Position numbers and translations under genes: made by a program
Notes under the pieces: generated by a model
Databases searched by the model: none
Seen by the model: only the letters and a program-made list of their open reading frames with translations
What the model was told of the DNA's origin: nothing
Source: Halobaculum limi
GTDB lineage: Archaea > Halobacteriota > Halobacteria > Halobacteriales > Haloferacaceae
Direction: 5' to 3'
Length of the DNA: 64,000 nucleotides
Assembly (NCBI RefSeq): GCF_029490015.1
Contig: NZ_CP120468.1
Coordinates: forward strand, 620,001 to 684,000
Shown: positions 1 to 64,000 of the stretch, piece by piece
Numbering within the stretch: the stretch's first letter is position 1
Layout of the letters: the number at the start of each line of letters is the position of its first letter

Positions 1-166
1 TTTCCACTCCGGGGGTGATCTGTCGCTCGTGTTGCTCACTCTGCTCCGCTGCTCACAGCTCACTTCGCCGCCGTGGCTCCGAGGCCTCGCTCACTACGTC
101 CGCTCGGCCTCGCCCGTTCACGGGTCGCGATGCTCCCCGTTCACTACGGGGCGTCACTCGCGCCGC
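1..166. repeat. Intergenic hairpin-rich repeat region
   Basis: No gene is visible. The stretch lies just past the stop codon of the minus-strand DUF460 gene. Read on the minus strand it holds two hairpins. One is ACGGG-11 nt-CCCGT at 120-140 with loop GAGCATCGCGA. The other is CGAGGCC-19 nt-GGCCTCG at 80-112, whose loop also starts GAGCGG and ends GAGCGA. A competing CCCCGT-TCACT-ACGGGG hairpin overlaps the first at 135-151. The same hairpin family recurs near 37.3, 44.4 and 50.5 kb. Confidence 0.7.
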
Positions 167-2134
167 TCATTCCGCCCCGCTTGCCCGATGTTCGGAGATA
201 ATCTCGTCCACCATCGCCTCCGTCTGCTGGCGCTCCCGCTGTTCGGCACGGTCCTCCCAGTCGTCGATGACCGCCTCGACGTCGCCCTCCCGGGCGACCG
301 CGAGTTCGTCCACCTCCTGCATCGCCACGTCCTCGGCGGGGCCGACCGGAATGTCGTGCTCGAACAACACCTCGTCGGCGACGTCCGAGAGGCCGCCCGA
401 ACGGAGGATCACTTTCGGCTCGACGTCCGCGAGTAACTCGGCGGTCGACTGCCCCGCGCCGGAGGCGTCGCGGAGGTACACCACGTCGCCCGCGGCGAGG
501 CCGTATTGCTCGTCCGCGTGACGAATTGCCCGCTTGGTGAACTGCTCGATCACTTTTACCGGGACAAGGTCGCGCCCCTCCGAGACGTCCGCGAAGTTGT
601 CGTGGTCGAGTTTCCACAGCGTCTTCAGCCGCGCGAGTTTCTCCTCCAGTTCTTCGACCGTCTCTTGGGCCTCGTCGCGTTCGCGTTCCAGGCGCTTGTT
701 CTCGCGGCGGATGCGCGTCACCTCGCGGTCGCGTCTGGCCTCTAGTCGCTCCTCGCGGCGGGCGTCGGACAACTCCGCCTCCAGGTCTTCGATTTCGTCG
801 TCCTTCTCGTCGAGGTCGGCTTTCAGGTCGTCGACGTGGTCGCGGAGGCGGTCGACCTGCGACTCCAGGTCGCGGATGCGCTTCTCGTCGTCGGTGAGTT
901 CGCGGGGTTCGGGCCCGGACTCCTCTTCCTCCTCGCCTGTGTTGTCGGTCAGCGCCGAGAGCGCCCCTTCGACGGACTGTTCGTCCGCGACGACGCGCGC
1001 GATGACCTCCGCGCGGTCGATGCCGGCGGGCGTCTTCGCACCGATACGCTCGAACTGGTCGGCGTGGTCGTCCACGGCGAACAGCGCGGCCGCGAGGGCG
1101 TCGCGTTCGTGGTCGTTGTCGTACGCCTCCTCGCGCGTGCGGTGGAGTTTCTCATCGACCGGGAGGTCGGAGGTCGGCGTCCACCCGGCGGCGTCGAAAC
1201 TGCGGCGGAACTTCTCGACCGTCTCCGGCATCGGTGTCACGTCGGCGGCGACGATGACCGGACGACCGCGTTCGATGAGCCACTCGGTCAACTCCGCGCT
1301 GTCGGCGGTGCGCGTCGAGTGGACGTCGAACACGCTCCCGTCGAGGCCGACGACGGCCGCCGCGGTCGTCGTTCCCGGATCGATGCCGACGATGACGCGG
1401 TCGCGCCGCTTGACGAGCGGTTCGAACTCGATGCCGTCGCGGCGCTCGCGCTCGATTTCGACGCGGGTGTCGCCCGAGCGGTGGGCAGTGACGGGGATGT
1501 CCTGCGGCCGCGCCGCGACGGAGAAGACGGCGTTCTGGTAGCCGCCGTACTTCTCGGTGATGTCGACCTCGAAGTCGAGGCCGGCGTCCTCCAGTTCAGA
1601 CTCTACCTCGCGTGTGCGGCGCTTCACGTTGCCGTGGATGCGCCGGGTGTAGCGGTCCTGACTCCACCCACCTTTCCCGGTCGAGCGGCCACGCGACACC
1701 TTCACGGTCGTCGTGTCTGTGAACGCCGACACCTCGTAGCCGACGTTCGCGGCCGCGAGGCGGGCGCTCGCCTCCGCTTCCTTCATCGGTTTCTTGCCGT
1801 ACGGGACGCCGTGCCGGGAGGCGACCCGCGAGAGGGGTTCCGGGCGCTCGTCGCCGGTCACCTGCACCAGCGACGTGCCGTGCGGGAGCGACCGCAGGAA
1901 CCGCACGAGGTCGTCTTTGTCGGCGGCGAGTTCGTAGGCGTTGTCGGTCGCGACGATGGCGGGTTCGTCAGACTCGATCCGCCGCCGGAGTTTTCGGTGC
2001 GAGACGACGTCCCGTTCGACCGACTCGCCGTCGAAGACGACGAGGGCGTAGGAGGGGGCGTCACCCCGGATGTCACCGCTCTGGATGTCGACTCCGAACA
2101 CGGGGGAGTCGAGCGCGCTCGTCCGGGCGTTCAC
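167..2134 (-). CDS. DUF460 family RNase H-like protein with coiled coil
   Basis: About 655 residues. The N-terminal domain starts at GVDIQSG and is followed by an RNase H/RuvC-like fold beginning VGIDPGTTTA near residue 250. That fold carries acidic residues and a late HERDALAAALFA helix. A long, strongly charged coiled coil follows (roughly residues 410-520), then a C-terminal domain. This order matches the archaeal DUF460 family, a presumed nucleic-acid enzyme of unknown substrate. I chose the GTG start before NARTSALDSPVFG because the domain begins there; the frame stays open 21 codons further upstream with no recognisable extra sequence. It probably acts in the cytoplasm. The RNase H-like assignment rests on motif resemblance only. 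Confidence 0.85.
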   Translation of the reverse strand: MNARTSALDSPVFGVDIQSGDIRGDAPSYALVVFDGESVERDVVSHRKLRRRIESDEPAIVATDNAYELAADKDDLVRFLRSLPHGTSLVQVTGDERPEPLSRVASRHGVPYGKKPMKEAEASARLAAANVGYEVSAFTDTTTVKVSRGRSTGKGGWSQDRYTRRIHGNVKRRTREVESELEDAGLDFEVDITEKYGGYQNAVFSVAARPQDIPVTAHRSGDTRVEIERERRDGIEFEPLVKRRDRVIVGIDPGTTTAAAVVGLDGSVFDVHSTRTADSAELTEWLIERGRPVIVAADVTPMPETVEKFRRSFDAAGWTPTSDLPVDEKLHRTREEAYDNDHERDALAAALFAVDDHADQFERIGAKTPAGIDRAEVIARVVADEQSVEGALSALTDNTGEEEEESGPEPRELTDDEKRIRDLESQVDRLRDHVDDLKADLDEKDDEIEDLEAELSDARREERLEARRDREVTRIRRENKRLERERDEAQETVEELEEKLARLKTLWKLDHDNFADVSEGRDLVPVKVIEQFTKRAIRHADEQYGLAAGDVVYLRDASGAGQSTAELLADVEPKVILRSGGLSDVADEVLFEHDIPVGPAEDVAMQEVDELAVAREGDVEAVIDDWEDRAEQRERQQTEAMVDEIISEHRASGAE

Positions 2135-2231
2135 GAAGGCGTCTAGGCGGCTGATAGTGAAAAACTCCCCGCCGGGATCGCGTTGACACGCTGTCACACG
2201 GACCGCGCGAGCGGCCCGGTTCAGCCCGTCG

Positions 2232-2660
2232 TCACGGGTCGTCTGTCCGGGTGACGCTGCGGATCGTCGCCGCGAGTCGGCGGAACAAGTTCGGCGTCCC
2301 CTTCTCGACGTACGCGTCCGCGACCGTCCGTGTCGCGTCGGGCAGGGCCCACGACGGCACGCCCGTCACGACGACCACCGGTGCGCGGAGTCCGAGCCAC
2401 GCCACACGACGGACCTCGGCCTCGCCCCCGACGCCAGGGTCGACGAGGACGCAGTCCGGGGTCACTTCGGTCGCACTCGTCGCGTCGGCGACCGCTTCGA
2501 CCACGATGCCCTCCCGAGCGAGGAGGCCCGCCGCTGCCGACCGGAACCCCCGGTCGGGGTCGACCAACATCGCCCGAGGCCGCCGCCCGAGGTCGTGACG
2601 GTCCTCCGCGTCAGCCGTGTCGACCGCGTCAGGTACGTCGCGAAGGGTGCTCGCGGACAT
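2232..2660 (-). CDS. Stand-alone receiver-domain protein
   Basis: A 142-residue single-domain protein resembling a two-component receiver. The beta1 acidic patch is in MLVDPDRG, the candidate phospho-acceptor Asp is in CVLVDPG, a Thr sits in VVVVTG, and the conserved Lys is in YVEKG. There is no output domain, so it may act by protein contact or be regulated without phosphorylation. It is weakly conserved in sequence, and the acceptor region lacks the usual hydrophobic run before Asp. A TATA-like ACTATATAGC at about 2727 could serve it with a leader, or a TTAA at about 2685 could give a leaderless start. No sensor kinase gene is adjacent. Confidence 0.65.
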   Translation of the reverse strand: MSASTLRDVPDAVDTADAEDRHDLGRRPRAMLVDPDRGFRSAAAGLLAREGIVVEAVADATSATEVTPDCVLVDPGVGGEAEVRRVAWLGLRAPVVVVTGVPSWALPDATRTVADAYVEKGTPNLFRRLAATIRSVTRTDDP

Positions 2661-2786
2661 CGTCGGAGTGACTCGCCCGACCCGGCTTAACGGGTGCTAT
2701 GACCCCGGTAGTGGAGTCGGGACGACTATATAGCACACCTAGCGTGCCGGTCACGGCCGCCGACGAGCCGCTGGATCACGGGGCGC

Positions 2787-3716
2787 TCACTCGTCGTCCG
2801 GGTACGGCACCTCGACCTCGTCGCCGTCGTCGGGGAGGAACACGTCGCCGTCGAACGCATCACTCGCCTCGCGTTCGAAACTCCGCGCCTGTCCGGCGTA
2901 CCGCGAGGAGAGGTGCGTGAGGGCGAGTCGCTTCGCGCCGGCCCGCTGTGCGGTCTGTGCGGCCTCGTGGGCCGTCGAGTGCGCCGTCTTGTGCGCGCGG
3001 TCGCGCGCTTCGTCGAGGAACGTCGCGTCGTGGATCAGCAGGTCCGCGCCCTCGGCGGCGTCGACGGTCTCGTCGACGGGGCGGGTGTCGCCGGTGTAGA
3101 CGACCCGTCGACCGGGGCGTGGCGGACCGACGACCTGTTCGGGGCGGATGACGCGTCCGTCGTCGAGTTCGACCGACTGCCCCTCGTGGAGTTTCCCGTA
3201 CGCCGGGCCCGGCGGAACGTTCAGTTCCTCCTCGGCCTTCTCGCGGTCGAATCGCCCCTTCCGGTCGTCTTCGACGAGAGCGTAGCCGACGGAACTCGTG
3301 CGGTGGTCCGTCCGGAACGTCCGCACTTCGTACTCCTCGCGTTCGAGTGCGACCGCCCCCGGCCGAAGTTCGCGGACCCGGACCGGGAAGCCGGGGTCGT
3401 GGCCGGCGGCGTGGACGAGGTCGGTGAGGTGGCGCTTCGATCCCGGTGGGCCGTGGATGGTGAGTGCGGCCTCGCGGTCGTTGAAATCGAGACTCTGGAC
3501 GAGACCGGGGATGCCGAGGACGTGGTCGCCGTGGAGGTGTGTGACGAACAGATGTGAGAGGCCGAACCCGGTGTTGAACCGCATCATCTGCCGCTGAGTC
3601 CCCTCCCCGCAGTCGAACAGGAACTCGTCGCCCTCGCGGTTCAGGTACACCGCGCTGGGCGCGCGTTCCACCGTCGGCACCGCACCGCTCGTCCCGAGGA
3701 AGGTGACCCGGATCAT
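2787..3716 (-). CDS. rnz: Ribonuclease Z (tRNA 3' endonuclease)
   Basis: A 309-residue metallo-beta-lactamase fold enzyme that cuts the 3' trailer from pre-tRNAs. The N-terminus VTFLGTSGAVPT and the zinc motif H60-L-H-G-D-H65 are typical of RNase Z. Further ligands lie in TGDTRP and in ALTHLSSRY. Length matches the short form (ElaC type). The tRNA-Arg in this window has no encoded CCA, so this enzyme followed by CCA addition is the expected 3' processing route. The start is the only ATG at the conserved N-terminus. Confidence 0.96.
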   Translation of the reverse strand: MIRVTFLGTSGAVPTVERAPSAVYLNREGDEFLFDCGEGTQRQMMRFNTGFGLSHLFVTHLHGDHVLGIPGLVQSLDFNDREAALTIHGPPGSKRHLTDLVHAAGHDPGFPVRVRELRPGAVALEREEYEVRTFRTDHRTSSVGYALVEDDRKGRFDREKAEEELNVPPGPAYGKLHEGQSVELDDGRVIRPEQVVGPPRPGRRVVYTGDTRPVDETVDAAEGADLLIHDATFLDEARDRAHKTAHSTAHEAAQTAQRAGAKRLALTHLSSRYAGQARSFEREASDAFDGDVFLPDDGDEVEVPYPDDE

Positions 3717-3809
3717 ACACGGCCCTCGCGGGGCTGCCGGTGAAACGCTGTCGAAGCGTCTGCCCGCCCCGGACGCCCGGATTCCCAGTCGTTAGCACCC
3801 GCCGCTGTA

Positions 3810-3837
3810 CCCGGATTAATCCGACTGAATCCGGGTT
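3810..3837 (+). promoter_or_regulatory. Palindromic operator candidate upstream of DUF4382 gene
   Basis: A perfect 12-bp palindrome CGGATTAATCCG (3812-3823) runs into GACTGAATCCGGGTT (3823-3837). Together they also form an inverted repeat, CCCGGATT-10 nt-AATCCGGG. The block ends 12 nt before the TATA box, where archaeal activators usually bind. The same two elements occur upstream of the HalX regulator gene near 47.74 kb. Confidence 0.55.
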
Positions 3838-3849
3838 CGGCAGGTGTCG

Positions 3850-3856
3850 TTTATAT
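3850..3856 (+). promoter_or_regulatory. TATA box of DUF4382 lipoprotein gene
   Basis: TTTATAT lies 28-34 nt before the chosen ATG. That spacing predicts transcription starting at or within a few bases of the start codon, so the mRNA would be leaderless. It also supports the internal start codon over the longer open frame. Confidence 0.65.
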
Positions 3857-3883
3857 GCAGGTGCCGCCGCTACGACCGGGTGG

Positions 3884-5824
3884 ATGTCAGAGCACACGAC
3901 GACGTTCGCCGCGGTCGCCGCGGCGTTGATGCTCGTCCTCGCTGGCTGTGCGGGCGGCGTTCCCTCCACCGACGGGAGCGGCGCGGGCACGACAGAGGGG
4001 GGCGATGGGGGTACAGTGAACTTCTACGTGAGTGACCAGCAGAACGCGATCGGTGACTTCGAACACCTGAACGTCACCGTCGAGAAGGTCGTCCTCGTTC
4101 GCGCCGACGGCGACGAGAACGAGACGGAGGCTGAGGCGGAGGACGACTCCGACGATACGAACGAGACGGAGGCGGACAACGCGACCGAGACCGACGACGC
4201 TGACACTGATGACCGCGTCGTCTACGACGTCGAGAACGTCACCGTCGACCTCACCGAACTCCAAGGGGCGAACGCGACCCAACTCGGGTCCATCCCCGCG
4301 CCCAACGGCACGTATACGAAGGTGTTCGTCCACGTGAGCGACGTGAACGGCACGCTGGCCGACGGTTCCTCGGCGGACGTGAAACTGCCGTCGAACAAAC
4401 TCCGACTGAACAAGCAGTTCACAGTCGGCAACGGCCAGGAGGTCGACTTCGTGTTCGACGTGACTGTGTTCGAACGCGGTCCCAACGGCTACATCCTCAA
4501 GCCGGTCGCCGGAGAGTCCGGCACCGGTGACGAGGTCGAGATTCGCGACGTCGACGACGACACAGACGACGAGGAGTCCGACGACGCCGCGGAGAGCGAC
4601 GACGCGGACGACGCGGACGACGTGAACGAGACAGAGAGCGACGACGCAGCGGACGCAGACGACGACGGTGACGACGCCTCTGAGTCGGGCGACTCCGGCC
4701 AGGCGTCGATGGCGTTCTACCTCAGCGACGAACAGAACGCGATGGGCGACTTCGAGCACCTCAACGTCACCGTCACGAAGATCGGCCTGCACCGCGCCGA
4801 CGGCGGGTGGGTCGAGCGAGACGTCGACGACCGCACGGTCGACCTGACGACGCTGCCGGGCGCGAACGCGACGCGACTCGGCACCTTCGGCGTGGAGAAC
4901 GGCACCTACGACAAGGTGTTCGTCTACGTCGACGGCATCGACGCCACGCTGGAGAACGGCGAGTCGACGCGCGTGAAACTGCCATCGAGCAAACTCCAAC
5001 TGAACACGGAGTTCACCGTCGGCAACGGCGAAGAAGTCGACTTCGTCTACGACATGTCCGTGTTCGAGGCGGGCAACTCGGGCAAGTACATCCTCAAGCC
5101 GGTCGTGAGCGAATCCGGCACGAGTGACGAGGTGCCCATCGAGGACGTCGACGAGAACGAGACGGACGACGAGGACGACCGCGAATCGCTGAACGCCTCG
5201 TTCGTCGGGAACGTCTCGACGGACGCGAACGCCACCGTCGAGGTGACGCGAAACGGCTCTACCGTCGAGAACGCGACCGTCACCGTCGCACAGGAAGTCG
5301 ACGGCGAGACGACGACCACGACGTACACGACCGGCGACAACGGCACTGTCGCCTTCTTCGTCGTGGAGAACACCACCGAACTGACCGTCGAAGCGACCGA
5401 CAACGATCAAGAAGCCGAACTCGAACGCGCGTTCGAGACCGAAGACGACGAGAGCGACGAGACGGAGACAGCCGACCTGAACGCGACGTTCGTCGGAACC
5501 GTCTCCGCGGGCGCGAACGCGACCGTCGAGGTGACACAGAACGAGTCGGCCGTCGAGAACGCTACCGTCACCGTCTCGCAGACGGTCGACGGCGAACTCT
5601 CGGCACAGACGTACGCGACCGACGCGAACGGCACGGTCACGTTCGGCATCGACGCGAACGCGACGGACCTGACCGTGGTCGTGGTCGACGACGACGAGGC
5701 GGTCGAACTCGAACGTGAGTTCGAGAGCGACGAGGACGACGACGCTGACACCACTGGCAACGGGAACAGTGGCGGAAACAACGGCAACGGAAACGGTAAC
5801 GCGGCCCTCCAGTTCGCAGCCTGA
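3884..5824 (+). CDS. Secreted lipoprotein with two DUF4382 domains
   Basis: 646 residues. A short signal peptide ends in a lipobox (LAGC at residues 17-20), giving a membrane-anchored surface protein. Two DUF4382 modules follow, each with (Y/F)YxSDxQNA(I/M)GDFEHLNVTV, a PSxKLxLNxxFTVGNG core and YILKPV. They are joined by very acidic D/E linkers. Two tandem repeats of about 90 residues, each starting LNA(S/T)FVG and resembling beta-sandwich repeats, come next, then an N/G-rich tail. N-glycosylation sequons (NVT, NAT, NGT, NET) are very frequent. Function is unknown. The start was chosen from the signal peptide and TATA spacing. A reverse-strand open frame across it is a codon-bias shadow. Confidence 0.88.
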   Translation: MSEHTTTFAAVAAALMLVLAGCAGGVPSTDGSGAGTTEGGDGGTVNFYVSDQQNAIGDFEHLNVTVEKVVLVRADGDENETEAEAEDDSDDTNETEADNATETDDADTDDRVVYDVENVTVDLTELQGANATQLGSIPAPNGTYTKVFVHVSDVNGTLADGSSADVKLPSNKLRLNKQFTVGNGQEVDFVFDVTVFERGPNGYILKPVAGESGTGDEVEIRDVDDDTDDEESDDAAESDDADDADDVNETESDDAADADDDGDDASESGDSGQASMAFYLSDEQNAMGDFEHLNVTVTKIGLHRADGGWVERDVDDRTVDLTTLPGANATRLGTFGVENGTYDKVFVYVDGIDATLENGESTRVKLPSSKLQLNTEFTVGNGEEVDFVYDMSVFEAGNSGKYILKPVVSESGTSDEVPIEDVDENETDDEDDRESLNASFVGNVSTDANATVEVTRNGSTVENATVTVAQEVDGETTTTTYTTGDNGTVAFFVVENTTELTVEATDNDQEAELERAFETEDDESDETETADLNATFVGTVSAGANATVEVTQNESAVENATVTVSQTVDGELSAQTYATDANGTVTFGIDANATDLTVVVVDDDEAVELEREFESDEDDDADTTGNGNSGGNNGNGNGNAALQFAA

Positions 5825-5894
5825 GCCTACTTCCTCGTTTTCGGCCGTCTCCTCCCCACTTTCGCCGACTTTCAGTCACTGGGAACTGCTTCGC

Positions 5895-5914
5895 ACTTAT
5901 ACGGGGGTTCCCCC
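5895..5914 (+). promoter_or_regulatory. TATA-like box and G/C inverted repeat before doxX
   Basis: CTTATACG (about 5896) is a plausible TATA box. It is followed at once by GGGGG-TT-CCCCC (5903-5914), an inverted repeat lying between TATA and the ATG at 5942. A protein bound here would block initiation. Regulation is inferred from position only. Confidence 0.35.
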
Positions 5915-5941
5915 ACTACACTCACCTGCGAGGTGGAAACC

Positions 5942-6466
5942 ATGGCCTACTCGGAAACAAACCCGCTGGCCGACACGTTCGGCTTCGACATCGGGGGACC
6001 GCTCGCCGCGTACTGGATCGCCCTGCTCCGTGTGATCACGGGGTGGTGGTTCTTCCACGCCGGTGTAACGAAGATCATCGAGAACGGCCTGAACTTCGGG
6101 TACGGGCCGGCGTATATGCAGGGGATGACCGGCACCGCGCTGGGGCCCATCCCGGTGTGGATGGGGAACAACCTCGCGTGGCTCATCAAGCCGGGCGTCC
6201 CACTGTTCGAGACGCTCATCGGCCTCGCGCTCATCGCTGGCGTGGCCGTGCGACTCGCCGCCTTCGGCGGGACCATCTTCATGACCCTGTTCTGGGTCGG
6301 GAACGCCGGCTTCGGGCACGGCCTCGTCAACAGCGACCTGATGGGCCTGCTCCTGTTCGGGACGATGATCGTCTTCGGCGCGGGCCGCTACTACGGCCTC
6401 GACGGTATCATCGAGACGACCGGCATCGTGGAGAAGTACCCGAAACTGCGGTACCTGCTCGGGTGA
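5942..6466 (+). CDS. DoxX family membrane protein
   Basis: A 174-residue integral membrane protein of the DoxX/DoxD-like family, with four predicted helices (around residues 20-45, 75-100, 105-125 and 130-150). The RVITGWWFFHAGVTKI segment is characteristic of the N-terminal helix. Family members are linked to quinol:acceptor oxidoreductase complexes or to poorly defined redox roles. The exact substrate cannot be read here. The ATG before AYSETNPL is chosen because an upstream in-frame ATG adds only three residues. A small membrane gene follows 19 nt later and is probably co-transcribed. Confidence 0.85.
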   Translation: MAYSETNPLADTFGFDIGGPLAAYWIALLRVITGWWFFHAGVTKIIENGLNFGYGPAYMQGMTGTALGPIPVWMGNNLAWLIKPGVPLFETLIGLALIAGVAVRLAAFGGTIFMTLFWVGNAGFGHGLVNSDLMGLLLFGTMIVFGAGRYYGLDGIIETTGIVEKYPKLRYLLG

Positions 6467-6485
6467 CAGACGGAGGTGACAAGCT

Positions 6486-6776
6486 ATGACACAACTCGAC
6501 ATCGTCGAACGAATCGGAACGGCGTTCGGTGCGGTCGCGATCCTCGGAGGCATCGTCGGCCTCGGGATCGTCGAGATACTCGCAGGCCAGCCGTACGGCG
6601 CGGCGCCGGTGACCAACGAAGCGGGCGAGGTCGTGGCGACGCCCGCCATCGATCCGGTCGTCCGGACGGGACTGGTCATCCTCGGACTGGTCGTCCTGTT
6701 CGGGGTCGGCCTCTACCGGATGATCGAAGCGGAGACCGAGGAGACCGACACCCGGCGGGAAGTCACCGCGGACTGA
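6486..6776 (+). CDS. Small two-helix membrane protein
   Basis: 96 residues with two hydrophobic segments (about 15-35 and 60-80) separated by a polar loop rich in V, T and A, and an acidic C-terminus. It sits 19 nt after the DoxX gene in the same orientation, so the two probably form an operon and may form a complex. I do not recognise the family beyond its resemblance to small haloarchaeal partner proteins of DoxX. No catalytic motif or cysteine is present. Confidence 0.7.
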   Translation: MTQLDIVERIGTAFGAVAILGGIVGLGIVEILAGQPYGAAPVTNEAGEVVATPAIDPVVRTGLVILGLVVLFGVGLYRMIEAETEETDTRREVTAD

Positions 6777-6864
6777 CCACCACCGACGGCTCACCCACCC
6801 TCGTCGAGTCCCTGGCCCGTGCGAACGGCAGGGTTCAAGCCCGACGGGACGGTAGGCCACCTCA

Positions 6865-7914
6865 ATGGACGGCCCGCTGTGGACAGACACGCACGCCCCC
6901 GGTCTCGCCGACCTCCCGCAGGCCGACGTACGCGAGCGACTCTCGCGGGCGGTCGACGAACCGATGAACCTCGTGGTACAGGGTCCGCCTGGGTCCGGAA
7001 AGACTGCTGCCGTCCGCGCACTCGCGGCGGCCGCGCACGACGACCCTGACAACGACCTCATCGAGATTAACGTCGCAGACTTCTTCGGTCGCACAAAAAA
7101 GGAGATCCGTGAGGATCCGCGCTTCGCGTCGTTCCTGCAGGGACGCTCGCGGATGGCGAAACGCGATATGATCAACCGCGTGCTCAAAGAGTCGGCCGCG
7201 AACGCGCCGATGTCGGGCACGTACAAGACGGTCTTGCTCGACAACGCCGAGGCGATTCGCGAGGACTTCCAGCAGGCACTTCGCCGCGTGATGGAGCAGT
7301 ACCACCGTACGACGCAGTTCGTCATCGCGACGCGCCAACCGGCGAAACTGATCCCGCCGATCCGCTCGCGGTGTTTCCCGGTGCCCGTGCGTGCGCCAAC
7401 CACCGACGAGACCATCGCCGTCCTCCGCGACATCTGTGACACGGAGGAGGTCGCGTACGACGACGACGGTCTGGAGTTCGTCGCCAGTGCCGCCGCTGGC
7501 GACCTCCGGAAGGCGGTGTTGTCCGCGCAGACCACCGCCATCGAACACGACGAGGTGACGATGAGCACCGCCTACGAGACACTCGGGGAAGTCGGCACCG
7601 AGGACGCGGTGTTGGAGGCGTTGAACGCCGCACAGGCGGGCGACCTCAAGACCGCTCGTTCGGCACTCGACGACCTCCTGCACGACGACGGCTACGAGGG
7701 CGGCGACCTCCTGCGCGAACTGCTTCGGGTCGCGCGCTCGAAGTCCGACGCCTCGTCGGCGTCGGTCGCGCGCCTGCACGCCCTCGCCGGTGAGGTCGAC
7801 CTTGACCTCGTCGAGGGGAGCGACGACCGCATCCACCTCACGCACCTGCTCGCAGCGTGGGGCGCGGGGCGGACGACGACCGAATCTGGGGTTCGCGACC
7901 CCGCAAACGCGTGA
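6865..7914 (+). CDS. rfcC: Replication factor C small subunit paralog
   Basis: A 349-residue AAA+ clamp-loader subunit. Walker A is G40-PPGSGKT-47. The Walker B region reads LLDNAEAI (127-130 DNAE instead of DEAD), so the catalytic Glu is replaced by Asn. The SRC motif (169-171) that supplies the trans-acting arginine finger is intact. This combination suggests a subunit that binds but hydrolyses ATP poorly yet can activate a neighbour. Haloarchaea are known to carry more than one small RFC subunit; the letter C follows Haloferax usage and is tentative. The stop codon overlaps the GTG start of the next gene. Its clamp, PCNA, is encoded near 59.5 kb. Confidence 0.88.
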   Translation: MDGPLWTDTHAPGLADLPQADVRERLSRAVDEPMNLVVQGPPGSGKTAAVRALAAAAHDDPDNDLIEINVADFFGRTKKEIREDPRFASFLQGRSRMAKRDMINRVLKESAANAPMSGTYKTVLLDNAEAIREDFQQALRRVMEQYHRTTQFVIATRQPAKLIPPIRSRCFPVPVRAPTTDETIAVLRDICDTEEVAYDDDGLEFVASAAAGDLRKAVLSAQTTAIEHDEVTMSTAYETLGEVGTEDAVLEALNAAQAGDLKTARSALDDLLHDDGYEGGDLLRELLRVARSKSDASSASVARLHALAGEVDLDLVEGSDDRIHLTHLLAAWGAGRTTTESGVRDPANA

Positions 7915-8576
7915 TATCGGTCCCCGTCCCCGACATCGCACCCGGCGCGGAGTGGCGGGTGCTCCTCCCGCTCTCTCTTGCAGTGCCGTTGCTGTTCCTG
8001 TTCCCGCCGCTCGGAGTGGCACTCCTCGCACTCGGAGCGTTCTCGGCGTACTTCTACCGCGACCCCGACCGTGAACCAGCAGGCGAGGGAATCCTCACGC
8101 CCGCAGACGGCCACGTCTCTGTGATCCGCGAAGACGGCGACCGCGTCCGCGTCGGCGTGTTCATGAGTCCCTTCGACGTCCACGTCGTCCGCGCACCCGC
8201 CGACGGCGAGGTCACCCGACTCGACCACCGCGGCGCGGCCCACAAGCCGGCGTTCGCGAAGGAGTCCGAGCGAAACGAGCGACTGGAGTACACACTGGTC
8301 GCAGACGCTGGTGACAGCGCCGATGGAGACGAACCGGCGGCCGAGCAGGCGGGCGTACGAACCGACGGCGCGCTCATCGCGGGCTGGTTCGCCCGCCGCA
8401 TCAGCCCCTACGTTTCGCGTGGAGACCGTCTCGACCGGGGACAGCGACTCGGCTACATCGCGTTCGGGTCGCGGGCGGACGTGGTTCTGCCGCCAGAGTA
8501 CGACGCCGGCGACGTGCGCGTCGCGGTCGGCGAGGCGGTTCGCGCTGGCGAGTCGGTGATCGCACGACGAGAGTGA
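7911..8576 (+). CDS. pssD: Archaetidylserine decarboxylase (PSD family)
   Basis: A 221-residue phosphatidylserine-decarboxylase family protein that would convert archaetidylserine to archaetidylethanolamine. A hydrophobic anchor lies at about residues 17-45, followed by FYRDPDR, ADGHV and FMSPFDVHVVRAP. Near the C-terminus is FGSR, whose Ser is the expected self-cleavage site giving the pyruvoyl cofactor. In Haloferax volcanii the homologue is needed for lipid anchoring of archaeosortase substrates. The GTG start overlaps the rfc stop (GTGA), which implies translational coupling; an ATG 54 nt upstream inside rfc is less likely. Confidence 0.88.
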   Translation: MISVPVPDIAPGAEWRVLLPLSLAVPLLFLFPPLGVALLALGAFSAYFYRDPDREPAGEGILTPADGHVSVIREDGDRVRVGVFMSPFDVHVVRAPADGEVTRLDHRGAAHKPAFAKESERNERLEYTLVADAGDSADGDEPAAEQAGVRTDGALIAGWFARRISPYVSRGDRLDRGQRLGYIAFGSRADVVLPPEYDAGDVRVAVGEAVRAGESVIARRE

Positions 8577-8651
8577 CTCCGCCAGTCCACTTCCGCTCCG
8601 CATCCGCCCGCGACCGTGGGGATTATGCCCGGGAGCGGTTCACTCTCGGGT

Positions 8652-9140
8652 ATGCCGGGTAACCCGAAGGGCGACCGCCGGGAGCGCGAACTCGTCAACA
8701 GGCTCCACGACGCCGGCTTCGCCGTGATGCGCGCGCCCGCCAGTGGGTCGTCGACCGACCGCGAACTGCCGGACGTTCTCGCGGGCGACGGGCGCGTGTT
8801 CTACGCTGTCGAGGCGAAGTCGTCCTCGGGTGACCCCATCTACCTCCGCGGCGAGGAGGTGGAGGCGCTCATCTACTTCTCGCGCAACTTCGGTGCGACG
8901 CCGAAGATTGGCGTTCGATTCGACCGCGAGGACTGGTACTTCTTCCACCCGGGCGACCTGTACGTCACCGACGGCGGGAACTACCGTGTGAAGAAAGAGA
9001 CCGCCATCGAAGACGGCGAGACCATCGACGACCTCCTCGCGGCCAGCGAAGACACCGAATCCGACCGCAGCGTCGCGGAGGTGCTCAACGCTGTGGAACA
9101 GGGCGTCCTCTCGGCCGAAGAAGCCGAGGAGATGCTGTAA
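8652..9140 (+). CDS. hjc: Holliday junction resolvase Hjc
   Basis: A 162-residue archaeal resolvase of the restriction-endonuclease-like nuclease fold, which cuts four-way DNA junctions as a dimer. Expected active-site pieces are visible: [10 protein letters not shown] at the N-terminus, a conserved Asp in RELPDVLA, and the EAK motif in [15 protein letters not shown]-terminal extension of about 45 acidic residues goes beyond the core domain; such tails are usual in halophiles. The internal ATG before [10 protein letters not shown] is chosen because Hjc proteins begin with that basic segment. Confidence 0.95.
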
Positions 9141-9166
9141 CTACTCTGTGCAACTGCCCCAGCAAG

Positions 9167-9958
9167 CTATACCCCGATCACGGGGATACGCGGCCGCTCC
9201 TCTGGCGCGACTCGACGGAGCCGAGACGCGGGGAAGCCGTACCGTCGGAGGCCCGAGACGTCGAGTACGTCGGCGTCCAGTCGGCCGTCGACGTACACCG
9301 CATCGACGACGGGTTCGTGGTCGCCGTACGCCTCGTTCGTCTCGTAGTCGCTGATGCGTCGCCCTTCGGGCGTCTCGTACTCGTCGGCGCGGGCGGTCGT
9401 GACCCCGGTGACGACGAGCCGTTTGCCCGTCTCGCGGTCGCGGACGAACGACCCGAGACGGGGTCGGTGACTGCCGCACAGGAACGCGCCTGTCTCGCAG
9501 GTGGGGACGAACACGCCCCCGCCACAGACCGCACAAGCGGCGACGCGTTCGCCAGGCGCAGGGACGCGCCCGATACCGACTTCTAGGTCGACGCGGCGGA
9601 GGTGCTTGCACCGCTGGTGCCGGAGTTCGTGATCCGGGCAGGTACAGCGGTCGCTCGCGAGGTCGACGACGTAGGAACCGCCCTCGGTGTCGACGAGGTA
9701 CGAGTCGTCGTCGCGGAGCGGATACACCGCCATCGGCTCGGTTCGGGCGCGAATCGCTCGCCCGTCGTCGCGTGCATCGACCGTCCCGACGTGGCCGCGT
9801 TGTGGCCCGTCCGGTCCGTCGGGTTCGTCCGGCCCGCCGGGCAGGTCGACCGTGTCTACACCCTCGGGGAACCGCGTTCGTGCGCGGTCGAACTGTTCGG
9901 GGTCGAGGGCGGCCGTTCGGGGGTCGTGTCGCTCGTCGGAGGTGGATGTCGCTGGCAT
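9167..9958 (-). CDS. SWIM zinc-finger protein
   Basis: 263 residues. A SWIM motif CxC-x9-CxH is formed by C105, C107, C117 and H119 (CTCPDHELRHQRCKH). A second group of cysteines near residues 142-165 (CAVCGGG...C...LCGSH) looks like a zinc ribbon. SWIM domains bind DNA or proteins, and in archaea they often appear in uncharacterised proteins. The N-terminal 60 residues are rich in D, P and G and probably disordered. It is convergent with hjc (26 nt apart). The role is unknown. Confidence 0.8.
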   Translation of the reverse strand: MPATSTSDERHDPRTAALDPEQFDRARTRFPEGVDTVDLPGGPDEPDGPDGPQRGHVGTVDARDDGRAIRARTEPMAVYPLRDDDSYLVDTEGGSYVVDLASDRCTCPDHELRHQRCKHLRRVDLEVGIGRVPAPGERVAACAVCGGGVFVPTCETGAFLCGSHRPRLGSFVRDRETGKRLVVTGVTTARADEYETPEGRRISDYETNEAYGDHEPVVDAVYVDGRLDADVLDVSGLRRYGFPASRLRRVAPEERPRIPVIGV

Positions 9959-10091
9959 TTGAACACAGAAGATACGCGTCGAACGAACCTAAGCCCTCGG
10001 CTGAGACCGACTATGACACCCCCAGCGTCGCGTTTCGGCGTGTCGCGGGCGCTTCGAAGCCCTTTTGCCGAGTCCACGGATACGGCGGTGT

Positions 10092-10298
10092 ATGACTCTC
10101 GACGCCGAGATGCGCCGCAAGATCGCCGTCTCCGTCGGCGCTGTCGTCGTCTTCATCGCTCTCCTCATCGCAATCGGGACCCGGTACACGACCGGTCACA
10201 ACCTCTCGAACGTCGGCGGCTACTACTTCGTCGGCGTTATGGCGCTGTTCATCGTGCTGATGGGCGCGGCGGGCATCTTCCTCGACACGCGAAACTGA
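10092..10298 (+). CDS. Small two-helix membrane protein
   Basis: 68 residues with two hydrophobic helices (about 10-30 and 43-62) and a short loop containing RYTTGHNLSNVGGYY. The ATG before TLDAEMRRK is chosen because the longer frame adds only nine non-conserved residues. It lies alone, convergent with the primase gene 12 nt away. I recognise it only as a conserved-looking haloarchaeal membrane protein of unknown function. Confidence 0.7.
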   Translation: MTLDAEMRRKIAVSVGAVVVFIALLIAIGTRYTTGHNLSNVGGYYFVGVMALFIVLMGAAGIFLDTRN

Positions 10299-10310
10299 GC
10301 CGCTGGGTCG

Positions 10311-11408
10311 TCAGGCGGTCGCTCCGTCCGGTTCTTCGTGGTCGCGGTCGCGCCAGTCGACGACCTCGCCTGCCTCTCGTAACTGTCGGCTGTAGTACTC
10401 CAGCGGGTGTGGTGCAACCGAGCGGTGGTTCTCCTCGTTGTCGCACAGGCCGTACTCGCCCAGCGTCCGGCACGACGGCGGCGGGTACTGCGCGCCCGAC
10501 TCGTCGCGGAGATACGCGAACCGCTCGCTCACTACCTCGGGGTCCATCCCGGTGAGCGCGACGGCCTCCTCGCTGTCGAGGTTGAGGCCCGCGAGGAACG
10601 CCAGCAGCGAGAAGCGGCCGTGCGGCCCCACGTCGTCGCCAGCGCGAGCGCGGTCGAGGAGGCGGGCGATACACGGGGGGAAGTGTTCGGGCGCGACCAC
10701 GTCGAGGTCGGCGCGGACGCTCCGGTCGGCCAGCAGGTCGCGCAGGTCGGTGATTTCAGTCTCGAGTTCCGTCGCGAGGTCATCGCTGACGCCCTCGAAC
10801 GGGAGACCGTCGGCGACGCGGTCGCGGACTGCCTCACGGAGCAGGCGGTACAGTTCCTCGCGTTCGATCCGGACCTCGCCGGCGACGAGTTCGCGGTTGA
10901 CGAGTCGCCAGTCGTCGCCCCAGTCGGGGTCGACGTACGAGAGGTACCGCCCGACGCCCAGCCAGAGCCACTTGCCGTCGGGTTGGCCCGGTTTCGGCTC
11001 CTCTGCGCGGGTCGCGCTCGCCAGGTCAAACTCCCGGAGGAGCGCGTCTTGGTCGATGCGCGCGGGGTCGGGGCGGGCGTCGCCGCGGGCGCGGTCGATG
11101 TCCTCCGTGAAGCGGCGGTATGCGGTGCGCGCCTCGGCGGTGGCGTACTTCTCCACGGCGGCGTGGGAGTCGAGCAACGAGACGAGGATGCGCGCGATGG
11201 GGTACGAGAGGAGTTCGTCGCGTGCGTCCCACTCGACGGGGTCGGTGGCCTCGACGGTCCCCTCGGTGAGCGCGCGTTCGACCCGCTCGCGCCCCCGGTC
11301 GACGGCCGCGTCGCCGTCGGCGACGAGCGCCGCCAGGTCGACGCCCGACTCGCGGACGGCGTCGCGGGCCGCCCCGAAGAACGGGTAGCGGGCGTGGCGC
11401 GGGTCCAT
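10311..11408 (-). CDS. priL: DNA primase large subunit PriL
   Basis: 365 residues, the regulatory iron-sulfur subunit of archaeal/eukaryotic-type primase. It begins MDPRHARYPFFGAARDAV. The C-terminal domain holds the cluster ligands: Cys in HFPPCIARLL, then two Cys in SCRTLGEYGLC, with the final Cys or a substitute not obvious in my reading. The internal ATG is chosen because the longer frame upstream runs into unrelated low-complexity sequence. The catalytic subunit PriS is not in this window. With PCNA, RFC, Hjc and Orc the window is rich in replication genes, but they are not contiguous. Confidence 0.93.
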   Translation of the reverse strand: MDPRHARYPFFGAARDAVRESGVDLAALVADGDAAVDRGRERVERALTEGTVEATDPVEWDARDELLSYPIARILVSLLDSHAAVEKYATAEARTAYRRFTEDIDRARGDARPDPARIDQDALLREFDLASATRAEEPKPGQPDGKWLWLGVGRYLSYVDPDWGDDWRLVNRELVAGEVRIEREELYRLLREAVRDRVADGLPFEGVSDDLATELETEITDLRDLLADRSVRADLDVVAPEHFPPCIARLLDRARAGDDVGPHGRFSLLAFLAGLNLDSEEAVALTGMDPEVVSERFAYLRDESGAQYPPPSCRTLGEYGLCDNEENHRSVAPHPLEYYSRQLREAGEVVDWRDRDHEEPDGATA

Positions 11409-11565
11409 AGTCGGTTGTCGGTGATGGTGGCCGGGGGTTAAGCCCGACGGTCTGCGTCGTATTCGGTCCGCAAGCCGGCACTGTGGCAGTGCGGGTCGGT
11501 GTCTGGGTCCAGTTGAATCGCGGTCTTCCGCCAGTGATCTGCCTTGTTCGGTTGCGACAGCGTGA

Positions 11566-12093
11566 CTACGTCTGAACCGACTTCTGGTACAGCGCCAACT
11601 CGAACGTAACCGCGCCACTCTCGATGGAGACCTCTTGCTGCAGTTGGAACCCCAACTGCTCGTAGAATCCACGCGCGACATCGTTCTCGACGCCAGTGTT
11701 CAGGACGAACTGTTCGTACCCGTCTTGTCTCGCACGCCGGGCAAGTTCGCGGTAGATGGCGCTTCCAATCCCCTGCCCGTGGCACTCGGGGTCGACACGC
11801 ATTCGTGCGAGTTCGGCGGTCTGGTCGTCGATCGGGACGAACTCTCCGAGCCACTCGCTCGGTAGTGCGTAAGCACCCATCCCGACGATTGTCCCGTCAT
11901 CTCCGACACCGACGAGAAACTCCCCCTCGCCGTCGAGGTACGTTGCTTTCACCTCCCGGAGGTCTTCGTCAGGGAGGTCTGGATCGTACTCGGGAGTCGT
12001 GGCCATCGCCTCCTCGTTCAACGCACGAACACGCTCGCCGTCATCGGATCGAAACCGACGAACCTCGACGGGGACAGGATAACCATCCGACAC
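11566..12093 (-). CDS. GNAT family N-acetyltransferase
   Basis: 175 residues with a complete GNAT fold. The acetyl-CoA pyrophosphate-binding motif appears as RVDPECHGQGIGSAIYREL, and the C-terminal motif B as VENDVARGFYEQLGF. Single-domain size and a solo gene with its own promoter region make the acceptor unpredictable; small-molecule, peptide or protein N-termini are all possible. No membrane segment is present, so it should be cytoplasmic. Confidence 0.88.
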   Translation of the reverse strand: MSDGYPVPVEVRRFRSDDGERVRALNEEAMATTPEYDPDLPDEDLREVKATYLDGEGEFLVGVGDDGTIVGMGAYALPSEWLGEFVPIDDQTAELARMRVDPECHGQGIGSAIYRELARRARQDGYEQFVLNTGVENDVARGFYEQLGFQLQQEVSIESGAVTFELALYQKSVQT

Positions 12094-12188
12094 GTGTTCG
12101 GAGTGAGATCGAATTCACTTAACACGATTGGTAGGTTCGGGAAGCGCGACACCGAACCGGGTATCGGTTCGGTTGCGACGCGACTGGT

Positions 12189-13289
12189 CTACTCCGCTTC
12201 GAAGCCGTCCTCCCAGCGGAACGTCCCGTTCCGTTGGACGACTTCGCCGTCGACGAACATCCGTGAGTCCTCGGACATGTCCGTGATCATATCGACGTGC
12301 ACCGCAGAATCGTTGCCCGCTTCCCCTTCGGGGAGACAGGCGTCGTACGCGCGGCCGACCGCGAGGTGGACGGTGTCGCCCATCTTCTCGTCGAACAGGA
12401 TGGAGTCGGTGAAGCGGTCGATGCCGCGGTTCATCCCGATGCCGAGTTCGCCGAGGCGACGCGCCCCCTCGTCGGTGTCGAGGACGTCCGCGATGGCGTC
12501 CTCGCCCTGGGCGGCCGAGAAGTCGACCACCTCGCCGCCCTCGAACGTGAGCGAGACGTCTTGCACGCGCTGGGCGTCGATGGTCATCGGCACGTCGAAG
12601 AACACCTCGCCCTCGGTGGCGTGGGGCGCGGTGAACACCTCGCCCGAGGGGAGGTTGTGGGAGTCGTAGGCGACGCTGGCGGCGGAGTTGACGGCCGTGC
12701 GGCCCTCGATGGACATCGTGAGGTCGGTACGCTCCTTCTCGATGCGGACCTCCGAGCCCTCGTCGAGGATGTCCTTCATATTCGCCATCTCCTCGGCCAG
12801 CGACTCCCAGTCGCGGAGCACCGCGTCGTACACGAAGTCCTGGTACTCCTCGTAGGCCATTCCCGCCTGCTGTGCCAGCGCCCGCGTCGGGTGGACGGTC
12901 GACACCCAGTCGGTCGCCATTCGCGCTTCTCGTGCTTCGGTTCCGGCCTTGCGGGCGGCCATCCGGCGGTCGCCGTCGACGTCGGCGTGGGCGGTGGTGT
13001 TGCGGCCGCCGCCGATGCGGAGGTACACGTCGGCGGCCTCCAGCATCGCCAGTTCGGGGTCGCTCCCGGCGAACTCGCGGTCCTCGCCCGCACGGAGGAA
13101 CGCGCGGGACACTTCGCTCGACCCGTAGGTGGTCAGCAGGGTGGCGTCGCGCTTGCCCAGTTCGGCGGCGACGGCGACCGCGAGGTCGTGTGCGCCCTCC
13201 GCGACGTCCATCACGACCTGGTCGCCCGCCTCGACGCGGGCGCTCCAGTCGACGAGTACCTCGGCGTGTGATCGCACTCTGTCGTCCAT
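12189..13289 (-). CDS. M29 family aminopeptidase
   Basis: 366 residues, a metallo-aminopeptidase of the thermophilic M29 (AmpS/PepS) family releasing N-terminal amino acids. Family features are the N-terminal VRSHAEVLVDWSARVEAGDQVV and the C-terminal metal site in ELGIGMNRGIDR, FDEKMGDTVHLAVGRAY and NDSAVHVDMITDM, which supply Glu, His and Asp ligands. Start chosen at the ATG before DDRVRSHAEVLV; the open frame continues upstream without conserved sequence. It is divergent from gnd, with about 155 bp between them. Confidence 0.92.
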   Translation of the reverse strand: MDDRVRSHAEVLVDWSARVEAGDQVVMDVAEGAHDLAVAVAAELGKRDATLLTTYGSSEVSRAFLRAGEDREFAGSDPELAMLEAADVYLRIGGGRNTTAHADVDGDRRMAARKAGTEAREARMATDWVSTVHPTRALAQQAGMAYEEYQDFVYDAVLRDWESLAEEMANMKDILDEGSEVRIEKERTDLTMSIEGRTAVNSAASVAYDSHNLPSGEVFTAPHATEGEVFFDVPMTIDAQRVQDVSLTFEGGEVVDFSAAQGEDAIADVLDTDEGARRLGELGIGMNRGIDRFTDSILFDEKMGDTVHLAVGRAYDACLPEGEAGNDSAVHVDMITDMSEDSRMFVDGEVVQRNGTFRWEDGFEAE

Positions 13290-13443
13290 ACCGGACGTGG
13301 GCGAGGGAGGCGCGTAAGTGCGGCGCTTCCGGGTGTCGCGGCCGGATCTCTCGTTCACCGCTCCGCCCGCAACGGCGGTCGACGCCTCGTGTTCTCCCTC
13401 GCCACACCGCAACGCATACGCCCCGCCTCACCGACCCGCCGGT

Positions 13444-14361
13444 ATGAGCATACAACTCGGCGTGATCGGACTCGGGCGGATGGGGCAGATCGTCGTCGAC
13501 CGGGTCCTCGATGCCGGTCACGACGTGGTCGCGTTCGACCTCGACGCGGAGGCGACCGCCACGGCCGCCGAGGCCGGAGCAGAGCCAGCGGACTCCGTCG
13601 CGGACCTGTACGAGCGACTGAGCGAGGGCGGCGACGGTAACGGCGTCCGCATCTGGCTGATGGTCCCCGCGGGCGACGCGGTCGACGCGACGCTGGAGGA
13701 ACTGGAACCGCACCTCTCGGGCGACGACGTCGTCGTCGACGGCGGCAACTCCTACTTTGAGGACTCCGTGCGCCGGGCGGAGGCGACCGACGCCGCGTAC
13801 CTCGACTGTGGAACCTCTGGCGGCCCCGCGGGCGCGGAACTCGGCTTCTCGCTGATGGTCGGCGGGCCCGAGTGGGCCTACGAGGAGTTGACGCCCGTGT
13901 TCGACGCCGTCGCTACCGGGCCCGTGGGCCACGATCGGATGGGTGAGGCCGGATCGGGCCACTACGTGAAGATGGTCCACAACGGCGTCGAGTACGCGCT
14001 GATGCAGGCGTACGGCGAGGGCTTCGAGTTGCTCCACCGCGGCCGCTACGACCTCGACCTGGAGGCCGTGGCGCGGACGTGGAACAACGGCGCGGTCATC
14101 CGCTCGTGGCTACTGGAACTGTGTGAGGAGGCGTTCCGTGAGGAGGGCAACGACCTAGGCGACGTGGCCGACCGCATCGAGGGCGGGTCGACGGGCACGT
14201 GGACGGTGCAGGAGGCACTCGAACAGGAGGTGCCCGTGCCGCTCATCTACCAGGCGCTCTCGGAGCGGTTCGACTCTCGCGAGGAGCGGTTCGGTCGCCG
14301 CCTCGCGAGTCGCCTCCGGTACGGCTTTGGGCGACACGAAGTGCCCCGGAAAGACGAGTAG
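13444..14361 (+). CDS. gndA: 6-phosphogluconate dehydrogenase (decarboxylating, short form)
   Basis: 305 residues, the short 6PGDH class rather than the ~470-residue form. It oxidises 6-phosphogluconate to ribulose 5-phosphate. Visible features are the Rossmann motif GVIGLGRMG at the N-terminus, the substrate motif DCGTSGGPAGAE and the catalytic KMVHNGVEYALMQ. The adenine-binding acidic residue in AFDLDAEA suggests a preference for NAD. In haloarchaea this enzyme belongs to the oxidative pentose phosphate route. The ATG before SIQLGVIG is fixed by the conserved start of the dinucleotide fold. Confidence 0.93.
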   Translation: MSIQLGVIGLGRMGQIVVDRVLDAGHDVVAFDLDAEATATAAEAGAEPADSVADLYERLSEGGDGNGVRIWLMVPAGDAVDATLEELEPHLSGDDVVVDGGNSYFEDSVRRAEATDAAYLDCGTSGGPAGAELGFSLMVGGPEWAYEELTPVFDAVATGPVGHDRMGEAGSGHYVKMVHNGVEYALMQAYGEGFELLHRGRYDLDLEAVARTWNNGAVIRSWLLELCEEAFREEGNDLGDVADRIEGGSTGTWTVQEALEQEVPVPLIYQALSERFDSREERFGRRLASRLRYGFGRHEVPRKDE

Positions 14362-14420
14362 TCGCCGGGCGGGCGAACCGTGTCCGGCAGCCCTTTTTGC
14401 TCGGCCTCGCAGCGCTGCGT

Positions 14421-14984
14421 ATGGTCCCTCAATCGACACGGCGACTGGTCGTCGTCGCCGTCGTCGCCCTCGCGGTCGGTGCCGTCCTCGTCCCGGCGGT
14501 GAACGCCCTTCCCGGCTTCTCGGATCACACCGGACCGATCGACATCGACGTTACCGAGTTCGAGCGGCTCGAATCCGGTTGTGCCTCGGCGGTCGCGACG
14601 TACTCGCGTGGCTCGGTCAGCGGCGACACGTTCACCAAGGTCACGTTCATCGAGACGGCCAGCGCGGACGCGAACCTCTCGGTCTGGACCGAGCGAACTT
14701 CGCCCGAGGGGGCCGACCTGAGTACGTTCCGCGTCCACGTCGAGTCACACGACGCCGGTCCCGCGAACGAGACGTGTGAGACGGGCGTACTCTATCGGAT
14801 CTCCGTCGAGACGAGCGGTGGCGCGCCCGCGGGGGTCCTCGCCGACGATCACGGCACCCGGATTCAGTGGATGGAGAACGGCGAGTTCACCGTCTGTTCT
14901 GTGAGCACGACCGGCGGCCTCGACACCCGGTGTCCCGGCGACCGTGACCACCCGCGAGTGTGGGCGAACACGACCGCGACGTAA
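14421..14984 (+). CDS. Exported protein of unknown function
   Basis: 187 residues. A short basic N-terminus (STRRLVVVAVVALAVGAVLVPA) forms a hydrophobic signal or anchor segment, followed by a beta-rich acidic domain with four cysteines (SGCAS, ETCET, TVCSV, DTRCPGD) that could form disulfides outside the cell. No lipobox is seen. I do not recognise the family. The gene stands alone between gnd and the ferredoxin gene. Confidence 0.68.
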   Translation: MVPQSTRRLVVVAVVALAVGAVLVPAVNALPGFSDHTGPIDIDVTEFERLESGCASAVATYSRGSVSGDTFTKVTFIETASADANLSVWTERTSPEGADLSTFRVHVESHDAGPANETCETGVLYRISVETSGGAPAGVLADDHGTRIQWMENGEFTVCSVSTTGGLDTRCPGDRDHPRVWANTTAT

Positions 14985-15098
14985 CCGCTCGACGGCGGGA
15001 GCGCCCTGTCGAACACGTTCGCAGTCTCGCGATTTGGCGGTTTCGGCGATCGCTGGATAATCACAACCCTTGTTACCCCCCGCTTCATACGCGGATCT

Positions 15099-15680
15099 AT
15101 GGTAGACCCCGTGGCAATCGGGTTCGGCGCGGGCCTCGTGTTGGTCTTCGTCGCCCTGCACTTCGCCCGCGGCACGGGCTGGGAGGCCACCGCGGACATC
15201 TCTGAGGAGGTCATCGAGCGGCGTGCCTCCACCGTCGAAGAGACGGAGTTCCCCGAACCGGGGAGCCGTGCTATCGGGGGCGGAAGCGTCCCCGCGGGTG
15301 CGGTCACCGCCGGTGAAGACGGCGAACTGGAGGAGGGCGCGGCCAGCGAAGAGTCGACGAGTCCCGCCGACATCCCCGAAGACGAGATCGAGTACTTCGA
15401 GGTCGAGTACACCAAAGAAGGCGACACCATCGAAGTCGCCAACAACGAGACCGTCCTCGAAGCCGGCGAAGAGGAGGGCTGGGACCTGCCGTACGCGTGT
15501 CGACAGGGTCAGTGTGTCTCGTGTGCCGGCCAGATCACCTCCGGCGGCAACTCCGAGGAGTACGTCGAACACGACAACCAGCAGATGCTCGACGACGCCG
15601 AACTCGACGACGGGTACACGCTCACCTGCGTCGCGTACCCCCGCGCCGACTTCACGATCGAGACGGGCAAAGCGCCGTAA
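15099..15680 (+). CDS. Membrane-anchored 2Fe-2S ferredoxin
   Basis: 193 residues. An N-terminal transmembrane segment (about residues 3-22) is followed by an acidic, probably flexible linker of about 80 residues. A plant-type [2Fe-2S] ferredoxin domain comes last, with C-x4-C-x2-C (CRQGQCVSC) and the fourth Cys in LTCVAYPRA. Ordinary haloarchaeal ferredoxins are soluble and lack the anchor. The topology suggests electron transfer at the membrane. Which side the cluster faces cannot be read with confidence: no Tat motif is present, so a cytoplasmic domain is more likely. Confidence 0.88.
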   Translation: MVDPVAIGFGAGLVLVFVALHFARGTGWEATADISEEVIERRASTVEETEFPEPGSRAIGGGSVPAGAVTAGEDGELEEGAASEESTSPADIPEDEIEYFEVEYTKEGDTIEVANNETVLEAGEEEGWDLPYACRQGQCVSCAGQITSGGNSEEYVEHDNQQMLDDAELDDGYTLTCVAYPRADFTIETGKAP

Positions 15681-15818
15681 CACGGTCTTTCTCGCTCGCC
15701 TCGCCGTTCTCTCACTACTTCGTTCGACTCGTCCCCACTAGCGACTTCCGGCGATCTGTGCCGGGCTTCGAAGCCGTAAACACCCCCCGCGGTAACGGAC
15801 GAACACCGGAGCCGTCTC

Positions 15819-17339
15819 GTGTCTGCATCTGATGAACGCGCCGGTGGCTCTCTCACCGAGGGGTCGCTGGCGCGACCGATGTTCGCGCTCGCGTGGCCCA
15901 TCGTGGCGACCCAGTTGCTGCAGGTGGCGTACAACCTCACCGACACCCTGTGGCTGGGGCGATTCTCCACGGACGCGGTCGCGGCCATCAGCCTCGCGTT
16001 TCCGCTCGTCTTCCTGTTCATCTCCATCGGCGGCGGCCTCAACGTCGCTGGCTCGACCCTCGTCGCGCAGTACACCGGCCGCGCCAGCGACGCCGCCGTG
16101 GACGACGAGGCGGACGTGGGAGACGACCGCACGACCGACGCGGACGTCGACTCGGATCTTGACCGCGACCTTGCGGACGCGATCAGTCACTCTCGAACCG
16201 CCGGGACGGTCGCCGGACAGACGCTGACGACCGTGACGACCGTCGCGGTCGTCTTCGGCGGCCTCGGCTTCCTCCTCACCGACCGCCTCCTCGGGGTGCT
16301 TCCCTCCTCACCTGCGACGGCTGGACAGGTGATCCCGCTCGCCGCCGACTACATGGAAGTGTTCTTCCTCGGCCTCCCGTTCCTGTTCGGCTTCTTCGTG
16401 TTCTCTTCACTGATGCGGGGGTACGGCAACACCCGTGCGCCGATGGTCGTGATGGCCGTCTCCGTGCTGATCAACGTCGTCATCGATCCGCTGCTCATCT
16501 TCGGCTACGGACCGTTCCCCCGCCTCGGCGTGCAGGGGGCGGCGCTGGCGACGGTGCTCTCGCGGACGGTCGCGACCGCAATCGGCCTGTACGTCCTCCT
16601 CGGCACGAGCGCCGGCCCCCGCGTGCGCCTCCCCGACTTCCGCCCGCAACTGCGCTTCGTGAAACAGATCGTTCGTGTCGGCGTCCCGTCGGCGGTCGAG
16701 CAGTCGGCCTCGGCGCTGGGGTTCATCACGCTCACCGCGATGGTCGTCACCTTCCGGCCGGAGGTCGTCGCCGCGTTCGGTCTCGGAAACCGCCTCACGT
16801 CGCTGGTGTTCCTGCCAGCCCTGGGGCTGGGCCGTGCGACCAACACGATCGTCGGACAGAACCTCGGCGCTGGCAAGCCCGAGCGAGCAGAGCGGGCGAC
16901 GTGGCTCGCCGCGAAGGTGGCAAGCGGCGTGATGCTCGTCGTCGCCGTGATAACCGTCGTCTTCGCCGACGAGGTGGTCGCCGTGTTCATCTCGACGGGG
17001 ACGGCGGCGGCCGCCGAGACGATCCGACTCGGTGGGGAGTACCTCACCGTCCGCGCCGTCGAGTTCGGCTTCATCGGCGTCCTTCAGGTCGTTCTCGGCG
17101 CCTACCGCGGCGCAGGCAACACCAAGACCGCGCTGGCGTTCTCGTTGCTGGCGCTGTGGCTCGGTCGCGTGCCCATCGTGTACTGGCTCGCGATCGCCGG
17201 TGACTACGGCCCATTCGGTATCTGGGTCGGGATGGCCGTCGGGCAGATACTCGGCGCGGTCGCCGCCGCTGCGTGGTTCACCCGCGGGACGTGGAAGGAG
17301 GCCGTCATCGACGACGACGGCGAGGCGGACACGGCCTGA
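15819..17339 (+). CDS. MATE family efflux transporter
   Basis: 506 residues with about 12 membrane helices in two related halves, as in MATE cation or drug antiporters. The N-terminal half has FALAWPIVATQLLQVAYNLTDTLWLGRF, a strong family signature. An acidic loop of about 40 residues sits between helices 2 and 3 (around residues 90-125), longer than usual. A GTG start is used. The substrate is not predictable. A tRNA gene follows 51 nt after the stop. Confidence 0.92.
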   Translation: MSASDERAGGSLTEGSLARPMFALAWPIVATQLLQVAYNLTDTLWLGRFSTDAVAAISLAFPLVFLFISIGGGLNVAGSTLVAQYTGRASDAAVDDEADVGDDRTTDADVDSDLDRDLADAISHSRTAGTVAGQTLTTVTTVAVVFGGLGFLLTDRLLGVLPSSPATAGQVIPLAADYMEVFFLGLPFLFGFFVFSSLMRGYGNTRAPMVVMAVSVLINVVIDPLLIFGYGPFPRLGVQGAALATVLSRTVATAIGLYVLLGTSAGPRVRLPDFRPQLRFVKQIVRVGVPSAVEQSASALGFITLTAMVVTFRPEVVAAFGLGNRLTSLVFLPALGLGRATNTIVGQNLGAGKPERAERATWLAAKVASGVMLVVAVITVVFADEVVAVFISTGTAAAAETIRLGGEYLTVRAVEFGFIGVLQVVLGAYRGAGNTKTALAFSLLALWLGRVPIVYWLAIAGDYGPFGIWVGMAVGQILGAVAAAAWFTRGTWKEAVIDDDGEADTA

Positions 17340-17352
17340 ACCGGATCGGTTC

Positions 17353-17365
17353 CGAAGGCTTATTC
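17353..17365 (+). promoter_or_regulatory. Promoter of tRNA-Arg
   Basis: CCGAAGGCTTATTCG contains a BRE-like CCGAA and a TATA-like CTTATT about 26 nt before the first tRNA base. This is the normal archaeal spacing and suggests the tRNA has its own promoter rather than relying on read-through from the MATE gene. Confidence 0.5.
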
Positions 17366-17390
17366 GACACGCTGTGGTACGGATGCGTGA

Positions 17391-17463
17391 GGGCGGCTAG
17401 TTCAGCGGACAGAACGCTTGGTTCCGGACCAAGAGGTCGGGGGTTCAAATCCCTCGCCGCTCG
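17391..17463 (+). tRNA. tRNA-Arg, anticodon CCG
   Basis: A complete 73-base cloverleaf can be folded. The acceptor stem is GGGCGGC/GCCGCTC with one G-U pair. The D stem is GTTC/GAAC. The anticodon stem CTTGG/CCAAG has loop TTCCGGA (anticodon CCG, reading CGG). There is a 5-base variable loop, T stem GGGGG/CCCTC, T loop TTCAAAT and discriminator G. CCA is not encoded and no intron is present. A degenerate copy of its last 22 bases lies about 1 kb downstream. Confidence 0.96.
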
Positions 17464-17582
17464 CTTCCTACCGGATTCACCGCGACGAGAGAAGCACCCC
17501 GTGAACTTCTGTCCCGTCTCGTGAACACTGTGAACGACCGAGGCCGTTCGGTTTCTCGCACGTCACACCGGCCACGCGCCGG

Positions 17583-18338
17583 TCAGGCGACCGCGTAACT
17601 CCCCAGGAACAACACCGCGTTGTAGACGCCGTGTGCGAGAACGGGCGCCGCGAGGTTACCGGTCCGCTCGTACAGCGCGCCGAACACCGATCCGATCACG
17701 GCGATGAGGAGCGCGCCAACGACGACGCCGGCGAGCGCGCCGGTGTAGTTCGTGAGATGGAGCGACCCGAACAGCAGCGCCGCACCCGCAACGGCGGCAA
17801 CCGGGCCGAACGTACCGCGAAGCCGACCCTGAATCACGCCACGGAAGAGGAACTCTTCGATTGGCGCGACCACCAACACGGAGGCGACCGCGAGCGCCAC
17901 GAGGAGTCTCGGATCTGCGGTCACCGCCCCTTCGATCACGGACCCGGGCGCCAGACCGAGCGCCGACACCACCGTGATCAGTCCGACTGCCGTTACGAGT
18001 GCAAGGACGGTCGCGAGAAGGATGTCACGCGCTTGGCGGGCGTCGGGGACGGCGACTGGAACGCGCAGACCTGTGCGCCACACGTACACCGCGCCGACAG
18101 CGAACAAGCCGAGTTGCCCGGCCAGCAGCAGACCGATGAACACGAGCGGCGACTGGACGTCGAGGCCGGCCAGAAACACCGGGATGGCAAACACGATGCC
18201 GGTGGCCAGCGAGGTGACGAACGCCGCGACCGTCAGGCCGAGAGCCACGGCGACAGCGCGACCCCGTCCGGCCGTCCGAGTCGATACCCGCTGTGCGTCT
18301 TCCCGGTCTAGGGTGTCGGAATCGGTGATACTGCTCAT
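17583..18338 (-). CDS. CPBP family intramembrane metalloprotease
   Basis: 251 residues with about eight membrane helices. The CPBP (CAAX protease/bacteriocin-processing) signatures are present: EEFLFRGVIQGRLRG, the second-motif segment FGSLHLTNYT and a late HGVYNAVLF, which supply the Glu and His residues of the membrane-embedded metal site. Family members process prenylated or other membrane proteins, or act in immunity to peptides. The gene is alone and points back toward the tRNA. It lies between the tRNA 3' end and its degenerate copy, so it may be cargo left from an integrated element. Confidence 0.9.
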   Translation of the reverse strand: MSSITDSDTLDREDAQRVSTRTAGRGRAVAVALGLTVAAFVTSLATGIVFAIPVFLAGLDVQSPLVFIGLLLAGQLGLFAVGAVYVWRTGLRVPVAVPDARQARDILLATVLALVTAVGLITVVSALGLAPGSVIEGAVTADPRLLVALAVASVLVVAPIEEFLFRGVIQGRLRGTFGPVAAVAGAALLFGSLHLTNYTGALAGVVVGALLIAVIGSVFGALYERTGNLAAPVLAHGVYNAVLFLGSYAVA

Positions 18339-18668
18339 ACCAGTATCGACGCTCGCTCACGATATAACTCAGCAGTGGCCCAGGCTATCACTCGTCGGAG
18401 AGCCGGATACGGATCGAGCAGTCGCGAGCGAACCCACCGTGGTTCAGATCCCTCGTCGCTCGGTTCTCGTCGACGGCCCCTCGATATCGCCGTCGAGTGG
18501 TCGGTATCTGTCAGCCGACATCGCTATCGTATCTTCACTGCCCGCTATCGGGCTGAGAAATAATGGCAAAGAGACATATTTACTGAACGACTATTCATAT
18601 GCCCATATTATAAACGATCAATTGTGATGATTGACGGCCTCCGTACCGGTGACAACTCCGGCCACGAT
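18339..18668. other. AT-rich intergenic spacer with tRNA-like remnant
   Basis: About 330 bases without a gene. It contains the tRNA-Arg 3'-end copy at 18441-18462. From about 18560 to 18625 it is strikingly AT-rich for this genome (CATATTTACTG, ATTCATATG, ATATTATAAACG). The last stretch probably holds the promoter of the iron-sulfur lipoprotein, with TATTATAAA near 18605. No coding signal was found. Confidence 0.6.
18441..18462 (+). repeat. Degenerate copy of tRNA-Arg 3' end (possible att scar)
   Basis: GGTTCAGATCCCTCGTCGCTCG matches the last 22 bases of the tRNA-Arg gene (17442-17463) at 20 of 22 positions; both differences are transitions. It has the same orientation as the tRNA and sits about 1 kb away. 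That is the geometry left by a tyrosine-recombinase element inserted at a tRNA 3' end. No integrase gene remains between the copies. Confidence 0.65.
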
Positions 18669-19451
18669 ATGTGGTGTCGGCGACACTACCTCGTCGCGAC
18701 CGTCGGAATCGCGGCGTTGAGTGGGTGCGGCGGGACCAGCGGGGGTGGGGAGACGACGAGCGAGACGGAGTCCCCGTCACCGGCGGGTGTCGAGCCCACG
18801 GAATCTGACGACGAAGACGGGGAAGAGGAGGAAGAACTCCCCGAGGGAGTCTCGGAGGAGGAGTTCGAATTCGGTCCCGTTCCCGACGTGTACCTGTCGG
18901 CGGTGTCGCTCGGCAACGAGACGCGCAACCCGGACGAGTTGTTCGCGAAGGCCGACGTGGGATTCGCAGAGTACGACGACGCGGTGGAGAACGAGGCTCA
19001 CCAACCGGGTACGTGCTGCGCCAACTGTGCCGACTACATTCCAGACAAGAACGGGGACGCATTCGGTGCCTGCGCGGAAGTCGAGGGGTACATCGGCGGC
19101 GAGGACTGGTGTACGGTCTACGAGTCGCTGCCCGAGCCCTCGGTTCCCGACGGGATGGCCGAATCCGACCTCGCGACGGCGGCCGTCCCGGAGGCGTACC
19201 GCACGGCCGACTCACAAGGCGGCGAGGAGCGGTCACCCGACGACCTCCTCTCGCAGGCGGACGTGAACCTGATGGAGTCCGTCGAAGCCATCGCGGACGG
19301 TGTCGCCCGGCCGGGCCAGTCTTGCGGTAACTGCGCGGAGTTCATCCCGGACGAGAACGGCGACGGTTGGGGCGCCTGCGCGAGAGTCGAGGGGTACATC
19401 GCTGCCGAAGACTGGTGTGTCATCTGGGAGCACATCACGGAAGAACTCTGA
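18669..19451 (+). CDS. Tat-exported lipoprotein with two HiPIP-like iron-sulfur domains
   Basis: 260 residues. A twin-arginine signal (CRRHYLVATVGIAALSGC, lipobox Cys at 20) is followed by an acidic linker and two related modules of about 85 residues. Each module has four cysteines with identical spacing, C-x2-C-x14-C-x12-C (C117, C120, C135, C148 and C219, C222, C237, C250). The context is CxNCAxxIPDxNGDxxGAC...VEGYI..EDWC. This is the [4Fe-4S] ligand pattern of high-potential iron-sulfur proteins. Two modules in one chain is unusual. Likely role: electron carrier on the outer face of the membrane. In-frame ATGs at 18624 and 18627 are possible but would place the twin arginines too far in. 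Confidence 0.8.
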   Translation: MWCRRHYLVATVGIAALSGCGGTSGGGETTSETESPSPAGVEPTESDDEDGEEEEELPEGVSEEEFEFGPVPDVYLSAVSLGNETRNPDELFAKADVGFAEYDDAVENEAHQPGTCCANCADYIPDKNGDAFGACAEVEGYIGGEDWCTVYESLPEPSVPDGMAESDLATAAVPEAYRTADSQGGEERSPDDLLSQADVNLMESVEAIADGVARPGQSCGNCAEFIPDENGDGWGACARVEGYIAAEDWCVIWEHITEEL

Positions 19452-19507
19452 GGGCCCTGCAGTGCGTGCGCACTCGCGGCGCGGCCGTCGCGGCTCAGAC
19501 AGGCACT

Positions 19508-20536
19508 CTACTCTCGGCGACTGCCGGCCACGCTCGCTACCGGTTGCCACCCGAGCACCTGCTCCGGCACGACGGCGACTGTCACGAGCAACGCCGGCCC
19601 GACGAGGAACCCGCCCCACGTCGCGAACGCCGCGAGACCGGCGACGACCAGGCCAACCCGCGTTCGAGCACCGATCGGACCTGGCCGCGTCGCGACGCGG
19701 AGCGCCCACGCCCCGCACACCGCCGGGACGACGACGTACGCCGCGGTGACGAGAGCGCCGGCGGTCGGCCCGGTCGCAGACAGCGCGATGCCCGTCTGGA
19801 CGAGCGTGTTCACCCCGCTAGCGAGGACCAGTAATCCGCCCGCGACCAGCGCGTACTCCGCGAGCGTTCCCTCGAACACGTCGCGGCGGCGCGTCAGCAA
19901 CGCCCCCGCACCGGCGACGACCGTCAGCGCGAACGGGCCGACGGCGACGACGAGCGGTTGCCCCTCCCACAGGTGCGTCTCCACCAGCGCGAACGGTACC
20001 GTCCCGTACTCGGCCAGCGAGAACGACTCTTGGTAGCCGATGGCGACGCCCGCCGGGCCGCTGCGGTTCGCCGGTTCGTACAGGGCGACGAGGTACGTGG
20101 TCTGCGTCGAACTGTCGTGCTCGAAGGCGGCCGTCTCGTAGTTCGCGGAGGGGGCGAACGGCTCGTACCCAGGCGTCGCGGGACGTTCACCCTCGACGAC
20201 GACCGCACCCATCCCGTCGGGGACGGCGACGCCGGGTGGGGCCTCCCCTCCGTTGAGGCCGGGTGCCATCACGACGAGCGACGGCGTGAACGCGCCGTCG
20301 ACGGGGGTGAACGCGCTCACCTGCAGGCGTTCGTCGGCTGCGACAGTCACCTCGTAGTACTGCGCCTCGCCGTCGTCGAGTTCGTCGTAGTACGACCACG
20401 ACTTCGCGGCGTCACTCACCTGGACGGCCTGTTCGGGACTGTCGTTGTCGCCGGGGTCGCTCGGGACGTGTGCCGCGACGGGCGTGACGACGAGCGCGAA
20501 CACGAGGACGAGCAGACCGAGGCGGTGGCGCTTCAT
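19508..20536 (-). CDS. Membrane protein with extracellular N-terminal domain
   Basis: 342 residues. A signal peptide (MKRHRLGLLVLVFALVVTPVAAH) is followed by an extracellular beta-rich domain of about 170 residues starting PSDPGDNDSPEQAV, then five or six membrane helices. The exported part resembles stress- or cell-surface domains only in a general way, and I do not recognise the family. The ATG before KRHRLGL is chosen because it gives a proper signal peptide. It is divergent from the TrmB-like regulator, and an inverted repeat lies in its promoter region. Confidence 0.72.
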   Translation of the reverse strand: MKRHRLGLLVLVFALVVTPVAAHVPSDPGDNDSPEQAVQVSDAAKSWSYYDELDDGEAQYYEVTVAADERLQVSAFTPVDGAFTPSLVVMAPGLNGGEAPPGVAVPDGMGAVVVEGERPATPGYEPFAPSANYETAAFEHDSSTQTTYLVALYEPANRSGPAGVAIGYQESFSLAEYGTVPFALVETHLWEGQPLVVAVGPFALTVVAGAGALLTRRRDVFEGTLAEYALVAGGLLVLASGVNTLVQTGIALSATGPTAGALVTAAYVVVPAVCGAWALRVATRPGPIGARTRVGLVVAGLAAFATWGGFLVGPALLVTVAVVPEQVLGWQPVASVAGSRRE

Positions 20537-20557
20537 CAGCCAGTTCCTCGGGTCGTG

Positions 20558-20579
20558 GGTGTATGACTGTACGTACACC
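20558..20579. promoter_or_regulatory. Inverted repeat between divergent genes
   Basis: GGTGTA-10 nt-TACACC lies 22-43 nt upstream of the membrane-protein ATG and 85-106 nt upstream of the TrmB-like gene. The spacer also contains the overlapping palindrome GTACGTAC (20569-20576). Two half-sites one helical turn apart suit a dimeric regulator, possibly the adjacent TrmB-like protein. The assignment is by position only. Confidence 0.4.
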
Positions 20580-20663
20580 GGAAGCGCCACCCGACCCGTT
20601 CGGCCGCCCGCGGCCGTCGGAGTCGCGGGGAAGGTTGATGTGCCGGTACTCACTTGCCCGTGT

Positions 20664-21761
20664 ATGGACCGTGAGACGCTTGCGCAGGCGTTGCACTACG
20701 CCGATCTGACGGAGTATCAGGCGGAAGCGTATCTCACTCTGCTCGATATGGGCGTCTCACCGGCGGTTGAGGTCGGCCGCGAGAGCGCCGTCCCCGTCTC
20801 GCAGGTGTACGACGTCCTCCGGAGTCTGGAGTCGAAGGGGTACGTCGAGACCATCGACCGCGAGAAACTGTACGTTCGCCCGTGCGACCCCGGCGTCTCG
20901 ATGAGCGAACTGGAGTCGCGGGGGGAACTGCTCCACGACGCCGCCGAGGAGATACGCGAGCGGTACCGCCAACCGAACCGGATGGACGCCCGTGTCGGCG
21001 TGACGAAACGCGGCGAGACGGCCGTCGAGAACGCTCGCGACCTCATCGACGAGGCCGACACCGTCGTCGAACTCGCGGGCACGTACGAGCAACTCCTCCG
21101 CCTGTCACCCGTTCTCCGGGAGGCACGCGACCGGGGCGTCGTCGTTCGCGCGTCCGTCTACGTCGACGAGGGGCAGACGCCGCCCGAGGAGTTCGACCCC
21201 TCGGACACCATCTCGGAACTTCGCGGCTGTAGCATCCCCGGGCCGTTTCTCGTCATCGTCGACCGCCACCGAACCTGCTTCGCGCCCAACAGCCGCTCCG
21301 ACGAGGACTACGGCGTCACCATCTACGACCGCATCCTGCCGTTCGTGTTCCACTGGTACTACCTCACCTGTCTGTGGAACCTCTACCCGACCCTGTACGC
21401 CGATGAGACCGACCGCGTGACGTACGTCACGATGGAGGAGTTCGTCTGCGACTGCCACTCGCTGTGGAACGACGGGTACGAACTCGAAGTGGTCGTCGAC
21501 GGCGTCGACATCGCCACCGACCAACGGCGCACCCTCCGTGGCGTCGTCGCCGACCTCTCACACCACCGCGACGACTTCGACCTCTCACGGCTTGCGCTCT
21601 CAGATATGGGTGCCCACAAGAGCATCGTCCTCGCGACAGACGAGGGAACCGTCGATGTCGGCGGGTGGGGCGCGGTGTTCGAAGACGTGGAGATGCGCAC
21701 CATCTCGCTGGTCGGCCTCACGCCGGAGACGCTTCCGCTTCCCGGTCGCGACCCCGTGTGA
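20664..21761 (+). CDS. TrmB-like sugar-responsive transcriptional regulator
   Basis: 365 residues. An N-terminal winged helix (residues about 1-80: YADLTEYQAEAYLTLLDMG...VPVSQVYDVLRSLESKGYVE) is followed by a short helical linker and a TrmB-type effector domain. TrmB proteins bind sugars and repress or activate ABC importers and glycolytic genes. The gene is convergent with, and 18 nt from, the end of the glucan operon, so that operon is the natural candidate target. The ATG before DRETLAQAL fits the domain start. Confidence 0.85.
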   Translation: MDRETLAQALHYADLTEYQAEAYLTLLDMGVSPAVEVGRESAVPVSQVYDVLRSLESKGYVETIDREKLYVRPCDPGVSMSELESRGELLHDAAEEIRERYRQPNRMDARVGVTKRGETAVENARDLIDEADTVVELAGTYEQLLRLSPVLREARDRGVVVRASVYVDEGQTPPEEFDPSDTISELRGCSIPGPFLVIVDRHRTCFAPNSRSDEDYGVTIYDRILPFVFHWYYLTCLWNLYPTLYADETDRVTYVTMEEFVCDCHSLWNDGYELEVVVDGVDIATDQRRTLRGVVADLSHHRDDFDLSRLALSDMGAHKSIVLATDEGTVDVGGWGAVFEDVEMRTISLVGLTPETLPLPGRDPV

Positions 21762-21779
21762 GTCGCAGTTTCTGACCGA

Positions 21780-24002
21780 TTACCGCTCCGCGACCGACTC
21801 CAGCGACGCCTCCAGCGACTCGCTTCGCAGAGTGATTGGACCGGCCTCGAACCGACTGGAGCCGTCCGGACGGACCACGTCGAAGGCGTCCGAGGGAACC
21901 TCCAGCGAGACGGTCGTCTCCTCACCCGGTTCCAGCGAGACGCGTTCGAACCCGACCAGTTCCTCGACGGGCGTCACGACCGAGGCGTGGTCGCGCCCGC
22001 CGAACACCTGGACGACTTCCTCGCCCGCGCAGTCGCCCGTGTTCGCGAGCGTCACCGACGCCGTCACGGACTCGCCGTCGGCGATGGTGTCGCTCGACAC
22101 TGACAGGTCGCGGTACTCGAAGGTGGTGTACGAGAGGCCGTGGCCGAACCCAAACAGCGGGTCGTACGACGAGAGGTGTTCGTCCTCGCCGATGGGCGTC
22201 GGGTTCGCGAGGTAGTTGTGGCGAACGGGGAGGTGCCCGGCCGACCGCGGCACCGAGATGGGGAGTTTCCCGCTCGGGTTGTTCGCGCCGAACAGCGTCT
22301 CGGCGACGGCCTGCCCGCCCTGTGCGCCGGGGAAGTATGCGTGGACGATGGCGTCGACGTGTTCTGCGGCCCACGGAATCGACAGCGGACGCCCCGCAAC
22401 GACGACCAGCACCGTCGGCGTGTCCGTCTCGACGACGGCTTCGAGCAACGCCTGCTGTGACTCGGGCAGGGTTATCTCCGCGCGGTTCGGGAACTCCTCG
22501 GTCGGGCCGGTGACGTCCTGTGGCCCGAACTCGTGGATGTACCAGTTCTCACCGAGGACGACGACGGCCGCGTCGGCGTCTGCCGCGGCGTCGGCGGCCG
22601 CCTCCACGTCGCCCGATTCATCGATACCGGCTCCCTGCTCGTAGCGGACGGTCGTTTCGTCCGAGGTGAACGACTCGATGCCCTCACGAATCGTCGTCCC
22701 GTCGAGTTCGTGTTCCTCCTTCAAGCTCCACCCGCCGACCTGATTGACTAGTGAGTCGGCGTTCGGCCCGGTCACGAGGACGTCCTCGGCGTCGGGGTCG
22801 AACGGGAGGCAGTCGTCGTCGTTTTGCAACAGCGTCATCGACTTGCGGGCGGCCTCCAGCGACACCGCTTGGTGGTCGGGACGGTCGAGCGTCTCGGCGG
22901 ACTCGTCGGCGTCGACGAACGGGTCCTCGAACAGGCCCAGATCGGCCTTGAGTTGGAGGACACGGCGGACGGACTGCTCGATGGCGGCCTCGGAGAGTTC
23001 GCCCGAATCGACGAGGTCGACGACGGCCTCGACGTGGCCCTCGCCGCCGAGAGAGTGGACGTCGACGCCGGCGTCGACCGCCTGCCGGATGGCGTCGCGG
23101 GCGTCGGGCGCGACGTGGTGGTTCTCGTGGAGCATGTTGATGCCGTTCCAGTCGGAGGCGACGTAGCCGTCGAAGCCCAACTCCTCGCGGAGTACGTCGG
23201 TCAGCCAGTTGCGTGACCCGTGCGATGGCTCGCCGTTGATGGAGTTGTAACTCGGCATAATCCCCTCGACACCGGCTTCGAGGACACGCTCAAACGGCGG
23301 GAGGAAGTCGCGATACAGCGACGACAGCGAGCGGTCGACGGGGGCGGTGTCCTCGCCGCGCTCGGGTTCGCCGTACGCCGGGAAGTGCTTCGCCATCGTC
23401 GCCACGTCGACGGGCGCGTCGTCGACGCCGCGGGCCTTCGCGGCCGCGAGTTCGCCGATGAGGTACGGCGACTCGCCGAACGTCTCGAACGTGCGGCCCC
23501 AGCGGGGGTCGCGTGCCACGTCGCACGTCGGGCCGTAGGTGAGACTCGATCCGGTTGCGGCGACTTCGGTCGCGGTGACGGTTCCGATCTGTTCGGCGAG
23601 GTCGCGGTCGCGGGCCGCCGCGACGCCGATGTTGTGCGGGAACACCGTCGTGTCTTCGACGTAGGCGTTGCCGTGAATCGCGTCGACGGGGATGAGGATC
23701 GGGATGCCCAGTCGCGACTCCTCCATCGCGACGCGCTGGAGTCTATTCGCGATCTCGACCACCTCTTGGGAGTCGCGGTGTGGCGACGCGCCGTAGCCGA
23801 ACGGCGTGACGAAGCCGATACCGAAGTCGCGGATGGCGTCGGCGGCGTCGTCGACCGTCTTCGTCTCGCCCATCGTGCCGACGAACGTGCCGGCGAGTTG
23901 GGCGGCCTTCTCGCGGAGCGTCATCTCGTCGAGCAGGCGTTCGATGCCCGCGTCGTCGTCGATCAACTGCTGCTGACTGTGTCGTGTCTCGTGAGTCGTC
24001 AT
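21780..24002 (-). CDS. GH3 beta-glucosidase
   Basis: 740 residues, glycoside hydrolase family 3. The catalytic nucleophile should be D284 in GYVASDWNGI, and KHFPAYG (205-211) is the conserved substrate-binding Lys-His motif. The (alpha/beta)6 sandwich domain follows, then a fibronectin-like C-terminal domain (about 620-730). There is no signal peptide, so it acts inside the cell, consistent with hydrolysing imported beta-glucan oligosaccharides to glucose. Its ATG overlaps the GH81 stop codon (ATGA). Beta-xylosidase activity is possible within the family, but the GH81 neighbour favours beta-glucans. Confidence 0.92.
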   Translation of the reverse strand: MTTHETRHSQQQLIDDDAGIERLLDEMTLREKAAQLAGTFVGTMGETKTVDDAADAIRDFGIGFVTPFGYGASPHRDSQEVVEIANRLQRVAMEESRLGIPILIPVDAIHGNAYVEDTTVFPHNIGVAAARDRDLAEQIGTVTATEVAATGSSLTYGPTCDVARDPRWGRTFETFGESPYLIGELAAAKARGVDDAPVDVATMAKHFPAYGEPERGEDTAPVDRSLSSLYRDFLPPFERVLEAGVEGIMPSYNSINGEPSHGSRNWLTDVLREELGFDGYVASDWNGINMLHENHHVAPDARDAIRQAVDAGVDVHSLGGEGHVEAVVDLVDSGELSEAAIEQSVRRVLQLKADLGLFEDPFVDADESAETLDRPDHQAVSLEAARKSMTLLQNDDDCLPFDPDAEDVLVTGPNADSLVNQVGGWSLKEEHELDGTTIREGIESFTSDETTVRYEQGAGIDESGDVEAAADAAADADAAVVVLGENWYIHEFGPQDVTGPTEEFPNRAEITLPESQQALLEAVVETDTPTVLVVVAGRPLSIPWAAEHVDAIVHAYFPGAQGGQAVAETLFGANNPSGKLPISVPRSAGHLPVRHNYLANPTPIGEDEHLSSYDPLFGFGHGLSYTTFEYRDLSVSSDTIADGESVTASVTLANTGDCAGEEVVQVFGGRDHASVVTPVEELVGFERVSLEPGEETTVSLEVPSDAFDVVRPDGSSRFEAGPITLRSESLEASLESVAER

Positions 24003-26512
24003 ATCGTGTCTGTAGTGGTGTCGTCGTTCACCCGGTCGGGCACGCTGTCCGTGTCCGAGTGGGGGGTCGTTCGGGTCCGTACGGCGGCCGCGTCGTCGGG
24101 GGCGGGCGCGGTGGTGTGCCCGAGGTCGTTCGGCGCGACTGCCAGCGTGGTGCCGTCAGAGAAGGTGACGGTCGTCTCGCTGTCGTCGGCGTTGTACGCG
24201 AGGTAGGTCCGCGTGTCGCCGTCGCTGAAGACGGCCGAAAGCGGGGTGTCTGCGGTCACGCTCGCGTCGACCGTCCCGAACGCCGCCATCGCCGTCAGCC
24301 AGTGGTAGGTGTGAGCGCGTGACTCGGCGAATTCGACGGAGTAGAACTCCGGATTCTCCTCGAACAGTCGCAGGGCGTCGTCGGGGTCGCTGAACGAGCG
24401 GTACTGCCAGAGGATGTCCGGCCAGTAGTCGAAGTCGTCACCGTCGTTCTCGGCGACGAGTTCGTCGTACACCGTCTCGGCGGCCGTGGCGTCGCGGCCG
24501 AGCGACAGCGAGTGGCCGCCCACCGGGAGGACGTTGATACCGTGGATCGCCTCGGCGTCGTCCGTCCACCAGGTGTCGTGTTTGTAGCCGCCGCCCCACA
24601 CCATCGCGGCGTACTCGTAGGGCCAATCGTCGGGATGGTTCTCGTCGTCGACGTCGTACCAGTACGCGTCGACGGCGGTCGTTTCGTGCGTCAGCAGGTA
24701 CGCGCCGAGGTCGCGGAGCGTCTCGTCGCCGGTGTACTCGCCGTACTGCAAGATTGCGGCGTAGGCGTTGACCGCCTCCGACGACGACTCCTGGTTGTTG
24801 CCGATGTCGAACGCGGGGTTGCCGGCGGCCCACGAGTGGCCCGCGTACGGCGAGAAGTTCCGCAGGAACGGGAACATCTCGTCGTCGTGGGAAGGGGAGG
24901 CGTAGTCGCGGATCAGCAACTCGACCATCCCACCCCACGCGTCGGCGTCGGCCCACGCGGGGTCGGTCCGCGCGAGGTCGGCGGCCGCCTTCACGTAGTA
25001 GCCGTAGTGGAAGTGGTGGTCGTTCAGTTCCGGCCCCGACCCGAACGAGTCGTTGTAGCCGACGAGCGTGCCCCACGTCTCGTCGTAGTAGAACACGTCG
25101 TCGGAGGAACTGTCGCCGGACACCTCCGGATCGAGCCACGTCTCGACGTCCGCGCGAAGCGCCGTGGTGAACGACTCGACGGCGTCGGTGTCGCCGACCT
25201 GGTCGGCGATGGGCCGCAGTTGGACGAGTCGCTCGTAGTTCTTCCCCGTCCAGTAGGTGCCGTCGCCGGGTTGTTCGGGGCCGCGGCGAACGAGCGGCGA
25301 CTCCGACTCTACGTCGTTGACGTACTCTGCGAGCCGATCCGTGTCGACGTCGTCGACCGCCGGGAAGTGGGGAACGACCGGCGGCAGGTCCATCGTCGTC
25401 TCGAACGACGTGCCCGCGACCGTCTCCATCGCCCCGCGCGGGCAGACGAACGTGTCGCCCGTCGGCGTCGCGTCGGTGTGCTCGTGCTGGTGGGGGTACA
25501 GTGCGGCGACAGTCCCGGTCGCATCCGACTCGGGACGCGTGTCCGTCTCGAACGCGTACGTCGTCTGCACCGTCCGACTCGCATCGTCGTAGGTCCACGA
25601 GACGGTTGTGCCGGTGATCCGGTTGTACGCGTACGACTCGTACCGTGAGAGCGCGTCCGTCGTCGCCGCCGGCAATACGGCGACCGCGAGGTACTCTTCG
25701 CCCGCGAGAGCGCTCGTGAGCGTCGCCGTGCCGACGCCGTCCCACGACGCTCCTTTGGGCGCGAACACGCCGTAGTGGTGGCCGTCGACGGTGACGCCGA
25801 GGACGTTCCCGCGGTCAGCCCACACCTCTGGCGTCCCGGCGAACGAGAGTTCGGCGTCGGCACCGGCGACCGTGGCGAACACGAACGGCGACCCTTGCGT
25901 GAGCGTCGCGTCGAGCGTCGGCGTGGACGCGTCGCCCGCGCCCCAGCGAACGTCGACGTGCCAGTCGCCGTAGCCGGCGCAGACGGCGTCGACGAACGAC
26001 CCGCCCGTCGTCGACAGCGTGAGGTCGGTAGTCGCGTCCATCTCGGCGACGTTGTCGGGGTGCGCGTGACCGGGTGGATTCGAGAACGTCCACTCGGTCG
26101 GGTACGAGAGGTCGAGACCCGCGTCCCTCGGCGTCCCCACGAGCGGGTGGGCCCACATCGGCGCGCCGTACTGGGCACGCAGGAGGTTGCTCCACCACTC
26201 GTTGGTCGGGAACGGCGCGGTGACGTCCTCGGCCGCGTACACCTGGTCGGGCGGCGCGTCTTCTCCGGACGGCAGAACCGTCGTGTAGCCGCCTTCACCG
26301 ACCGAGACGATAGGATCGCCCGTCGGCGTCCTGGTCGGCGTCGCGTCTTCGGTCGTCCGCTGGCCCGGCGTGGGCGAGGCGGTCGCCGTCGACTCCGACC
26401 CGGAGTCGGAACATCCAGCGAGACCGGCGGCACCGAGCGTGCCGATGCCGGCGAGGTAGCCTCGCCGGGAGAGGCCGTCGACCGCGATCCCGTTCTCGTC
26501 GTCCCCGCTCAT
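23999..26512 (-). CDS. GH81 endo-beta-1,3-glucanase, Tat-exported lipoprotein
   Basis: 837 residues. A Tat-lipoprotein signal (SRRGYLAGIGTLGAAGLAGC, lipobox Cys34) is followed by a Thr/Ser-rich linker and a full GH81 domain from about residue 80. The N-terminal signature is FPTNEWWSNLL (101-111). The catalytic region has NDHHFHYGYY (497-506) and NNQESSSEA (572-580), which carry the expected acidic catalytic residues. It would cut laminarin- or callose-like beta-1,3-glucan at the cell surface. It overlaps the ABC ATPase gene by ATGA upstream and the GH3 gene by ATGA downstream. GH81 is best known from fungi, plants and some bacteria. Confidence 0.92.
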   Translation of the reverse strand: MSGDDENGIAVDGLSRRGYLAGIGTLGAAGLAGCSDSGSESTATASPTPGQRTTEDATPTRTPTGDPIVSVGEGGYTTVLPSGEDAPPDQVYAAEDVTAPFPTNEWWSNLLRAQYGAPMWAHPLVGTPRDAGLDLSYPTEWTFSNPPGHAHPDNVAEMDATTDLTLSTTGGSFVDAVCAGYGDWHVDVRWGAGDASTPTLDATLTQGSPFVFATVAGADAELSFAGTPEVWADRGNVLGVTVDGHHYGVFAPKGASWDGVGTATLTSALAGEEYLAVAVLPAATTDALSRYESYAYNRITGTTVSWTYDDASRTVQTTYAFETDTRPESDATGTVAALYPHQHEHTDATPTGDTFVCPRGAMETVAGTSFETTMDLPPVVPHFPAVDDVDTDRLAEYVNDVESESPLVRRGPEQPGDGTYWTGKNYERLVQLRPIADQVGDTDAVESFTTALRADVETWLDPEVSGDSSSDDVFYYDETWGTLVGYNDSFGSGPELNDHHFHYGYYVKAAADLARTDPAWADADAWGGMVELLIRDYASPSHDDEMFPFLRNFSPYAGHSWAAGNPAFDIGNNQESSSEAVNAYAAILQYGEYTGDETLRDLGAYLLTHETTAVDAYWYDVDDENHPDDWPYEYAAMVWGGGYKHDTWWTDDAEAIHGINVLPVGGHSLSLGRDATAAETVYDELVAENDGDDFDYWPDILWQYRSFSDPDDALRLFEENPEFYSVEFAESRAHTYHWLTAMAAFGTVDASVTADTPLSAVFSDGDTRTYLAYNADDSETTVTFSDGTTLAVAPNDLGHTTAPAPDDAAAVRTRTTPHSDTDSVPDRVNDDTTTDTI

Positions 26513-27594
26513 GAGACGTCTGCTCCGTCGAGCGGATCGCTGTCCCAGTAGGGGCCGTCGTCGCGAACGCGGTAGCAGGCGACGCGGTGGTCGCCGTTGT
26601 CGTCGCCGTCGACGTTGGTGACGTCCGGCGCGGCCGCGCGGCACTGTTCGGTCGCCTTCGGACACCGCGTGTGGAACCGACAGCCAGACGGCGGGTTCAC
26701 CGGATCGGGGATGTCGATCTCACGAACTGGTGGCCCGCCGGCGTCCTCGTCGACACCGAGTTCCGGCGTCGCCCACTTCAGGACCTTCGTGTAGGGGTGT
26801 TGCGGGTTCTGGAGCACCTCCTCGACGGGACCAATCTCGACCAGTTCGCCGAGGTACATCACGCCGAGGCGACCCCCGGCGTGTTCGGCGATGTAGCGGG
26901 CGTTCGAGAGGTCGTGACTGATGAACAGGAACGACGTGTCGAACTCTGACTGCAGGTCGAGCATCAGGTCCATCATCTCGACGCGAAGGCTCACGTCGAG
27001 GGCGCTGACCGCCTCGTCCGCGAGGATGAGGTCGGGATTCATCAACAGCGCCCGGATGAGCGCCACCCGCTGTTTCTCCCCGCCCGACAGTTGGTGCGGG
27101 TAGCGGTGAGCGTAGTCCTCCGGCGGCGACATCCCCACGCGTTCGAGGAAGTGGAAGACGCGCGCCTCGCGGTCGTCAGAGTCGAGGTCGGACTGCCACC
27201 GCTTCAGCGGTGCCGACAGCGACGAGATGACCGTCCGGTTCGGGTTCAGTGCCGCACCGGGGTCTTGATGGATGATCTGCAGCGACCGGCGAATCTCCTC
27301 GAAGGGGACCGACGGATTCGACCGCCACTTCTTCGCCTCCCAGATGTCTTGCCCGCGGAAGCTGATGCTCCCGCCGGTGGGTTTCTGGAGGCCGACGGCC
27401 GCCTTCCCGAGCGTCGTCTTTCCACTGCCGGACTCGCCGACGATGGCGACGACGTCGTTCTCGCCGATGTCGAGGTCGACGCCGTCGACGGCGCGAACTG
27501 TCGGCGTGTCGGCGAAGGGGTTCAGTCCCGACCCCTCCTTCTGGAAGTGTACGTCGATGTCGGACAGTGAGACGACCGGATTGTCGGCGCTCAT
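26509..27594 (-). CDS. Oligopeptide/oligosaccharide ABC transporter ATPase (DppF-type)
   Basis: 361 residues. Walker A is GESGSGKTT (53-61), the signature LSGGEKQR, and Walker B LILADEAVSALD. The C-terminal extension CRFHTRCPKATEQC is the Cys-rich oligopeptide-transporter module. With the second ATPase it forms the nucleotide-binding pair of the importer. An insert before Walker A (LNPFADTP) is slightly longer than in model proteins. The start overlaps the upstream stop (ATGA), and a longer frame upstream is rejected for that reason. Confidence 0.93.
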   Translation of the reverse strand: MSADNPVVSLSDIDVHFQKEGSGLNPFADTPTVRAVDGVDLDIGENDVVAIVGESGSGKTTLGKAAVGLQKPTGGSISFRGQDIWEAKKWRSNPSVPFEEIRRSLQIIHQDPGAALNPNRTVISSLSAPLKRWQSDLDSDDREARVFHFLERVGMSPPEDYAHRYPHQLSGGEKQRVALIRALLMNPDLILADEAVSALDVSLRVEMMDLMLDLQSEFDTSFLFISHDLSNARYIAEHAGGRLGVMYLGELVEIGPVEEVLQNPQHPYTKVLKWATPELGVDEDAGGPPVREIDIPDPVNPPSGCRFHTRCPKATEQCRAAAPDVTNVDGDDNGDHRVACYRVRDDGPYWDSDPLDGADVS

Positions 27595-28646
27595 TGCTCC
27601 ACCTCCGTCGCGAGGGGAACCTCCTCGTCGACGTCGTCCCAATGGTGACACGCGACTTCGTGCGTCGACGAGACGGGTTCCATCGGCGGCTTCTCCATCT
27701 CACACTCGTCGGTCGCGATGGGGCACCGCTCGTGGTACGGACACCCCGGCGGCACGGCGACCGGGTCGGGTGCCGACCCTTCGATGGGCCGCATCTCCCC
27801 CAGCGGTGCGTCGAGGTTCGGCGTCGCGTTGAGCAACGCACGTGTGTACGGGTGACGTGGATCGTGGACGATGGCCTCGGTGTCGCCGACCTCTGCGAAC
27901 TCGAAGGCGTACAGCACGCCGATCCGGTCGGCCAGTTTCGTGACCAGCGGGAGGTCGTGCGTGATGAACACCATCGTGAGGTCGTACTTGTCGCGCAACT
28001 CAGACAGCAGGCTGATGATCGACCGCTGCATCAGCAGGTCGAGCGCGGCCGTCGGTTCGTCCATCACGAGCACTTCCGGCTCCAGCACGAGCGCCAGCGC
28101 GATGAGCGCCCGCTGTTTCATCCCGCCCGACAGTTCGTGCGGATACGAACTCAGGATGCGCTCGGGGTCGAGATACAGGTCTGCGAGGAGTTGCTCCGCG
28201 CGTTCGAGGCCCTCGGCGACGTCGTAGTCGTGGGCTTCGAGCGTCTCCACGAAGTGCTCGCGGAAGTCCATCGTGGGGTTGAACGAACTCATCGCCCCCT
28301 GGAACACCATCGAGATGTCCTCCCAGCGGAGTTGCCGGAGCGGGCCCTTCTGGAGGTTCAAGACATCGACGGGGTCGCCGTCGCGCGGGTGGTAGGTGAC
28401 GCTCCCTTCGGTCTGTCCAGGGTCGACGACCGCGTTCAACAGCGCCGAGGCGAACATCGACTTTCCGCTGCCGGACTCGCCGACGATGCCGATGATCTCG
28501 CCGCGTTCGATGTCGATGTCGACACCGTTGAGGACGCGACTCGTGCCGCGGTCCATCTCGAAGGAGACGGTCAGGTCGCGACACTCGAGGACGACGTCGC
28601 GGTCGGTTCGGGGCTGTTCGGTAGTGGCTGCTGTGGGAGTACTCAT
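27591..28646 (-). CDS. Oligopeptide/oligosaccharide ABC transporter ATPase (DppD-type)
   Basis: 351 residues. Walker A is GESGSGKS, the signature LSGGMKQR, and Walker B VLVMDEPTAALD. A C-terminal CPYHERCPIATDEC motif is typical of the Opp/Dpp subfamily. It partners the next ATPase to drive import. Overlap with both neighbours (ATGA) indicates tight co-translation. Opp/Dpp-type systems import peptides but in archaea also cello- and other beta-oligosaccharides; the adjacent glycosidases point to the latter. Confidence 0.93.
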   Translation of the reverse strand: MSTPTAATTEQPRTDRDVVLECRDLTVSFEMDRGTSRVLNGVDIDIERGEIIGIVGESGSGKSMFASALLNAVVDPGQTEGSVTYHPRDGDPVDVLNLQKGPLRQLRWEDISMVFQGAMSSFNPTMDFREHFVETLEAHDYDVAEGLERAEQLLADLYLDPERILSSYPHELSGGMKQRALIALALVLEPEVLVMDEPTAALDLLMQRSIISLLSELRDKYDLTMVFITHDLPLVTKLADRIGVLYAFEFAEVGDTEAIVHDPRHPYTRALLNATPNLDAPLGEMRPIEGSAPDPVAVPPGCPYHERCPIATDECEMEKPPMEPVSSTHEVACHHWDDVDEEVPLATEVEQ

Positions 28647-29755
28647 AGTTCACCTCCGACTGTGGTCGGTCGCGTGGACGGGCCGGCGGGTTCGGCGTCG
28701 TCGTCGTCGCCGGTAGTTCGTGAGTGACGGGCGCGGACGCGGGGGTTGAACACCCGGTCCATCCCCTGTGCGAAGAGGATCAGTCCCATCGACAGCAGGA
28801 TGATCGACACCATCGGGACGATGAGCCAGTGAGCGGCGTCGATGGTCAGCATCCCACCGTTGGAGTACGCCAGTTGGAGCATCACGCCCCAGTTGACGAC
28901 CTCCGAGAACGGCAACAGGCCGAGGAAGTAGAGGCCGACGGAGGCGAAGATGACGCCTCGCATCGCGTTGACCATATTGATCATCACGAACGGCATAATG
29001 TTGGGAACGATCTCTTTGACGACGATCGCTGGCGTCGACAGGCCCATCGCCCGCGACGCCTCCACGTAGGAGGTCGACCGGATCGTGAGTACCTGCGAGC
29101 GGATGGCCCGCGCCATCCCCGCCCACCCCTGCAAGGAGAGGACGATACCGAGCACGATGGGACTCTCAGGCTGCAGCAACGCGACGAGAATGAGCAGCAC
29201 GGGCAGTCCCGGCAGGGTCATCACAATGTCGATGAGCGTCGACAGCAGACTGTCGATGCGACCGCCGGTGTAGCCCGCCAGCGCGCCGATAGTCGTCCCG
29301 AGGACGGTGACGAACAGGCCGGCGCTGGTGATCATCAACAGCATCCGCGGGGTCGCGTGGACGACCTGTTCGAGGATGCCGCGACCGACGTTGTCGGTGC
29401 CGAGCGGCCAGTACATCGCGACCCACGGCACCGAGACACCGGCTACCGTCGTGCTGGTCAGTTCGTACCAACTGCCGCCGATGATCCCGCCCTGGAACGG
29501 GCCGATCAACAGCGGCGCTTGCCCGACGCGCGGTTGGGCGACGAGCGACGGGCCGAGGAGGCCAATAAAGACGAATCCGAACACGAGGACCGCACCGATC
29601 CGAGCGCGCACGTCGTTCCAGACGACGCGCGCGGGTGCGACCACCCACAGGTCGAGCGTCTTTCGGAGTCGGTCTGCCCGCCCCATCGACGACTCCGAGA
29701 CGGTCCCGAAGCCGCCGCGGTCTTGGAACCCGCTCGTGGAGTTCTCGCGACTCAT
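28643..29755 (-). CDS. ABC transporter permease (DppC-type)
   Basis: 370 residues with about six membrane helices and a long extracellular loop between helices 1 and 2 containing the segment GGSWYELTSTTVAG. The cytoplasmic coupling loop EASRAMGLSTPAIVVKEIVPNIMP holds the EAA motif that contacts the ATPases. It pairs with the DppB-type permease, whose stop codon overlaps its ATG by one base (TAATG). Confidence 0.92.
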   Translation of the reverse strand: MSRENSTSGFQDRGGFGTVSESSMGRADRLRKTLDLWVVAPARVVWNDVRARIGAVLVFGFVFIGLLGPSLVAQPRVGQAPLLIGPFQGGIIGGSWYELTSTTVAGVSVPWVAMYWPLGTDNVGRGILEQVVHATPRMLLMITSAGLFVTVLGTTIGALAGYTGGRIDSLLSTLIDIVMTLPGLPVLLILVALLQPESPIVLGIVLSLQGWAGMARAIRSQVLTIRSTSYVEASRAMGLSTPAIVVKEIVPNIMPFVMINMVNAMRGVIFASVGLYFLGLLPFSEVVNWGVMLQLAYSNGGMLTIDAAHWLIVPMVSIILLSMGLILFAQGMDRVFNPRVRARHSRTTGDDDDAEPAGPSTRPTTVGGEL

Positions 29756-30777
29756 TAGGAGTCACCTCCCGTGGAGACGCGCGGGTCGACGAGGCCGTAC
29801 GTCAGGTCGGCGACGAACGCGCCGACGACGACGGCGAGCGTGATGAGGACGAACCCGCCCATCATCAGCGGGTAGTCGCGCGCCTCGACGGCGGCAACGA
29901 TGTAGTAGCCGAGTCCAGGGTAGGTGAACACCTGTTCGAGGATAGCCGACCCGCCGATGACGGCACCGAACGCGAGCAGCAGGCCGGTGTACATCGGCAG
30001 GATAGCGTTGCGAGCGACGTAGCGCAGGGCGATCCGGGTGTCAGAGAGGCCGCGAAGCCGTGCGACGCGGAGATAGTCCTCGCCGAGCACCTGGATACTG
30101 TTCCCGCGCATCGCGAGTGCGACGCCGCCGAAGCCAGTGATGACGACTGCGGCGATGAGCAGACTCGCGTGGTAGATGGCGTCGGCGACGAACTGGAACG
30201 TCGCGACCGGCCGAAGCGGGTTCACCACGGGAACGACCGCCGAGGAGATGTGCCCGCTGGTCGGGAACCACCCGAAGGTGTAGCCGAAGATGTACAAGAA
30301 CAACAGCGCCGTCACGTAGTTCGGCGTCGAGTTAAGGACGATACCGATGCCGGTCGTCCCCATATCGAAGCGACTCCCCTCCTGGTACGCCATAATCGCG
30401 CCCAGCGCGATGCCGGCGGCGAACATCAGCAGGATAGCTATCGAGAACGCGAACACCGTCCACGGGAGCGCCTGTCCGAGAATCTCCGAGACGGGGGCGT
30501 TCTGGCTGATCGACTGACCGAGGTCGCCACGGACGATGCCACCGACGTAGTCGAGATACTGCTCGTGCAGCGGCGCGGTGAGGTCGATGTTGATGTAGCT
30601 CTCGACGCGCCGATTGATCTCCTGTTGGGACATGTCCGGATTGTTCCGGATGAGTTGGCCCCGTAGCTGGTCGGCGGGGTTGCCCGGCATCAGCCGGACG
30701 AGCCCGAACGACAGCGAGACCACGACGAACGCCGTGAATAGCGCTTGTCCGGTACGCTTTACGAAGTACTCGTACAT
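29755..30777 (-). CDS. ABC transporter permease (DppB-type)
   Basis: 340 residues, a classical OppB/DppB permease. The N-terminus FVKRTGQALFTAFVVVSLSFGLVRLMPGNPAD is the family signature. It has six membrane helices and an EAA loop near LGEDYLRVARLRGLSDTRI. It is the second gene of the operon, six bases after the binding-protein stop. Together with the DppC-type partner it forms the membrane channel. Confidence 0.93.
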   Translation of the reverse strand: MYEYFVKRTGQALFTAFVVVSLSFGLVRLMPGNPADQLRGQLIRNNPDMSQQEINRRVESYINIDLTAPLHEQYLDYVGGIVRGDLGQSISQNAPVSEILGQALPWTVFAFSIAILLMFAAGIALGAIMAYQEGSRFDMGTTGIGIVLNSTPNYVTALLFLYIFGYTFGWFPTSGHISSAVVPVVNPLRPVATFQFVADAIYHASLLIAAVVITGFGGVALAMRGNSIQVLGEDYLRVARLRGLSDTRIALRYVARNAILPMYTGLLLAFGAVIGGSAILEQVFTYPGLGYYIVAAVEARDYPLMMGGFVLITLAVVVGAFVADLTYGLVDPRVSTGGDS

Positions 30778-30783
30778 CGGCGG

Positions 30784-32601
30784 TTACTCGGGCTTGGCCG
30801 TGAGCTTCCCCTCGCGGGGCAGGTAGTACTGCGGCCAGTCGACGATGGCGTCCTCGTCGTCCTGCGTCACCGTGTTCCAGTCGTCGGTGGTCACCCACGA
30901 CTGGTCGACCTTCTCCATCAGCGGGGCCATCGGGAGGTGGCGGTTGACGACCCACGCCAGTTCCTGCGTCTTCTGCTTGGCCTCCTCGCCGGTCAACCCC
31001 GCGAGTTCCTCCAGTTCGGACTCGAAGTTCACCGTGCGCTTCTCGCCGTTCGGCTCACCCAGCGGTGCGACTTCGACCTCTCGCGGGAACTTCAGGATGG
31101 TCCGCGAGCGGAAGCCGTTGAGGAGTTTGTTCAGCGAGAAGTACGGGTACAGTTTCCCGTCCGGCCAGCCGAGGCCGGCGACGATGTAGTCTTGGTTGCC
31201 GTAGATGTCACCCCAGTACGACTGGCTCGGGTTCAGCGACGCCTCGATGCCGAAGTCGTTGAGGTCTTGTACGATGGACTGCCCGCCCGCGGTCCAGTCG
31301 TTCCACCCCGCAGGGATCTTGTACGGGAACGAGAGCGTCTCGCCGTCGGCGTCGACCCACGTGCCGTCCTGCTTCGAGAAGCCGGCGTCGCGGAGCAGTT
31401 GCGCCGCCTTCTGCGTGTCGGGGTCGTAGGCGTCGAACTCCGACAGCGAGTCACCCAGCCACTCTTTGTAACTACCGTCGAAGTTTCCTGGAAGCCCCGA
31501 GGGGACTTCCACGGGGACGTGCATCTTGCCGCCAGCCGTCTGTGCGAGTTTCTCGCGGTCGATGACGTACTGGATCGCCTGCTTGACATTCTGCTGGCTG
31601 TAGTGTTTGTGCTCGTGGTTGAACATGATGCCCATTCCCCAGTTGGCGGGCATCTGAATCTCGCGGACGTGGTCGCCGTACGACTCCGCGATGTTCGAGG
31701 GCGTGAACACGTTGTCGATGCCGTCGATGTTGTCGGTACGCAGCGCCTGCCACTGCTTCTGGTTCGACTGCAGGTAGTTCCACTTGAACGCCGCAAAGTT
31801 GATCTGGTCGGCGTCGGGGTGGTCCTCGAAGCGCGTGGCGACGAGTTCCTGGTTGCGCGCGTGGTCGAACTTGAACGGGCCGGTCCCGTTCGGTTCCTCG
31901 AGCGTCATCTCCGCCATCCCGGGTGCTTCGCCGTCGGACTCGAACGCGTCGAGGAACTTGCCGAACTGGTCGCGCGGCGTGTCGAGGGCGATGGGCTTCA
32001 GTGAGTAGAGGAACACCTCGTCGGAGACCGCTCGATCCAAGCCGAGTTCGACCGTCGACTCGTCGGCGACGGTTATGTTCTCCGGCGCGACGATGTTACC
32101 GATGGCTGCGCCGTCGTACGCCTCCAGTTTCAGTTTGAACGCGACGTCTTCGGCAGTGACCGCGTCGCCGCTGTGCCAGTTGAAGCCGTCGCGGACGGAC
32201 AGTGTCACCGTCTCCGACCCGATGTCCCACGACTCGAGGACGCCTGGCATGAACGTGCTCGTCGCCTCGTTCACGTACAGGAGGTTCTCGAATATCGCCA
32301 GCGCCGCACGATCAGGATACTGCTGGCCGTAGGGGTTGAACTGCATGTCTTTCGGCACGCTCGTCGTCGCGGTGACGAACGTCCGGTCGGTCATCTCCAG
32401 CGAGTCGGACTCACTGGTCTGGGTCCCGTCACTTCCGCCGTCGCCACCACCGCCGTCGCTGTCAGTGGCCGTCGGCGTTCCCGTGTTCGACCCGGCACAG
32501 CCCGCAATTGCTGCGGCCCCGGTCACACCCGCCGCCTGCAGGAACCGCCGCCGTGTCTTTCGTAGATTCCGTTCTGCCTCGCCCGTGTGTCCATCGGACA
32601 T
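30784..32601 (-). CDS. ABC importer substrate-binding lipoprotein (SBP family 5)
   Basis: 605 residues. A Tat-type signal (TRRRFLQAAGVTGAAAIAGC) with lipobox Cys, a Ser/Gly/Asp linker, then a family-5 extracellular solute-binding protein. Family 5 proteins bind peptides, nickel or oligosaccharides. The operon with GH81 and GH3 argues for beta-1,3-gluco-oligosaccharides. It is the first gene of a seven-gene operon and is preceded by an AT-rich promoter region. Binding-protein genes at the head of an operon are usually the most strongly expressed. Confidence 0.92.
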   Translation of the reverse strand: MSDGHTGEAERNLRKTRRRFLQAAGVTGAAAIAGCAGSNTGTPTATDSDGGGGDGGSDGTQTSESDSLEMTDRTFVTATTSVPKDMQFNPYGQQYPDRAALAIFENLLYVNEATSTFMPGVLESWDIGSETVTLSVRDGFNWHSGDAVTAEDVAFKLKLEAYDGAAIGNIVAPENITVADESTVELGLDRAVSDEVFLYSLKPIALDTPRDQFGKFLDAFESDGEAPGMAEMTLEEPNGTGPFKFDHARNQELVATRFEDHPDADQINFAAFKWNYLQSNQKQWQALRTDNIDGIDNVFTPSNIAESYGDHVREIQMPANWGMGIMFNHEHKHYSQQNVKQAIQYVIDREKLAQTAGGKMHVPVEVPSGLPGNFDGSYKEWLGDSLSEFDAYDPDTQKAAQLLRDAGFSKQDGTWVDADGETLSFPYKIPAGWNDWTAGGQSIVQDLNDFGIEASLNPSQSYWGDIYGNQDYIVAGLGWPDGKLYPYFSLNKLLNGFRSRTILKFPREVEVAPLGEPNGEKRTVNFESELEELAGLTGEEAKQKTQELAWVVNRHLPMAPLMEKVDQSWVTTDDWNTVTQDDEDAIVDWPQYYLPREGKLTAKPE

Positions 32602-32642
32602 ACCTCGCCAATTCGACTGGTAGTATGTATGTATTTTTCACG

Positions 32643-32650
32643 ATATATTT
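32643..32650 (-). promoter_or_regulatory. TATA box of glucan operon
   Basis: On the minus strand AAATATAT lies about 42-49 nt before the binding-protein ATG, in a stretch (32600-32690) much richer in A and T than the rest of the window. It would give a leader of about 20 nt. Tandem CATA units (ACATACATACTA) lie between TATA and start and could be an operator. No perfect dyad is evident. Confidence 0.5.
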
Positions 32651-32742
32651 GATGTAGTGGTTCAATAAATAGATTTTCTGACAGTTTGTGTGGTGGCGGA
32701 CCCGGCACGCTTCGACGACGAAGCGGCTCGGCCCGTGGTGAG

Positions 32743-32937
32743 TTACGGAAGGTGAAGCTGGACGCCGCGACGGATTGCGACCGCGAGTCCGATCAGCGTC
32801 ATCAGGATAATTGCGGCCGAAACCTGTGAAATCGCGTGCGCTGCCGTTCCCGGCGTCGTGAACTGGAACGCGATCGCGAGGAACACGAGCAGGATCACGT
32901 CGAGCGCGAACAGGACCCAGAGGACGTTCCGGCGCAT
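32743..32937 (-). CDS. Small two-helix membrane protein
   Basis: 64 residues with two hydrophobic helices (about 5-25 and 35-55) and a short basic tail. The N-terminus MRRNVLWVLFALDVILLV and a TTPGTA turn are visible. Nothing catalytic is present and no family is recognised. It is separated from the glucan operon by an AT-rich spacer, so it is probably transcribed alone. Confidence 0.6.
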   Translation of the reverse strand: MRRNVLWVLFALDVILLVFLAIAFQFTTPGTAAHAISQVSAAIILMTLIGLAVAIRRGVQLHLP

Positions 32938-33125
32938 ACTGCCACCCGCCGCAAGCGACGGGCAAAAGGGTGTCGTCGGGACGTCGGTTTAGTGGCGTTC
33001 GAATGCAACCCTGTCCCCACTTGATACTCTACTCCTGTCGTAGACCCGTCGACACAGGTTCGTCTCCCGGCTCCAGTGTGCGTGTCAGCCGCTCACCACC
33101 GTTACCACACTGACACTACCCGAAC

Positions 33126-33149
33126 ACAATATTGACGCAGTAATATTGT
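33126..33149. promoter_or_regulatory. Perfect palindromic operator candidate
   Basis: ACAATATT-8 nt-AATATTGT is a perfect 8-bp inverted repeat lying 32-55 nt before the ATG of the DUF4397 gene. It overlaps the position where the TATA box should be (the right arm is itself TATA-like). A bound dimer would compete with TBP, which suggests repression. The AT-rich arms contrast with the GC-rich surroundings. Confidence 0.55.
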
Positions 33150-33180
33150 CTAATTGATACGATTGGTTCGCTACGAACAG

Positions 33181-34872
33181 ATGCTCGACCTGACGAGACG
33201 GGGCGTGTTGGGGGGAATCGCTGCCAGCGGCGTGCTTCTGGCGGTCGGCACGGAGCCAGTGGCAGCGACAGAGCACACCCGGTCGACCCAGCGTGCTCGG
33301 CTCCGCGTGATCCACGCGTCGCCAGACGCCCCCGACGTCGACGTTCGAGTGCGGCGTGACGGTGACGACTCCGTCCGGACCGTCGCGTCGGATCTGTACT
33401 TCGGTGCGGTCGAAGAGTACCGCTCGCTCCCTGCCGGGTCGTACCGCGTGTCGGTCGCGCCAGCGGGTGAGCGCACCGCCGAGATACTGCCTACGCGTCG
33501 TCTCGTCCTCGACGAGGGTGCCGATTACACCGCCGTCGTCGTCGGCGAAGTCGACGGCGACACGACCCTCGACCTCGCGGTGTTCGAAGACGACAACAAC
33601 CTCCTTGACGCCACCAAGAGTCGACTCCGTGTGATCCACGCGTCGCCGGACGCATCTCCGGTCGGCGTGACTGTCGCCCCGCGACGACGCTCGCCGTCCG
33701 ACGACGGCATCGAGCGACTGCGCGCCGCCTCGCCCGACGACTCGCTGCGAACGCTGACCACTGCGCGTCGCACGCGTACGCTGTTCGACGGCGTCAGTTA
33801 CGGACAGGCGAGCGACGCCGTCGAAGTCGCGTCGGGGAGATACGAGGTCGGCCTCCGACACGACACCGACGACGGTCCGGGGTCGGTGCTCCTCGAACGC
33901 AATCTCGGGTTCACCGGTGGCGTCGCCTTCACGCTGCTCGTGCTCGGGTATCACACTCCGGACGACGCAGCGGTTCCGGTTCCGCTCTCGCTGTCGGTGG
34001 CCGGCGACGCGACGCCCGGCCCAGCGACTGTTACCTTCGACGACCAGCGTCTCGAGTACGAGTCGGGTGCCGACACGGTCACGGTGACGATTCACGCCGT
34101 CGGACTCGCGGACGGGGGCTTCGTCGCTCTCCACGACCCGACACTGTTCGACAGCGACCCCACCGGGAGCGTCGTGGGCGTCTCCGAGTACCTCGGTCCG
34201 GGGTGGCACACGAACGTCGAGGTCGACCTCGGCGTCGACGACGTGTTAGACGGCGCGGAGGGACGGGTGCGTCTCGCCGCGATGGCGTACCGCGGCACCG
34301 ACGCCGACCGGTTCTCGGTCGCCGCCGCGGGCGGCCCGTACGTCGACCCGAACGACGTGAACGGCGACGGCGTCGAGGCTGTCCTCGACGCGGCGACCGT
34401 CCGCATCGAACGAGCGTGGGACAGAGAGCGCTATCGTAACGACGACTCCGCCGACGAATCTCCACCTCGGGACGACCGGGAACGCGACCGTGAGGAGTCG
34501 CCCGACGCTTCCGACAAGACCGCCGACACCACCCCGGACGAGACGGACACCGACGCTTCCGACGAGACGCCAGCAGACGACCGAGACGAAGACGCACCAG
34601 CGGACGCGCGGGAAGACGAACGAGACGACGAGCGCGAACCGCGTGAAGAAGGCGAGGAGGAGAGTGACTGGCGGAAGAAACTGGAGGAGCGACGGAAAGA
34701 GCGGGAAAAGCGGCGCGAGGAGCGACGGAAAGAGCGAGAGAAACGGCGGGAGGAGCGACGTAAGGAACGGGAGAAGCGGCGAGAAGAACGGAGAAAGCGC
34801 AGGGACGACGATGACGACGATGACGACGAGGAGGATGATGAGGACGACGAAGAAGACGAGGACGACGACTGA
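33181..34872 (+). CDS. Tat-exported DUF4397 protein with charged helical repeat
   Basis: 563 residues. A Tat signal (TRRGVLGGIAASGVLLAVG) is followed by two DUF4397 modules, each starting LRVIHASPDA. A third beta domain spans about residues 270-420 (ATPGPATVTFDDQRLEYESG...), then a disordered D/E/T region. The C-terminus is exceptional. Three and a half copies of an 11-residue repeat, ERRKEREKRRE, are followed by a run of about 25 Asp/Glu. The K/R/E-rich repeat should form a long single alpha helix. DUF4397 proteins are thought to be cell-surface proteins; the function is unknown. Confidence 0.88.
   Translation: MLDLTRRGVLGGIAASGVLLAVGTEPVAATEHTRSTQRARLRVIHASPDAPDVDVRVRRDGDDSVRTVASDLYFGAVEEYRSLPAGSYRVSVAPAGERTAEILPTRRLVLDEGADYTAVVVGEVDGDTTLDLAVFEDDNNLLDATKSRLRVIHASPDASPVGVTVAPRRRSPSDDGIERLRAASPDDSLRTLTTARRTRTLFDGVSYGQASDAVEVASGRYEVGLRHDTDDGPGSVLLERNLGFTGGVAFTLLVLGYHTPDDAAVPVPLSLSVAGDATPGPATVTFDDQRLEYESGADTVTVTIHAVGLADGGFVALHDPTLFDSDPTGSVVGVSEYLGPGWHTNVEVDLGVDDVLDGAEGRVRLAAMAYRGTDADRFSVAAAGGPYVDPNDVNGDGVEAVLDAATVRIERAWDRERYRNDDSADESPPRDDRERDREESPDASDKTADTTPDETDTDASDETPADDRDEDAPADAREDERDDEREPREEGEEESDWRKKLEERRKEREKRREERRKEREKRREERRKEREKRREERRKRRDDDDDDDDEEDDEDDEEDEDDD
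34687..34785 (+). repeat. 33-bp coding tandem repeat
   Basis: Three consecutive 33-base units encode ERRKEREKRRE, and a partial fourth follows. The DNA differs at several third positions between copies (CGG/CGA/CGT, AAA/AAG, GAG/GAA) while the protein is unchanged. The repeat is therefore old enough to accumulate silent changes and is under selection at the protein level. Confidence 0.85.
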
Positions 34873-34913
34873 TCTGGTCTTCGTGTGGCCGTTCGACGAC
34901 GCGGATCAGGAGT

Positions 34914-35102
34914 TCAGACGGTGACGCCGGTCGTCCCGCGGCGAACGGTGACGACGTGTCCACACTCGGGACAGACGACCGCCTCGCCCACTGGACTCGG
35001 GCGAATCACCCAGTCGCCAGTCGGGGTGGCGGCGTGCCAGCAGTCCGGGCAGTAGAGCGTTCGTTTCGACGGTGTCGGTGCAGTGATCACTTCGGGGGAC
35101 AT
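34914..35102 (-). CDS. Small zinc-ribbon protein
   Basis: 62 residues with two CxxC pairs (CPDC at about 18-21 and CPEC at about 45-48) forming a zinc ribbon. It is otherwise rich in Val and Thr. Small zinc-ribbon proteins are numerous in haloarchaea and most have no assigned role. The ATG before SPEVITAP is preferred over a GTG two codons earlier. It is convergent with the DUF4397 gene. Confidence 0.65.
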   Translation of the reverse strand: MSPEVITAPTPSKRTLYCPDCWHAATPTGDWVIRPSPVGEAVVCPECGHVVTVRRGTTGVTV

Positions 35103-35166
35103 TACCACCTTCAGGCGAGGTCAGGGGATAAACACATCTCCGCTCGCCGGCGGCACGACGGGCCGT

Positions 35167-36687
35167 TCACAGCCGTCCGCTCGGGGAGAACACGCCTTCG
35201 GGGTCCCACTGTCGCTTCGCCTCGCGGAGCCACCCGTAGTTGTCGCCGAACACGTCGCGGGCGGTGTTCTCGTCGCGTTCGGTCCCCGAGAAGTTCGGGA
35301 GTTCGCCCGTCACCTCACCGACCTCGCGCACTCGCGCGACCGACTCCCGCGCCCACGAGTGGTGTGTATCGTCGGCGTCGGCGTCGCTCCAACACGCCTC
35401 GAAGTTGAGCACCACCTCCGCGCTGCGTTCGGGAATCGCCGTCTCGTCGGACGCGAGGTCCGCGATAGCGCCGCCCATCGGCCAGACGACGACCGTGTCG
35501 TCTGCGCCCGGGAGCGTCGCCATTCGCTCGGCGGTCACGTCGATCAGATCGTCGGTAAACTCTGTCACGGCGACGGACTTCCAGTAGTAGCGGTCGCCCT
35601 GTGGCGACCCGTTCGCGAGGTACGACTGAACCGCCGTGTACGGCAATCGCTCGGCGTACTCGAACAGTGGGTCTCGGTCTCCGAGCGTCCGGAACGGCGC
35701 GAGCGCACGTTCGCCAACCTTGGGGTCGCCCGCGTGAACGCCGAGGACACACAGCGCCAACTCTCCAACCCGGCTGTCGGGGAACTCCTCCTCGTCTGGC
35801 ACACGGGCGACGTACGGCGAGACGTTCGTCTCGCGTGGCGCCTCGCGGAGACACTGGCGGTACTCGTGGAGGCGTTCGGCGACGTCGGCGGCGTCGTCGA
35901 CCGGGAACCACACGTCACACATCGCCAGTTCGTCCGGGACCGCGACGAGGTCGAACTCCAGTTCGACGGCAACGCCGAACTCGCCACCTGCACCGCGGAT
36001 CGCCCGGAACAGATCGGGATTGGTCGACTCGCTCGCCGTCACCTGCTCGCCCGCGGCGGTCACCAACTCGACGCGTGTCAGGCGGTCGCACGCGAGGCCG
36101 TGCGCCCGCGAGAGGTAGCCCGTGCCGCCGCCGAGTGTGAGGCCCGTCACGCCCACCTCGGGGGCGACGCCCTGCGGCGTCGCGAGGCCGTGTTCGGTCG
36201 TCGCCGCGTCGAGTTCGCCGATGGTGACCCCGGGTTCGACCGTCGCAGTGGCTGCTTCGAGGTCCACCTGAACCCCCTGCATCGTACCCACGTCGCAGAC
36301 GAGGACGCCGTCGCCGGTCGAGGTGCCGGCCGACGAGTGGCCGCCAGATCGGGTGGCGATTCCGAGTCCCGTCTCGCGGGCGGTCTCGACGACGCGGGCG
36401 ACGCCCTCAGTAGTCGTCGGGTACGCGACGGCCGCGGGAACCGCCGCACAGAGGCCGTTCCACACCCGGCGGGCGTCGTCGTAGCGGTCGTCCTCGGGCG
36501 TGACGACGCCGCCGGGGAACAGCGTCCGCCACTCGCCCGTCGCCGCTCGCGTCGTCGCCGTGCCGTCGCCGTCGAGCGCAGACGCGAGCGACGCCAGCGC
36601 GTCGGTGTGTGTCGCCGCCACCGCCGCCGCGTCGTCGCGGTCGAACTCGTCGGCTCCGTTCGTCGCCGCGGACGATTCTCGACTCAT
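35167..36687 (-). CDS. FAD-linked oxidoreductase (PCMH/BBE family)
   Basis: 506 residues. An N-terminal FAD-binding PCMH domain has SGGHSSAG (His117), the expected 8-alpha-histidyl FAD attachment site. A C-terminal berberine-bridge (BBE) domain includes FGDNYGWLREAKRQWDPEGVF. The position that carries the second covalent Cys in bicovalent members appears to be Ala (GVAPEVG), so FAD is probably held by one bond. Substrates in the family range from sugars to alkaloids; oligosaccharide oxidation is plausible. The start is set at MSRESSAATN, since the upstream open frame overlaps the neighbouring gene's coding strand. Confidence 0.88.
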   Translation of the reverse strand: MSRESSAATNGADEFDRDDAAAVAATHTDALASLASALDGDGTATTRAATGEWRTLFPGGVVTPEDDRYDDARRVWNGLCAAVPAAVAYPTTTEGVARVVETARETGLGIATRSGGHSSAGTSTGDGVLVCDVGTMQGVQVDLEAATATVEPGVTIGELDAATTEHGLATPQGVAPEVGVTGLTLGGGTGYLSRAHGLACDRLTRVELVTAAGEQVTASESTNPDLFRAIRGAGGEFGVAVELEFDLVAVPDELAMCDVWFPVDDAADVAERLHEYRQCLREAPRETNVSPYVARVPDEEEFPDSRVGELALCVLGVHAGDPKVGERALAPFRTLGDRDPLFEYAERLPYTAVQSYLANGSPQGDRYYWKSVAVTEFTDDLIDVTAERMATLPGADDTVVVWPMGGAIADLASDETAIPERSAEVVLNFEACWSDADADDTHHSWARESVARVREVGEVTGELPNFSGTERDENTARDVFGDNYGWLREAKRQWDPEGVFSPSGRL

Positions 36688-36798
36688 ACCACCGAGTGTG
36701 GTCGCCACCGACGAAAACCCATCGCGGCGGGAATCGGGCGGCGTGGCGCGACCGCGGGCAACGCAACGGCTTTCGGTCCGCCGCCCACAGCGTCGAGT

Positions 36799-37182
36799 AT
36801 GGACCGACGGCGGGCGCTGGCGTACGCGCGGGTGGGAGGCGTCTACCCCGTCGTCACCGTCGTTGCAGCGGCGGGGATCGCTCGTCTGGTCGGGTGGAAC
36901 GTCGGTCTCGTCGTCTTGTTCCTCTCGATGTGTGCGGCCGCCGCCCTCGCCGCCGTCCTCGTCAGCGACACCGGCGGAATGCGCCCGAAGGAGGCCGACC
37001 GCGGCGTCGAGCAACACCAGGGTATCCTCGGGATGGATATGTCGATACTCGCCGGATCCTCTGGTGAGTCGGTCACGGGCGCCGCTCGGAGTCGGCAGGC
37101 ACGCCTCCGGGTGTACGCTGCCGGCCTGTTCGTCTTGACGGTCGCACTCGTCCTCGTTCTCGGCGGCGCGCTTCCGATCTGA
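36799..37182 (+). CDS. Membrane protein of unknown function
   Basis: 127 residues with three hydrophobic helices (about 14-33, 36-55 and 105-123), separated by a polar loop with MRPKEADRGVEQHQGIL. Size, topology and the loop resemble a group of small haloarchaeal membrane proteins of unknown role. It starts at the ATG before DRRRALAYA. It is divergent from the flavoenzyme gene, 111 bp apart. Confidence 0.7.
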   Translation: MDRRRALAYARVGGVYPVVTVVAAAGIARLVGWNVGLVVLFLSMCAAAALAAVLVSDTGGMRPKEADRGVEQHQGILGMDMSILAGSSGESVTGAARSRQARLRVYAAGLFVLTVALVLVLGGALPI

Positions 37183-37330
37183 GCGCGGGTGTCCCGTTCG
37201 TACTCGTCCCCGTGAGCGACGGCGCTGTCGCTATCGGGTCGCGGCGTCGAAAGAATCGAAGGTCGGTCGGGAAGCGATGCGAGCGTCAGGTGGTGATGGG
37301 GTGTGTGGCGTTAACCGAACTTCACTCCTC

Positions 37331-37352
37331 GCGGGTCGCTCGCGCTCCCCGC
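37331..37352 (-). repeat. Intergenic hairpin family member
   Basis: On the minus strand: GCGGG-GAGCGCGAGCGA-CCCGC, a 5-bp stem with a 12-nt loop. It is the same element type as at the window start, 44.43 kb and 50.5 kb, but with one extra loop base. It lies about 30 nt past the thermosome stop codon. Confidence 0.6.
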
Positions 37353-37359
37353 TCGGTAT

Positions 37360-37380
37360 AGAGGTTCCTTCGGAACCTCT
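37360..37380 (-). terminator. Hairpin directly after thermosome stop codon
   Basis: AGAGGTTCC-TTC-GGAACCTCT is a perfect 9-bp inverted repeat beginning one base after the thermosome stop. It is not followed by a T-run on the minus strand, so it could stabilise the 3' end or help termination rather than act as a classical terminator. Confidence 0.5.
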
Positions 37381-37381
37381 C

Positions 37382-39064
37382 TTACATCGCGCCGCCCATG
37401 CCGCCCATACCGCCCATGCCGCCCATACCGCCGCCCATTCCGCCGGCGGGGTCGTCGTCGCCGTCGTCGGAGCCGCCGCCCTTGAGGTCGCCGGCCGCGA
37501 TGACGTCGTCGATGCGGAGGATCATCGTCGCCGCTTCGGTCGCGGACTCGATGGCCTGCGTCTTGACGCGGAGCGGTTCGACGACGCCCTCGGCTTCCAT
37601 GTCGATTACGTCGCCGGTGTAGGCGTCGAGGCCGGCACCGAACTCGCCGCCGTCGTGGCGGGCACGCAGGTCGACCAGCGAGTCGATCGGGTCGAGACCG
37701 GCGTTCTCGGCGAGGGTGCGCGGGATGACCTCCAGCGCGTCGGCGAACGCCTCGACGGCGAGCTGCTCGCGGCCACCGACGGAGTCGGCGAAGTCGCGAA
37801 GCTGGAGCGCCAGTTCCGTCTCGGGCGCACCGCCGCCGGGCAGCACCTGCCCGTCCTGCAGCGTCGTGCGGACGACGCCCAGCGAGTCGTCGATAGCGCG
37901 CTCGACTTCGTCGACGACGTGTTCGGTCCCACCGCGGAGGACGAGCGTGACGGACTTCGCGTCCTCGACGTCCTCGACGAAGATGCGCTCGTCGCCACCG
38001 ATGTCCTTCTGGGCGACGGAGCCGGCGAAGCCGAGGTCCTCCTCGGAGAGGTCGTCGAGGTTCGCGACGACGCGGCCGCCCGTCGAGCGGGCCAGCCGCT
38101 TCAGGTCGGAGTCTTTCGCGCGGCGGACGGCGAGGATGCCCTCCTGCGCGAGGTAGTGCTGGGCCATGTCGTCGATGCCGTCGCCGACGAAGACGACGTC
38201 CGTGCCGACGGCCGACAGCTTGTCGACCATCTCCTTGAGCTGTTTCTCCTCCTGGTCGAGGAACTGCTGGAGCTGGTCGGGGTCGGTGACGTTGACCTCG
38301 GCGTCGATCTCGGTCTCCTTGACCTCGATTGCGCCGTCGAACAGCGCCACGTTTGCGTCCTCGACCGCGTAGGGCATGTTCTCGTCGACGCGCTCTTTGT
38401 CGACGATGACGCCCTCGATGAGTTCGGAGTTACCGATGGAGCCACCGACGACCGTCTCGACGGAGACGTTGTCGGTGTCGATGGTGCCGTCGTCGTCGCG
38501 GACGGCGAGGACGGCATCGACGACCAGTTCCGCGAGGGTGTCGCGGGCAGACTCCGCGCCCTTGCCGGTCATCGCGGTCGCCGCGATCTTCTCGAGGGTC
38601 TCGCGGTCGTCGGCGGTGACCTCGATGGCGCCCTCGGTCAGAACCTCCTTGGCCTTCTCTGCGGCCTGGCGGTACCCCTGCGCGATGGTCGTCGGGTGGA
38701 CCTCCGAGTCGATGAGTTCCTCAGCCTGGTCGAGGAGTTCACCGGCGATGACGACGGCGGTCGTCGTGCCGTCGCCGACCTCGTCCTCCTGCGTCTCGGA
38801 GACCTCGACGATCATGTTGGCCGCCGGGTGGTCGATGTCCATCTCCTTCAGGATGGTCACGCCGTCGTTCGTGACGACGACGCCGCCCGAGGAGTCGACG
38901 AGCATCTTGTCCATCCCTTTCGGGCCGAGTGTCGTGCGGACCGACTCCGCGACGGCCTTGCCGGCCGTGATGTTCATCGACTGGGCGTCCTTGCCCGAGG
39001 TTCGCTGGCTATCCTCCGAAAGTACGATCATGGGCTGGTTGCCCATCCGCTGGCGCTGAGACAT
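37382..39064 (-). CDS. Thermosome subunit (group II chaperonin)
   Basis: 560 residues, an archaeal CCT-type ATP-dependent chaperonin subunit forming double-ring cages. Conserved segments are [13 protein letters not shown] and NDGVTIL in the nucleotide-binding apical hinge, [12 protein letters not shown] (ATPase), and [12 protein letters not shown]. The C-terminus ends in GGM repeats ([18 protein letters not shown]), projecting into the ring cavity. The gene has its own TATA box. Haloarchaea usually carry several paralogs; the assignment to a numbered one is not made here. Confidence 0.97.
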
Positions 39065-39090
39065 GAGTCACCCGTTGATTGTTTCTGATT

Positions 39091-39100
39091 CTATAAAAGC
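39091..39100 (-). promoter_or_regulatory. TATA box of thermosome gene
   Basis: GCTTTTATAG on the minus strand lies 27-36 nt before the thermosome ATG, giving a near-leaderless transcript. The upstream context is CTCCCAAAT, which resembles a BRE. Heat induction, normal for this gene in haloarchaea, cannot be read from the box alone. Confidence 0.65.
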
Positions 39101-39171
39101 ATTTGGGAGGCATCCCGTCAACGCACCGCACGGACCTGTTTGGGGCGTATGTGGGTGATTAACACAGTTGG

Positions 39172-39183
39172 TTTATATACTTT
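39172..39183. promoter_or_regulatory. Second TATA-like box, bidirectional
   Basis: TTTATATACTTT on the plus strand reads AAAGTATATAAA on the minus strand, so it could direct transcription either way. Toward the thermosome it is about 110 nt from the ATG and would give a long leader. Toward the right it would run antisense to the NAD(P)HX epimerase gene. It is not explained by a leaderless start. Confidence 0.4.
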
Positions 39184-39193
39184 CTCTGGATGC

Positions 39194-39910
39194 TCACGCT
39201 GCCGTCAGCGGAACCCGGTCTGCGCCGTCGAACGGGTCCGCGTACGCGACCCGCGCCCGTCCGAACACGCCGCTCGGGATGCCGATGTCCGCGAGGGTCA
39301 GGTCGCCGTCGAGTCCTGCGAGACCCGTCTTCGGTAACGCGAGCGTCAGCGTCGCGTCCGGGTCGACGACGGGACCAGATTCCACGCCTGTCGTGGCGTC
39401 GCGGCCCGACGGCACGTCTAGTGAGAGCACCCGATCGAACGCCCGCGTCGTCGCCGCGAGTTCGCCCACATCACCCGATAGCGCCCCGGTCAGGCCGTAC
39501 CCGACCAACGCGTCGACGGCGAGGCCGTCGCTCGCTCCCGGTTCCGTCGTCACCGCGGCGTCAGTCGCACCGAGGACGCCCAGTTGTCGGCTGGGGACGC
39601 CTTCGAACTCGTCACGGGCGCGGTCGAGGACCACCCGAACGCGCCGCCCCGCGTTCGCGAGGTGTCGGGCGGCCACGAGACCACCCCCGCCGTTACCGCC
39701 GCCGCCGACGAACACGGTGATCGGGTCGTTCGACGACCGCTCGCGTGCCTCTTGGGCGAGTGCGCGTCCGGCGTTCTCCATCATCGACAACAGGTGTAAC
39801 CCGACCTCGTCGGTGGCGACGCGGTCGACCTCCGCCATCCGTCGGGCGGATATCGCCCGGACTGTGCGGCCGTCGGCGTCGAACTCGACAGGTGGGTCAG
39901 AAGCAGACAC
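39194..39910 (-). CDS. nnr: NAD(P)H-hydrate epimerase
   Basis: 238 residues, a stand-alone YjeF N-terminal domain (epimerase only). It repairs damaged NAD(P)HX. Motifs are VGGGGNGGGGLVAARHL in the Rossmann-like core and the Asp-containing AVDALVGYGLTG near the active site. In many archaea the epimerase is fused to the dehydratase; here the dehydratase must be encoded elsewhere. The start is the ATG before SASDPPVEFD. Confidence 0.88.
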   Translation of the reverse strand: MSASDPPVEFDADGRTVRAISARRMAEVDRVATDEVGLHLLSMMENAGRALAQEARERSSNDPITVFVGGGGNGGGGLVAARHLANAGRRVRVVLDRARDEFEGVPSRQLGVLGATDAAVTTEPGASDGLAVDALVGYGLTGALSGDVGELAATTRAFDRVLSLDVPSGRDATTGVESGPVVDPDATLTLALPKTGLAGLDGDLTLADIGIPSGVFGRARVAYADPFDGADRVPLTAA

Positions 39911-40019
39911 GGTCGTACGTCACTCGCGACGCGGAAAAGCCCGTGGCTGGGTGAGAAGCTGTCACGTACGAGTGCGCATTCGGCGACAGAAGCGGCGACG
40001 AAATCCGATCAGAGAGCCG

Positions 40020-40583
40020 TTATCGCGGCTCCTCGGCGTTGCCCGTCGGCGGCGACAGGTCGGGTGCGCCGTGGAGTTCGTTGTGCTTGCGTTCGAGGAA
40101 CGAGTACACCGCGCCGTGGGGCGCGCCGTCGAGGATCATTCCTGTCGCGCGGCGGACGGCGCGGACCTCCTCCGGTTGGCCGATGACGCCGAGCGTGGTG
40201 CCTTTGATGACGACTTCGGCGCCGGTGAGGTCCTCCATCAGTTCGCGCGTGCGGCCGTTCTCGCCGATGAGGCGGCCCTTCTGTCGCTGGAGGTCGTTCT
40301 TGTTGCGGGTCTCTGCGGCCAGGTCGACCAACTCGAACCGGCGGAGGTCGTGGTCCAACAGCGAGAGTGCCGACTCCGGGGTGAATCCTCGGCCAATCGC
40401 ACGGACGACGTCTGGCGCCACCATTCCGGAGACGGGGTCGCCGACGGCGTCGATGGCCACCGATCCCGACTCCGAGTCGATGTCGAGGCGCACCTCTGCC
40501 CGGTTCTCGATCTCCCGCATCGTCTCACCGCCCTCGCCGATGAGCACGCCGATGCGGTCCTGCGGTACCTTCACGTGCTGCAT
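40020..40583 (-). CDS. KH-domain RNA-binding protein (Dim2/Pno1-like)
   Basis: 187 residues with two KH domains. The first contains IGVLIGEGGETMREIE, the second KGRLIGENGRTRELMEDLTG, both with the GxxG loop. This layout matches the archaeal Dim2/Pno1 family involved in small-subunit rRNA maturation. The tail is acidic. Rio1, a known small-subunit maturation kinase, lies 3 kb away on the same strand, consistent with a ribosome-biogenesis neighbourhood. Confidence 0.85.
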   Translation of the reverse strand: MQHVKVPQDRIGVLIGEGGETMREIENRAEVRLDIDSESGSVAIDAVGDPVSGMVAPDVVRAIGRGFTPESALSLLDHDLRRFELVDLAAETRNKNDLQRQKGRLIGENGRTRELMEDLTGAEVVIKGTTLGVIGQPEEVRAVRRATGMILDGAPHGAVYSFLERKHNELHGAPDLSPPTGNAEEPR

Positions 40584-40677
40584 ACCCGGAATTTCCGCCG
40601 CACGCGGTTAAGCGTTCCCTCGCGACCGCTCCACGAGATGCACCCGCACGGTCGATTCTCACGGAACACCCGGCTGC

Positions 40678-41961
40678 TCACGCGTCCAGCATCGTCGTCT
40701 CCGACACCGGAGGCAATCGCCGAAGCGACGGTACCGCGAGGACGTACACCGCCACCGACAGCAGGCCGACGCCGCCCAGCGCCATCGTCGTCAGCGGCCC
40801 GACGACCTCGCCGAGGCTCCCGCCCAGCAGCGACCCGACCGGCATCACCGCGACCGACGCGGAGCCGAGGATGGCGCTCACGCGCCCGAGGAAGTCGTCG
40901 GGAACCATCCGCTGGATCATCGTCGCCGCGAGGACGTTCGTGACGCCGACCGGAACGAGTGCGACGGCGAATGCGACCGCCGTCAGCCACAGCGACGGCG
41001 ACGCCAGCGCCGCGAACCACGCGACGCCCGACGCGAGGAAGCCGCCGACCCACAGTCGCGCGAAGCCCACGCCCGCGAGTTTGCTCCCCGCGAGTGCGCC
41101 GACCAACAGCCCTGCGGCCGTCGCCGCGCGAATCGTTCCGTACGCACTCGCGCCGCCGAGGCCGTCGGCGTACGCGGGCAACACCGCCATCGTCGCGCCC
41201 AGCAGGCCGTTCGCGAGGACACCGCCGCCGAGCATCCACACGATGGGCGTGCCGCGCACGAACGCGAATCCCTCCGAAAGCCGGGTCCGGTACGACGCCG
41301 ACTCACCGCCGTCGGTGGCTGCTGCTGGCGAACCTCCCGCCTCCGCCGTCGATTCGTCGCGTCCCGCGTCCTTGCTGTCGCTCGCCCGCCGCGCGGGGAC
41401 GACGACGCCCGCGAACAGCACCGCCGCCGCGAGGAACGTCAGCGAGTCGATGGCGTACAGCGCCACCGCGCCCACTATCGCGATGAGTGCCCCGGCGATG
41501 CCGTTGAAGACGAGGTCTGCGCCCTGATACGCGAACGAGAACGCGGCGTTTGCGGCGGGGAGGTCCTCCGAGTCGACGATCCGTGGCAACGCGGCGTTCT
41601 GTGCCGGGTAGACGGCCTGGTTTAGGAGCGAGAGCGCGGGGACAACGACGAGGACGAGTTCGACCGAGCGCACGCCCGCGTACCACGCGACCGGCACCGC
41701 GAGGACGACGACTGCCTGAATCAGTTGCGTCGTCACGAGCAGTCTGCGGACAGGCCAGCGGTCAACCAGGGGGCCGACGAACGCCTGCAACAACTGCGGC
41801 CCCATCGTCAACGCGCCCGCGAGGCCGGTGTAGAACGTCGACCCCGTGAGGTCGTACACGAGCCACATTGCCGCGACCGCATAGAGGCTGTCGCCGGCGT
41901 TCGTCACCAGTCGCCCGGCGAACAGCCGCCGGAACGACCGATTGGCGTAGAGTGATCCCAT
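40678..41961 (-). CDS. MFS transporter (MFS_3/EntS-like)
   Basis: 427 residues with about 12 membrane helices. The N-terminus RSFRRLFAGRLVTNAGDSLYAVAAMWLVYDL is typical of MFS_3 exporters, a group including enterobactin exporters. Substrate unknown. A central cytoplasmic loop (about residues 195-230) is rich in Asp, Ser and Ala. It is convergent with nothing on the right and separated from the KH gene by 94 bp. Confidence 0.88.
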   Translation of the reverse strand: MGSLYANRSFRRLFAGRLVTNAGDSLYAVAAMWLVYDLTGSTFYTGLAGALTMGPQLLQAFVGPLVDRWPVRRLLVTTQLIQAVVVLAVPVAWYAGVRSVELVLVVVPALSLLNQAVYPAQNAALPRIVDSEDLPAANAAFSFAYQGADLVFNGIAGALIAIVGAVALYAIDSLTFLAAAVLFAGVVVPARRASDSKDAGRDESTAEAGGSPAAATDGGESASYRTRLSEGFAFVRGTPIVWMLGGGVLANGLLGATMAVLPAYADGLGGASAYGTIRAATAAGLLVGALAGSKLAGVGFARLWVGGFLASGVAWFAALASPSLWLTAVAFAVALVPVGVTNVLAATMIQRMVPDDFLGRVSAILGSASVAVMPVGSLLGGSLGEVVGPLTTMALGGVGLLSVAVYVLAVPSLRRLPPVSETTMLDA

Positions 41962-42052
41962 ACTCCTGGGAACGCCGGTTCACCCGATATACGCTCGCAG
42001 AATGACAGTTCTGTCGTCGGCTGTGCAGAACGGTGATTCTGTCGAGATGCAG

Positions 42053-43012
42053 TCAGTTCTCGGGGTGACCGGTCGTCACGTCGACGACCTCGCCGTCTGC
42101 GTCGACGGTTACGGTGAGGGTATCGCCCGCGGTGGCGAATGTGACGCTCGCGCGGTACGGGTCGGCTTGGGTTTCGACCTCAGGGTCGAGGTCGTCGAGG
42201 GCAACCCACAGCAGTTCCGCCTCGGGGTCGACCCCCCGGTCGTGGAGGAACGCGACGACGGCCGGGCGGTCGAACACGAGCGTCGGCAGGCCCGCGCGGA
42301 TGCGTTCGCCACAGCGCTCACACCGGAGCGTGACGACCGGAGCATCGTCCGCCTCCGCGTCTTCGGCGTCGTCGTCACGGCGGTTCGGGGCCGTCTCCGC
42401 CGAAGCGACGGTGGCGGTCGTCGGCCCCGAACAGGTGGGGCAGATGCCACGTCGCGCCCGCGCGAGCAACGTCCGAAGGTGGGCGTCGACGACGGCGGGA
42501 ATCTTGGCCGGGTCACGGCCCGCGAGTACGCCCGGCGGACAGCCGAAGTCGATCGTGTCGACGCCGCACTCTTCGCAGGTGACGTGGACGCGTTCGTCGG
42601 CGTAGTGAAGCACGAGCGCCCCGTCACACCGCCAGCAGGTACCCTCAACGGGTTGTTCGAGTTCCTCGCCGGGCGCGTACGTCCCCTCGAGCAACGCGCC
42701 GACGACGCGGTTGCCCGCGAACCGGAGGCGATAGCCCGCCTCCGTTCGCTCGATGAAGCGGTCGGTCAGTTTGCCGAGGTGGTAGTTGAACCGGCCGGAG
42801 TCGCTCACCTCTGCCCGGTCGCGTAACGCCTCGAACGGCACGCCGCTCCCGCCGAGGTCGTCGCTCTCGCGCTGAGCCTCCCACAGTTCTCGCAGGATGC
42901 GCAGGCGCGTCTCGTCGCCGAGGAGGGCGAACGCCGCCGCGGGGTCGAACCCCTCGGCGGTGGGGTCGAGCGTGCCCGAACTCGCGTCGGCGTCGCTGTC
43001 GCCGCGGTTCAT
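42053..43012 (-). CDS. ArsR-like winged-helix regulator with zinc-binding C-terminus
   Basis: 319 residues. An N-terminal winged helix (AAFALLGDETRLRILRELWEAQ...SDSGRFNYHLGKLTDRFIER) is followed by a C-terminal region with four CxxC pairs (CWRC, CEEC, CPTC, CERC), enough for two zinc ribbons. Helix-turn-helix proteins of this arrangement are common in haloarchaea and presumably sense or bind a ligand through the C-terminal part. The true ATG is the one before NRGDSDADAS. A much longer open frame continuing through rio1 is a codon-bias artefact. Confidence 0.82.
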   Translation of the reverse strand: MNRGDSDADASSGTLDPTAEGFDPAAAFALLGDETRLRILRELWEAQRESDDLGGSGVPFEALRDRAEVSDSGRFNYHLGKLTDRFIERTEAGYRLRFAGNRVVGALLEGTYAPGEELEQPVEGTCWRCDGALVLHYADERVHVTCEECGVDTIDFGCPPGVLAGRDPAKIPAVVDAHLRTLLARARRGICPTCSGPTTATVASAETAPNRRDDDAEDAEADDAPVVTLRCERCGERIRAGLPTLVFDRPAVVAFLHDRGVDPEAELLWVALDDLDPEVETQADPYRASVTFATAGDTLTVTVDADGEVVDVTTGHPEN

Positions 43013-43056
43013 ATCGGGCGAGTGAACGGCAAAGCGCTTGGCCGTGTCGGTCTCGC

Positions 43057-43971
43057 TTACTCTTCGCTCGTCGGGTTCGGGTCGGTGTCGGGGTCGGGGT
43101 CTGCCGCTGGCTTCGCCTCGACGGCGGTGACGTACTCGTGGAGGTCGTCGCCGCTCACCTCCAGACCCTGTCGCGAGAAGAAGGCGGCCACGTTTCGGCA
43201 GTCGCGTTCGAGGAACTCCGCGGCGCTCGGGTGGTGGACCGTCACCGCCTGGCCCAGATCGATGATCACGAGTTCGCCCTCGTGGATGATCATATTGTAC
43301 TCCGAGAGGTCGCCGTGGACCAACCCCGCCGCGTAGAGGCGACGCATGTACTCGCGGACCACCTCGTAGGCGGTCTGCGGGTTCTCGACGTCGACCTCCG
43401 CGAGGCGACGGGCGCGGTCGTCGGCGTGGCCGACCAACTCCATCACGAGGACGTTCCGCTGGACGGCGATTGGCTGCGGGACGCGGACGCCCGCCTTCCG
43501 GGCGCGTGTGAGGTTGGCGAACTCCTTGCGCACCCACGCGAGGACGACCTTCTTCTTGTCCGACCCGATGCCCTCGAAGCGCGGGTCCCCCTGGAGGTAC
43601 TCGCGCATATGCCGGAAGTTCGAAGTGTTGATGCGGTACACCTTCGCGGCCACCTCGCTGTCGTCGGCGCCGAGGGCCTCGTAGACGTTCGCCTCCTTGC
43701 CGGTGGAGATTGGGCCGCCGAAGGCGACGATGTGGCCGTCGCGGGTCAGTTTGTACAGCGCCGCGAGGGTGGCGTCGTCGAACACCGACGCCTCCACTTT
43801 GAACTGCTCGGTGTTTTTGATCCGCTTGCGGAACTCGTCGAACTCGTCGTCCTGCCTGCGGGCGATGCGGTCGGCCTCGGTCTGTGCGATCTCGTCGATA
43901 TCGAGGTCTTCCCACTCGTCTCCCGGCGCGTCCGCCTCGTCGGGTTCGAGGAACCCGAACTCTCCATTCAT
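43057..43971 (-). CDS. rio1: Serine/threonine protein kinase Rio1
   Basis: 304 residues, an atypical kinase of the RIO1 family acting in late 40S-type subunit maturation. The ATP-binding loop STGKEANVYEA, the catalytic VHGDLSEYNM and the metal-binding LVIIDLGQAV are all visible. The N-terminus is acidic. The gene lies 41 nt from the winged-helix regulator and just downstream of aIF1A on the same strand (96 nt), a cluster of translation and ribosome genes. Confidence 0.95.
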   Translation of the reverse strand: MNGEFGFLEPDEADAPGDEWEDLDIDEIAQTEADRIARRQDDEFDEFRKRIKNTEQFKVEASVFDDATLAALYKLTRDGHIVAFGGPISTGKEANVYEALGADDSEVAAKVYRINTSNFRHMREYLQGDPRFEGIGSDKKKVVLAWVRKEFANLTRARKAGVRVPQPIAVQRNVLVMELVGHADDRARRLAEVDVENPQTAYEVVREYMRRLYAAGLVHGDLSEYNMIIHEGELVIIDLGQAVTVHHPSAAEFLERDCRNVAAFFSRQGLEVSGDDLHEYVTAVEAKPAADPDPDTDPNPTSEE

Positions 43972-44067
43972 CTACGTTGACGTACGCACTCGGTCGTGAA
44001 AAGCACAGTCACCCGCGGGTCGGCGGCGTCGTCGCCGGTTGCTCCGGGTCGACGCCGCGGCGACCCA

Positions 44068-44358
44068 TCACTGGAGGTGGCCTTCCTCGCGGAGTTGGTC
44101 GGCCTCGCCGCTCTCGTAGCGGTGTTCGATGTCGGCCTTCTCGTCTTGCCAGTCCCACGGGTCGACGATGACGATGTCGCCCTCGCGGATCCAGGTGCGC
44201 TTCTGCATCCGGCCGGGGATGCGTGCGGTCCGTTCGGTCCCGTCCATACACCGGACCTTCACGCGGTTCGCGCCGAGCATATCCGTCACCTCGGCGAACA
44301 CCTGACCGTCGTCGGGCATTCTGAGGTCGCGTCGCCCCTCTGCGTCGCCGTCGCTCAT
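44068..44358 (-). CDS. Translation initiation factor aIF1A
   Basis: 96 residues, the OB-fold factor aIF1A (homologous to bacterial IF1 and eukaryotic eIF1A) that helps place initiator tRNA on the small subunit. The core [42 protein letters not shown] is near-identical in type to other archaeal members. The ATG before [11 protein letters not shown] gives the normal length. Confidence 0.96.
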
Positions 44359-44432
44359 ACTCCTGTGTTTTCGCGTGGGACAGTTAAAATCGGCGGGTGC
44401 GCGGCCGAGCCTTGCGAGGCTGCGAAACGCGA

Positions 44433-44453
44433 ACGGGGAGCGGAGCGACCCGT
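44433..44453 (+). repeat. Intergenic hairpin family member
   Basis: ACGGG-GAGCGGAGCGA-CCCGT, a 5-bp stem with the 11-nt loop typical of the family. It lies between two divergent genes, 35 nt before the ATG of the small membrane protein. A second short hairpin, AGCCT-TGCG-AGGCT, is adjacent at about 44408-44421. Confidence 0.6.
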
Positions 44454-44487
44454 CGGTCTTTTCACCCCGCACTCGCCACGGGAGGGT

Positions 44488-44667
44488 ATGATCGACAAAC
44501 TCGGAACTGCCGGCATCGTGGGGCTGCTCTTGTTGCTCGGGGGTCTCTCGCTGGTCGCGTGGCAAGCACCCATCGTCGCCGTCGGCATCGCCCTCGTCCT
44601 CACGGGCACCGGCCTCGTGGTGAAGGGCCTCACGACGACGCTAATGCGGCAGTTCGGCTTCGCCTGA
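44488..44667 (+). CDS. Small two-helix membrane protein
   Basis: 59 residues with two hydrophobic segments (about 8-26 and 30-48) and a sharp turn WQAP. No charged residues occur within the helices. It is divergent from the aIF1A gene. The family is not recognised with certainty; similar tiny membrane proteins are common in haloarchaea. Confidence 0.65.
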
Positions 44668-44701
44668 AGCGACGACGCCGACCGGGCGGTTCTTTCCTCG
44701 A

Positions 44702-45718
44702 TTACTCCGCGTCCAGTTCCCGCAGCACTTCACGACCCGGCGCCATCAACTCGTTGAGGTAGTCCGCGAGTGCGCCCTTCGCGTCTGCGGGGTGGAGTTC
44801 GCCCGACTCCAGGTCCGCCGCCAGCGACTCGTAGTCGTCGTACTGGAGGTTCCCACCGTACTGCTCGGGTCGCTCGACGACGACCGTCTCGAAGCGCGGG
44901 AACACCGAGTACTCGAATATCTCCAGCACCGGGTTCTCGCGTTCGTTCCCATCGTCGTCCGGTTCGGGGTCGCGCGTCGGCGGGCAGAACGCGCCGTTGA
45001 TCTTGTCTTCGACGTCGTCGGCGGAGTCCTCCATCGAGATGGTCGTCCCGCCCGAGGAGGACATCTTGCCCACGCCGGTGTCCAGGTCCGCGAGGATCGG
45101 GGTGTGGACGCACGGCCGCGCCTCGTAGACGTGGTCGCTCTCGCCGTCCATCGCGGGCACCTGCTCGCGGTGGAGCATGTGGACCTTCCGCTGGTCGAGG
45201 CCGCCGACGGCGAGGTCGAGGTCGAGGTAGACGATGTCGAGCGCCTGCATCAGCGGGTAGACGACGTGGCTCACCTTCGCAGCGTCGCCGCCTTGTAGTT
45301 CCGCCATCGCGCGCTGGGCGCGGTTGAGCGTCGTCGACACCTCCAGTTCGTGCGTGTCGAGGACGTACTCCTCGTCGAGTTGGAACGACGACCCGTAGAC
45401 GAACTCCGTCGCGTCGGCGTCAAGACCGTACGCGAGGAACTGGTCGCGCATCCGCTTGGCCGTCTCACGAATCTCCGCGAACGTCCCCTTGTCGTTGAGG
45501 TACGCGTGGACGTCCGCGAGGAGGACGACGACCTCGAAGCCCGCCTCCTGCAGGTCGATCAGTTTGTTCGCCGTCAGCATGTGACCGATGTGGAGGACGC
45601 CCGATGGCTCGTATCCGACGTACACCCGCTTGCCATCGGGGTCGTCGGCTAGCGCGCGTACCTCCTCGTCGGTGACCACCTCGGTCGTGTTCCGGGTGAT
45701 CAACTCGTAGGCGTCCAT
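44702..45718 (-). CDS. tyrS: Tyrosyl-tRNA synthetase
   Basis: 338 residues, archaeal-type TyrRS, a class I enzyme. The HIGH motif is in GVLHIGHMLTANK and the KMSKS equivalent in KMSSSGGTT. The YxGYEPSG opening is typical. Archaeal TyrRS lacks the bacterial C-terminal S4-like domain, and the length fits. It charges tRNA-Tyr. The start is the first ATG before DAYELITRNT. Confidence 0.97.
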   Translation of the reverse strand: MDAYELITRNTTEVVTDEEVRALADDPDGKRVYVGYEPSGVLHIGHMLTANKLIDLQEAGFEVVVLLADVHAYLNDKGTFAEIRETAKRMRDQFLAYGLDADATEFVYGSSFQLDEEYVLDTHELEVSTTLNRAQRAMAELQGGDAAKVSHVVYPLMQALDIVYLDLDLAVGGLDQRKVHMLHREQVPAMDGESDHVYEARPCVHTPILADLDTGVGKMSSSGGTTISMEDSADDVEDKINGAFCPPTRDPEPDDDGNERENPVLEIFEYSVFPRFETVVVERPEQYGGNLQYDDYESLAADLESGELHPADAKGALADYLNELMAPGREVLRELDAE

Positions 45719-45900
45719 ACGGGAGGGTTTCGCGTGCGCTGATTACGTCTTTCGGATGTGTGTCACCGCGTCCGACGTGCGCGGAGGCTCCGGTAAGTCG
45801 GCCCGTGGCGTTCGGTAGCACACAACTAGTTCCCGCTCGTCTCGCGGTTACCCGGCGGGTAGTTATACGCGTTTGAACTGTACGCAGAAGCGTCCCTCTC

Positions 45901-46299
45901 ATGCCTGCCTCGAACACGGACCCCAGAGCGCCCGCTGGTCGGCGACCCGACGCCGACGACCGCGAGGGCTCGCGCTGGTACGTCCACCGGGGGGCAGTGA
46001 CCGGCCGAGCAGTCGCCTTCTGGTCGGCTATCGCCCTCCCGTTTGCGTCACTCGTCGTCCTGCTTGCCGGAACGGTCACCTCGACCGACCTCGTCGTCCT
46101 CGCGGCGCTCGCGACGGCGAACGTCTTCGCGTTGTACTTCGGTCACGGCTACGCGACGGAGACCGTCGAAGCGGTCCGCGACGGTGCGGCAGACGCCGCC
46201 AGCGACGATGCGACCCTTGTCGACGACCGCACTCCAGACGTGTCCGACGACGCCCGGGCAGAGCGCGCTGAACCGACCGCGACCGGCGGGGACGACTGA
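45901..46299 (+). CDS. Two-helix membrane protein of unknown function
   Basis: 132 residues with two central helices (about 35-60 and 62-80) and hydrophilic acidic termini; the C-terminal 40 residues are Asp- and Ala-rich. A TATA-like GTTATACGC lies about 38 nt upstream of the ATG. No catalytic motif is recognisable. Confidence 0.65.
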   Translation: MPASNTDPRAPAGRRPDADDREGSRWYVHRGAVTGRAVAFWSAIALPFASLVVLLAGTVTSTDLVVLAALATANVFALYFGHGYATETVEAVRDGAADAASDDATLVDDRTPDVSDDARAERAEPTATGGDD

Positions 46300-46393
46300 C
46301 TCCGCCCGGCGGATGCGGTCGACTCTGCGAACCCTCGTCGACGGGTGCGGTTCGGATCGCCCTATCAGCTGACCTGTCGCCTCCCGCTCGATC

Positions 46394-47524
46394 TTATCGC
46401 TCGATCCGTTCTAACACCGCCTCGGGATCGTACGCCAGCGAAATCGACCGCGAGCGGCCGCGACCCTCCACCTCGGCGTACTCCGTCTCGACGAGGCCGA
46501 GTTGTTCGAGTTTGTTGACGATCTCCGAGTAGCGCGTGTAGCCCAGATCCGTCCGCTCGTGGAACGCCTCGTACACCGACCCCGCCTGTTCGCCGTCGTG
46601 TTCGGCCAACACCTCGACCAGGGACGTCTCGGAGTCCGAGAGTCCGCGGAGGCTTCGCGAGAGGTGGACGAACTTCGACTTCTCGTACGCCTCCTCGACG
46701 TCGTCGATGCTGATGGTTCGGGAGGCGCGCATCTCGGCGTTGAGGCCCGCGCGACGTAACAGATCGATGCCGACGCGGAGGTCGCCCGACTCGGCGGTCA
46801 ACTCTGCGACCCGGTCGAGTTCAGTCGCGCCGAGGACGCCGTCGTGGAAGCCGCGCTTCGCTCGCTCCCGGAGGATGTCGACGATCTCGTCGACGTCGTA
46901 GGTGGGAAAGTACACTTCCTCGGGGCGAAACACCGACTGCACCCGCGAGTCGAGTTCCTCGATCACCGACAGCGACAGGTCCGAAGAGACGCAGATGACG
47001 CCCACCTTCGCGCCAGCGTGGGCCTCGTGTGCCCGCAGCAACGAGTACAGCGCGTCGGAGGCCTCGTTCTCGTAGAACAGGTAGTTCACGTCGTCAAGGG
47101 CGACGACGAGCACCTCGTCTTCCTCGACGAGGCGGTCCGCGATCTGGCCGAACAGTTTCTTGAACGAGATGCCCGAACTCGGCGGCTCGTAGTCGAAGAT
47201 GCCCTCGAACACCCGCGAAAACACCGCATAGCGGGTCGAGTCTACCTGGCAGTTCACCCGTACCGTCCGCACGTCCGTCTGCGCGCGGAGTTCGGCGAAC
47301 AGTTTCTGGACGGAGGTGGTCTTGCCCGTGCCCGGCGGCCCGCGGACGACGGTGTTGAGCGGGCGCGACCCGCGCGCGGCCGGTCGGAGTGCGTACTTCA
47401 GCGACTCCAACTGGCTCTCGCGGTGGCGGAACGTCTCGGGGACGTAGTCGATTTCGAAGACGTGTTCGTCCCGAAAGACGGACTCGTCCCACGACAGCAT
47501 CCCGTCTTCGGGGTCCCCGGTCAT
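46394..47524 (-). CDS. orc: Orc1/Cdc6 family replication initiator
   Basis: 376 residues, an AAA+ ATPase with a C-terminal winged helix. Walker A is GPPGTGKTTS; Walker B is VVALDDVNYL (DD instead of DE). The winged helix occupies about the last 90 residues (ETSLVEVLAEHDGEQ...). Family members bind origin recognition boxes and load MCM, though haloarchaea carry many paralogs and only some define origins. No convincing origin repeats were found in the 280 bp upstream, so this may be a non-origin paralog. A TTAAGT promoter element lies about 28 nt before the ATG. Confidence 0.9.
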   Translation of the reverse strand: MTGDPEDGMLSWDESVFRDEHVFEIDYVPETFRHRESQLESLKYALRPAARGSRPLNTVVRGPPGTGKTTSVQKLFAELRAQTDVRTVRVNCQVDSTRYAVFSRVFEGIFDYEPPSSGISFKKLFGQIADRLVEEDEVLVVALDDVNYLFYENEASDALYSLLRAHEAHAGAKVGVICVSSDLSLSVIEELDSRVQSVFRPEEVYFPTYDVDEIVDILRERAKRGFHDGVLGATELDRVAELTAESGDLRVGIDLLRRAGLNAEMRASRTISIDDVEEAYEKSKFVHLSRSLRGLSDSETSLVEVLAEHDGEQAGSVYEAFHERTDLGYTRYSEIVNKLEQLGLVETEYAEVEGRGRSRSISLAYDPEAVLERIER

Positions 47525-47622
47525 GATATCGGATTCTCGCGTGTCCGACCACTTAATCGTTCCCCGGAGGCGCGGTGGAACTGAAGCCTCCCTCGATACC
47601 GGGATTTCCGACGCTATGCGTC

Positions 47623-47641
47623 CGATACGGTTTCAGTATCG
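47623..47641. repeat. Short inverted repeat upstream of orc
   Basis: CGATAC-7 nt-GTATCG is a perfect 6-bp inverted repeat in the 280-bp gap between the divergent orc and HalX genes. A related CGATACC lies at about 47594. It could be an operator for either gene. It does not match the origin recognition box pattern known in haloarchaea. Confidence 0.35.
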
Positions 47642-47734
47642 CCGTGCTCGCGTGCCACCAGTTCGGTGGGAGTAGTCCGCCGCCGAGAGCGAGGACGGTT
47701 CTGCCACGAACACCGAATCCGTTCGGAACCCCGG

Positions 47735-47755
47735 GACTGAATTCGGGTTAATCCG
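47735..47755 (+). promoter_or_regulatory. Shared promoter motif upstream of HalX gene
   Basis: GACTGAATTCGGGTT (47735-47749) overlaps CGGGTTAATCCG (47744-47755). The same pair, GACTGAATCCGGGTT and CGGATTAATCCG, occurs upstream of the DUF4382 lipoprotein. The distance from the 15-nt motif to ATG is 70 nt here and 61 nt there. Confidence 0.55.
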
Positions 47756-47767
47756 AGGCGAACGTCT

Positions 47768-47776
47768 ACTAAATTA
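47768..47776 (+). promoter_or_regulatory. TATA-like box of HalX regulator gene
   Basis: ACTAAATTA lies 29-37 nt before the ATG, followed by G-rich sequence. The spacing suits a leaderless transcript. Confidence 0.5.
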
Positions 47777-47804
47777 AGGGGGGTGGGGGTCGACGCACGG
47801 ATCG

Positions 47805-48455
47805 ATGACCGAGGGCACCGACGACGACGGGGGGACGAACGAACCGACCGCGGGTGGGCCGTCCCACGTACTGGTAGTGGAAGACGACCCGGACACGCGC
47901 GATCTGTACGCCGACTGTCTCGTGGACGCGTACGACGTGACGGCAGTCGCGACCGGTGAGGCGGCGGTCGCAGCGCTCGACGACTCGGTGGACGTCGTGT
48001 TGCTGGACCGTCGGATGCCCGACCTGCACGGCGACGACGTCCTCGAGTTGATCCGCGAGTCGGGGGTCGACGTCCGCGTCGCCGTCGTCACCGGCGTCGA
48101 TGCCGACCTCGACTTGGTCGGCCTTTCAGTCGACGCGTACGTCGAGAAACCAGTCGGGTCGGGCGAACTCCGCGAGACGGTCGACCGTCTCGTCCGGGTG
48201 GGTCGCTACGACGACCGCGTCCGACGTTACTGTGCGGCCACGCAGAAACTTGCCGCCCTCGACGACGCGCCCAGCGTCTCCGACCACGACGCGGCGTACC
48301 GCGAACTCGTCCGGCGACGCGAGACGCTCGAACGCGGCATCGACGACCTCCGTGGGGCGCTCGACGCGGCCGACTACGAACTCCTCTTCCGCGGCATCGG
48401 CGGCGACGGAGCGTCGGATGCGGCACCCCCGGCGTCGGACGACCTCCCCGTCTAA
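47805..48455 (+). CDS. HalX-domain response regulator
   Basis: 216 residues. A receiver domain comes first: acidic pair in VEDDPDTRD, phospho-acceptor Asp in VVLLDRRMPD, switch Thr in VVTGVD and Lys in VEKPVG. The HalX domain (about residues 135-200) includes RVRRYCAATQKLAAL and RRRETLERGIDDLRG. HalX is a haloarchaeal output or accessory domain of unknown mechanism. No histidine kinase is adjacent; the kinase at the right edge of the window is 16 kb away. Confidence 0.93.
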   Translation: MTEGTDDDGGTNEPTAGGPSHVLVVEDDPDTRDLYADCLVDAYDVTAVATGEAAVAALDDSVDVVLLDRRMPDLHGDDVLELIRESGVDVRVAVVTGVDADLDLVGLSVDAYVEKPVGSGELRETVDRLVRVGRYDDRVRRYCAATQKLAALDDAPSVSDHDAAYRELVRRRETLERGIDDLRGALDAADYELLFRGIGGDGASDAAPPASDDLPV

Positions 48456-48457
48456 GG

Positions 48458-50437
48458 CTAGAACTTCTCCAGTAGGCCCTCGTAGAACTCGGGGTCAGCC
48501 GCCTCGCCTGCCAATTTCTCCACGATGAGTTCCGGCGTCGACCGCGCGAGGTGGTCTTTTCGCGGCGAACGGTTCACGACGAGTTCGCCGTCGTCCAGTC
48601 CCACCGCCTCGATGCCGTCGACCGCCACGTCGACGGCGGCGGCCTCGCGTATCTGTCGCGCGAGGTGGGAGACGAACACCGCCGTCGCCCCCTGATCGTC
48701 GAGGGCTTCGAGGATACCCGCGATGATCTTCGCCGACGCCCCCGGCTCGGTGATCGACTCCAGTTCGTCGACGAGGACGAGACGGCCCGCCGCGCCCGAC
48801 ACGAGGTCGCCGAAGTCACGCAGGGTCGACTCGAACGCGCCCGCGTCGAGCGTCCCCTGCGACTTCGCATAGTAGTGCAACTCCGAGACGCGGCCCACTC
48901 GCGCGGACGCTGCGGGGACGGGGAGGCCCATATGTGCGAGGGTGACGACGAGCGCCACCAAGTCCAATGTCGACGTCTTCCCGCCGGAGTTGACGCCCGA
49001 CAGGAGGGTGACGCCGGAGACGGCGTAGTCGACGGGTTCGACTTCTTCGACCGACACGTCCAGCAGCGGTGAACGCCCGCCCTCGACGTCGAAGCCGCTC
49101 CCCTCGGCGTCGAGGTCGGCGACGACGCAGTCGAAGTCGCGGGCGAACCGCGCGACGGCCAGTTCCACGTCGAGTTCCAGCGCGTCGGCCACCAGGTCTT
49201 GGGCGGGGTCGCGGAGGACAGCCAAGTCCTCCGCGAGCGACGACTTGAGCGCCGCGGCGCGCCGGTCGCGGGCGGCCTTGAGTTCGGTTCGGAGGCGGTT
49301 CAGCGGTTCTTCGTTGTGCTCGGTCGGGAACGTGGGATCGCCCGCGAACACCCGCTCGGTGAACTCCGCCTCCGCGTCAGTCAGGCCCAGCGAGTCCGCA
49401 AAGTGCTCACGTGCCCGGCGGATGGCGGCGTCGTACTCGTCGGCCAACTCCCGCGAGAGGAGGCTGTCGACGCGCGCGCCCTGTTCGACCAGCGAGAGGA
49501 AGTCGGTCCCCTCGATGGTGACGTCCTGTTCGCGGATGGCGTCGCGGAGGTGGTCGTTGGCGACCGACTCCGCCGTCGACACGGCCGCGTCGAGGTCGTC
49601 GACGGCGTCGGTGAGGCGCTGTAACTCCTCGTCGCCGCGGATCGTTCCGTCGTCGTCGAGTCGCGAGAGGGCGTCCCGGAGCGCCTTGGGGTCGAGGGCC
49701 GGGTCGATGCCGGCGGCCTCGTGGACCGACAGCGCCGCAAGCAGTACCTCGCGGTTCTCGGCGAAGAAGGCGAGCAGACGCTCGGGGACGACCTCTTCGG
49801 GGTGGTCCTCGGGGTCGGTGATGACGCGCACGTCGCCGTCGACGTCGACGCCTGCAAACTCCTCGTCTAGCGCGACGACCGTAGTGTACGACCGCGCGAG
49901 TTCCGACAGCCCGCGGGCATCTTCGACCACCTCGACGGAGAGTTCGGGGAACGCATCCTTCGCCTCGGCGTAGCGCTCGGCGTCGGCGGTTGCGAGCGCC
50001 CGTTCGCGAACGCGCAGGCCCCGTGGATCAGACACCTGTTCCACGTCCGCGAGGGCGTCGAGCACCGCCTCGTCGGGATCACGCTCGACGGCGTCGGCGG
50101 CCCACTCGCGCACCTCTTCGATGCGGGACTCGGTCGCGGAGGGGTACAGCGTCCGAAGGCGTTTGGCCGCGTAATCGGTGACGGCGCGGTCTTGGATCAG
50201 TCCAAGCGCATCTTCGTACACCTCGCGTGCGCGGTCGGTCGCCAGCCAGCCACCTGGGTCGTCGTGCCGTTTTCGGATCGCGCCGCGGGCGATGGCCGCC
50301 GCCCGGCCTTCCGTGAGGCCGGGGGCGCGCGCCAGCGTCGCCACGTCGCCGCGGCGCAACGCCTCCTCGGCCCCGTCGAGGTCAGCGAGCGTCTCGGCGG
50401 TCTTCTCGCCGACGCCCGGTACCGACGTGAACTCCAT
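48458..50437 (-). CDS. MutS-family ATPase with N-terminal helix-hairpin-helix
   Basis: 659 residues. An N-terminal HhH module (FTSVPGVGEKTAETLADLDG) is followed by a central helical lever region. A MutS-type C-terminal ATPase comes last: GVNSGGKTST (Walker A), then LVLVDELESITEPG (Walker B) and a switch His in FVSHLARQI. The N-terminal mismatch-recognition domain of MutS1 is absent, so mismatch repair is unlikely; junction, branched-DNA or recombination-intermediate processing is more plausible, as in the archaeal MutS5-like group. It reads leftward and its stop is 2 nt from the HalX gene's stop. Confidence 0.88.
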   Translation of the reverse strand: MEFTSVPGVGEKTAETLADLDGAEEALRRGDVATLARAPGLTEGRAAAIARGAIRKRHDDPGGWLATDRAREVYEDALGLIQDRAVTDYAAKRLRTLYPSATESRIEEVREWAADAVERDPDEAVLDALADVEQVSDPRGLRVRERALATADAERYAEAKDAFPELSVEVVEDARGLSELARSYTTVVALDEEFAGVDVDGDVRVITDPEDHPEEVVPERLLAFFAENREVLLAALSVHEAAGIDPALDPKALRDALSRLDDDGTIRGDEELQRLTDAVDDLDAAVSTAESVANDHLRDAIREQDVTIEGTDFLSLVEQGARVDSLLSRELADEYDAAIRRAREHFADSLGLTDAEAEFTERVFAGDPTFPTEHNEEPLNRLRTELKAARDRRAAALKSSLAEDLAVLRDPAQDLVADALELDVELAVARFARDFDCVVADLDAEGSGFDVEGGRSPLLDVSVEEVEPVDYAVSGVTLLSGVNSGGKTSTLDLVALVVTLAHMGLPVPAASARVGRVSELHYYAKSQGTLDAGAFESTLRDFGDLVSGAAGRLVLVDELESITEPGASAKIIAGILEALDDQGATAVFVSHLARQIREAAAVDVAVDGIEAVGLDDGELVVNRSPRKDHLARSTPELIVEKLAGEAADPEFYEGLLEKF

Positions 50438-50745
50438 TCGGGACGGGATACCACAGCGGGGGTCAAAACCGTGCCGGGGGCCAGGACGAGCGAAGCGAGT
50501 CCTCGGAAACGCGAACGGCGAGTGGAACGAGCCGTGAGCGGGGCTGCGTGGGGGAAGGAGCGAACGAAGTGAGCGACCGAGACCACGAACAAGCGAGCGG
50601 GGAGTGAAACGACCCGCGAGAAGCGCGTGGCCGAACGAAGTGCGGCCACGAGTATTCGAACGGCGAGTGAAACGAGCCGTGAGCAGAGGGAGAGACAGCG
50701 AAGCGAGTCACCAGCGAGCGACCCGCGACCGACTGGCTGTCGCGA
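50438..50745. repeat. Cluster of five covarying hairpins
   Basis: A 308-base gap without a gene. It contains, in order on the plus strand: AGGAC-11-GTCCT (50483-50503), ACGGC-11-GCCGT (50515-50535), GCGGG-11-CCCGC (50597-50617), CGTGGCC-11-GGCCACG (50626-50650) and ACGGC-11-GCCGT (50660-50680). Four loops fit GAGYGRARCGA; the 7-bp-stem member has GAACGAAGTGC. The second and fifth copies match at 27 of 29 bases around the hairpin. Further degenerate GAGCGAA units fill the spaces. Both flanking genes read leftward. Confidence 0.7.
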
Positions 50746-51018
50746 TCAGTCCTCGTCGCCGCCGAGCATATCCCACCCGATTCGCTCCTCGATGTCCTCG
50801 ACCAGCGCCTCGACGTCGTCGACGACGCCGTAATCGGCGGCGACGCCGCCGTGTCGGTCGCCCTCCACGACGCGCCGCTGGTCGTCGTCGTAGTAGAACG
50901 GCGCACCGTCTCGACTGATACCGAACAGGTACGCGCCGTCGACGTCTGCAGGCACGTCCGAGTAATCGCTCGCGCGCACGTCGTCCGGGTGGACCGCGTC
51001 GGGGCCGGCGTCGGTCAT
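50746..51018 (-). CDS. Small acidic protein of unknown function
   Basis: 90 residues, very acidic, beginning MTDAGPDAVHPDDVRAS. Segments DGAYLFGISRDGAPFYYDDDQRRVV and EALVEDIEERIGWDMLGG suggest a compact alpha/beta fold. No motif was recognised. The ATG before TDAGPD is preferred to one five codons upstream. It is divergent from the LarE gene. Confidence 0.65.
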   Translation of the reverse strand: MTDAGPDAVHPDDVRASDYSDVPADVDGAYLFGISRDGAPFYYDDDQRRVVEGDRHGGVAADYGVVDDVEALVEDIEERIGWDMLGGDED

Positions 51019-51185
51019 GCCAACGAGTATCACGCCGGGGGCACCAATACGTTGCGGCTGTCACACACCATCCACCGACGCGCTCGCGGCGCTCCCGTCT
51101 CGGGATTCGGCCCCGTGCCGCCTGCTGGACTGGGCACACACCCGGCTTCGGGGGGCTTTTGGCTCGCGGCACCTTCGACGATGGT

Positions 51186-52115
51186 ATGGACGACGACGTG
51201 GCGGCGAAGGCGGCGGCCGCGCGTGAGGCGTTGGCCGAGCGAGACGGCGTCCTCGTCGCCTTCTCCGGCGGCGTCGACTCGAGCGTGGTCGCGGCGCTCG
51301 CTCGTGACGCCCTCGGCGACGACGCGGTCGCGTGTACCGCCAAAAGCGAGACGCTCCCAGCCGAGGAACTCGACGACGCCCGGCGCGTCGCCGACGACAT
51401 CGGCATCGACCACGTGACCGTGGAGTTCTCCGAACTCGACGACCCGAACTTCGTCGCCAACGGCGACGACCGCTGTTATCACTGCCGGACGATGCGACTC
51501 TCGCGGATGTACGACGCCGCCCGTGAGCGGGACATCGCCACCGTCTGCGACGGGACGAACGCCTCCGACCCCGGCGAGGGCCACCGCCCCGGCCTCCAGG
51601 CGGTCGAAGAACTCGACATCGTCTCCCCGCTGTTGCAGGCCGGCATCACGAAAGAGGGGGTGCGTCAGATCGCCGCCCACTACGACCTGGACGTGGCAGA
51701 CAAGCCCTCGATGGCGTGTCTCTCCTCGCGCATCCCGACCGGCCTCGAAGTCACCGAGGAGCGCCTCACCCGCATCGAGAAGGCCGAGCGCCTCCTGCGG
51801 ACGTGGGGCTTCTCGCAGTTCCGCGTGCGCGACCACGACGGCCTCGCGCGCATCGAAGTCGGCGCGGACGAACTGGAGGCGGCGCTGAATCCCGACTTCG
51901 TCGCCGCCGCTCGCGAGCATCTGCTGGAGTTGGGCTTCGACCACGTCACCCTCGACCTCCAGGGGTACGAGACGGGAAGCGTCAGCCCCGGAGGGGAGGT
52001 CGACGGAGACAGCGAGGCCGCCGCCGGCGACGACACCGTCGCCGACAAATCGGTGAACTACGACGGCGAACCCGTCGTCGAGGACGTGTTCGCCCGCGAC
52101 TACCCCTCCTCGTAA
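51186..52115 (+). CDS. larE: LarE-like sacrificial sulfur transferase
   Basis: 309 residues, a PP-loop ATP pyrophosphatase of the LarE family. The P-loop is FSGGVDSSVV; CYHC forms a CxxC pair; the sulfur-donating Cys is in SMACLSSRIPTG, matching the Lactobacillus LarE position. LarE donates sulfur to build the nickel-pincer cofactor of lactate racemase and related racemases. No larB or larC is in this window, so the role here may be in another thio-modification. The ATG before DDDVAAKAAA is chosen over one nine codons upstream. Confidence 0.85.
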   Translation: MDDDVAAKAAAAREALAERDGVLVAFSGGVDSSVVAALARDALGDDAVACTAKSETLPAEELDDARRVADDIGIDHVTVEFSELDDPNFVANGDDRCYHCRTMRLSRMYDAARERDIATVCDGTNASDPGEGHRPGLQAVEELDIVSPLLQAGITKEGVRQIAAHYDLDVADKPSMACLSSRIPTGLEVTEERLTRIEKAERLLRTWGFSQFRVRDHDGLARIEVGADELEAALNPDFVAAAREHLLELGFDHVTLDLQGYETGSVSPGGEVDGDSEAAAGDDTVADKSVNYDGEPVVEDVFARDYPSS

Positions 52116-52118
52116 GCC

Positions 52119-52766
52119 TCAGTAGTTCTCCTGACTCGTCGACTCCGGCAGGAACGAGGTGACGTTCTCGCGGACCAACTCGGCACCCGGATTCCCACCA
52201 GTCACGCGAACCTCGTTGACCGCGCAGTTGCCCTGTTCTTGATCCAGTACCGCGGCGACCACGTCGAGGCCCTTCAGTATCCCCGTCACGGCGTACAGCG
52301 GGCCGCCGTGCGCGACGACGGCGACCGTCTCGTCGTCACCGACAGCGTCACGGAGGTCGTCGAACGCCGCTGTCACGCGCTCCCACATGTCCAGCAGCGA
52401 CTCGCCGCTCTCGGGCGTCGTCTCGGCGGCCGCGTAGCCAATCTCCGAGAGTGTGTACTCTGGATACGCACCGAACAGTTCGTCGTAGGTGAGGCCCTGC
52501 ATCCGCCCGAAGTCGCGTTCGCGCCACCGGGCGTCGAACGTCGTCTCTGCGCCGGTCGCCTGCGCGACGGCGCGGGCGGTCTCCGCGGCCCGCTCTAGAT
52601 CCGACGCGACGGTTCGGTCGACTGCGTACTCGTCGGCGAGGAAGTCGGCGAGGGCGGCGGCCTGTTTGCGGCCGCGGTCGGTGAGGTCGGTCGGGGCCCA
52701 CCCTTGCACGCGGCGGTCGCGGTTCCACGGCGTCTCGCCGTGGCGACACAGGAGGATCGTTCCCAT
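52119..52766 (-). CDS. Histidine phosphatase family protein
   Basis: 215 residues with the phosphohistidine motif LLCRHGETPWN at the N-terminus, a second Arg/Glu region ARWRERDFG, and the late His in VAVVAHGGPLYA. This is the cofactor-dependent phosphoglycerate-mutase-like fold used by many phosphatases. Substrate unknown. The ATG before GTILLCRHG matches the family start. It is convergent with larE. Confidence 0.9.
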   Translation of the reverse strand: MGTILLCRHGETPWNRDRRVQGWAPTDLTDRGRKQAAALADFLADEYAVDRTVASDLERAAETARAVAQATGAETTFDARWRERDFGRMQGLTYDELFGAYPEYTLSEIGYAAAETTPESGESLLDMWERVTAAFDDLRDAVGDDETVAVVAHGGPLYAVTGILKGLDVVAAVLDQEQGNCAVNEVRVTGGNPGAELVRENVTSFLPESTSQENY

Positions 52767-52826
52767 CGGCGGAGGTGGGCGCGGACGGGACAAAAGGGCG
52801 CCGCCGAACGCCGATCAATCCTGCCG

Positions 52827-54134
52827 TCAGTTTCCGGTCCAGCGCAACAGCGCCAGCGTCCCCTCGAACAACACGATCATCGTCGCGCCGACGATGATGG
52901 GTGCCATCCCGGTGGGGTCCGGCGAGACGATGAACGCGAGGCCGACGAACGCCGACCAGAACAGCAGGCGGCGGTCTTCCATCCACTGGCGGGTGACCAG
53001 TCCCATCATAATCGCCAACTGGATGAACAGCGGAATCTGGAAGACGATGGCCATGTACCCCATCAGCAGGAGGATGAGGTTGAACGTCTCCCGCAGGCTA
53101 AACGCGAGGACGGCGCTCTCCTCGGTGTAACTGATGAAGTAGTTGAAGATGGTCGGCAGGACGATGAAGTGTGCGAACGCGACGCCGATGAGACCGAGGA
53201 TCAGACTCGTAGGCACCGCCGCGAGGTAGTAGCGGCGTTCGTTCGGGTACAGACCGGGGCGCATGAAGCGGTACGTCTCGTAGACGAACACCGGGAGGCC
53301 GACAAGCAGCCCCGCCAGCGACGCGACCTTCAACTTCGTCAGTAGGAACTCCAGCGGGCCGTACACTCGCGGACGATTCTGTTCGAAGCCGACGTGGGCG
53401 TCCCACAAGAACTCGATAATCTCCTCGGCGCTGGGGACGACCGGCGAGACGGTGCCGATGAGGAGGACTGCCACGACCACGACGCCCGCGACGCCGAAGA
53501 CGACGCCGAGACGGCGCATCATCTCCTCGATGTGCGCCGTCAGCGGCATCTCTTGGTCGGAGTCGGGGCCGTCTCCGCCGAGTGCGCCCATCCCCTCGTT
53601 GACGGCGTTCATCCCTTTCTGGGCGGCCGTCATCGCGTCGCCTTGCCCGTTCGATTCGGGGTCCACCTTGCGGTCTGTCTGTTCGCCCGCGACGCCGTCG
53701 GGAACCGGCTGTGGGTCCGCTGGAACGGTCACCTGTTCGCCGTCGATTCCCGTCGGCTGCGGCACGTCCGGGTCGGGTGGCTCCGGCGGTTCGTCGTCGA
53801 TCTCGTCGTCAGCGGCATCGACGTCCGTTCCGTCGTCGGTTCCGTCCTTGCCGAGTTCGTCGTCGGGGTGGTACCCCTCGTAGGGACTCCGGCGGTCGAT
53901 GTCCTCGTCGCTCGGGGTCGACACTTCAGCGTCGCCCTCCTCGCCGTCGATATCGGCGTCGTCGTTCGTGTCGCCGGCCGGATCGCTGTCGGAGTCCTCG
54001 GGGTCAAGATCCCACTCGTCGGTGTCGTCCGTCCGCTCCTCCGTGTCGCCGGTCGGCGTGGTGGACTCAGACCCGTCGGTGTCGTCGTCACCGCCCGCGG
54101 GCGGCTCCTCCGGTGGGTCCGAATCCGTCGTCAT
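52827..54134 (-). CDS. tatCo: TatC with long acidic N-terminal extension
   Basis: 435 residues. The last 240 are a TatC protein with six membrane helices, the receptor of the twin-arginine export system (ITVSRP-type cytoplasmic loops; EMPLTAHIEEMMRRLG as the TatC start). The first ~180 residues are an Asp/Glu/Pro/Gly-rich extension, far longer than in bacterial TatC. It is divergent from the double TatC gene, the arrangement known from Haloferax volcanii (tatCo/tatCt). At least four exported proteins in this window carry Tat signals. Confidence 0.9.
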   Translation of the reverse strand: MTTDSDPPEEPPAGGDDDTDGSESTTPTGDTEERTDDTDEWDLDPEDSDSDPAGDTNDDADIDGEEGDAEVSTPSDEDIDRRSPYEGYHPDDELGKDGTDDGTDVDAADDEIDDEPPEPPDPDVPQPTGIDGEQVTVPADPQPVPDGVAGEQTDRKVDPESNGQGDAMTAAQKGMNAVNEGMGALGGDGPDSDQEMPLTAHIEEMMRRLGVVFGVAGVVVVAVLLIGTVSPVVPSAEEIIEFLWDAHVGFEQNRPRVYGPLEFLLTKLKVASLAGLLVGLPVFVYETYRFMRPGLYPNERRYYLAAVPTSLILGLIGVAFAHFIVLPTIFNYFISYTEESAVLAFSLRETFNLILLLMGYMAIVFQIPLFIQLAIMMGLVTRQWMEDRRLLFWSAFVGLAFIVSPDPTGMAPIIVGATMIVLFEGTLALLRWTGN

Positions 54135-54271
54135 CGTGAGGGATTCACCCCCGGGCAGTTATAGGCCTTTTCGGATAGGCTCGTTGTTGCCGGCCTTCCC
54201 GGGGCGCGACGAGCCTCACACTGGGTCGTCGCTTGAAAAGGTTGATAACCGGGAAGCGGTTCATCTCGCGT

Positions 54272-57034
54272 ATGTCAAGCGCGCTCGATGAGGACACCCA
54301 ACGGGCGCTGGCGGAGGGGCGTGAGACCGCCGGTGCGATGCTCAGGTCCGCACAGAAGGACCTCCAGAAGGTGTTCATCGTCTTCCTCGTCGGGTTCCTC
54401 GGGACGTTCTACGCCCTTCGGCTGTACGTCTGGGACTTCCTGAAGGCGGTCACCCGCGCACAACTCAGTGACGCCGCCGGGCAGGAGGTCGAGATTATCG
54501 CGCAGACGCCGTTCGACGTGATCCTCCTCCAGGCGAAGATCGGCCTCGTCGTCGGTATCATCTTCGGGATTCCGCCACTGCTGTACTTCTCGCGCGACGC
54601 TCTCCGCGAGCGTGAGTTGTGGCCACAGACGCCGGTCGCCCGCTGGAAACTCGTGCTCATCGCCGTCCTCGCCCTCGGTTTGTTCGGCGTCGGCGTCGCC
54701 TACGGCTACCTCGTCTTCTTCCCGTTTATGTTCGCGTTCCTCGCGAACAACGCCCTCTCCGCGGGCATCCAGCCCACCTACTCCATCGTGAAGTGGGCGC
54801 AGTTCATCGCCCTGCTCACCTTCTCGTTCGGCTTCGCCGCGCAGATGCCGTTGGCGATCACGGCGCTGTCGTACGCCGAAATCGTCCCCTACGAGACGTT
54901 CCGCGAGAAGTGGCGCCACGCCGTCGTCGGCATCTTCGTCTTCGGCGCGGTGTTCTCGCCGCCGGACCCGTTCACGCAGGTGATGTGGGCCGCTCCCCTC
55001 CTCCTGTTGTACGGCGCGTCGCTGTACCTCGCGAAGGTCGTCGTGACGGCCAAACGCGGCAGCGAGCGCATCGACCTGGCGGCGACCGCCCAGACCCGGT
55101 GGAACGCCCTCGCGGGCGTCGGCGTCGCCGCCGCCGCCCTCGTGTACCTGTTCTTCGCCCGCGGCGGCGCGGCCGCCGTCAACGGCGCGGTCGGCGGGGT
55201 CACCTCCTACCGCCTCCCGACCGACCTCGCGGTTCCCGTCCTCGCGTCGGTCGCCGCGGTCGTCGGCGTCGCCGCCGCCGTCGTCGCGTTGGCGTACTTC
55301 GTGTACGTCGAACTCGACGCGATGGTCGAGACCGACCGCGACTTCGGCGACCCCGACGCGATCGACCTGCGGACGCTGGACGAGACGGGCGTGTGGGCCG
55401 CCCCACCGGAGGTGTTCGAGTCGATGACCGAAGCAGAGGCGCTCGAAGCCGCCTCCGCCGCGATGGACGACGACGACCCCGGCAAAGGCCGTGCCATCCT
55501 CGACCGCTTCGACGAGGCCGCCGCCGTCGACGCCGCGGGCGACGGCGAGGCGAGTGACGCACCCGCCGACACCGGTCCGGCGCGTGACCTGTTCGCCGGC
55601 GACCTCGGCGTCGTCGGTGCGACCCGGCGCGGCGCCGGGTTCGTCGACTGGCGCAGTCGCTTCCGCTCGCTGTGGAACGTCCTCCTCGGCATCGCGGGCA
55701 TCGTCGGCGCGGTCGGCTACGTCCTCGTCGAACGCTCGACACTCGCTGACTCGATCCTCACGGAGTACGGCACGAGCGCCGACGCCATCCTCGCGGCCGT
55801 CGGCGTGAGCGGCACGACCGCACTCGTCACGTTCCTCGCCGCGGGACTCGGTCTCGCGGCCGCGCTCGCACTCGTCCTCGGCGTCTACTTCGCGTACGTC
55901 GCCGGCACCGACCCGACCGCCGTCGACGTCGAGGTGCTCACCGCCGACGAGGTGCGCCGTGCGCCCGACGCGGTGTTCGCCGGTGTCTCCGAGCGTCGTG
56001 CGAACTTCCTCGCGGACCACGCGGCCTCTGCGGGCGACTCAGAGAAAGCGCGGGCTATCCTCGACCGCTTCGACGAGGCGCAACGCGCCCGCGAGGCGGC
56101 CGCGCAGGGCGGCTCCGGCGAGGGAGCAGCCGTCCCCGGTGCGTCCGACGACGTGGGCGACCGCGCCTCGCGGGCGACCGGGACGCTGCTGGAAGGCCTG
56201 ACCGACGGCGAACGCGACGAGGACGACATCGGCGGCTACTACGACGACCTCGCCTTCATCGCCTCCTCGCTCCGGTCGCGGGCGTTCTTCCTGACGGGCG
56301 TGTTCGGCATCACGCTCGCGAGCGTGTTCGCGTTCCTCTACCTCGGCGGCATCGGTGACGTGAAGGACAACTTCGTGAACCGCATTCCCGAGGAGGTCGT
56401 CGGAGTGGGCGCGGAGAACTTCGGCGTCATCGTCCTCCACCCGGTGGAGGCGCTCATCTTCGAGGTGAAGATCTCGACCATCGCTGGCGCGGTCGCCATT
56501 CTCCCGTTCGTGGCGTATTTCGCGTGGCCTGCGCTCCGCGACCGCGGCTTCGTCCGTGGGCGGAGGCAGGTCGTGTTCGGATGGGTTGCGGCTCTGCTGG
56601 TGGGCCTCATCGGTGGCCTCGCGCTCGGGTACACGACCATCGCACCGGCAGTCATCTCGTGGCTCGTGGGCGACGCACTCCGAGCGGGGATGGTAATCAG
56701 TTACCGGATCAGCGACTTCGCGTGGCTCGTGTTCTTCACGACCGTCGGCATCGGATTCCTCGCGGACGTGCCCGTGTTGATGGTCCTGCTCAACACCGCC
56801 GGCGTGTCGTACCAAGCGATGCGCTCGCGGTGGCGCGAGGTGACGGTCGGCATTATGCTCGTGGCGGCGCTGTTCACCCCGGCGGACGTGTTCACGATGT
56901 TCCTCGTGACGATTCCGCTGATGGCCGCCTACGGCGTCGGTCTGCTCATCCTGTGGGTGTTGACGCTGGGCGGACGGCGCAACCTCGCGGAACCGACGGT
57001 CGACCTGGTTCGCGACTCGAAGCCGGGCGCGTAA
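54272..57034 (+). CDS. tatCt: Double TatC fusion protein
   Basis: 920 residues, two TatC units in one chain (approximately residues 30-280 and 690-915), joined by a long segment with two extra membrane helices and an acidic linker. Each unit has the conserved TatC helices and loops. The fused form is characteristic of haloarchaea and in Haloferax is the essential TatC. The ATG before SSALDEDTQR is used, with a 137-bp divergent promoter shared with the other TatC gene. Fourteen helices in total are expected. Confidence 0.92.
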   Translation: MSSALDEDTQRALAEGRETAGAMLRSAQKDLQKVFIVFLVGFLGTFYALRLYVWDFLKAVTRAQLSDAAGQEVEIIAQTPFDVILLQAKIGLVVGIIFGIPPLLYFSRDALRERELWPQTPVARWKLVLIAVLALGLFGVGVAYGYLVFFPFMFAFLANNALSAGIQPTYSIVKWAQFIALLTFSFGFAAQMPLAITALSYAEIVPYETFREKWRHAVVGIFVFGAVFSPPDPFTQVMWAAPLLLLYGASLYLAKVVVTAKRGSERIDLAATAQTRWNALAGVGVAAAALVYLFFARGGAAAVNGAVGGVTSYRLPTDLAVPVLASVAAVVGVAAAVVALAYFVYVELDAMVETDRDFGDPDAIDLRTLDETGVWAAPPEVFESMTEAEALEAASAAMDDDDPGKGRAILDRFDEAAAVDAAGDGEASDAPADTGPARDLFAGDLGVVGATRRGAGFVDWRSRFRSLWNVLLGIAGIVGAVGYVLVERSTLADSILTEYGTSADAILAAVGVSGTTALVTFLAAGLGLAAALALVLGVYFAYVAGTDPTAVDVEVLTADEVRRAPDAVFAGVSERRANFLADHAASAGDSEKARAILDRFDEAQRAREAAAQGGSGEGAAVPGASDDVGDRASRATGTLLEGLTDGERDEDDIGGYYDDLAFIASSLRSRAFFLTGVFGITLASVFAFLYLGGIGDVKDNFVNRIPEEVVGVGAENFGVIVLHPVEALIFEVKISTIAGAVAILPFVAYFAWPALRDRGFVRGRRQVVFGWVAALLVGLIGGLALGYTTIAPAVISWLVGDALRAGMVISYRISDFAWLVFFTTVGIGFLADVPVLMVLLNTAGVSYQAMRSRWREVTVGIMLVAALFTPADVFTMFLVTIPLMAAYGVGLLILWVLTLGGRRNLAEPTVDLVRDSKPGA

Positions 57035-57099
57035 TCTCGGCCAGGCGGTCGTCCCGCACCGCTTCTCCGCCGTCGCCGCCGCTCGGTGAGAAGACTCAA

Positions 57100-57107
57100 C
57101 TATTTTT
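57100..57107 (+). promoter_or_regulatory. TATA box of RHH-queuosine transporter operon
   Basis: CTATTTTT (context CAACTATTTTTCAA) lies about 24 nt before the ribbon-helix-helix ATG, giving a near-leaderless two-gene transcript. Confidence 0.5.
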
Positions 57108-57123
57108 CAACGAATCTCCAGAT

Positions 57124-57339
57124 ATGCCCAAGATAAGCGTCGAGATACCCGGCGAACTGCTCGCCGACCTCGACGACCACGTCGGCGACGACGGCAAGTT
57201 CGTCAACCGAAGCGACGCGATCCGCGCGTCGATCCGCAAGACGCTCGATATGCTCGACGAGATAGACGCCCGACACGGTCGCCTCGACGACGAGGCGGGC
57301 GAGGCAGATGAGGCGGACGACGCGGAGGACGACGAATGA
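57124..57339 (+). CDS. Ribbon-helix-helix DNA-binding protein
   Basis: 71 residues, CopG/NikR-like. The beta strand PKISVEIPGELLADLD is followed by two helices (VNRSDAIRASIRKTLDML) and an acidic tail. Such proteins bind DNA as dimers and often repress their own operon. Its stop overlaps the next gene's ATG (ATGA), so it probably regulates the downstream transporter or is simply co-transcribed. Confidence 0.85.
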   Translation: MPKISVEIPGELLADLDDHVGDDGKFVNRSDAIRASIRKTLDMLDEIDARHGRLDDEAGEADEADDAEDDE

Positions 57340-58058
57340 GCGGCGACGTCGCCACCGCGGAACCGCGGCGTCTGAACGTCCCGCTGGCGGCGGTGCTCCT
57401 CACGTCGCTGTTCGTCGCAGCCCTCGTGACGGCGCAGGTCATCTCCGCGAAACTGCTCGCCGTCACACTTCCTGTCCTCGGGACGGTGACTGCGCCGGGC
57501 GGGACGCTGGCGTACGCCATCACGTTCTTCGCGTCCGACTGTCTCTCGGAGTTGTATGGAAAGGAGTACGCCCGGCGCGTCGTCAACGTCGCGTTCGGGA
57601 TGAACTTCGTTCTCTTGGCGCTCGTGTTCGCGACCATCTCCGTGCCCGCAGCGCAGGGGTCGGTCGACCCTGACGCGTTCGCGACCGTCCTCGGCCTGTC
57701 GGGGAACGTCGTCCTCGGGTCGCTGGTCGCGTACGTCCTCAGTCAAAACTGGGACGTGATCGCCTTTCATCGCATCCGCGAGTTCACCGACGGCGACGCC
57801 CTGTGGCTCCGCAACGTCGGGTCGACGGCGACGAGCCAACTCATCGACACCGTCGTGTTCACCCTCGTCGCGTTCGCCGTCGCGCCCGCACTGTTCGGCA
57901 TCGGCCCGGCGCTCCCGACCGCGGTGCTGTTGTCGCTCATCGTCGGGCAGTACGTGCTGAAACTGCTCATCGCCCTCGTCGATACACCGCTCGTGTACGC
58001 CGCGGTGGCGCTGGTCCGCCGCGACGCCGACGTGGATGCCGACCGCGTGAGCGTCTGA
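57336..58058 (+). CDS. Queuosine precursor transporter (VUT/YhhQ family)
   Basis: 240 residues with six membrane helices, the DUF165/YhhQ family that imports queuosine or archaeosine precursors. Family landmarks: PLAAVLLTSLFVAALVTAQVISAK at the start, the FFASDCLSELYGKEYARRVV segment, and GDALWLRNVGSTATSQLIDT in the middle. Coupling to the RHH gene is by ATGA overlap. The link to tRNA modification is established for the family; here it is inferred from homology. Confidence 0.88.
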   Translation: MSGDVATAEPRRLNVPLAAVLLTSLFVAALVTAQVISAKLLAVTLPVLGTVTAPGGTLAYAITFFASDCLSELYGKEYARRVVNVAFGMNFVLLALVFATISVPAAQGSVDPDAFATVLGLSGNVVLGSLVAYVLSQNWDVIAFHRIREFTDGDALWLRNVGSTATSQLIDTVVFTLVAFAVAPALFGIGPALPTAVLLSLIVGQYVLKLLIALVDTPLVYAAVALVRRDADVDADRVSV

Positions 58059-58079
58059 AAAGCCTGGTCTCGTCCCTGC

Positions 58080-58889
58080 TCAGTCGACGCGCTCTGCGAA
58101 GCCGAACCGCGGCTTCACGTCGTCGACGACGACCTCGACCGTCTCACCGACCTCGGCACCCGGCACGAACAGCGTGAACCCGTCGACGCTGGCGATGCCG
58201 TCGCCTTCCTCGCCCACGTCGGTCACGTCGACGGCGAGGCGGTCGCCCTCGGCCACCGGCGCATCGGTGCGCCCGCGAGCGATGAGATACCGCTCTGAGG
58301 AGCGCTTCCGACTTGCCTCCGGCGTGTACGCTCGGACGTACTGGAACTCCGCGTCGACGTCGTCACGGAAGTCCGCGAGGTCCGGGCCGTCGAACACCTT
58401 CACGACGAAGTCGCCGCCCGGCTTCAGCAGTTCTAGCGCCGTGTCCAGCGCCTGTCGGCAGAGGTGGATCGAGCGGGCGTGATCGAGTTGGTACTCGCCG
58501 GTCATATTCGGTGCCATGTCCGAGATGACCACGTCGACGGGGCGGACTGGCGGGGCGTCGTCGTCCGGATCTGGGTCGGGGTCCACACCGAGCGCCTTCC
58601 GTAGGTAGTAGCGGGTGCGCTCCTCGGTCATATCACCGCGGACCGTCTCGACGTGCGGGTGGTCGAGATCGTCGATCCGCTGGAGGTCGACGCCGACGAC
58701 GGTTCCGGCTTCGGTCACCTCCTCTGCGGCGATCTGCAGCCACCCACCGGGGGCGGCACCGAGGTCGACGACGGTGTCGCCGTGGTCGAACAGGTCGAAC
58801 TCCTCGTCGATCTGTCGGAGTTTGTACGCCGACCGGGCGCGATAGCCCTCCTGTTTGGCGCGGTTGTAGAAATCGTCCTTGCGAGCCAT
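58080..58889 (-). CDS. rlmE: 23S rRNA 2'-O-ribose methyltransferase RlmE with TRAM domain
   Basis: 269 residues. The N-terminal FtsJ/RrmJ domain carries the K-D-K-E tetrad: Lys in RSAYKLRQID, Asp in VVISDMAPNMTG, Lys in DFVVKVFDG and a late Glu; the SAM-binding loop is VVDLGAAPGGW. A TRAM domain (about residues 200-265) follows, ending VKPRFGFAERVD. The bacterial enzyme lacks TRAM; the fusion is typical of haloarchaea. It modifies the A-loop of 23S rRNA. Confidence 0.93.
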   Translation of the reverse strand: MARKDDFYNRAKQEGYRARSAYKLRQIDEEFDLFDHGDTVVDLGAAPGGWLQIAAEEVTEAGTVVGVDLQRIDDLDHPHVETVRGDMTEERTRYYLRKALGVDPDPDPDDDAPPVRPVDVVISDMAPNMTGEYQLDHARSIHLCRQALDTALELLKPGGDFVVKVFDGPDLADFRDDVDAEFQYVRAYTPEASRKRSSERYLIARGRTDAPVAEGDRLAVDVTDVGEEGDGIASVDGFTLFVPGAEVGETVEVVVDDVKPRFGFAERVD

Positions 58890-58979
58890 AGTCAGTTGTC
58901 GGACGTACCCGGCTGAAACGGATAAAACGCGCGTTCGCCGCCACTTGCGCCATCGTGTTGGACAGCCGCCGTCGCTACG

Positions 58980-59330
58980 CTACTGCGTCGGCCCGCCGGC
59001 CTCCGCGTCGTCGCTCTCTTCGTCGTCGCCGGCGACGTCGATCCGTTCGTCGACCGGTCTCTCGCGCTCCTTCAGGTGCCGGGGGTCGCGGCCGTTCGAC
59101 ACTGCGAGCACCTCGGCGGCGATGCTGTGTGCGATCTAGTACGGCGACCCGCCGCCGAAATCGAGTCCGACCGGCGTGTACAGTGGTTCCAACTCCGACT
59201 CGTCGAGAACACGTCGCGGACAGTTCGCTCGCGTCCGGCGACGAGATTCGCCTCCTCCACGACCGACGCTTCGTCGACGTTCCACCGCAACAGCGCGAGT
59301 CGGATGGCAGCCACCCACGCCGATTCACGC
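58980..59330 (-). pseudogene. Degenerate XdhC-family pseudogene
   Basis: Read on the minus strand, the frame encodes [21 protein letters not shown], a clear XdhC/CoxI C-terminal motif (normally APVGLDLGGRTPEE...). It is interrupted by a TAG at 59136-59138, then continues in the same frame with [24 protein letters not shown], the expected next segment, to a TAG at 58980-58982. Upstream of about 59330 the frame is lost. XdhC proteins insert molybdenum cofactor into xanthine dehydrogenase-type enzymes. The gene appears broken by at least one nonsense and one frameshift mutation. Confidence 0.6.
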
Positions 59331-59450
59331 CGCATCCCTCGACACACATCCGTAGGGGAGTCAGCGCGCACAATCTATTCTTCACCGAGAACAGACTACT
59401 CGTCGCTCGTTCGGCACTCTCGCGCTCGCGCGTGAGGACGGATCGCGGGT

Positions 59451-59458
59451 ATTTTTAT
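59451..59458 (+). promoter_or_regulatory. TATA box of PCNA gene
   Basis: ATTTTTAT lies 25-32 nt before the PCNA ATG, so the transcript should be leaderless. The surrounding GGGT before it and the ATAT next to the start are typical of strong haloarchaeal promoters. Confidence 0.6.
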
Positions 59459-59482
59459 GGGCACACCCGTAGCCCGCGATAT

Positions 59483-60226
59483 ATGTTCAAGGCCATCGTG
59501 AGCGCGTCAACCCTCCGGGACGCGCTCGACTCGGTGAGCGTGTTGGTCGACGAGTGTAAGATCCGGCTCAACGAGGACGAGTTGGCCATCCGCGCCGTCG
59601 ACCCGGCGAACGTCGGGATGGTCGACCTCGCACTCGAGGCGGCCGCTTTCGAGTCGTACGAGGCCGACGGAGGGGTCATCGGCGTCAACCTCAATCGCTT
59701 GGAGGACATCGCCGGGATGGCCAACTCCGGCGACCTGATCCAACTCGAACTCGACGAGGAGACGCGCAAACTCCACATCCAGATCGATGGCCTGAGCTAC
59801 ACACTCGCGCTCATCGATCCCGACTCCATCCGCCAGGAGCCGGACATTCCGGACTTGGACCTGCCCGCCGAAATCGTCGTCGAGGGCGCCCAGCTCGACC
59901 GCGGGATCAAGGCCGCCGACATGGTCTCCGACCACATCCGCCTGCGCGTCGACGAGGCCGAGGAGTCGTTCTTCATCGAGGCCGAGGGTGACACCGACGA
60001 CGTGGACCTCCGTCTCGACCGCGAGGACCTCATCGACCTGCAGGCCGGCCCCGCCGACTCACTGTTCAGCCTCGACTACCTCAAGGATATGAACAAGGCC
60101 ATCCCGAGCGACGCCGAGGTACGCGTCGAACTCGGCGAGGAGTTCCCCGTCAAACTCCACTACGAGTTCGGCGAGGGGATGGGCCAGGTGACGTACATGC
60201 TCGCGCCGCGCATCCAGAGCGACTGA
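59483..60226 (+). CDS. pcn: DNA polymerase sliding clamp PCNA
   Basis: 247 residues, the homotrimeric sliding clamp that tethers polymerases and other factors to DNA. Conserved segments are [23 protein letters not shown] at the N-terminus, [19 protein letters not shown], the acidic interdomain connector after [11 protein letters not shown], and MTYMLAPRI-like C-terminal [11 protein letters not shown]. Acidic surface residues are abundant, as in other haloarchaeal clamps. The longer open frame upstream overlaps an XdhC remnant and is not coding. Confidence 0.97.
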
Positions 60227-60345
60227 GGCGCTCGTTCGGCCGCACTCTCACGTTTTTCACGACCGCCAGCGGCGCCACGTCCGTTCCCTGTGACGACCTC
60301 TCACGCCGCCGATACCTTCTCGGAGCGACGACCGCGACCACGACT

Positions 60346-60960
60346 GTGTCCACCGCCATCTGGTTCGACCTCGACGGAACGCTCCTCCGGTTCCCCGACT
60401 ACGACGACGTCATCGCCCGCACCTGCGACGCCGTCGGCATCGACGCTGCCGCCGCCTTCGGCGACGCCTACAACGACGCCTTCTTCGAACGATTGGAGGC
60501 GCTCGACTCGGCGCCGTACCGCCGCGCAGCGGAGACAGCGCTGGCGGCCGTCGACGCCGACGCCGACCCGGAGGCGTTCGTCACGGCGCTCCGCGAGACG
60601 GAGTACGACGCGATGCCCGCGCCCGCTCCGGTCTGCGAGACACTCGCGGCCCTCGCGGGGGCTGACGGCTATCGGGTCGGCGTCTGCACCAACGGTGTCG
60701 GCGACTGGCAACGCGAAAAGCTCGCACACGCGGGCCTGTCCACGCACGTCGACGCGACCGTCGTCAGCTACGACGTCGGGGCGCACAAGCCCGATCCTGC
60801 GCCGTTCGAACGAGCGGAAGCGGCGCTCGCGGCGGACAGACGAGTGATGATCGGCGACAACGAGGAGGCGGACGTGGCAGGTGCCCGCGACCGTGGCTGG
60901 GAGGCGGTCCACGCCGAAGGACCCGAGAGCGTGCCCGACGCGGTCGCGTCGGTGCGATAG
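60346..60960 (+). CDS. HAD superfamily hydrolase
   Basis: 204 residues, a HAD phosphatase. Motif I is FDLDGTLLRF (nucleophile Asp), motif II is CTNGVGD, Lys is in GAHKPDP, and motif III is MIGDNEEADV. The helical cap is between motifs I and II, so it belongs to the C1-cap type that acts on small phosphorylated molecules. Substrate unknown. The GTG start is the first in-frame start in front of motif I. Confidence 0.88.
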   Translation: MSTAIWFDLDGTLLRFPDYDDVIARTCDAVGIDAAAAFGDAYNDAFFERLEALDSAPYRRAAETALAAVDADADPEAFVTALRETEYDAMPAPAPVCETLAALAGADGYRVGVCTNGVGDWQREKLAHAGLSTHVDATVVSYDVGAHKPDPAPFERAEAALAADRRVMIGDNEEADVAGARDRGWEAVHAEGPESVPDAVASVR

Positions 60961-61020
60961 CCGAGTCGATCGAGATACTCGACGGTCGCGCTCACCCGCG
61001 ACGCCCGCTGCGAACGGGTG

Positions 61021-61659
61021 TCACCGTTCGGCAGTTGACTGCGTCGCCACCGCCGCTCGAACGAGTCCCAGTGCGTCGACTCCGCCGCGAACGAGGAGCC
61101 ACGCGCCAGACGCACACGCGAGGAGTCCCCCGACGGTCACGGCGACGGCGGGCCAGTTCGTCGTCGCCAGCACACAGGTGGCCGTCTCGCTGGCGCACGA
61201 TCCGAACAGATCGCGCTCGAACGCGGCGATGTCGACCAGCCACGCACCGACGCCGACGGCGACGGCACCGGCCGCTGCGTACAGGGCGGTCCGCCGAGGC
61301 GTCGGCGGCGTCGACGCCTCGGCGACCAGTGGCCCCGCCCACGTCGACAGCGTCGCCGCCGCGAGAAGACACAGCGCGGCTGGGACGAACAGGAAGCCGA
61401 CTGTCATGAGTCCGACCGCTGAGAACGCCGCCACCGACAGCGCTGCGATCCACACCACCGCTCGCCGACCGGCCCACGCTGCGGCGCCCCCGACGACTGC
61501 GACGGCCGCCACACCACCGACCAGCCCCGTCACGAAGACGTCGGCGAGTGGCGCGGGACCGAGGACGGCGACGGCGGCGGCAGTCCCGGCTACCGCGCCG
61601 AGTACACCGAGTAGTCTGCTCGGCAGGCGTCGACGCCGAGCGGATTGGTCGGATCTCAC
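61021..61659 (-). CDS. Polytopic membrane protein of unknown function
   Basis: 212 residues with about six hydrophobic helices. Extra-helical loops are short and rich in Arg and Ser. A GTG before RSDQSARRRRLP is chosen as start: an AACTATTC TATA-like element lies about 25-30 nt upstream of it, and the alternative TTG 14 codons further upstream lacks such a box. No family is recognised. Confidence 0.6.
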   Translation of the reverse strand: MRSDQSARRRRLPSRLLGVLGAVAGTAAAVAVLGPAPLADVFVTGLVGGVAAVAVVGGAAAWAGRRAVVWIAALSVAAFSAVGLMTVGFLFVPAALCLLAAATLSTWAGPLVAEASTPPTPRRTALYAAAGAVAVGVGAWLVDIAAFERDLFGSCASETATCVLATTNWPAVAVTVGGLLACASGAWLLVRGGVDALGLVRAAVATQSTAER

Positions 61660-61758
61660 ACCGATCCGTTCGCGGGTCGGCGGTGAATAGTTTCTGTTCA
61701 ACTGACATCCTCGATCCGTCGGCCGTCTTGACTCCGAGTGAGCCTGGACGGCGACGCC

Positions 61759-63165
61759 TCAGTCGTCGACTGTCGCCGCCCGCCCGCCGAGCGTCCGCCC
61801 GCGTGCGAGGACGTACACGACGGGCACGAGCAACACCGCGCCGGCGACGAACGGCGACCAGTACGCCAGCACGTACGCCGACGCCGCGACCGGCGGGCCG
61901 ACCGTCCGGCCGAGGCTTCCTGCGCCCTGCGTGACGCCGAAGGCCGCGCCCTGCGTCTCGTCGCTGGCGCGGTCGGAGACGAGCGTCGACAGCGAGACGT
62001 TCAACGCCCCGTTGCCGAACGACAGCAGTGCGCCGACGCCGAACAGCGCGACCGTCGGTCCCGTCAGGATCGGCCCGGTCAACAAGCCCTCACCGGTCCC
62101 CGGCGGGAGCGGGAGGATCGCACCGATCTGGGGCGTGAACGGGAGCAGCGCCAGCGAGGTCGCGAGTCCTGCCCCACCGATCACCGCGAGTTTGATCGCG
62201 CCGAGCGCTTGCTCCAGTCGACCGACGAGGACGCCCTGATTGATCGTGCCGAGGACGCCGATGTAGGTGAGGAAGACGGCGGCGGCGGTCGCGTCGTAGC
62301 CGTAGAAGTCGGCAGCGAACGGGATGAACATCACCTGAATCCCGGCGAACGCGACGCTGGTGACGAAGTAGGAAGCCACCAGCGGCCGGAGGTCGTCGTC
62401 CGCGAGCGCCGTTCGGAACTGGTCGATCAGCGAACTGCGACCGCCGGTCGAACGGGTTCGATCCGGTTCCTTCAACACGAGGAGTGCGGCGGCGGCCGCG
62501 AGGAAGGAGAGGCCAGCGGCGAGGAAACTCGGGAGCGTGAACCGCGTCGTCGGGACGAACGCCGGGAGGACGCTCCGCGCGGTCGAGACCACCTGCTCGC
62601 TGGCGGCGATCCCGCCCAGTGCGGGCCCGAACACGAACCCGAGTGAGAACGCCGCACCGACGAGGCCGAGCGCACCCGCTCGTTTCTCGCGTGGCGTCAC
62701 GTCGGCGATGTACGCCTGCGCGGCGGAGATGTTGCCACCCGCGGCCCCGGCGAGCGTCCGCGAGAGGAGGAGGGTCGCGACCGCGGCGGCCGTGCCCGCG
62801 AGTGCGCCGACCTCGGTGGCGAACGCGAACCCGATCCACGCGACGCCGGCCATCGCCACCGAGAAGGCGATGACTGGGCGGCGACCGCGCTCGTCGGAGA
62901 TACGGCCGAGCGTCGGCGCGGCGAGGAACTGCGCCAGCGAGTAGGAAGCCGCCGTCAGACCGATGAACACGTCCGAGACGCCGAACGAGCGCACGTAGAA
63001 CGGGAGGATGGGGATGACGACGCCGAACCCGAGAAGGTCGAGAAAGACGACGCCGATGACGACCGCGACCGCGCGGCGCGACCCGGTCGGCGCGGCGGCA
63101 GCACCGTCACCGTCGGCACCGCCGTCGCCGATCGAAGGTCGAGAGTCATCCGGGGAACTGCTCAC
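61759..63165 (-). CDS. MFS transporter (TetA/DHA1-like exporter)
   Basis: 468 residues with about 12 membrane helices. The N-terminal motif VVFLDLLGFGVVIPILPFYVRSFGVSD and the motif A loop GRISDERGRRPVI are typical of drug-exporting DHA1 carriers. The acidic N-terminus (residues 1-27) is rich in Asp, Ser and Gly. Substrate unknown. It is separated from the neighbouring membrane-protein gene by about 100 bp. Confidence 0.9.
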   Translation of the reverse strand: MSSSPDDSRPSIGDGGADGDGAAAAPTGSRRAVAVVIGVVFLDLLGFGVVIPILPFYVRSFGVSDVFIGLTAASYSLAQFLAAPTLGRISDERGRRPVIAFSVAMAGVAWIGFAFATEVGALAGTAAAVATLLLSRTLAGAAGGNISAAQAYIADVTPREKRAGALGLVGAAFSLGFVFGPALGGIAASEQVVSTARSVLPAFVPTTRFTLPSFLAAGLSFLAAAAALLVLKEPDRTRSTGGRSSLIDQFRTALADDDLRPLVASYFVTSVAFAGIQVMFIPFAADFYGYDATAAAVFLTYIGVLGTINQGVLVGRLEQALGAIKLAVIGGAGLATSLALLPFTPQIGAILPLPPGTGEGLLTGPILTGPTVALFGVGALLSFGNGALNVSLSTLVSDRASDETQGAAFGVTQGAGSLGRTVGPPVAASAYVLAYWSPFVAGAVLLVPVVYVLARGRTLGGRAATVDD

Positions 63166-63245
63166 GGCGGAGTGTCGGGAGACTCCGCCTTATCGGTCGC
63201 GGTCGCGGCCGATGGGAGAGAGGGCCAGCGTGGGTCACTCCCCGC

Positions 63246-63833
63246 TCAGCCGTGGCGCTCGATAACGCGCTTGGCGGCCTGCGCCTTCTCCTTCCAGCCG
63301 TAGCCGGCCTCGTACACGTGGCGCTTGCTGTCGACGAGTTGCTCGGGGCTGGACTCCTCGAAGCCGCCGCGCTCCCACGTCCCCGAGCGGTGGAGCCACT
63401 CGACGACGTTCTGGCGGGTCTCGGCCCACGAGAGGCCGACCATCTCGTACCACGCGACGAGCGCGAACACCGCGTTGTCGTGACAGCCGGGGTAACTCCC
63501 TTTCCGGTAGATGGTCGCCATCGGCTCACGGGTCGGTTCGGACACCTCCTCGCGGTAGCGTTCGGCGGTCAGCAGTTCGAGCGTGTCGCCGTTCTCCTCG
63601 ACGCGGCCCTCCCGTTGCAACAGGTCTAGCGCCGCGCGGTGGAGGCCCGACCACTCGTCGTGGACGGCGTGTTGGAGCGCAGACTCCGTGACGGGGCCGT
63701 CGACGAGGACGGTGAGCACGTCGGTGTACGCCTGTTCGATGTGGTGCCACTCGGTCCCCTCGAAGTCGCAGCCTGCGTCGTGCAGGCTGTTCGTGGTGCG
63801 ACAGCCGGGACAGGGGTACGCGAACCGTGGCAC
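63246..63833 (-). CDS. Haloarchaeal protein with N-terminal zinc motif
   Basis: 195 residues. The N-terminus has CPGCRTTNSLHDAGC, a C-x2-C...C pattern likely to bind zinc. The body is helical (HIEQAYTDVLTVLVDG, ESALQHAVHDEWSGLHRAALDLLQREGRVEENG) and resembles a winged-helix-like domain. The C-terminal half includes SYPGCHDNAVFALVAWYEMVGLSWAETRQNVVEWL. I recognise it only as a conserved haloarchaeal protein; nucleic-acid binding is possible. Confidence 0.75.
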   Translation of the reverse strand: MPRFAYPCPGCRTTNSLHDAGCDFEGTEWHHIEQAYTDVLTVLVDGPVTESALQHAVHDEWSGLHRAALDLLQREGRVEENGDTLELLTAERYREEVSEPTREPMATIYRKGSYPGCHDNAVFALVAWYEMVGLSWAETRQNVVEWLHRSGTWERGGFEESSPEQLVDSKRHVYEAGYGWKEKAQAAKRVIERHG

Positions 63834-63914
63834 GGGTATCGTGTGGTGTGTGGGTCGACGGCTTAGGTGTCGTGGTTCCGACCGCCCGTCGACACTGGCG
63901 AGCCCTGTCGCGAC

Positions 63915-64000
63915 TCAGGTAGCGTTCGTCTCTACGCCCGTCACCTCGAAGCGTGCGCCGCCGTCGTCGCTCTCGGCCACGTCGACGGTCCACCCGTGGC
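63915..64000 (-). CDS. Histidine kinase, C-terminal fragment
   Basis: The reading frame enters from the right edge and ends HGWTVDVAESDDGGARFEVTGVETNAT, the typical last beta hairpin of a HATPase domain in haloarchaeal sensor kinases (VxxxxxGGARFEhTGVE). The rest of the gene, including the ATP-binding N box, lies outside the window. Confidence 0.6.
   Translation of the reverse strand, partial: HGWTVDVAESDDGGARFEVTGVETNAT

Follow-up and report, generated by a model that had tools for sequence, protein, structure and literature searches.

A degenerate tRNA-tail repeat unit as the probable source of the tRNA-Arg(CCG) tail copy in Halobaculum limi

The tRNA-Arg(CCG) locus and its surroundings

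The window, that is, the whole stretch of 64,000 nucleotides analysed here from the 3.48-Mb genome of Halobaculum limi, carries a tRNA-Arg(CCG) gene whose 3' end is found a second time further downstream, with a CPBP protease gene as the sole gene in between (Table 1). The end of the tRNA was taken as 17463, ARAGORN giving 17464. Bases 17442-17463 recur at 18441-18462 on the same strand with 20 of 22 bases identical and two transitions (19 of 21 for the portion corresponding to tRNA bases 53-73, at 18442-18462); this recurrence about 1 kb downstream, pointed out in an earlier note on this DNA, was confirmed by alignment, by a scan of the window and by shuffles. No third match to the 22-base tail with up to five mismatches occurs on either strand of the 64 kb, and when the 2 kb downstream was dinucleotide-shuffled 300 times, the best match reached four mismatches once and had at least six in every other shuffle, so that the scan and the shuffles together rule out a chance origin. 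Two other candidates were set aside: a tandem tRNA gene, since ARAGORN predicts a single tRNA per locus at 25 Arg loci and does not call one at any copy (locus L103 of this set being without any tRNA), and a virus carrying this tail, since there was no exact match in viral contigs and no match in a blastn search of the tRNA-Arg locus against phages.

Table 1. Features of the tRNA-Arg(CCG) locus, with positions counted in the window
Feature	Position	Strand	Basis
tRNA-Arg(CCG) gene	17391..17463	+	ARAGORN, Infernal RF00005 match; kept in 10/10 congeners examined
Block duplicated by the family, tRNA bases G53-N73	17443..17463	+	Per-position copy identity, 87 arrays
Intervening segment	17464..18345	.	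tblastn of window genes against 10 congener loci; absent there at this place
CPBP/Rce1-like protease (PF02517), 251 aa	17583..18338	-	Pfam E 4.8e-21
TCGACGCTCG, 9/10 identical to tRNA end, possible worn segment boundary	18346..18355	+	Weak: 24 such matches on the + strand of 64 kb
Probable degenerate tRNA-tail repeat unit (putative remnants of hairpin A, joint and hairpin B; ...ACCGTG)	18351..18440	+	Covariance model match
Right copy of tRNA-Arg 3' end, probable end of unit	18441..18462	+	20/22 identity
AT-rich stretch before HiPIP gene, outside unit	18531..18640	.	About 110 bp, 40% GC against 67.6% in the window

The tRNA and the gnd and ferredoxin genes upstream of it are present in 10 of 10 congeners, and the genes downstream vary among species (tblastn, 10 congener loci). 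In G005 trmB and GH3 directly follow the tRNA; the HiPIP lipoprotein gene of the window (18624-19451), whose HiPIP domain is preceded by a second similar cysteine-containing stretch, is common only to G007 among the ten; and CPBP is found at none of the ten loci by tblastn. In G004 (locus L065), about 1 kb of DNA with 48% GC directly follows the tRNA in a region of about 70% GC and may have been inserted recently at this site. Four of the CPBP-free congeners carry a downstream tail copy, situated 134 bp from the tRNA end in G007 (three mismatches), 116 bp in G008 (none), 205 bp in G001 (two) and 134 bp in G010 (one). A copy with six mismatches is found in G009 under a looser limit, and none is seen in G002 to G006 (5 of 10 congeners). 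Elsewhere in the whole congener genomes the Arg tail does not occur.

The earlier note had read the right copy as the scar of an integrase element that entered tRNA-Arg with CPBP as cargo and lost its recombinase, which would make 17464-18462 the remnant and 18441-18462 its attR. It is true that archaeal integrases typically duplicate tRNA tails, that the segment is missing from the congener loci, where the downstream genes are variable, and that the same genome holds a real 24.7-kb element in a tRNA-Lys gene, but we consider this reading very unlikely. Relatives free of the cargo would be expected to lack the downstream repeat, and the comparison of the 1-kb segment in relatives, proposed by the earlier note itself with a repeat left in place as the outcome against a scar, gave precisely that outcome: the copy persists in G001, G007, G008 and G010. 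Because these CPBP-free congeners keep it, the scar was rejected as the main reading. In addition, the A-to-G change (GTTCAGATCC) of the window copy is also present in the copy of G010, the stretch before the copy is unit-like and ends in ACCGTG, as in the repeat family described below, and the real elements examined sit inside, not around, the repeat units. The recombinase gene expected between the repeats of an integrase-element remnant was not found either, since CPBP is alone there, as had been stated, and no PF00589 integrase occurs in the 64-kb window, the PF00589 matches of this genome lying outside it. What survives of the integration-site reading is a tRNA 3' end duplicated at a site of repeated insertion, but not the attribution to one lost CPBP element. 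Likewise, an AT-rich stretch of about 110 bp, held to be foreign, does exist downstream of the right copy, but the directly adjoining DNA (18463-18530) has 60% GC, and the AT-rich stretch itself resembles a promoter region more than DNA of foreign origin.

The CPBP segment probably entered after the tRNA and ahead of a repeat unit that was already there, in line with the displacement of arrays by inserts at other loci. A segment of about 0.88 kb would have been placed there later, and the CPBP gene would therefore not be flanked by an att pair of its own; it is possible that a small insertion between the tRNA and the unit brought CPBP. The short match to the tRNA end at 18346-18355 lies where the edge of such a segment would be expected and is a weak hint. 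Within the genus, the CPBP protein has its nearest relative, 71% identical, on the second replicon of G005, and a search around the second-replicon CPBP relatives gave no Arg 3' copy within six mismatches. No relative with the tRNA, the unit and the flank but without the CPBP segment was found among the 10 congeners.

Repeat units behind haloarchaeal tRNA genes

In the genome carrying the window, a direct copy of the tRNA's own tail lies downstream of 8 of 44 tRNAs (Val-TAC, Lys-CTT, Phe, Val-CAC, Ser-GGA, Arg-CCG, Ser-CGA and Leu-TAA), and none was found upstream or inverted. The copy lies 83-154 bp away for seven of the eight and 977 for Arg-CCG. Downstream own-tail copies are also found at 12 of 30 tRNA loci from three other genera and at 9 of the 38 best-scoring tRNAs from 59 genomes of the class, drawn regardless of repeats. 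A larger set, biased by the many loci fetched by repeat, gave a copy at 63 of 178 tRNAs (two of 180 distinct tRNAs were left out for lack of 300 bp of downstream sequence), with none upstream, none inverted and none carrying the tail of another tRNA. A scan of species-representative genomes for the exact Arg tail returned 26 loci, 15 of which hold two or three same-strand copies about 100-137 bp apart; Haloarcula, Halorientalis, Salinirussus and Salinibaculum are among the genera with such multi-copy loci. The copies belong to a widespread family of folded units of about 100 nt behind many haloarchaeal tRNAs, each unit ending in the tail of its own tRNA.

Each unit is built, in this order, of a hairpin A, a joint midway in which part of the resident tRNA's T arm is repeated in inverted orientation, a hairpin B and the direct tail copy, and the median copy-to-copy distance is 98 nt. 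The copied block is sharp-edged, running from base 52/53 to the discriminator base 73: identity between copy and tRNA is 0.32 at base 51, 0.86 at base 52, 0.89-1.00 over bases 53-73 and 0.53 at base 74 (18 tRNA predictions were dropped by an acceptor/T-loop check and 211 kept, 87 of them with a copy, for 113 units). Where Gly tRNAs have TTCAATTCC, for instance, the joint is GGAATTGAA. Scored over 110 of the 113 units, the joint agrees with its own tRNA more closely than with the average of other tRNAs in 98 cases; against the best of ten swaps it fits better in only 48 and ties in 24, this advantage being limited because the T-loop is common to all tRNAs. In an alignment of 50 of the 70 units passed on (alignment A1), hairpin A contains CGAAC..GTGAG, the joint reads GAGGGATTTGAA and hairpin B contains GAGCGNAGCGAGC; a CGTG-like end then leads into the copy. 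Tandem G.A mismatches, motifs that are stable in RNA and in DNA, occur in hairpin A in 41/50 and 43/49 units and in hairpin B in 30/45 and 39/45.

The paired positions of the units covary. The structure was drawn by hand because RNAalifold gave zero pairs and no consensus structure on the raw alignment; it was taken from column pairs of the same sequences, which favours it in the slid control, and has 86.7% of its cells paired as against 76.3% with shuffling and 25-45% in slid versions. Double-change cells number 116 against 37 in the shuffled alignment, and compensatory changes are found in 15 of 23 pairs. Folding of the sequences gave a mean z of -2.9 for 94 units and -0.27 for 117 control stretches, each relative to shuffles; single-unit folds ranged from z -2.1 to -7.2 in seven of eight cases, the eighth being L155, a range without the copy (z +0.64). 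Covariation and strong folding would both suit a putative functional tRNA-trailer RNA kept by selection, in the manner of E. coli rtT, and we regard such a role as a credible possibility that falls short of probable. The joint would pair with the T arm of its own tRNA or with the downstream copy; the copy might free the tRNA, or the unit might tune maturation or yield a stable small RNA. Base pairing alone, however, fails to explain the conserved copy bases 66-73. No Rfam family other than tRNA was found in nine unit loci at E up to 0.05.

The units are tethered to tRNA genes. A covariance model (R1) gave 86 matches in four genomes, 74 of which lie within 600 bp 3' of a same-strand tRNA; by our own arithmetic such stretches make up about 0.4% of both strands. 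The tRNAs served number 6/44, 24/43 (G420, counted on 43 of its 44 tRNAs), 18/51 and 12/56. Among the 12 far matches, two are a displaced Lys array, one is a displaced Gly array and two lie beside tRNAs missed by the tRNA list (L336, L337), the others being unexplained or palindromic counterparts. A unit-like palindrome with a tRNA tail (TTCGAATCCCGGCACGCCCG; L338, G422:C1:515627-515748) has no tRNA gene within 1 kb. Across 100 genomes of the phylum, R1 found 5-34 matches in each of 14 of the 15 genomes of the same order and none in the 85 others, under strict filters through which weak relatives outside the order may have been missed. As a side observation, tRNA genes that are otherwise scattered form unusually dense clusters in Salinibaculum litoreum (about 12 in 2.8 kb, G422:C1:746390-749192) and in Halorientalis marina (about 7 in 1.6 kb, G421:C1:2918687-2920250), and these clusters are perhaps of viral origin.

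At the window locus, R1 aligns 18351-18462 at full length, over the span where hairpin A, joint and hairpin B would precede the copy. The match is weak: at 11.9 bits it is the top of the local 1.2 kb (E 0.012), and window-wide it ranks fifth of nine with a non-significant E of 0.62. The unit is worn and its joint is not clearly recognisable. On account of this full-length, if weak, match and of the A-to-G change common to G010, the right copy was read as the end of an old unit.

Turnover, empty sites and integrase elements

Under a limit of six mismatches, 97 arrays hold 126 units (one unit in 71 arrays, two in 23 and three in 3), and these fall into 104 clusters, which indicates quick turnover. 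In these arrays units are gained or lost whole, the exact point of change being tRNA base 73. At tRNA-Val(GAC), Halobaculum G006 has the tRNA, a unit and its copy, and then the same sequence that comes after the bare tRNA of G004 and G008; at tRNA-Arg(CCG), L127 has two units where L137 has none, so that empty and occupied sites can be told apart at single-base precision. Exact loss of a unit could also come from slippage between the 21-nt direct repeats. The absence of units from many tRNAs, including orthologous tRNAs of close relatives, together with their fast turnover, argues that they are dispensable and speaks against a trailer RNA under selection.

Modules are common to tRNAs for different amino acids and to different genera, with up to 36 nt exact between Arg and Asp, and copies and joints match the resident tRNA although the modules mix. 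At tRNA-Val(TAC), G007 and G010 have an A-to-C change in the tRNA and in the copy that is matched in the joint, and their joint retains an extra C also found in the window species. This concerted change suggests that pairing is under selection or that the hairpin undergoes internal repair. It is a further argument for the functional-RNA explanation, since in these orthologous units the joint changed along with the tRNA and the copy and kept its own extra C. It also bears on an element-free origin, in which replication slippage, hairpin template switching and gene conversion around the T-arm palindrome would have produced the repeats: the match to the resident tRNA extends to inverted as well as direct copies, and tRNA and copy change in concert between species (Phe, Val). 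We hold this origin to be unlikely, as hairpins A and B common to different tRNAs and genera, among them the Arg/Asp modules, are not expected from local copying.

Genuine integrase elements in these genomes have a longer att identity or their own attR, and they are located between the tRNA and the units. In tRNA-Arg(TCG) of G180 (L252, G180:C1:93205-107298), the attR of a 14-kb element contains about 43 tRNA bases and a unit lies just outside it. In the genome of the window species, the 24.7-kb element in tRNA-Lys(TTT) (C1:786900-811546, L332 and L333), outside the window, is accompanied at its far end by an integrase-like ORF of 353 aa, and beyond its attR come two units whose Lys tails are exact or have one mismatch; large ORFs inside this element appeared by eye to be ATPase-like and DNA methyltransferase-like. 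A 6-kb insert at tRNA-Gly of G420 likewise displaces a unit array. Since the elements lie between the tRNA and the units, they enter at the tRNA and push the arrays away.

Possible origin of the units and comparison with known systems

Taken with the congener loci, these results lead us to propose that, in all probability, the right copy closes an old degenerate unit of a class-wide tRNA-tail family, and that the CPBP segment arrived later. A new unit would arrive by insertion targeted to the tRNA 3' end, leave a 21-nt duplication and push older units downstream; the units would be non-autonomous and devoid of genes, and their folded strand, either ssDNA or the 3' trailer RNA of the tRNA, may be recognised by selection or by the moving machinery. 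With moderate confidence, we consider it the likelier origin that folded, non-autonomous units are inserted with tRNA 3' ends as their target; the enzyme for this, a free form of the unit and the RNA are all postulated. Its main rival is the trailer-RNA role, and the two are not exclusive.

The nearest known system is that of the rtT/RttR repeats of the E. coli tyrT operon (RF00391). In both, tandem units lie behind tRNA genes and end in the tRNA 3' end, and each E. coli repeat holds an inverted partial tRNA-Tyr tail, then a palindrome of the GAGCG..AGCGAG type, then the direct copy; in tyrT/tyrV of E. coli K-12 (L272), the inverted partial tail is GCGGGGAAGGATGAGAAG or a variant in the middle of the repeat, the three 178-bp repeats being near-copies that count as little more than two observations. 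This same order of parts in rttR adds to the case for a functional RNA. The classic tyrT papers are reportedly those of Rossi and Landy in 1979 and of Bosl and Kersten in 1991. The differences are that the E. coli spacing is 178 bp, that the copy there includes the encoded CCA, that the host is a gamma-proteobacterium and that the haloarchaeal family serves many tRNAs per genome. Moreover, the covariance model of RtT had no match at E up to 0.05 in the nine unit loci, where only tRNA was found, and the haloarchaeal model gave only 9-13 bits on the rtT repeats. Because the Rfam model match fails, the family was not filed as RtT; by analogy it may, at most, work like RtT.

REP/BIME-like repeats and MITEs are short, non-coding, hairpin-forming and scattered and mix their modules, as the tRNA-tail units do; what sets the latter apart is their tethering to tRNA 3' ends, with copies of the resident tail as flanks. 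The attL/attR sites of archaeal tyrosine integrases resemble the units by the direct duplication of a tRNA 3' end and by the insertion point at the tRNA end. In contrast to them, the units are gene-free, measure about 100 bp and have a constant block 53-73 and an inverted joint, and true integrase elements coexist with them, between tRNA and units. As far as the portions consulted go, two reviews (PMC8371274, PMC9897764) deal with fragments made by elements of 9-23 kb and not with such units, and the available part of the account of the Haloferax provirus Hvol-IV1 interprets the partial tRNA copies at its attR as attR only. No earlier account of such haloarchaeal units was found in the open PMC literature, a scope that mostly leaves aside subscription journals and preprints. 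It is tempting to go further and to see here a previously unrecognised haloarchaeal non-coding insertion system, in which a double-hairpin unit of about 100 nt would settle behind almost any tRNA and write direct and inverted copies of its target into itself at each move, E. coli rtT being a second, bacterial instance; we regard this bolder view as rather doubtful.

If our reading is right, some haloarchaea have a structured repeat, missing from standard annotation and from Rfam, behind as many as about half of their tRNA genes (24 of 43 in G420). It would explain many haloarchaeal tRNA fragments that are otherwise read as the scars of lost viruses, and it would change how attL and attR are drawn for haloarchaeal proviruses. 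The units would also offer a comparative system in which a tRNA, its copy and its complement evolve together, and the order of parts common to E. coli rtT raises the question whether Bacteria and Archaea have a process at tRNA 3' ends in common.

Follow-up and report, generated by a model that had tools for sequence, protein, structure and literature searches.

REPs are imperfect palindromes of 20–40 bp that lie dispersed in extragenic DNA, often downstream of genes, and fall into subfamilies with alternative complementary stem bases (PMC3733652). In the GTAG REPs, the TAG at the foot of some copies supplies stop codons (PMC3733652). Two other kinds of short hairpin invite comparison: the double-hairpin elements and GC clusters of mitochondrial DNA, short GC-rich intergenic hairpins subject to merging, shuffling, and copy-number variation (PMC4478555); and d(GCGAAGC), an extra-stable DNA mini-hairpin with a GNA loop (PMC4686876).

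The haloarchaeal hairpins considered here share much with REPs and other palindromic units (GTAG and CGTC REPs, REPINs, BIMEs). They likewise are short and dispersed, with variable paired stems, and some have TAG at the foot. Each is a short imperfect palindrome present in many copies, mainly between genes (363 hairpins in the sampled DNA, 88% of them outside genes predicted with a simple codon-usage caller). However, they are defined by repeated GA/GA steps and a GNA tip; most copies lack an unpaired GTAG or CGTC tag, and CGTC is not apparent in the flank profiles; and adjacent copies are mostly direct (131 on the same strand, 21 on opposite strands, largely independent of gene orientation), not inverted as in many REP families. 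Nor was a RAYT/Y1 gene flanked by the repeats found in two hairpin-rich genomes (G000 and G212, the window's own genome included), where the Y1 transposase PF01797 has no match; elsewhere, 19 of 20 Y1 loci have no such hairpin within about 1.5 kb, and one does. A Y1/RAYT enzyme in cis or in trans was therefore set aside. (CGTC REPs also lack a dedicated transposase.) Because tag, transposase, and inverted pairing all fail, the family is REP-like but not a member of the REPs.

The likeness to the mitochondrial elements lies in short GC-rich intergenic hairpins and copy-number variation. These belong to a different domain of life, however; the accessible part of their description contains no G·A-step rule, and their mobility is better evidenced (PMC4478555). 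The apical GC-GAA-GC and the GNA tips are identical to those of d(GCGAAGC)-type mini-hairpins (PMC4686876), in which a GNA or GNNA tip caps two or more G-C pairs; inner AC and GT also occur in the haloarchaeal copies. Whereas those mini-hairpins are isolated oligonucleotides, the haloarchaeal tips belong to a repeat family found in nature and rest on tandem GA steps. Kink-turns and other tandem-G·A RNA motifs share the tandem G·A/A·G step, but the haloarchaeal hairpins have no 3-nt bulge, a symmetric 2×2 step, a triloop cap, and no Rfam match at gathering score. A search of the open-access literature (subscription papers lay outside its scope) found no earlier description of haloarchaeal tandem-G·A hairpins.

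The window, the whole 64-kb stretch of DNA analyzed, has a G+C content of 67.6% and comes from a genome of 3.48 Mb. Its hairpins and their relevant neighbors are as follows.

80..112, minus strand: nested hairpin CGAGGCC-GA-GC-GG-AC-GTA-GT-GA-GC-GA-GGCCTCG
120..140, minus strand: hairpin ACGGG-GA-GC-ATC-GC-GA-CCCGT, downstream of the DUF460 gene and sense to it; GA/GA is kept, the tip is not GNA
37327..37356, minus strand: hairpin with a GNRA tip (GCGA) and an outer GA/GA, downstream of the Cpn60/TCP-1 gene and sense to it; contains the inverted repeat 37331-37352
37360..37380, minus strand: 9-bp stem with GAA triloop and no GA step, directly after the Cpn60/TCP-1 stop codon
37382-39064: Cpn60/TCP-1 gene
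44433..44453, plus strand: hairpin ACGGG-GA-GC-GGA-GC-GA-CCCGT, with a plus-strand ATG about 40 nt downstream of it
48458-50437, minus strand: MutS-domain gene, flanking the spacer 50438-50745
50438..50745, plus strand: same-strand array of tandem-G·A hairpins in an intergenic spacer, antisense to both flanking genes
50483..50503, plus strand: hairpin AGGAC-GA-GC-GAA-GC-GA-GTCCT
50510..50540, plus strand: hairpin CGC-GA-ACGGC-GA-GT-GGA-AC-GA-GCCGT-GA-GCG with two GA/GA steps; inner inverted repeat 50515-50535
50547..50587, plus strand: nested hairpin, with foot CGTGG/CCACG around GA-GC-GA-AC-GAA-GT-GA-GC-GA (read from the sequence, partly present in predicted folds)
50597..50617, plus strand: hairpin GCGGG-GA-GT-GAA-AC-GA-CCCGC, with outer GA/GA flanking
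50626..50650, plus strand: long-stem variant CGTGGCCG-A-AC-GAA-GT-G-CGGCCACG, with a single A·G mismatch
50660..50680, plus strand: hairpin ACGGC-GA-GT-GAA-AC-GA-GCCGT, with outer GA/GA flanking
50746-51033, minus strand: 95-aa gene, flanking the spacer on its other side

A sequence-only reading of this DNA had proposed a family of non-coding inverted repeats: five in the main spacer, along with 120-140, 37331-37352, and 44433-44453. All were located, none of the five main copies lies inside a predicted gene, and at the listed copies the stems differ while staying complementary. Orientation relative to neighboring genes varies, as had been stated: two arrays lie sense and downstream of a gene (DUF460; Cpn60/TCP-1), one hairpin precedes a start codon, and the main array runs antisense to the genes on either side. 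Features that the reading did not mention are the outer GA/GA steps (50510-50540 and 37327-37356) and the hairpins at 50547-50587, 80-112 (minus), and 37360-37380. Hairpins of the same kind, on the same strand, also occupy the orthologous spacer of four further species in the genus; the G296 spacer includes a counterpart of the 50547..50587 nested hairpin with a different stem.

The fixed 11-nt loop assigned to these repeats does not survive. The string GAGYRNNRCGA is correct for most copies but wrong as a structure, since it is itself paired: it parses as GA-NN-GNA-N'N'-GA, in which NN pairs with N'N' and the middle three nucleotides form a GNA triloop, with C-G or T-A as its closing pair. 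Between the stem and the tip pairs, the GA dinucleotides of the two arms are opposed in a symmetric 2×2 tandem 5'-GA/3'-AG mismatch. A 12-nt loop noted at 37331 is present but no exception, being the same frame with the GNRA tetraloop GCGA. Likewise, the CGTGGCC inverted repeat exists, but its true parse is a stem of CGTGGCCG and CGGCCACG, one A·G mismatch, AC/GT, and GAA.

Further elements of this grammar emerge from other copies. Stems commonly comprise 5 bp (usually with an outer GA/GA) or 7–9 bp; in several copies the 5-bp stem is flanked by another GA/GA, beyond which pairing continues; and some hairpins are nested, as in 2x2x2x2x7. The tip is 3 nt long in 164 cases, against at most 12 for any other length, and 133 of these 164 triloops are GNA; GNRA or UNCG tips almost never occur. 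GC is the commonest inner dinucleotide, with AC and GT also found. At L011:5684-5724 and in G266/G296 spacer 116, nesting extends to as many as four GA/GA steps in succession, with arms GAGTGAGTGAGC and GCGAACGAACGA; the nested form in the window's own genome has one level fewer.

Tandem G·A pairs of the sheared type favor the context 5'-pyrimidine-GA-purine-3'. The GA/GA layout is that expected for such pairs, although the sheared geometry itself is putative, read from sequence. Among 150 perfect copies, no paired position is fixed: each takes two or more pair types, with pairing kept. The loop-closing pair is C-G in 134 and T-A in 16; the inner pair is G-C in 83, A-T in 49, and C-G in 18; the first stem pair is C-G in 99, G-C in 35, and T-A in 16; and the outer stem pairs include all four types. 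Flanking the GA step, A-T just outside and T-A just inside are each absent (0/150). This asymmetry is what the fold predicts, because of the sheared-pair preference. Mismatches in the 2.04-Mb core set include 29 G·U and 16 A·C; G·U is rare.

Does this grammar exceed chance? Neither intergenic hairpins in general nor 11-nt loops are enriched in the window's genome, and the loose pattern GAGYGNARCGA alone does not discriminate there (155 matches, 139 in the control). When the full grammar (stem-GA-NN-GNA/GNRA-NN-GA-stem) was searched in 464 kb of that genome (the window plus a spread 400-kb sample), 13 matches with GA/GA were found versus one in a control, the sequence reversed but not complemented, which retains composition and pairing; 11 other mismatch dinucleotides gave 0–2 matches each. 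In 800 kb from five other genomes, 2×2 internal loops followed by two pairs and a 3–4-nt tip comprised 187 with GA/GA versus 25 of the next type (the mirror form TC/TC set aside, as it is the same DNA on the opposite strand); these stretches were picked around pattern matches, which inflates densities and somewhat biases the stem consensus but affects the mismatch-type comparison much less. Finally, in 2.04 Mb of haloarchaeal DNA that leaves out the seed loci, complementarity holds at all seven flanking pairs in 150 of 1,845 GA..GNA..GA cores, versus 0.1 expected (0.25^7 × 1,845). The remaining cores form a chance hump with four to six of seven pairs broken, and swapping AG, GG, or AA for GA leaves no perfect core.

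The sequence-only reading had been prepared to abandon the family if there were no excess over control sequence or no covariation in relatives. Both excess and covariation were found, which supports a real family that occurs across haloarchaea and has undergone compensating changes. The tandem-G·A hairpins are almost certainly real, mostly intergenic repeats, and what is conserved in them is a fold of one strand.

Of 293 genomes of the order, 191 contain the pattern CGGSGAGYGNARCGASCCG; no match was found in 204 genomes from the rest of the phylum, many of which may be lower in G+C. At the pattern's two free S positions, all but four of the roughly 150 matches listed are complementary (counted by eye). 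In a scan across 84,980 species, 72 of the 80 matches listed are haloarchaeal by title; the other eight loci are estimated to be at about chance level. The family is almost absent outside haloarchaea. A virus-borne element was rejected, as only two viral contigs match. As for replication strand, the matches listed for G212 look mixed by strand. All five genomes of one genus in the same family (g5: G084, G092, G149, G207, G225) have no pattern match, whereas most genomes of g1, g42, g48, and g78 have between several and about 30; this difference offers a lead towards a gene that tracks the repeats. In a separate observation, megablast of the second replicon of the window's genome (L027:1-20000) against plasmids matched 826 Klebsiella records, most at 99% or above, besides Halobaculum (83–85%); the Klebsiella matches could reflect a short shared stretch or contaminating sequence.

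Hairpin-bearing spacers are long (median 422 versus 129 nt) and evenly divided among classes (41 convergent, 40 sense, 39 divergent, and 35 antisense). Counted by hairpin, however, convergent spacers are over-represented (0.27 versus 0.18 of intergenic bases). Within 60 nt of a gene 3' end, 52 hairpins are sense and 15 antisense. A TAG stop precedes 35 of the 52 sense hairpins (array members counted separately), compared with 24% TAG among all called genes. TAG stands before 18 of 124 long-stem hairpins but none of 174 with 5-bp stems, whose foot is GCGA/GAGC; no window hairpin has TAG directly at its foot. Arrays start exactly at the TAG stops of unrelated conserved genes at ten loci (L184, L055, L200, L167, L047, L126, L104, L115, L133, L075); these genes, named by reading, include MutS-like, ABCE1-like, TFB-like, and others. 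Later units of such arrays also are preceded by TAG, a candidate insertion target or element end.

Comparison of close species reveals change within arrays. G286 and G191 have reciprocal-best proteins about 94% identical, and share a nearly identical spacer save for a 65-bp array duplication in one species and one replaced tip: GACGGGCTC.GAACGCAGTGA.GAGGCCGTC (with one mismatch) versus GACGGTCCC.GACCGGAGGGA.GGGACCGTC. Here the GA steps are kept and pairing is largely kept. G266 and G296 show a further copy-number change. Their spacer 116 holds a 49-nt nested hairpin of four GA steps that matches exactly between the two species, both from the window's genus, while the flanking sequence has changed. 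Most hairpin spacers are common to close species, so movement is not fast, and the spacer comparisons revealed no clean empty site or new insertion, so transposition to new places is putative.

These observations suggest, at about even chance, that the hairpins are single-strand modules dispersed through haloarchaeal genomes as a REP-like family, and that a factor encoded elsewhere spreads or remodels them. The GA strand would fold when single-stranded, most likely as DNA during a replication, repair, or transfer step; a putative nuclease or recombinase encoded elsewhere would recognize the G·A-distorted hairpin, and would copy, move, or exchange the modules. Copies landing downstream of genes would be transcribed, and might also act as structured 3' RNA. 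The specific proposal that a host-encoded enzyme reads single-stranded hairpins by a tandem-G·A code, copying or exchanging modules between genes, is more tentative. Several lines of evidence favor the REP-like reading: the specificity of the GA/GA step and GNA tip relative to controls, with covariation at every paired position; the clade-limited, dispersed, mostly intergenic distribution in long spacers, with even orientation classes and, counted by hairpin, an excess in convergent spacers; the same-strand neighbors (131:21), array duplication, tip replacement, and copy-number change; the frequent start of arrays at TAG stops, which recalls the stop codons provided by GTAG REPs (PMC3733652); and a tip sequence that is that of extra-stable DNA mini-hairpins (PMC4686876). 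The reading is weakened by the missing empty site and linked enzyme, and by the many spacers common to close species. It is weakened too by ViennaRNA's DNA parameters, which show no special stability of the hairpins but were not relied on for G·A and GNA steps.

Ranked second, and possible though clearly less probable, is an RNA element: the GA strand is transcribed, and its hairpins shape mRNA 3' ends (blocking exonucleases or aiding termination) or else give rise to small RNAs. On this view, any copy antisense to a gene would be a transcript of its own. The sense bias beside stop codons fits RNA better than DNA, as do T5 runs, which lie downstream of hairpins in 24 cases and upstream in three; one composite class ends in double T5 tracts, and T5C is a known transcription terminator in Haloferax (PMC7237163). 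Predicted RNA folding also is stronger on the GA strand (z = −4.0) than on the other strand (−1.1) or with DNA parameters (−1.5), and G·U slightly exceeds A·C. Yet T5 follows within 40 nt for only 24 of 356 hairpins, many from one composite class, ruling out a general intrinsic terminator. Per-spacer orientation is even, each of the five species in which the main array was found has it antisense to both genes, G·U is rare, and the tips are GNA, almost never GNRA or UNCG; these same features favor single-stranded DNA. The arguments on either side, for RNA and for DNA, are all indirect. With Rfam 15 covariance models at gathering score, only a tRNA was found in the window, and 12 related loci gave nothing beyond tRNAs and a ribosomal leader, excluding a known RNA family. 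An RNA role near gene 3' ends may nonetheless hold for a subset of the hairpins.

A second composite element was seen in other haloarchaea: GCAT-hairpin-TTCA-hairpin-TTTTTCCCCACGTTTTT, then a long imperfect stem ending in GTAAAAAGTGG. It adjoins unrelated genes (L058, L043/L065, L096, L110, L145, L179, L189, L194, and L198, there twice in tandem), had no Rfam match where tested, and looks like a dispersed element or RNA in its own right.

Alternatively, the hairpins might be extruded under supercoiling, as insulators or protein-binding sites of the nucleoid, mainly between convergent genes. The enrichment of convergent spacers and the GNA tips, of the kind that makes DNA hairpins very stable (PMC4686876), speak for such a topological element, but it is improbable. 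A two-strand cruciform does not need the same-strand polarity of the arrays, and orientation classes are even per spacer. Moreover, only one strand can use GA/GA and GNA as structural elements, since its complement would read TC/TC and TNC. Thus cruciform DNA, one of the two forms offered by the sequence-only reading, is unlikely to be what is conserved.

Less probable still is a mutational by-product, in which template switching keeps generating perfect palindromes and the fold is not under selection. This would account for the perfect stems, the compensated changes, and mismatches of both G·U and A·C types, but arm-to-arm copying would erase the GA/GA mismatches, which instead are the most constant feature, and the four-step hairpin of spacer 116 is identical in two species despite changed flanks. 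Chance or an artefact of codon and GC composition has a negligible claim: a GC-rich genome does hold many short palindromes, and hairpins as such are not enriched, but the reversed-sequence and alternative-mismatch controls near zero, the perfect cores, and the intergenic placement rule it out.

The most constant part of this repeat family, across much of an archaeal class, is a non-Watson-Crick step: tandem GA plus a GNA tip. This strongly suggests that a single strand adopts the fold in living cells and that some factor recognizes it. With this grammar, intergenic DNA of haloarchaea can be annotated by a simple sequence search, and both the choice between RNA and single-stranded DNA and the identity of the enzyme are directly testable in genetically tractable haloarchaea. 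If a host-encoded enzyme does read such a tandem-G·A code, many haloarchaeal intergenic regions would have been shaped by one structure-guided process.
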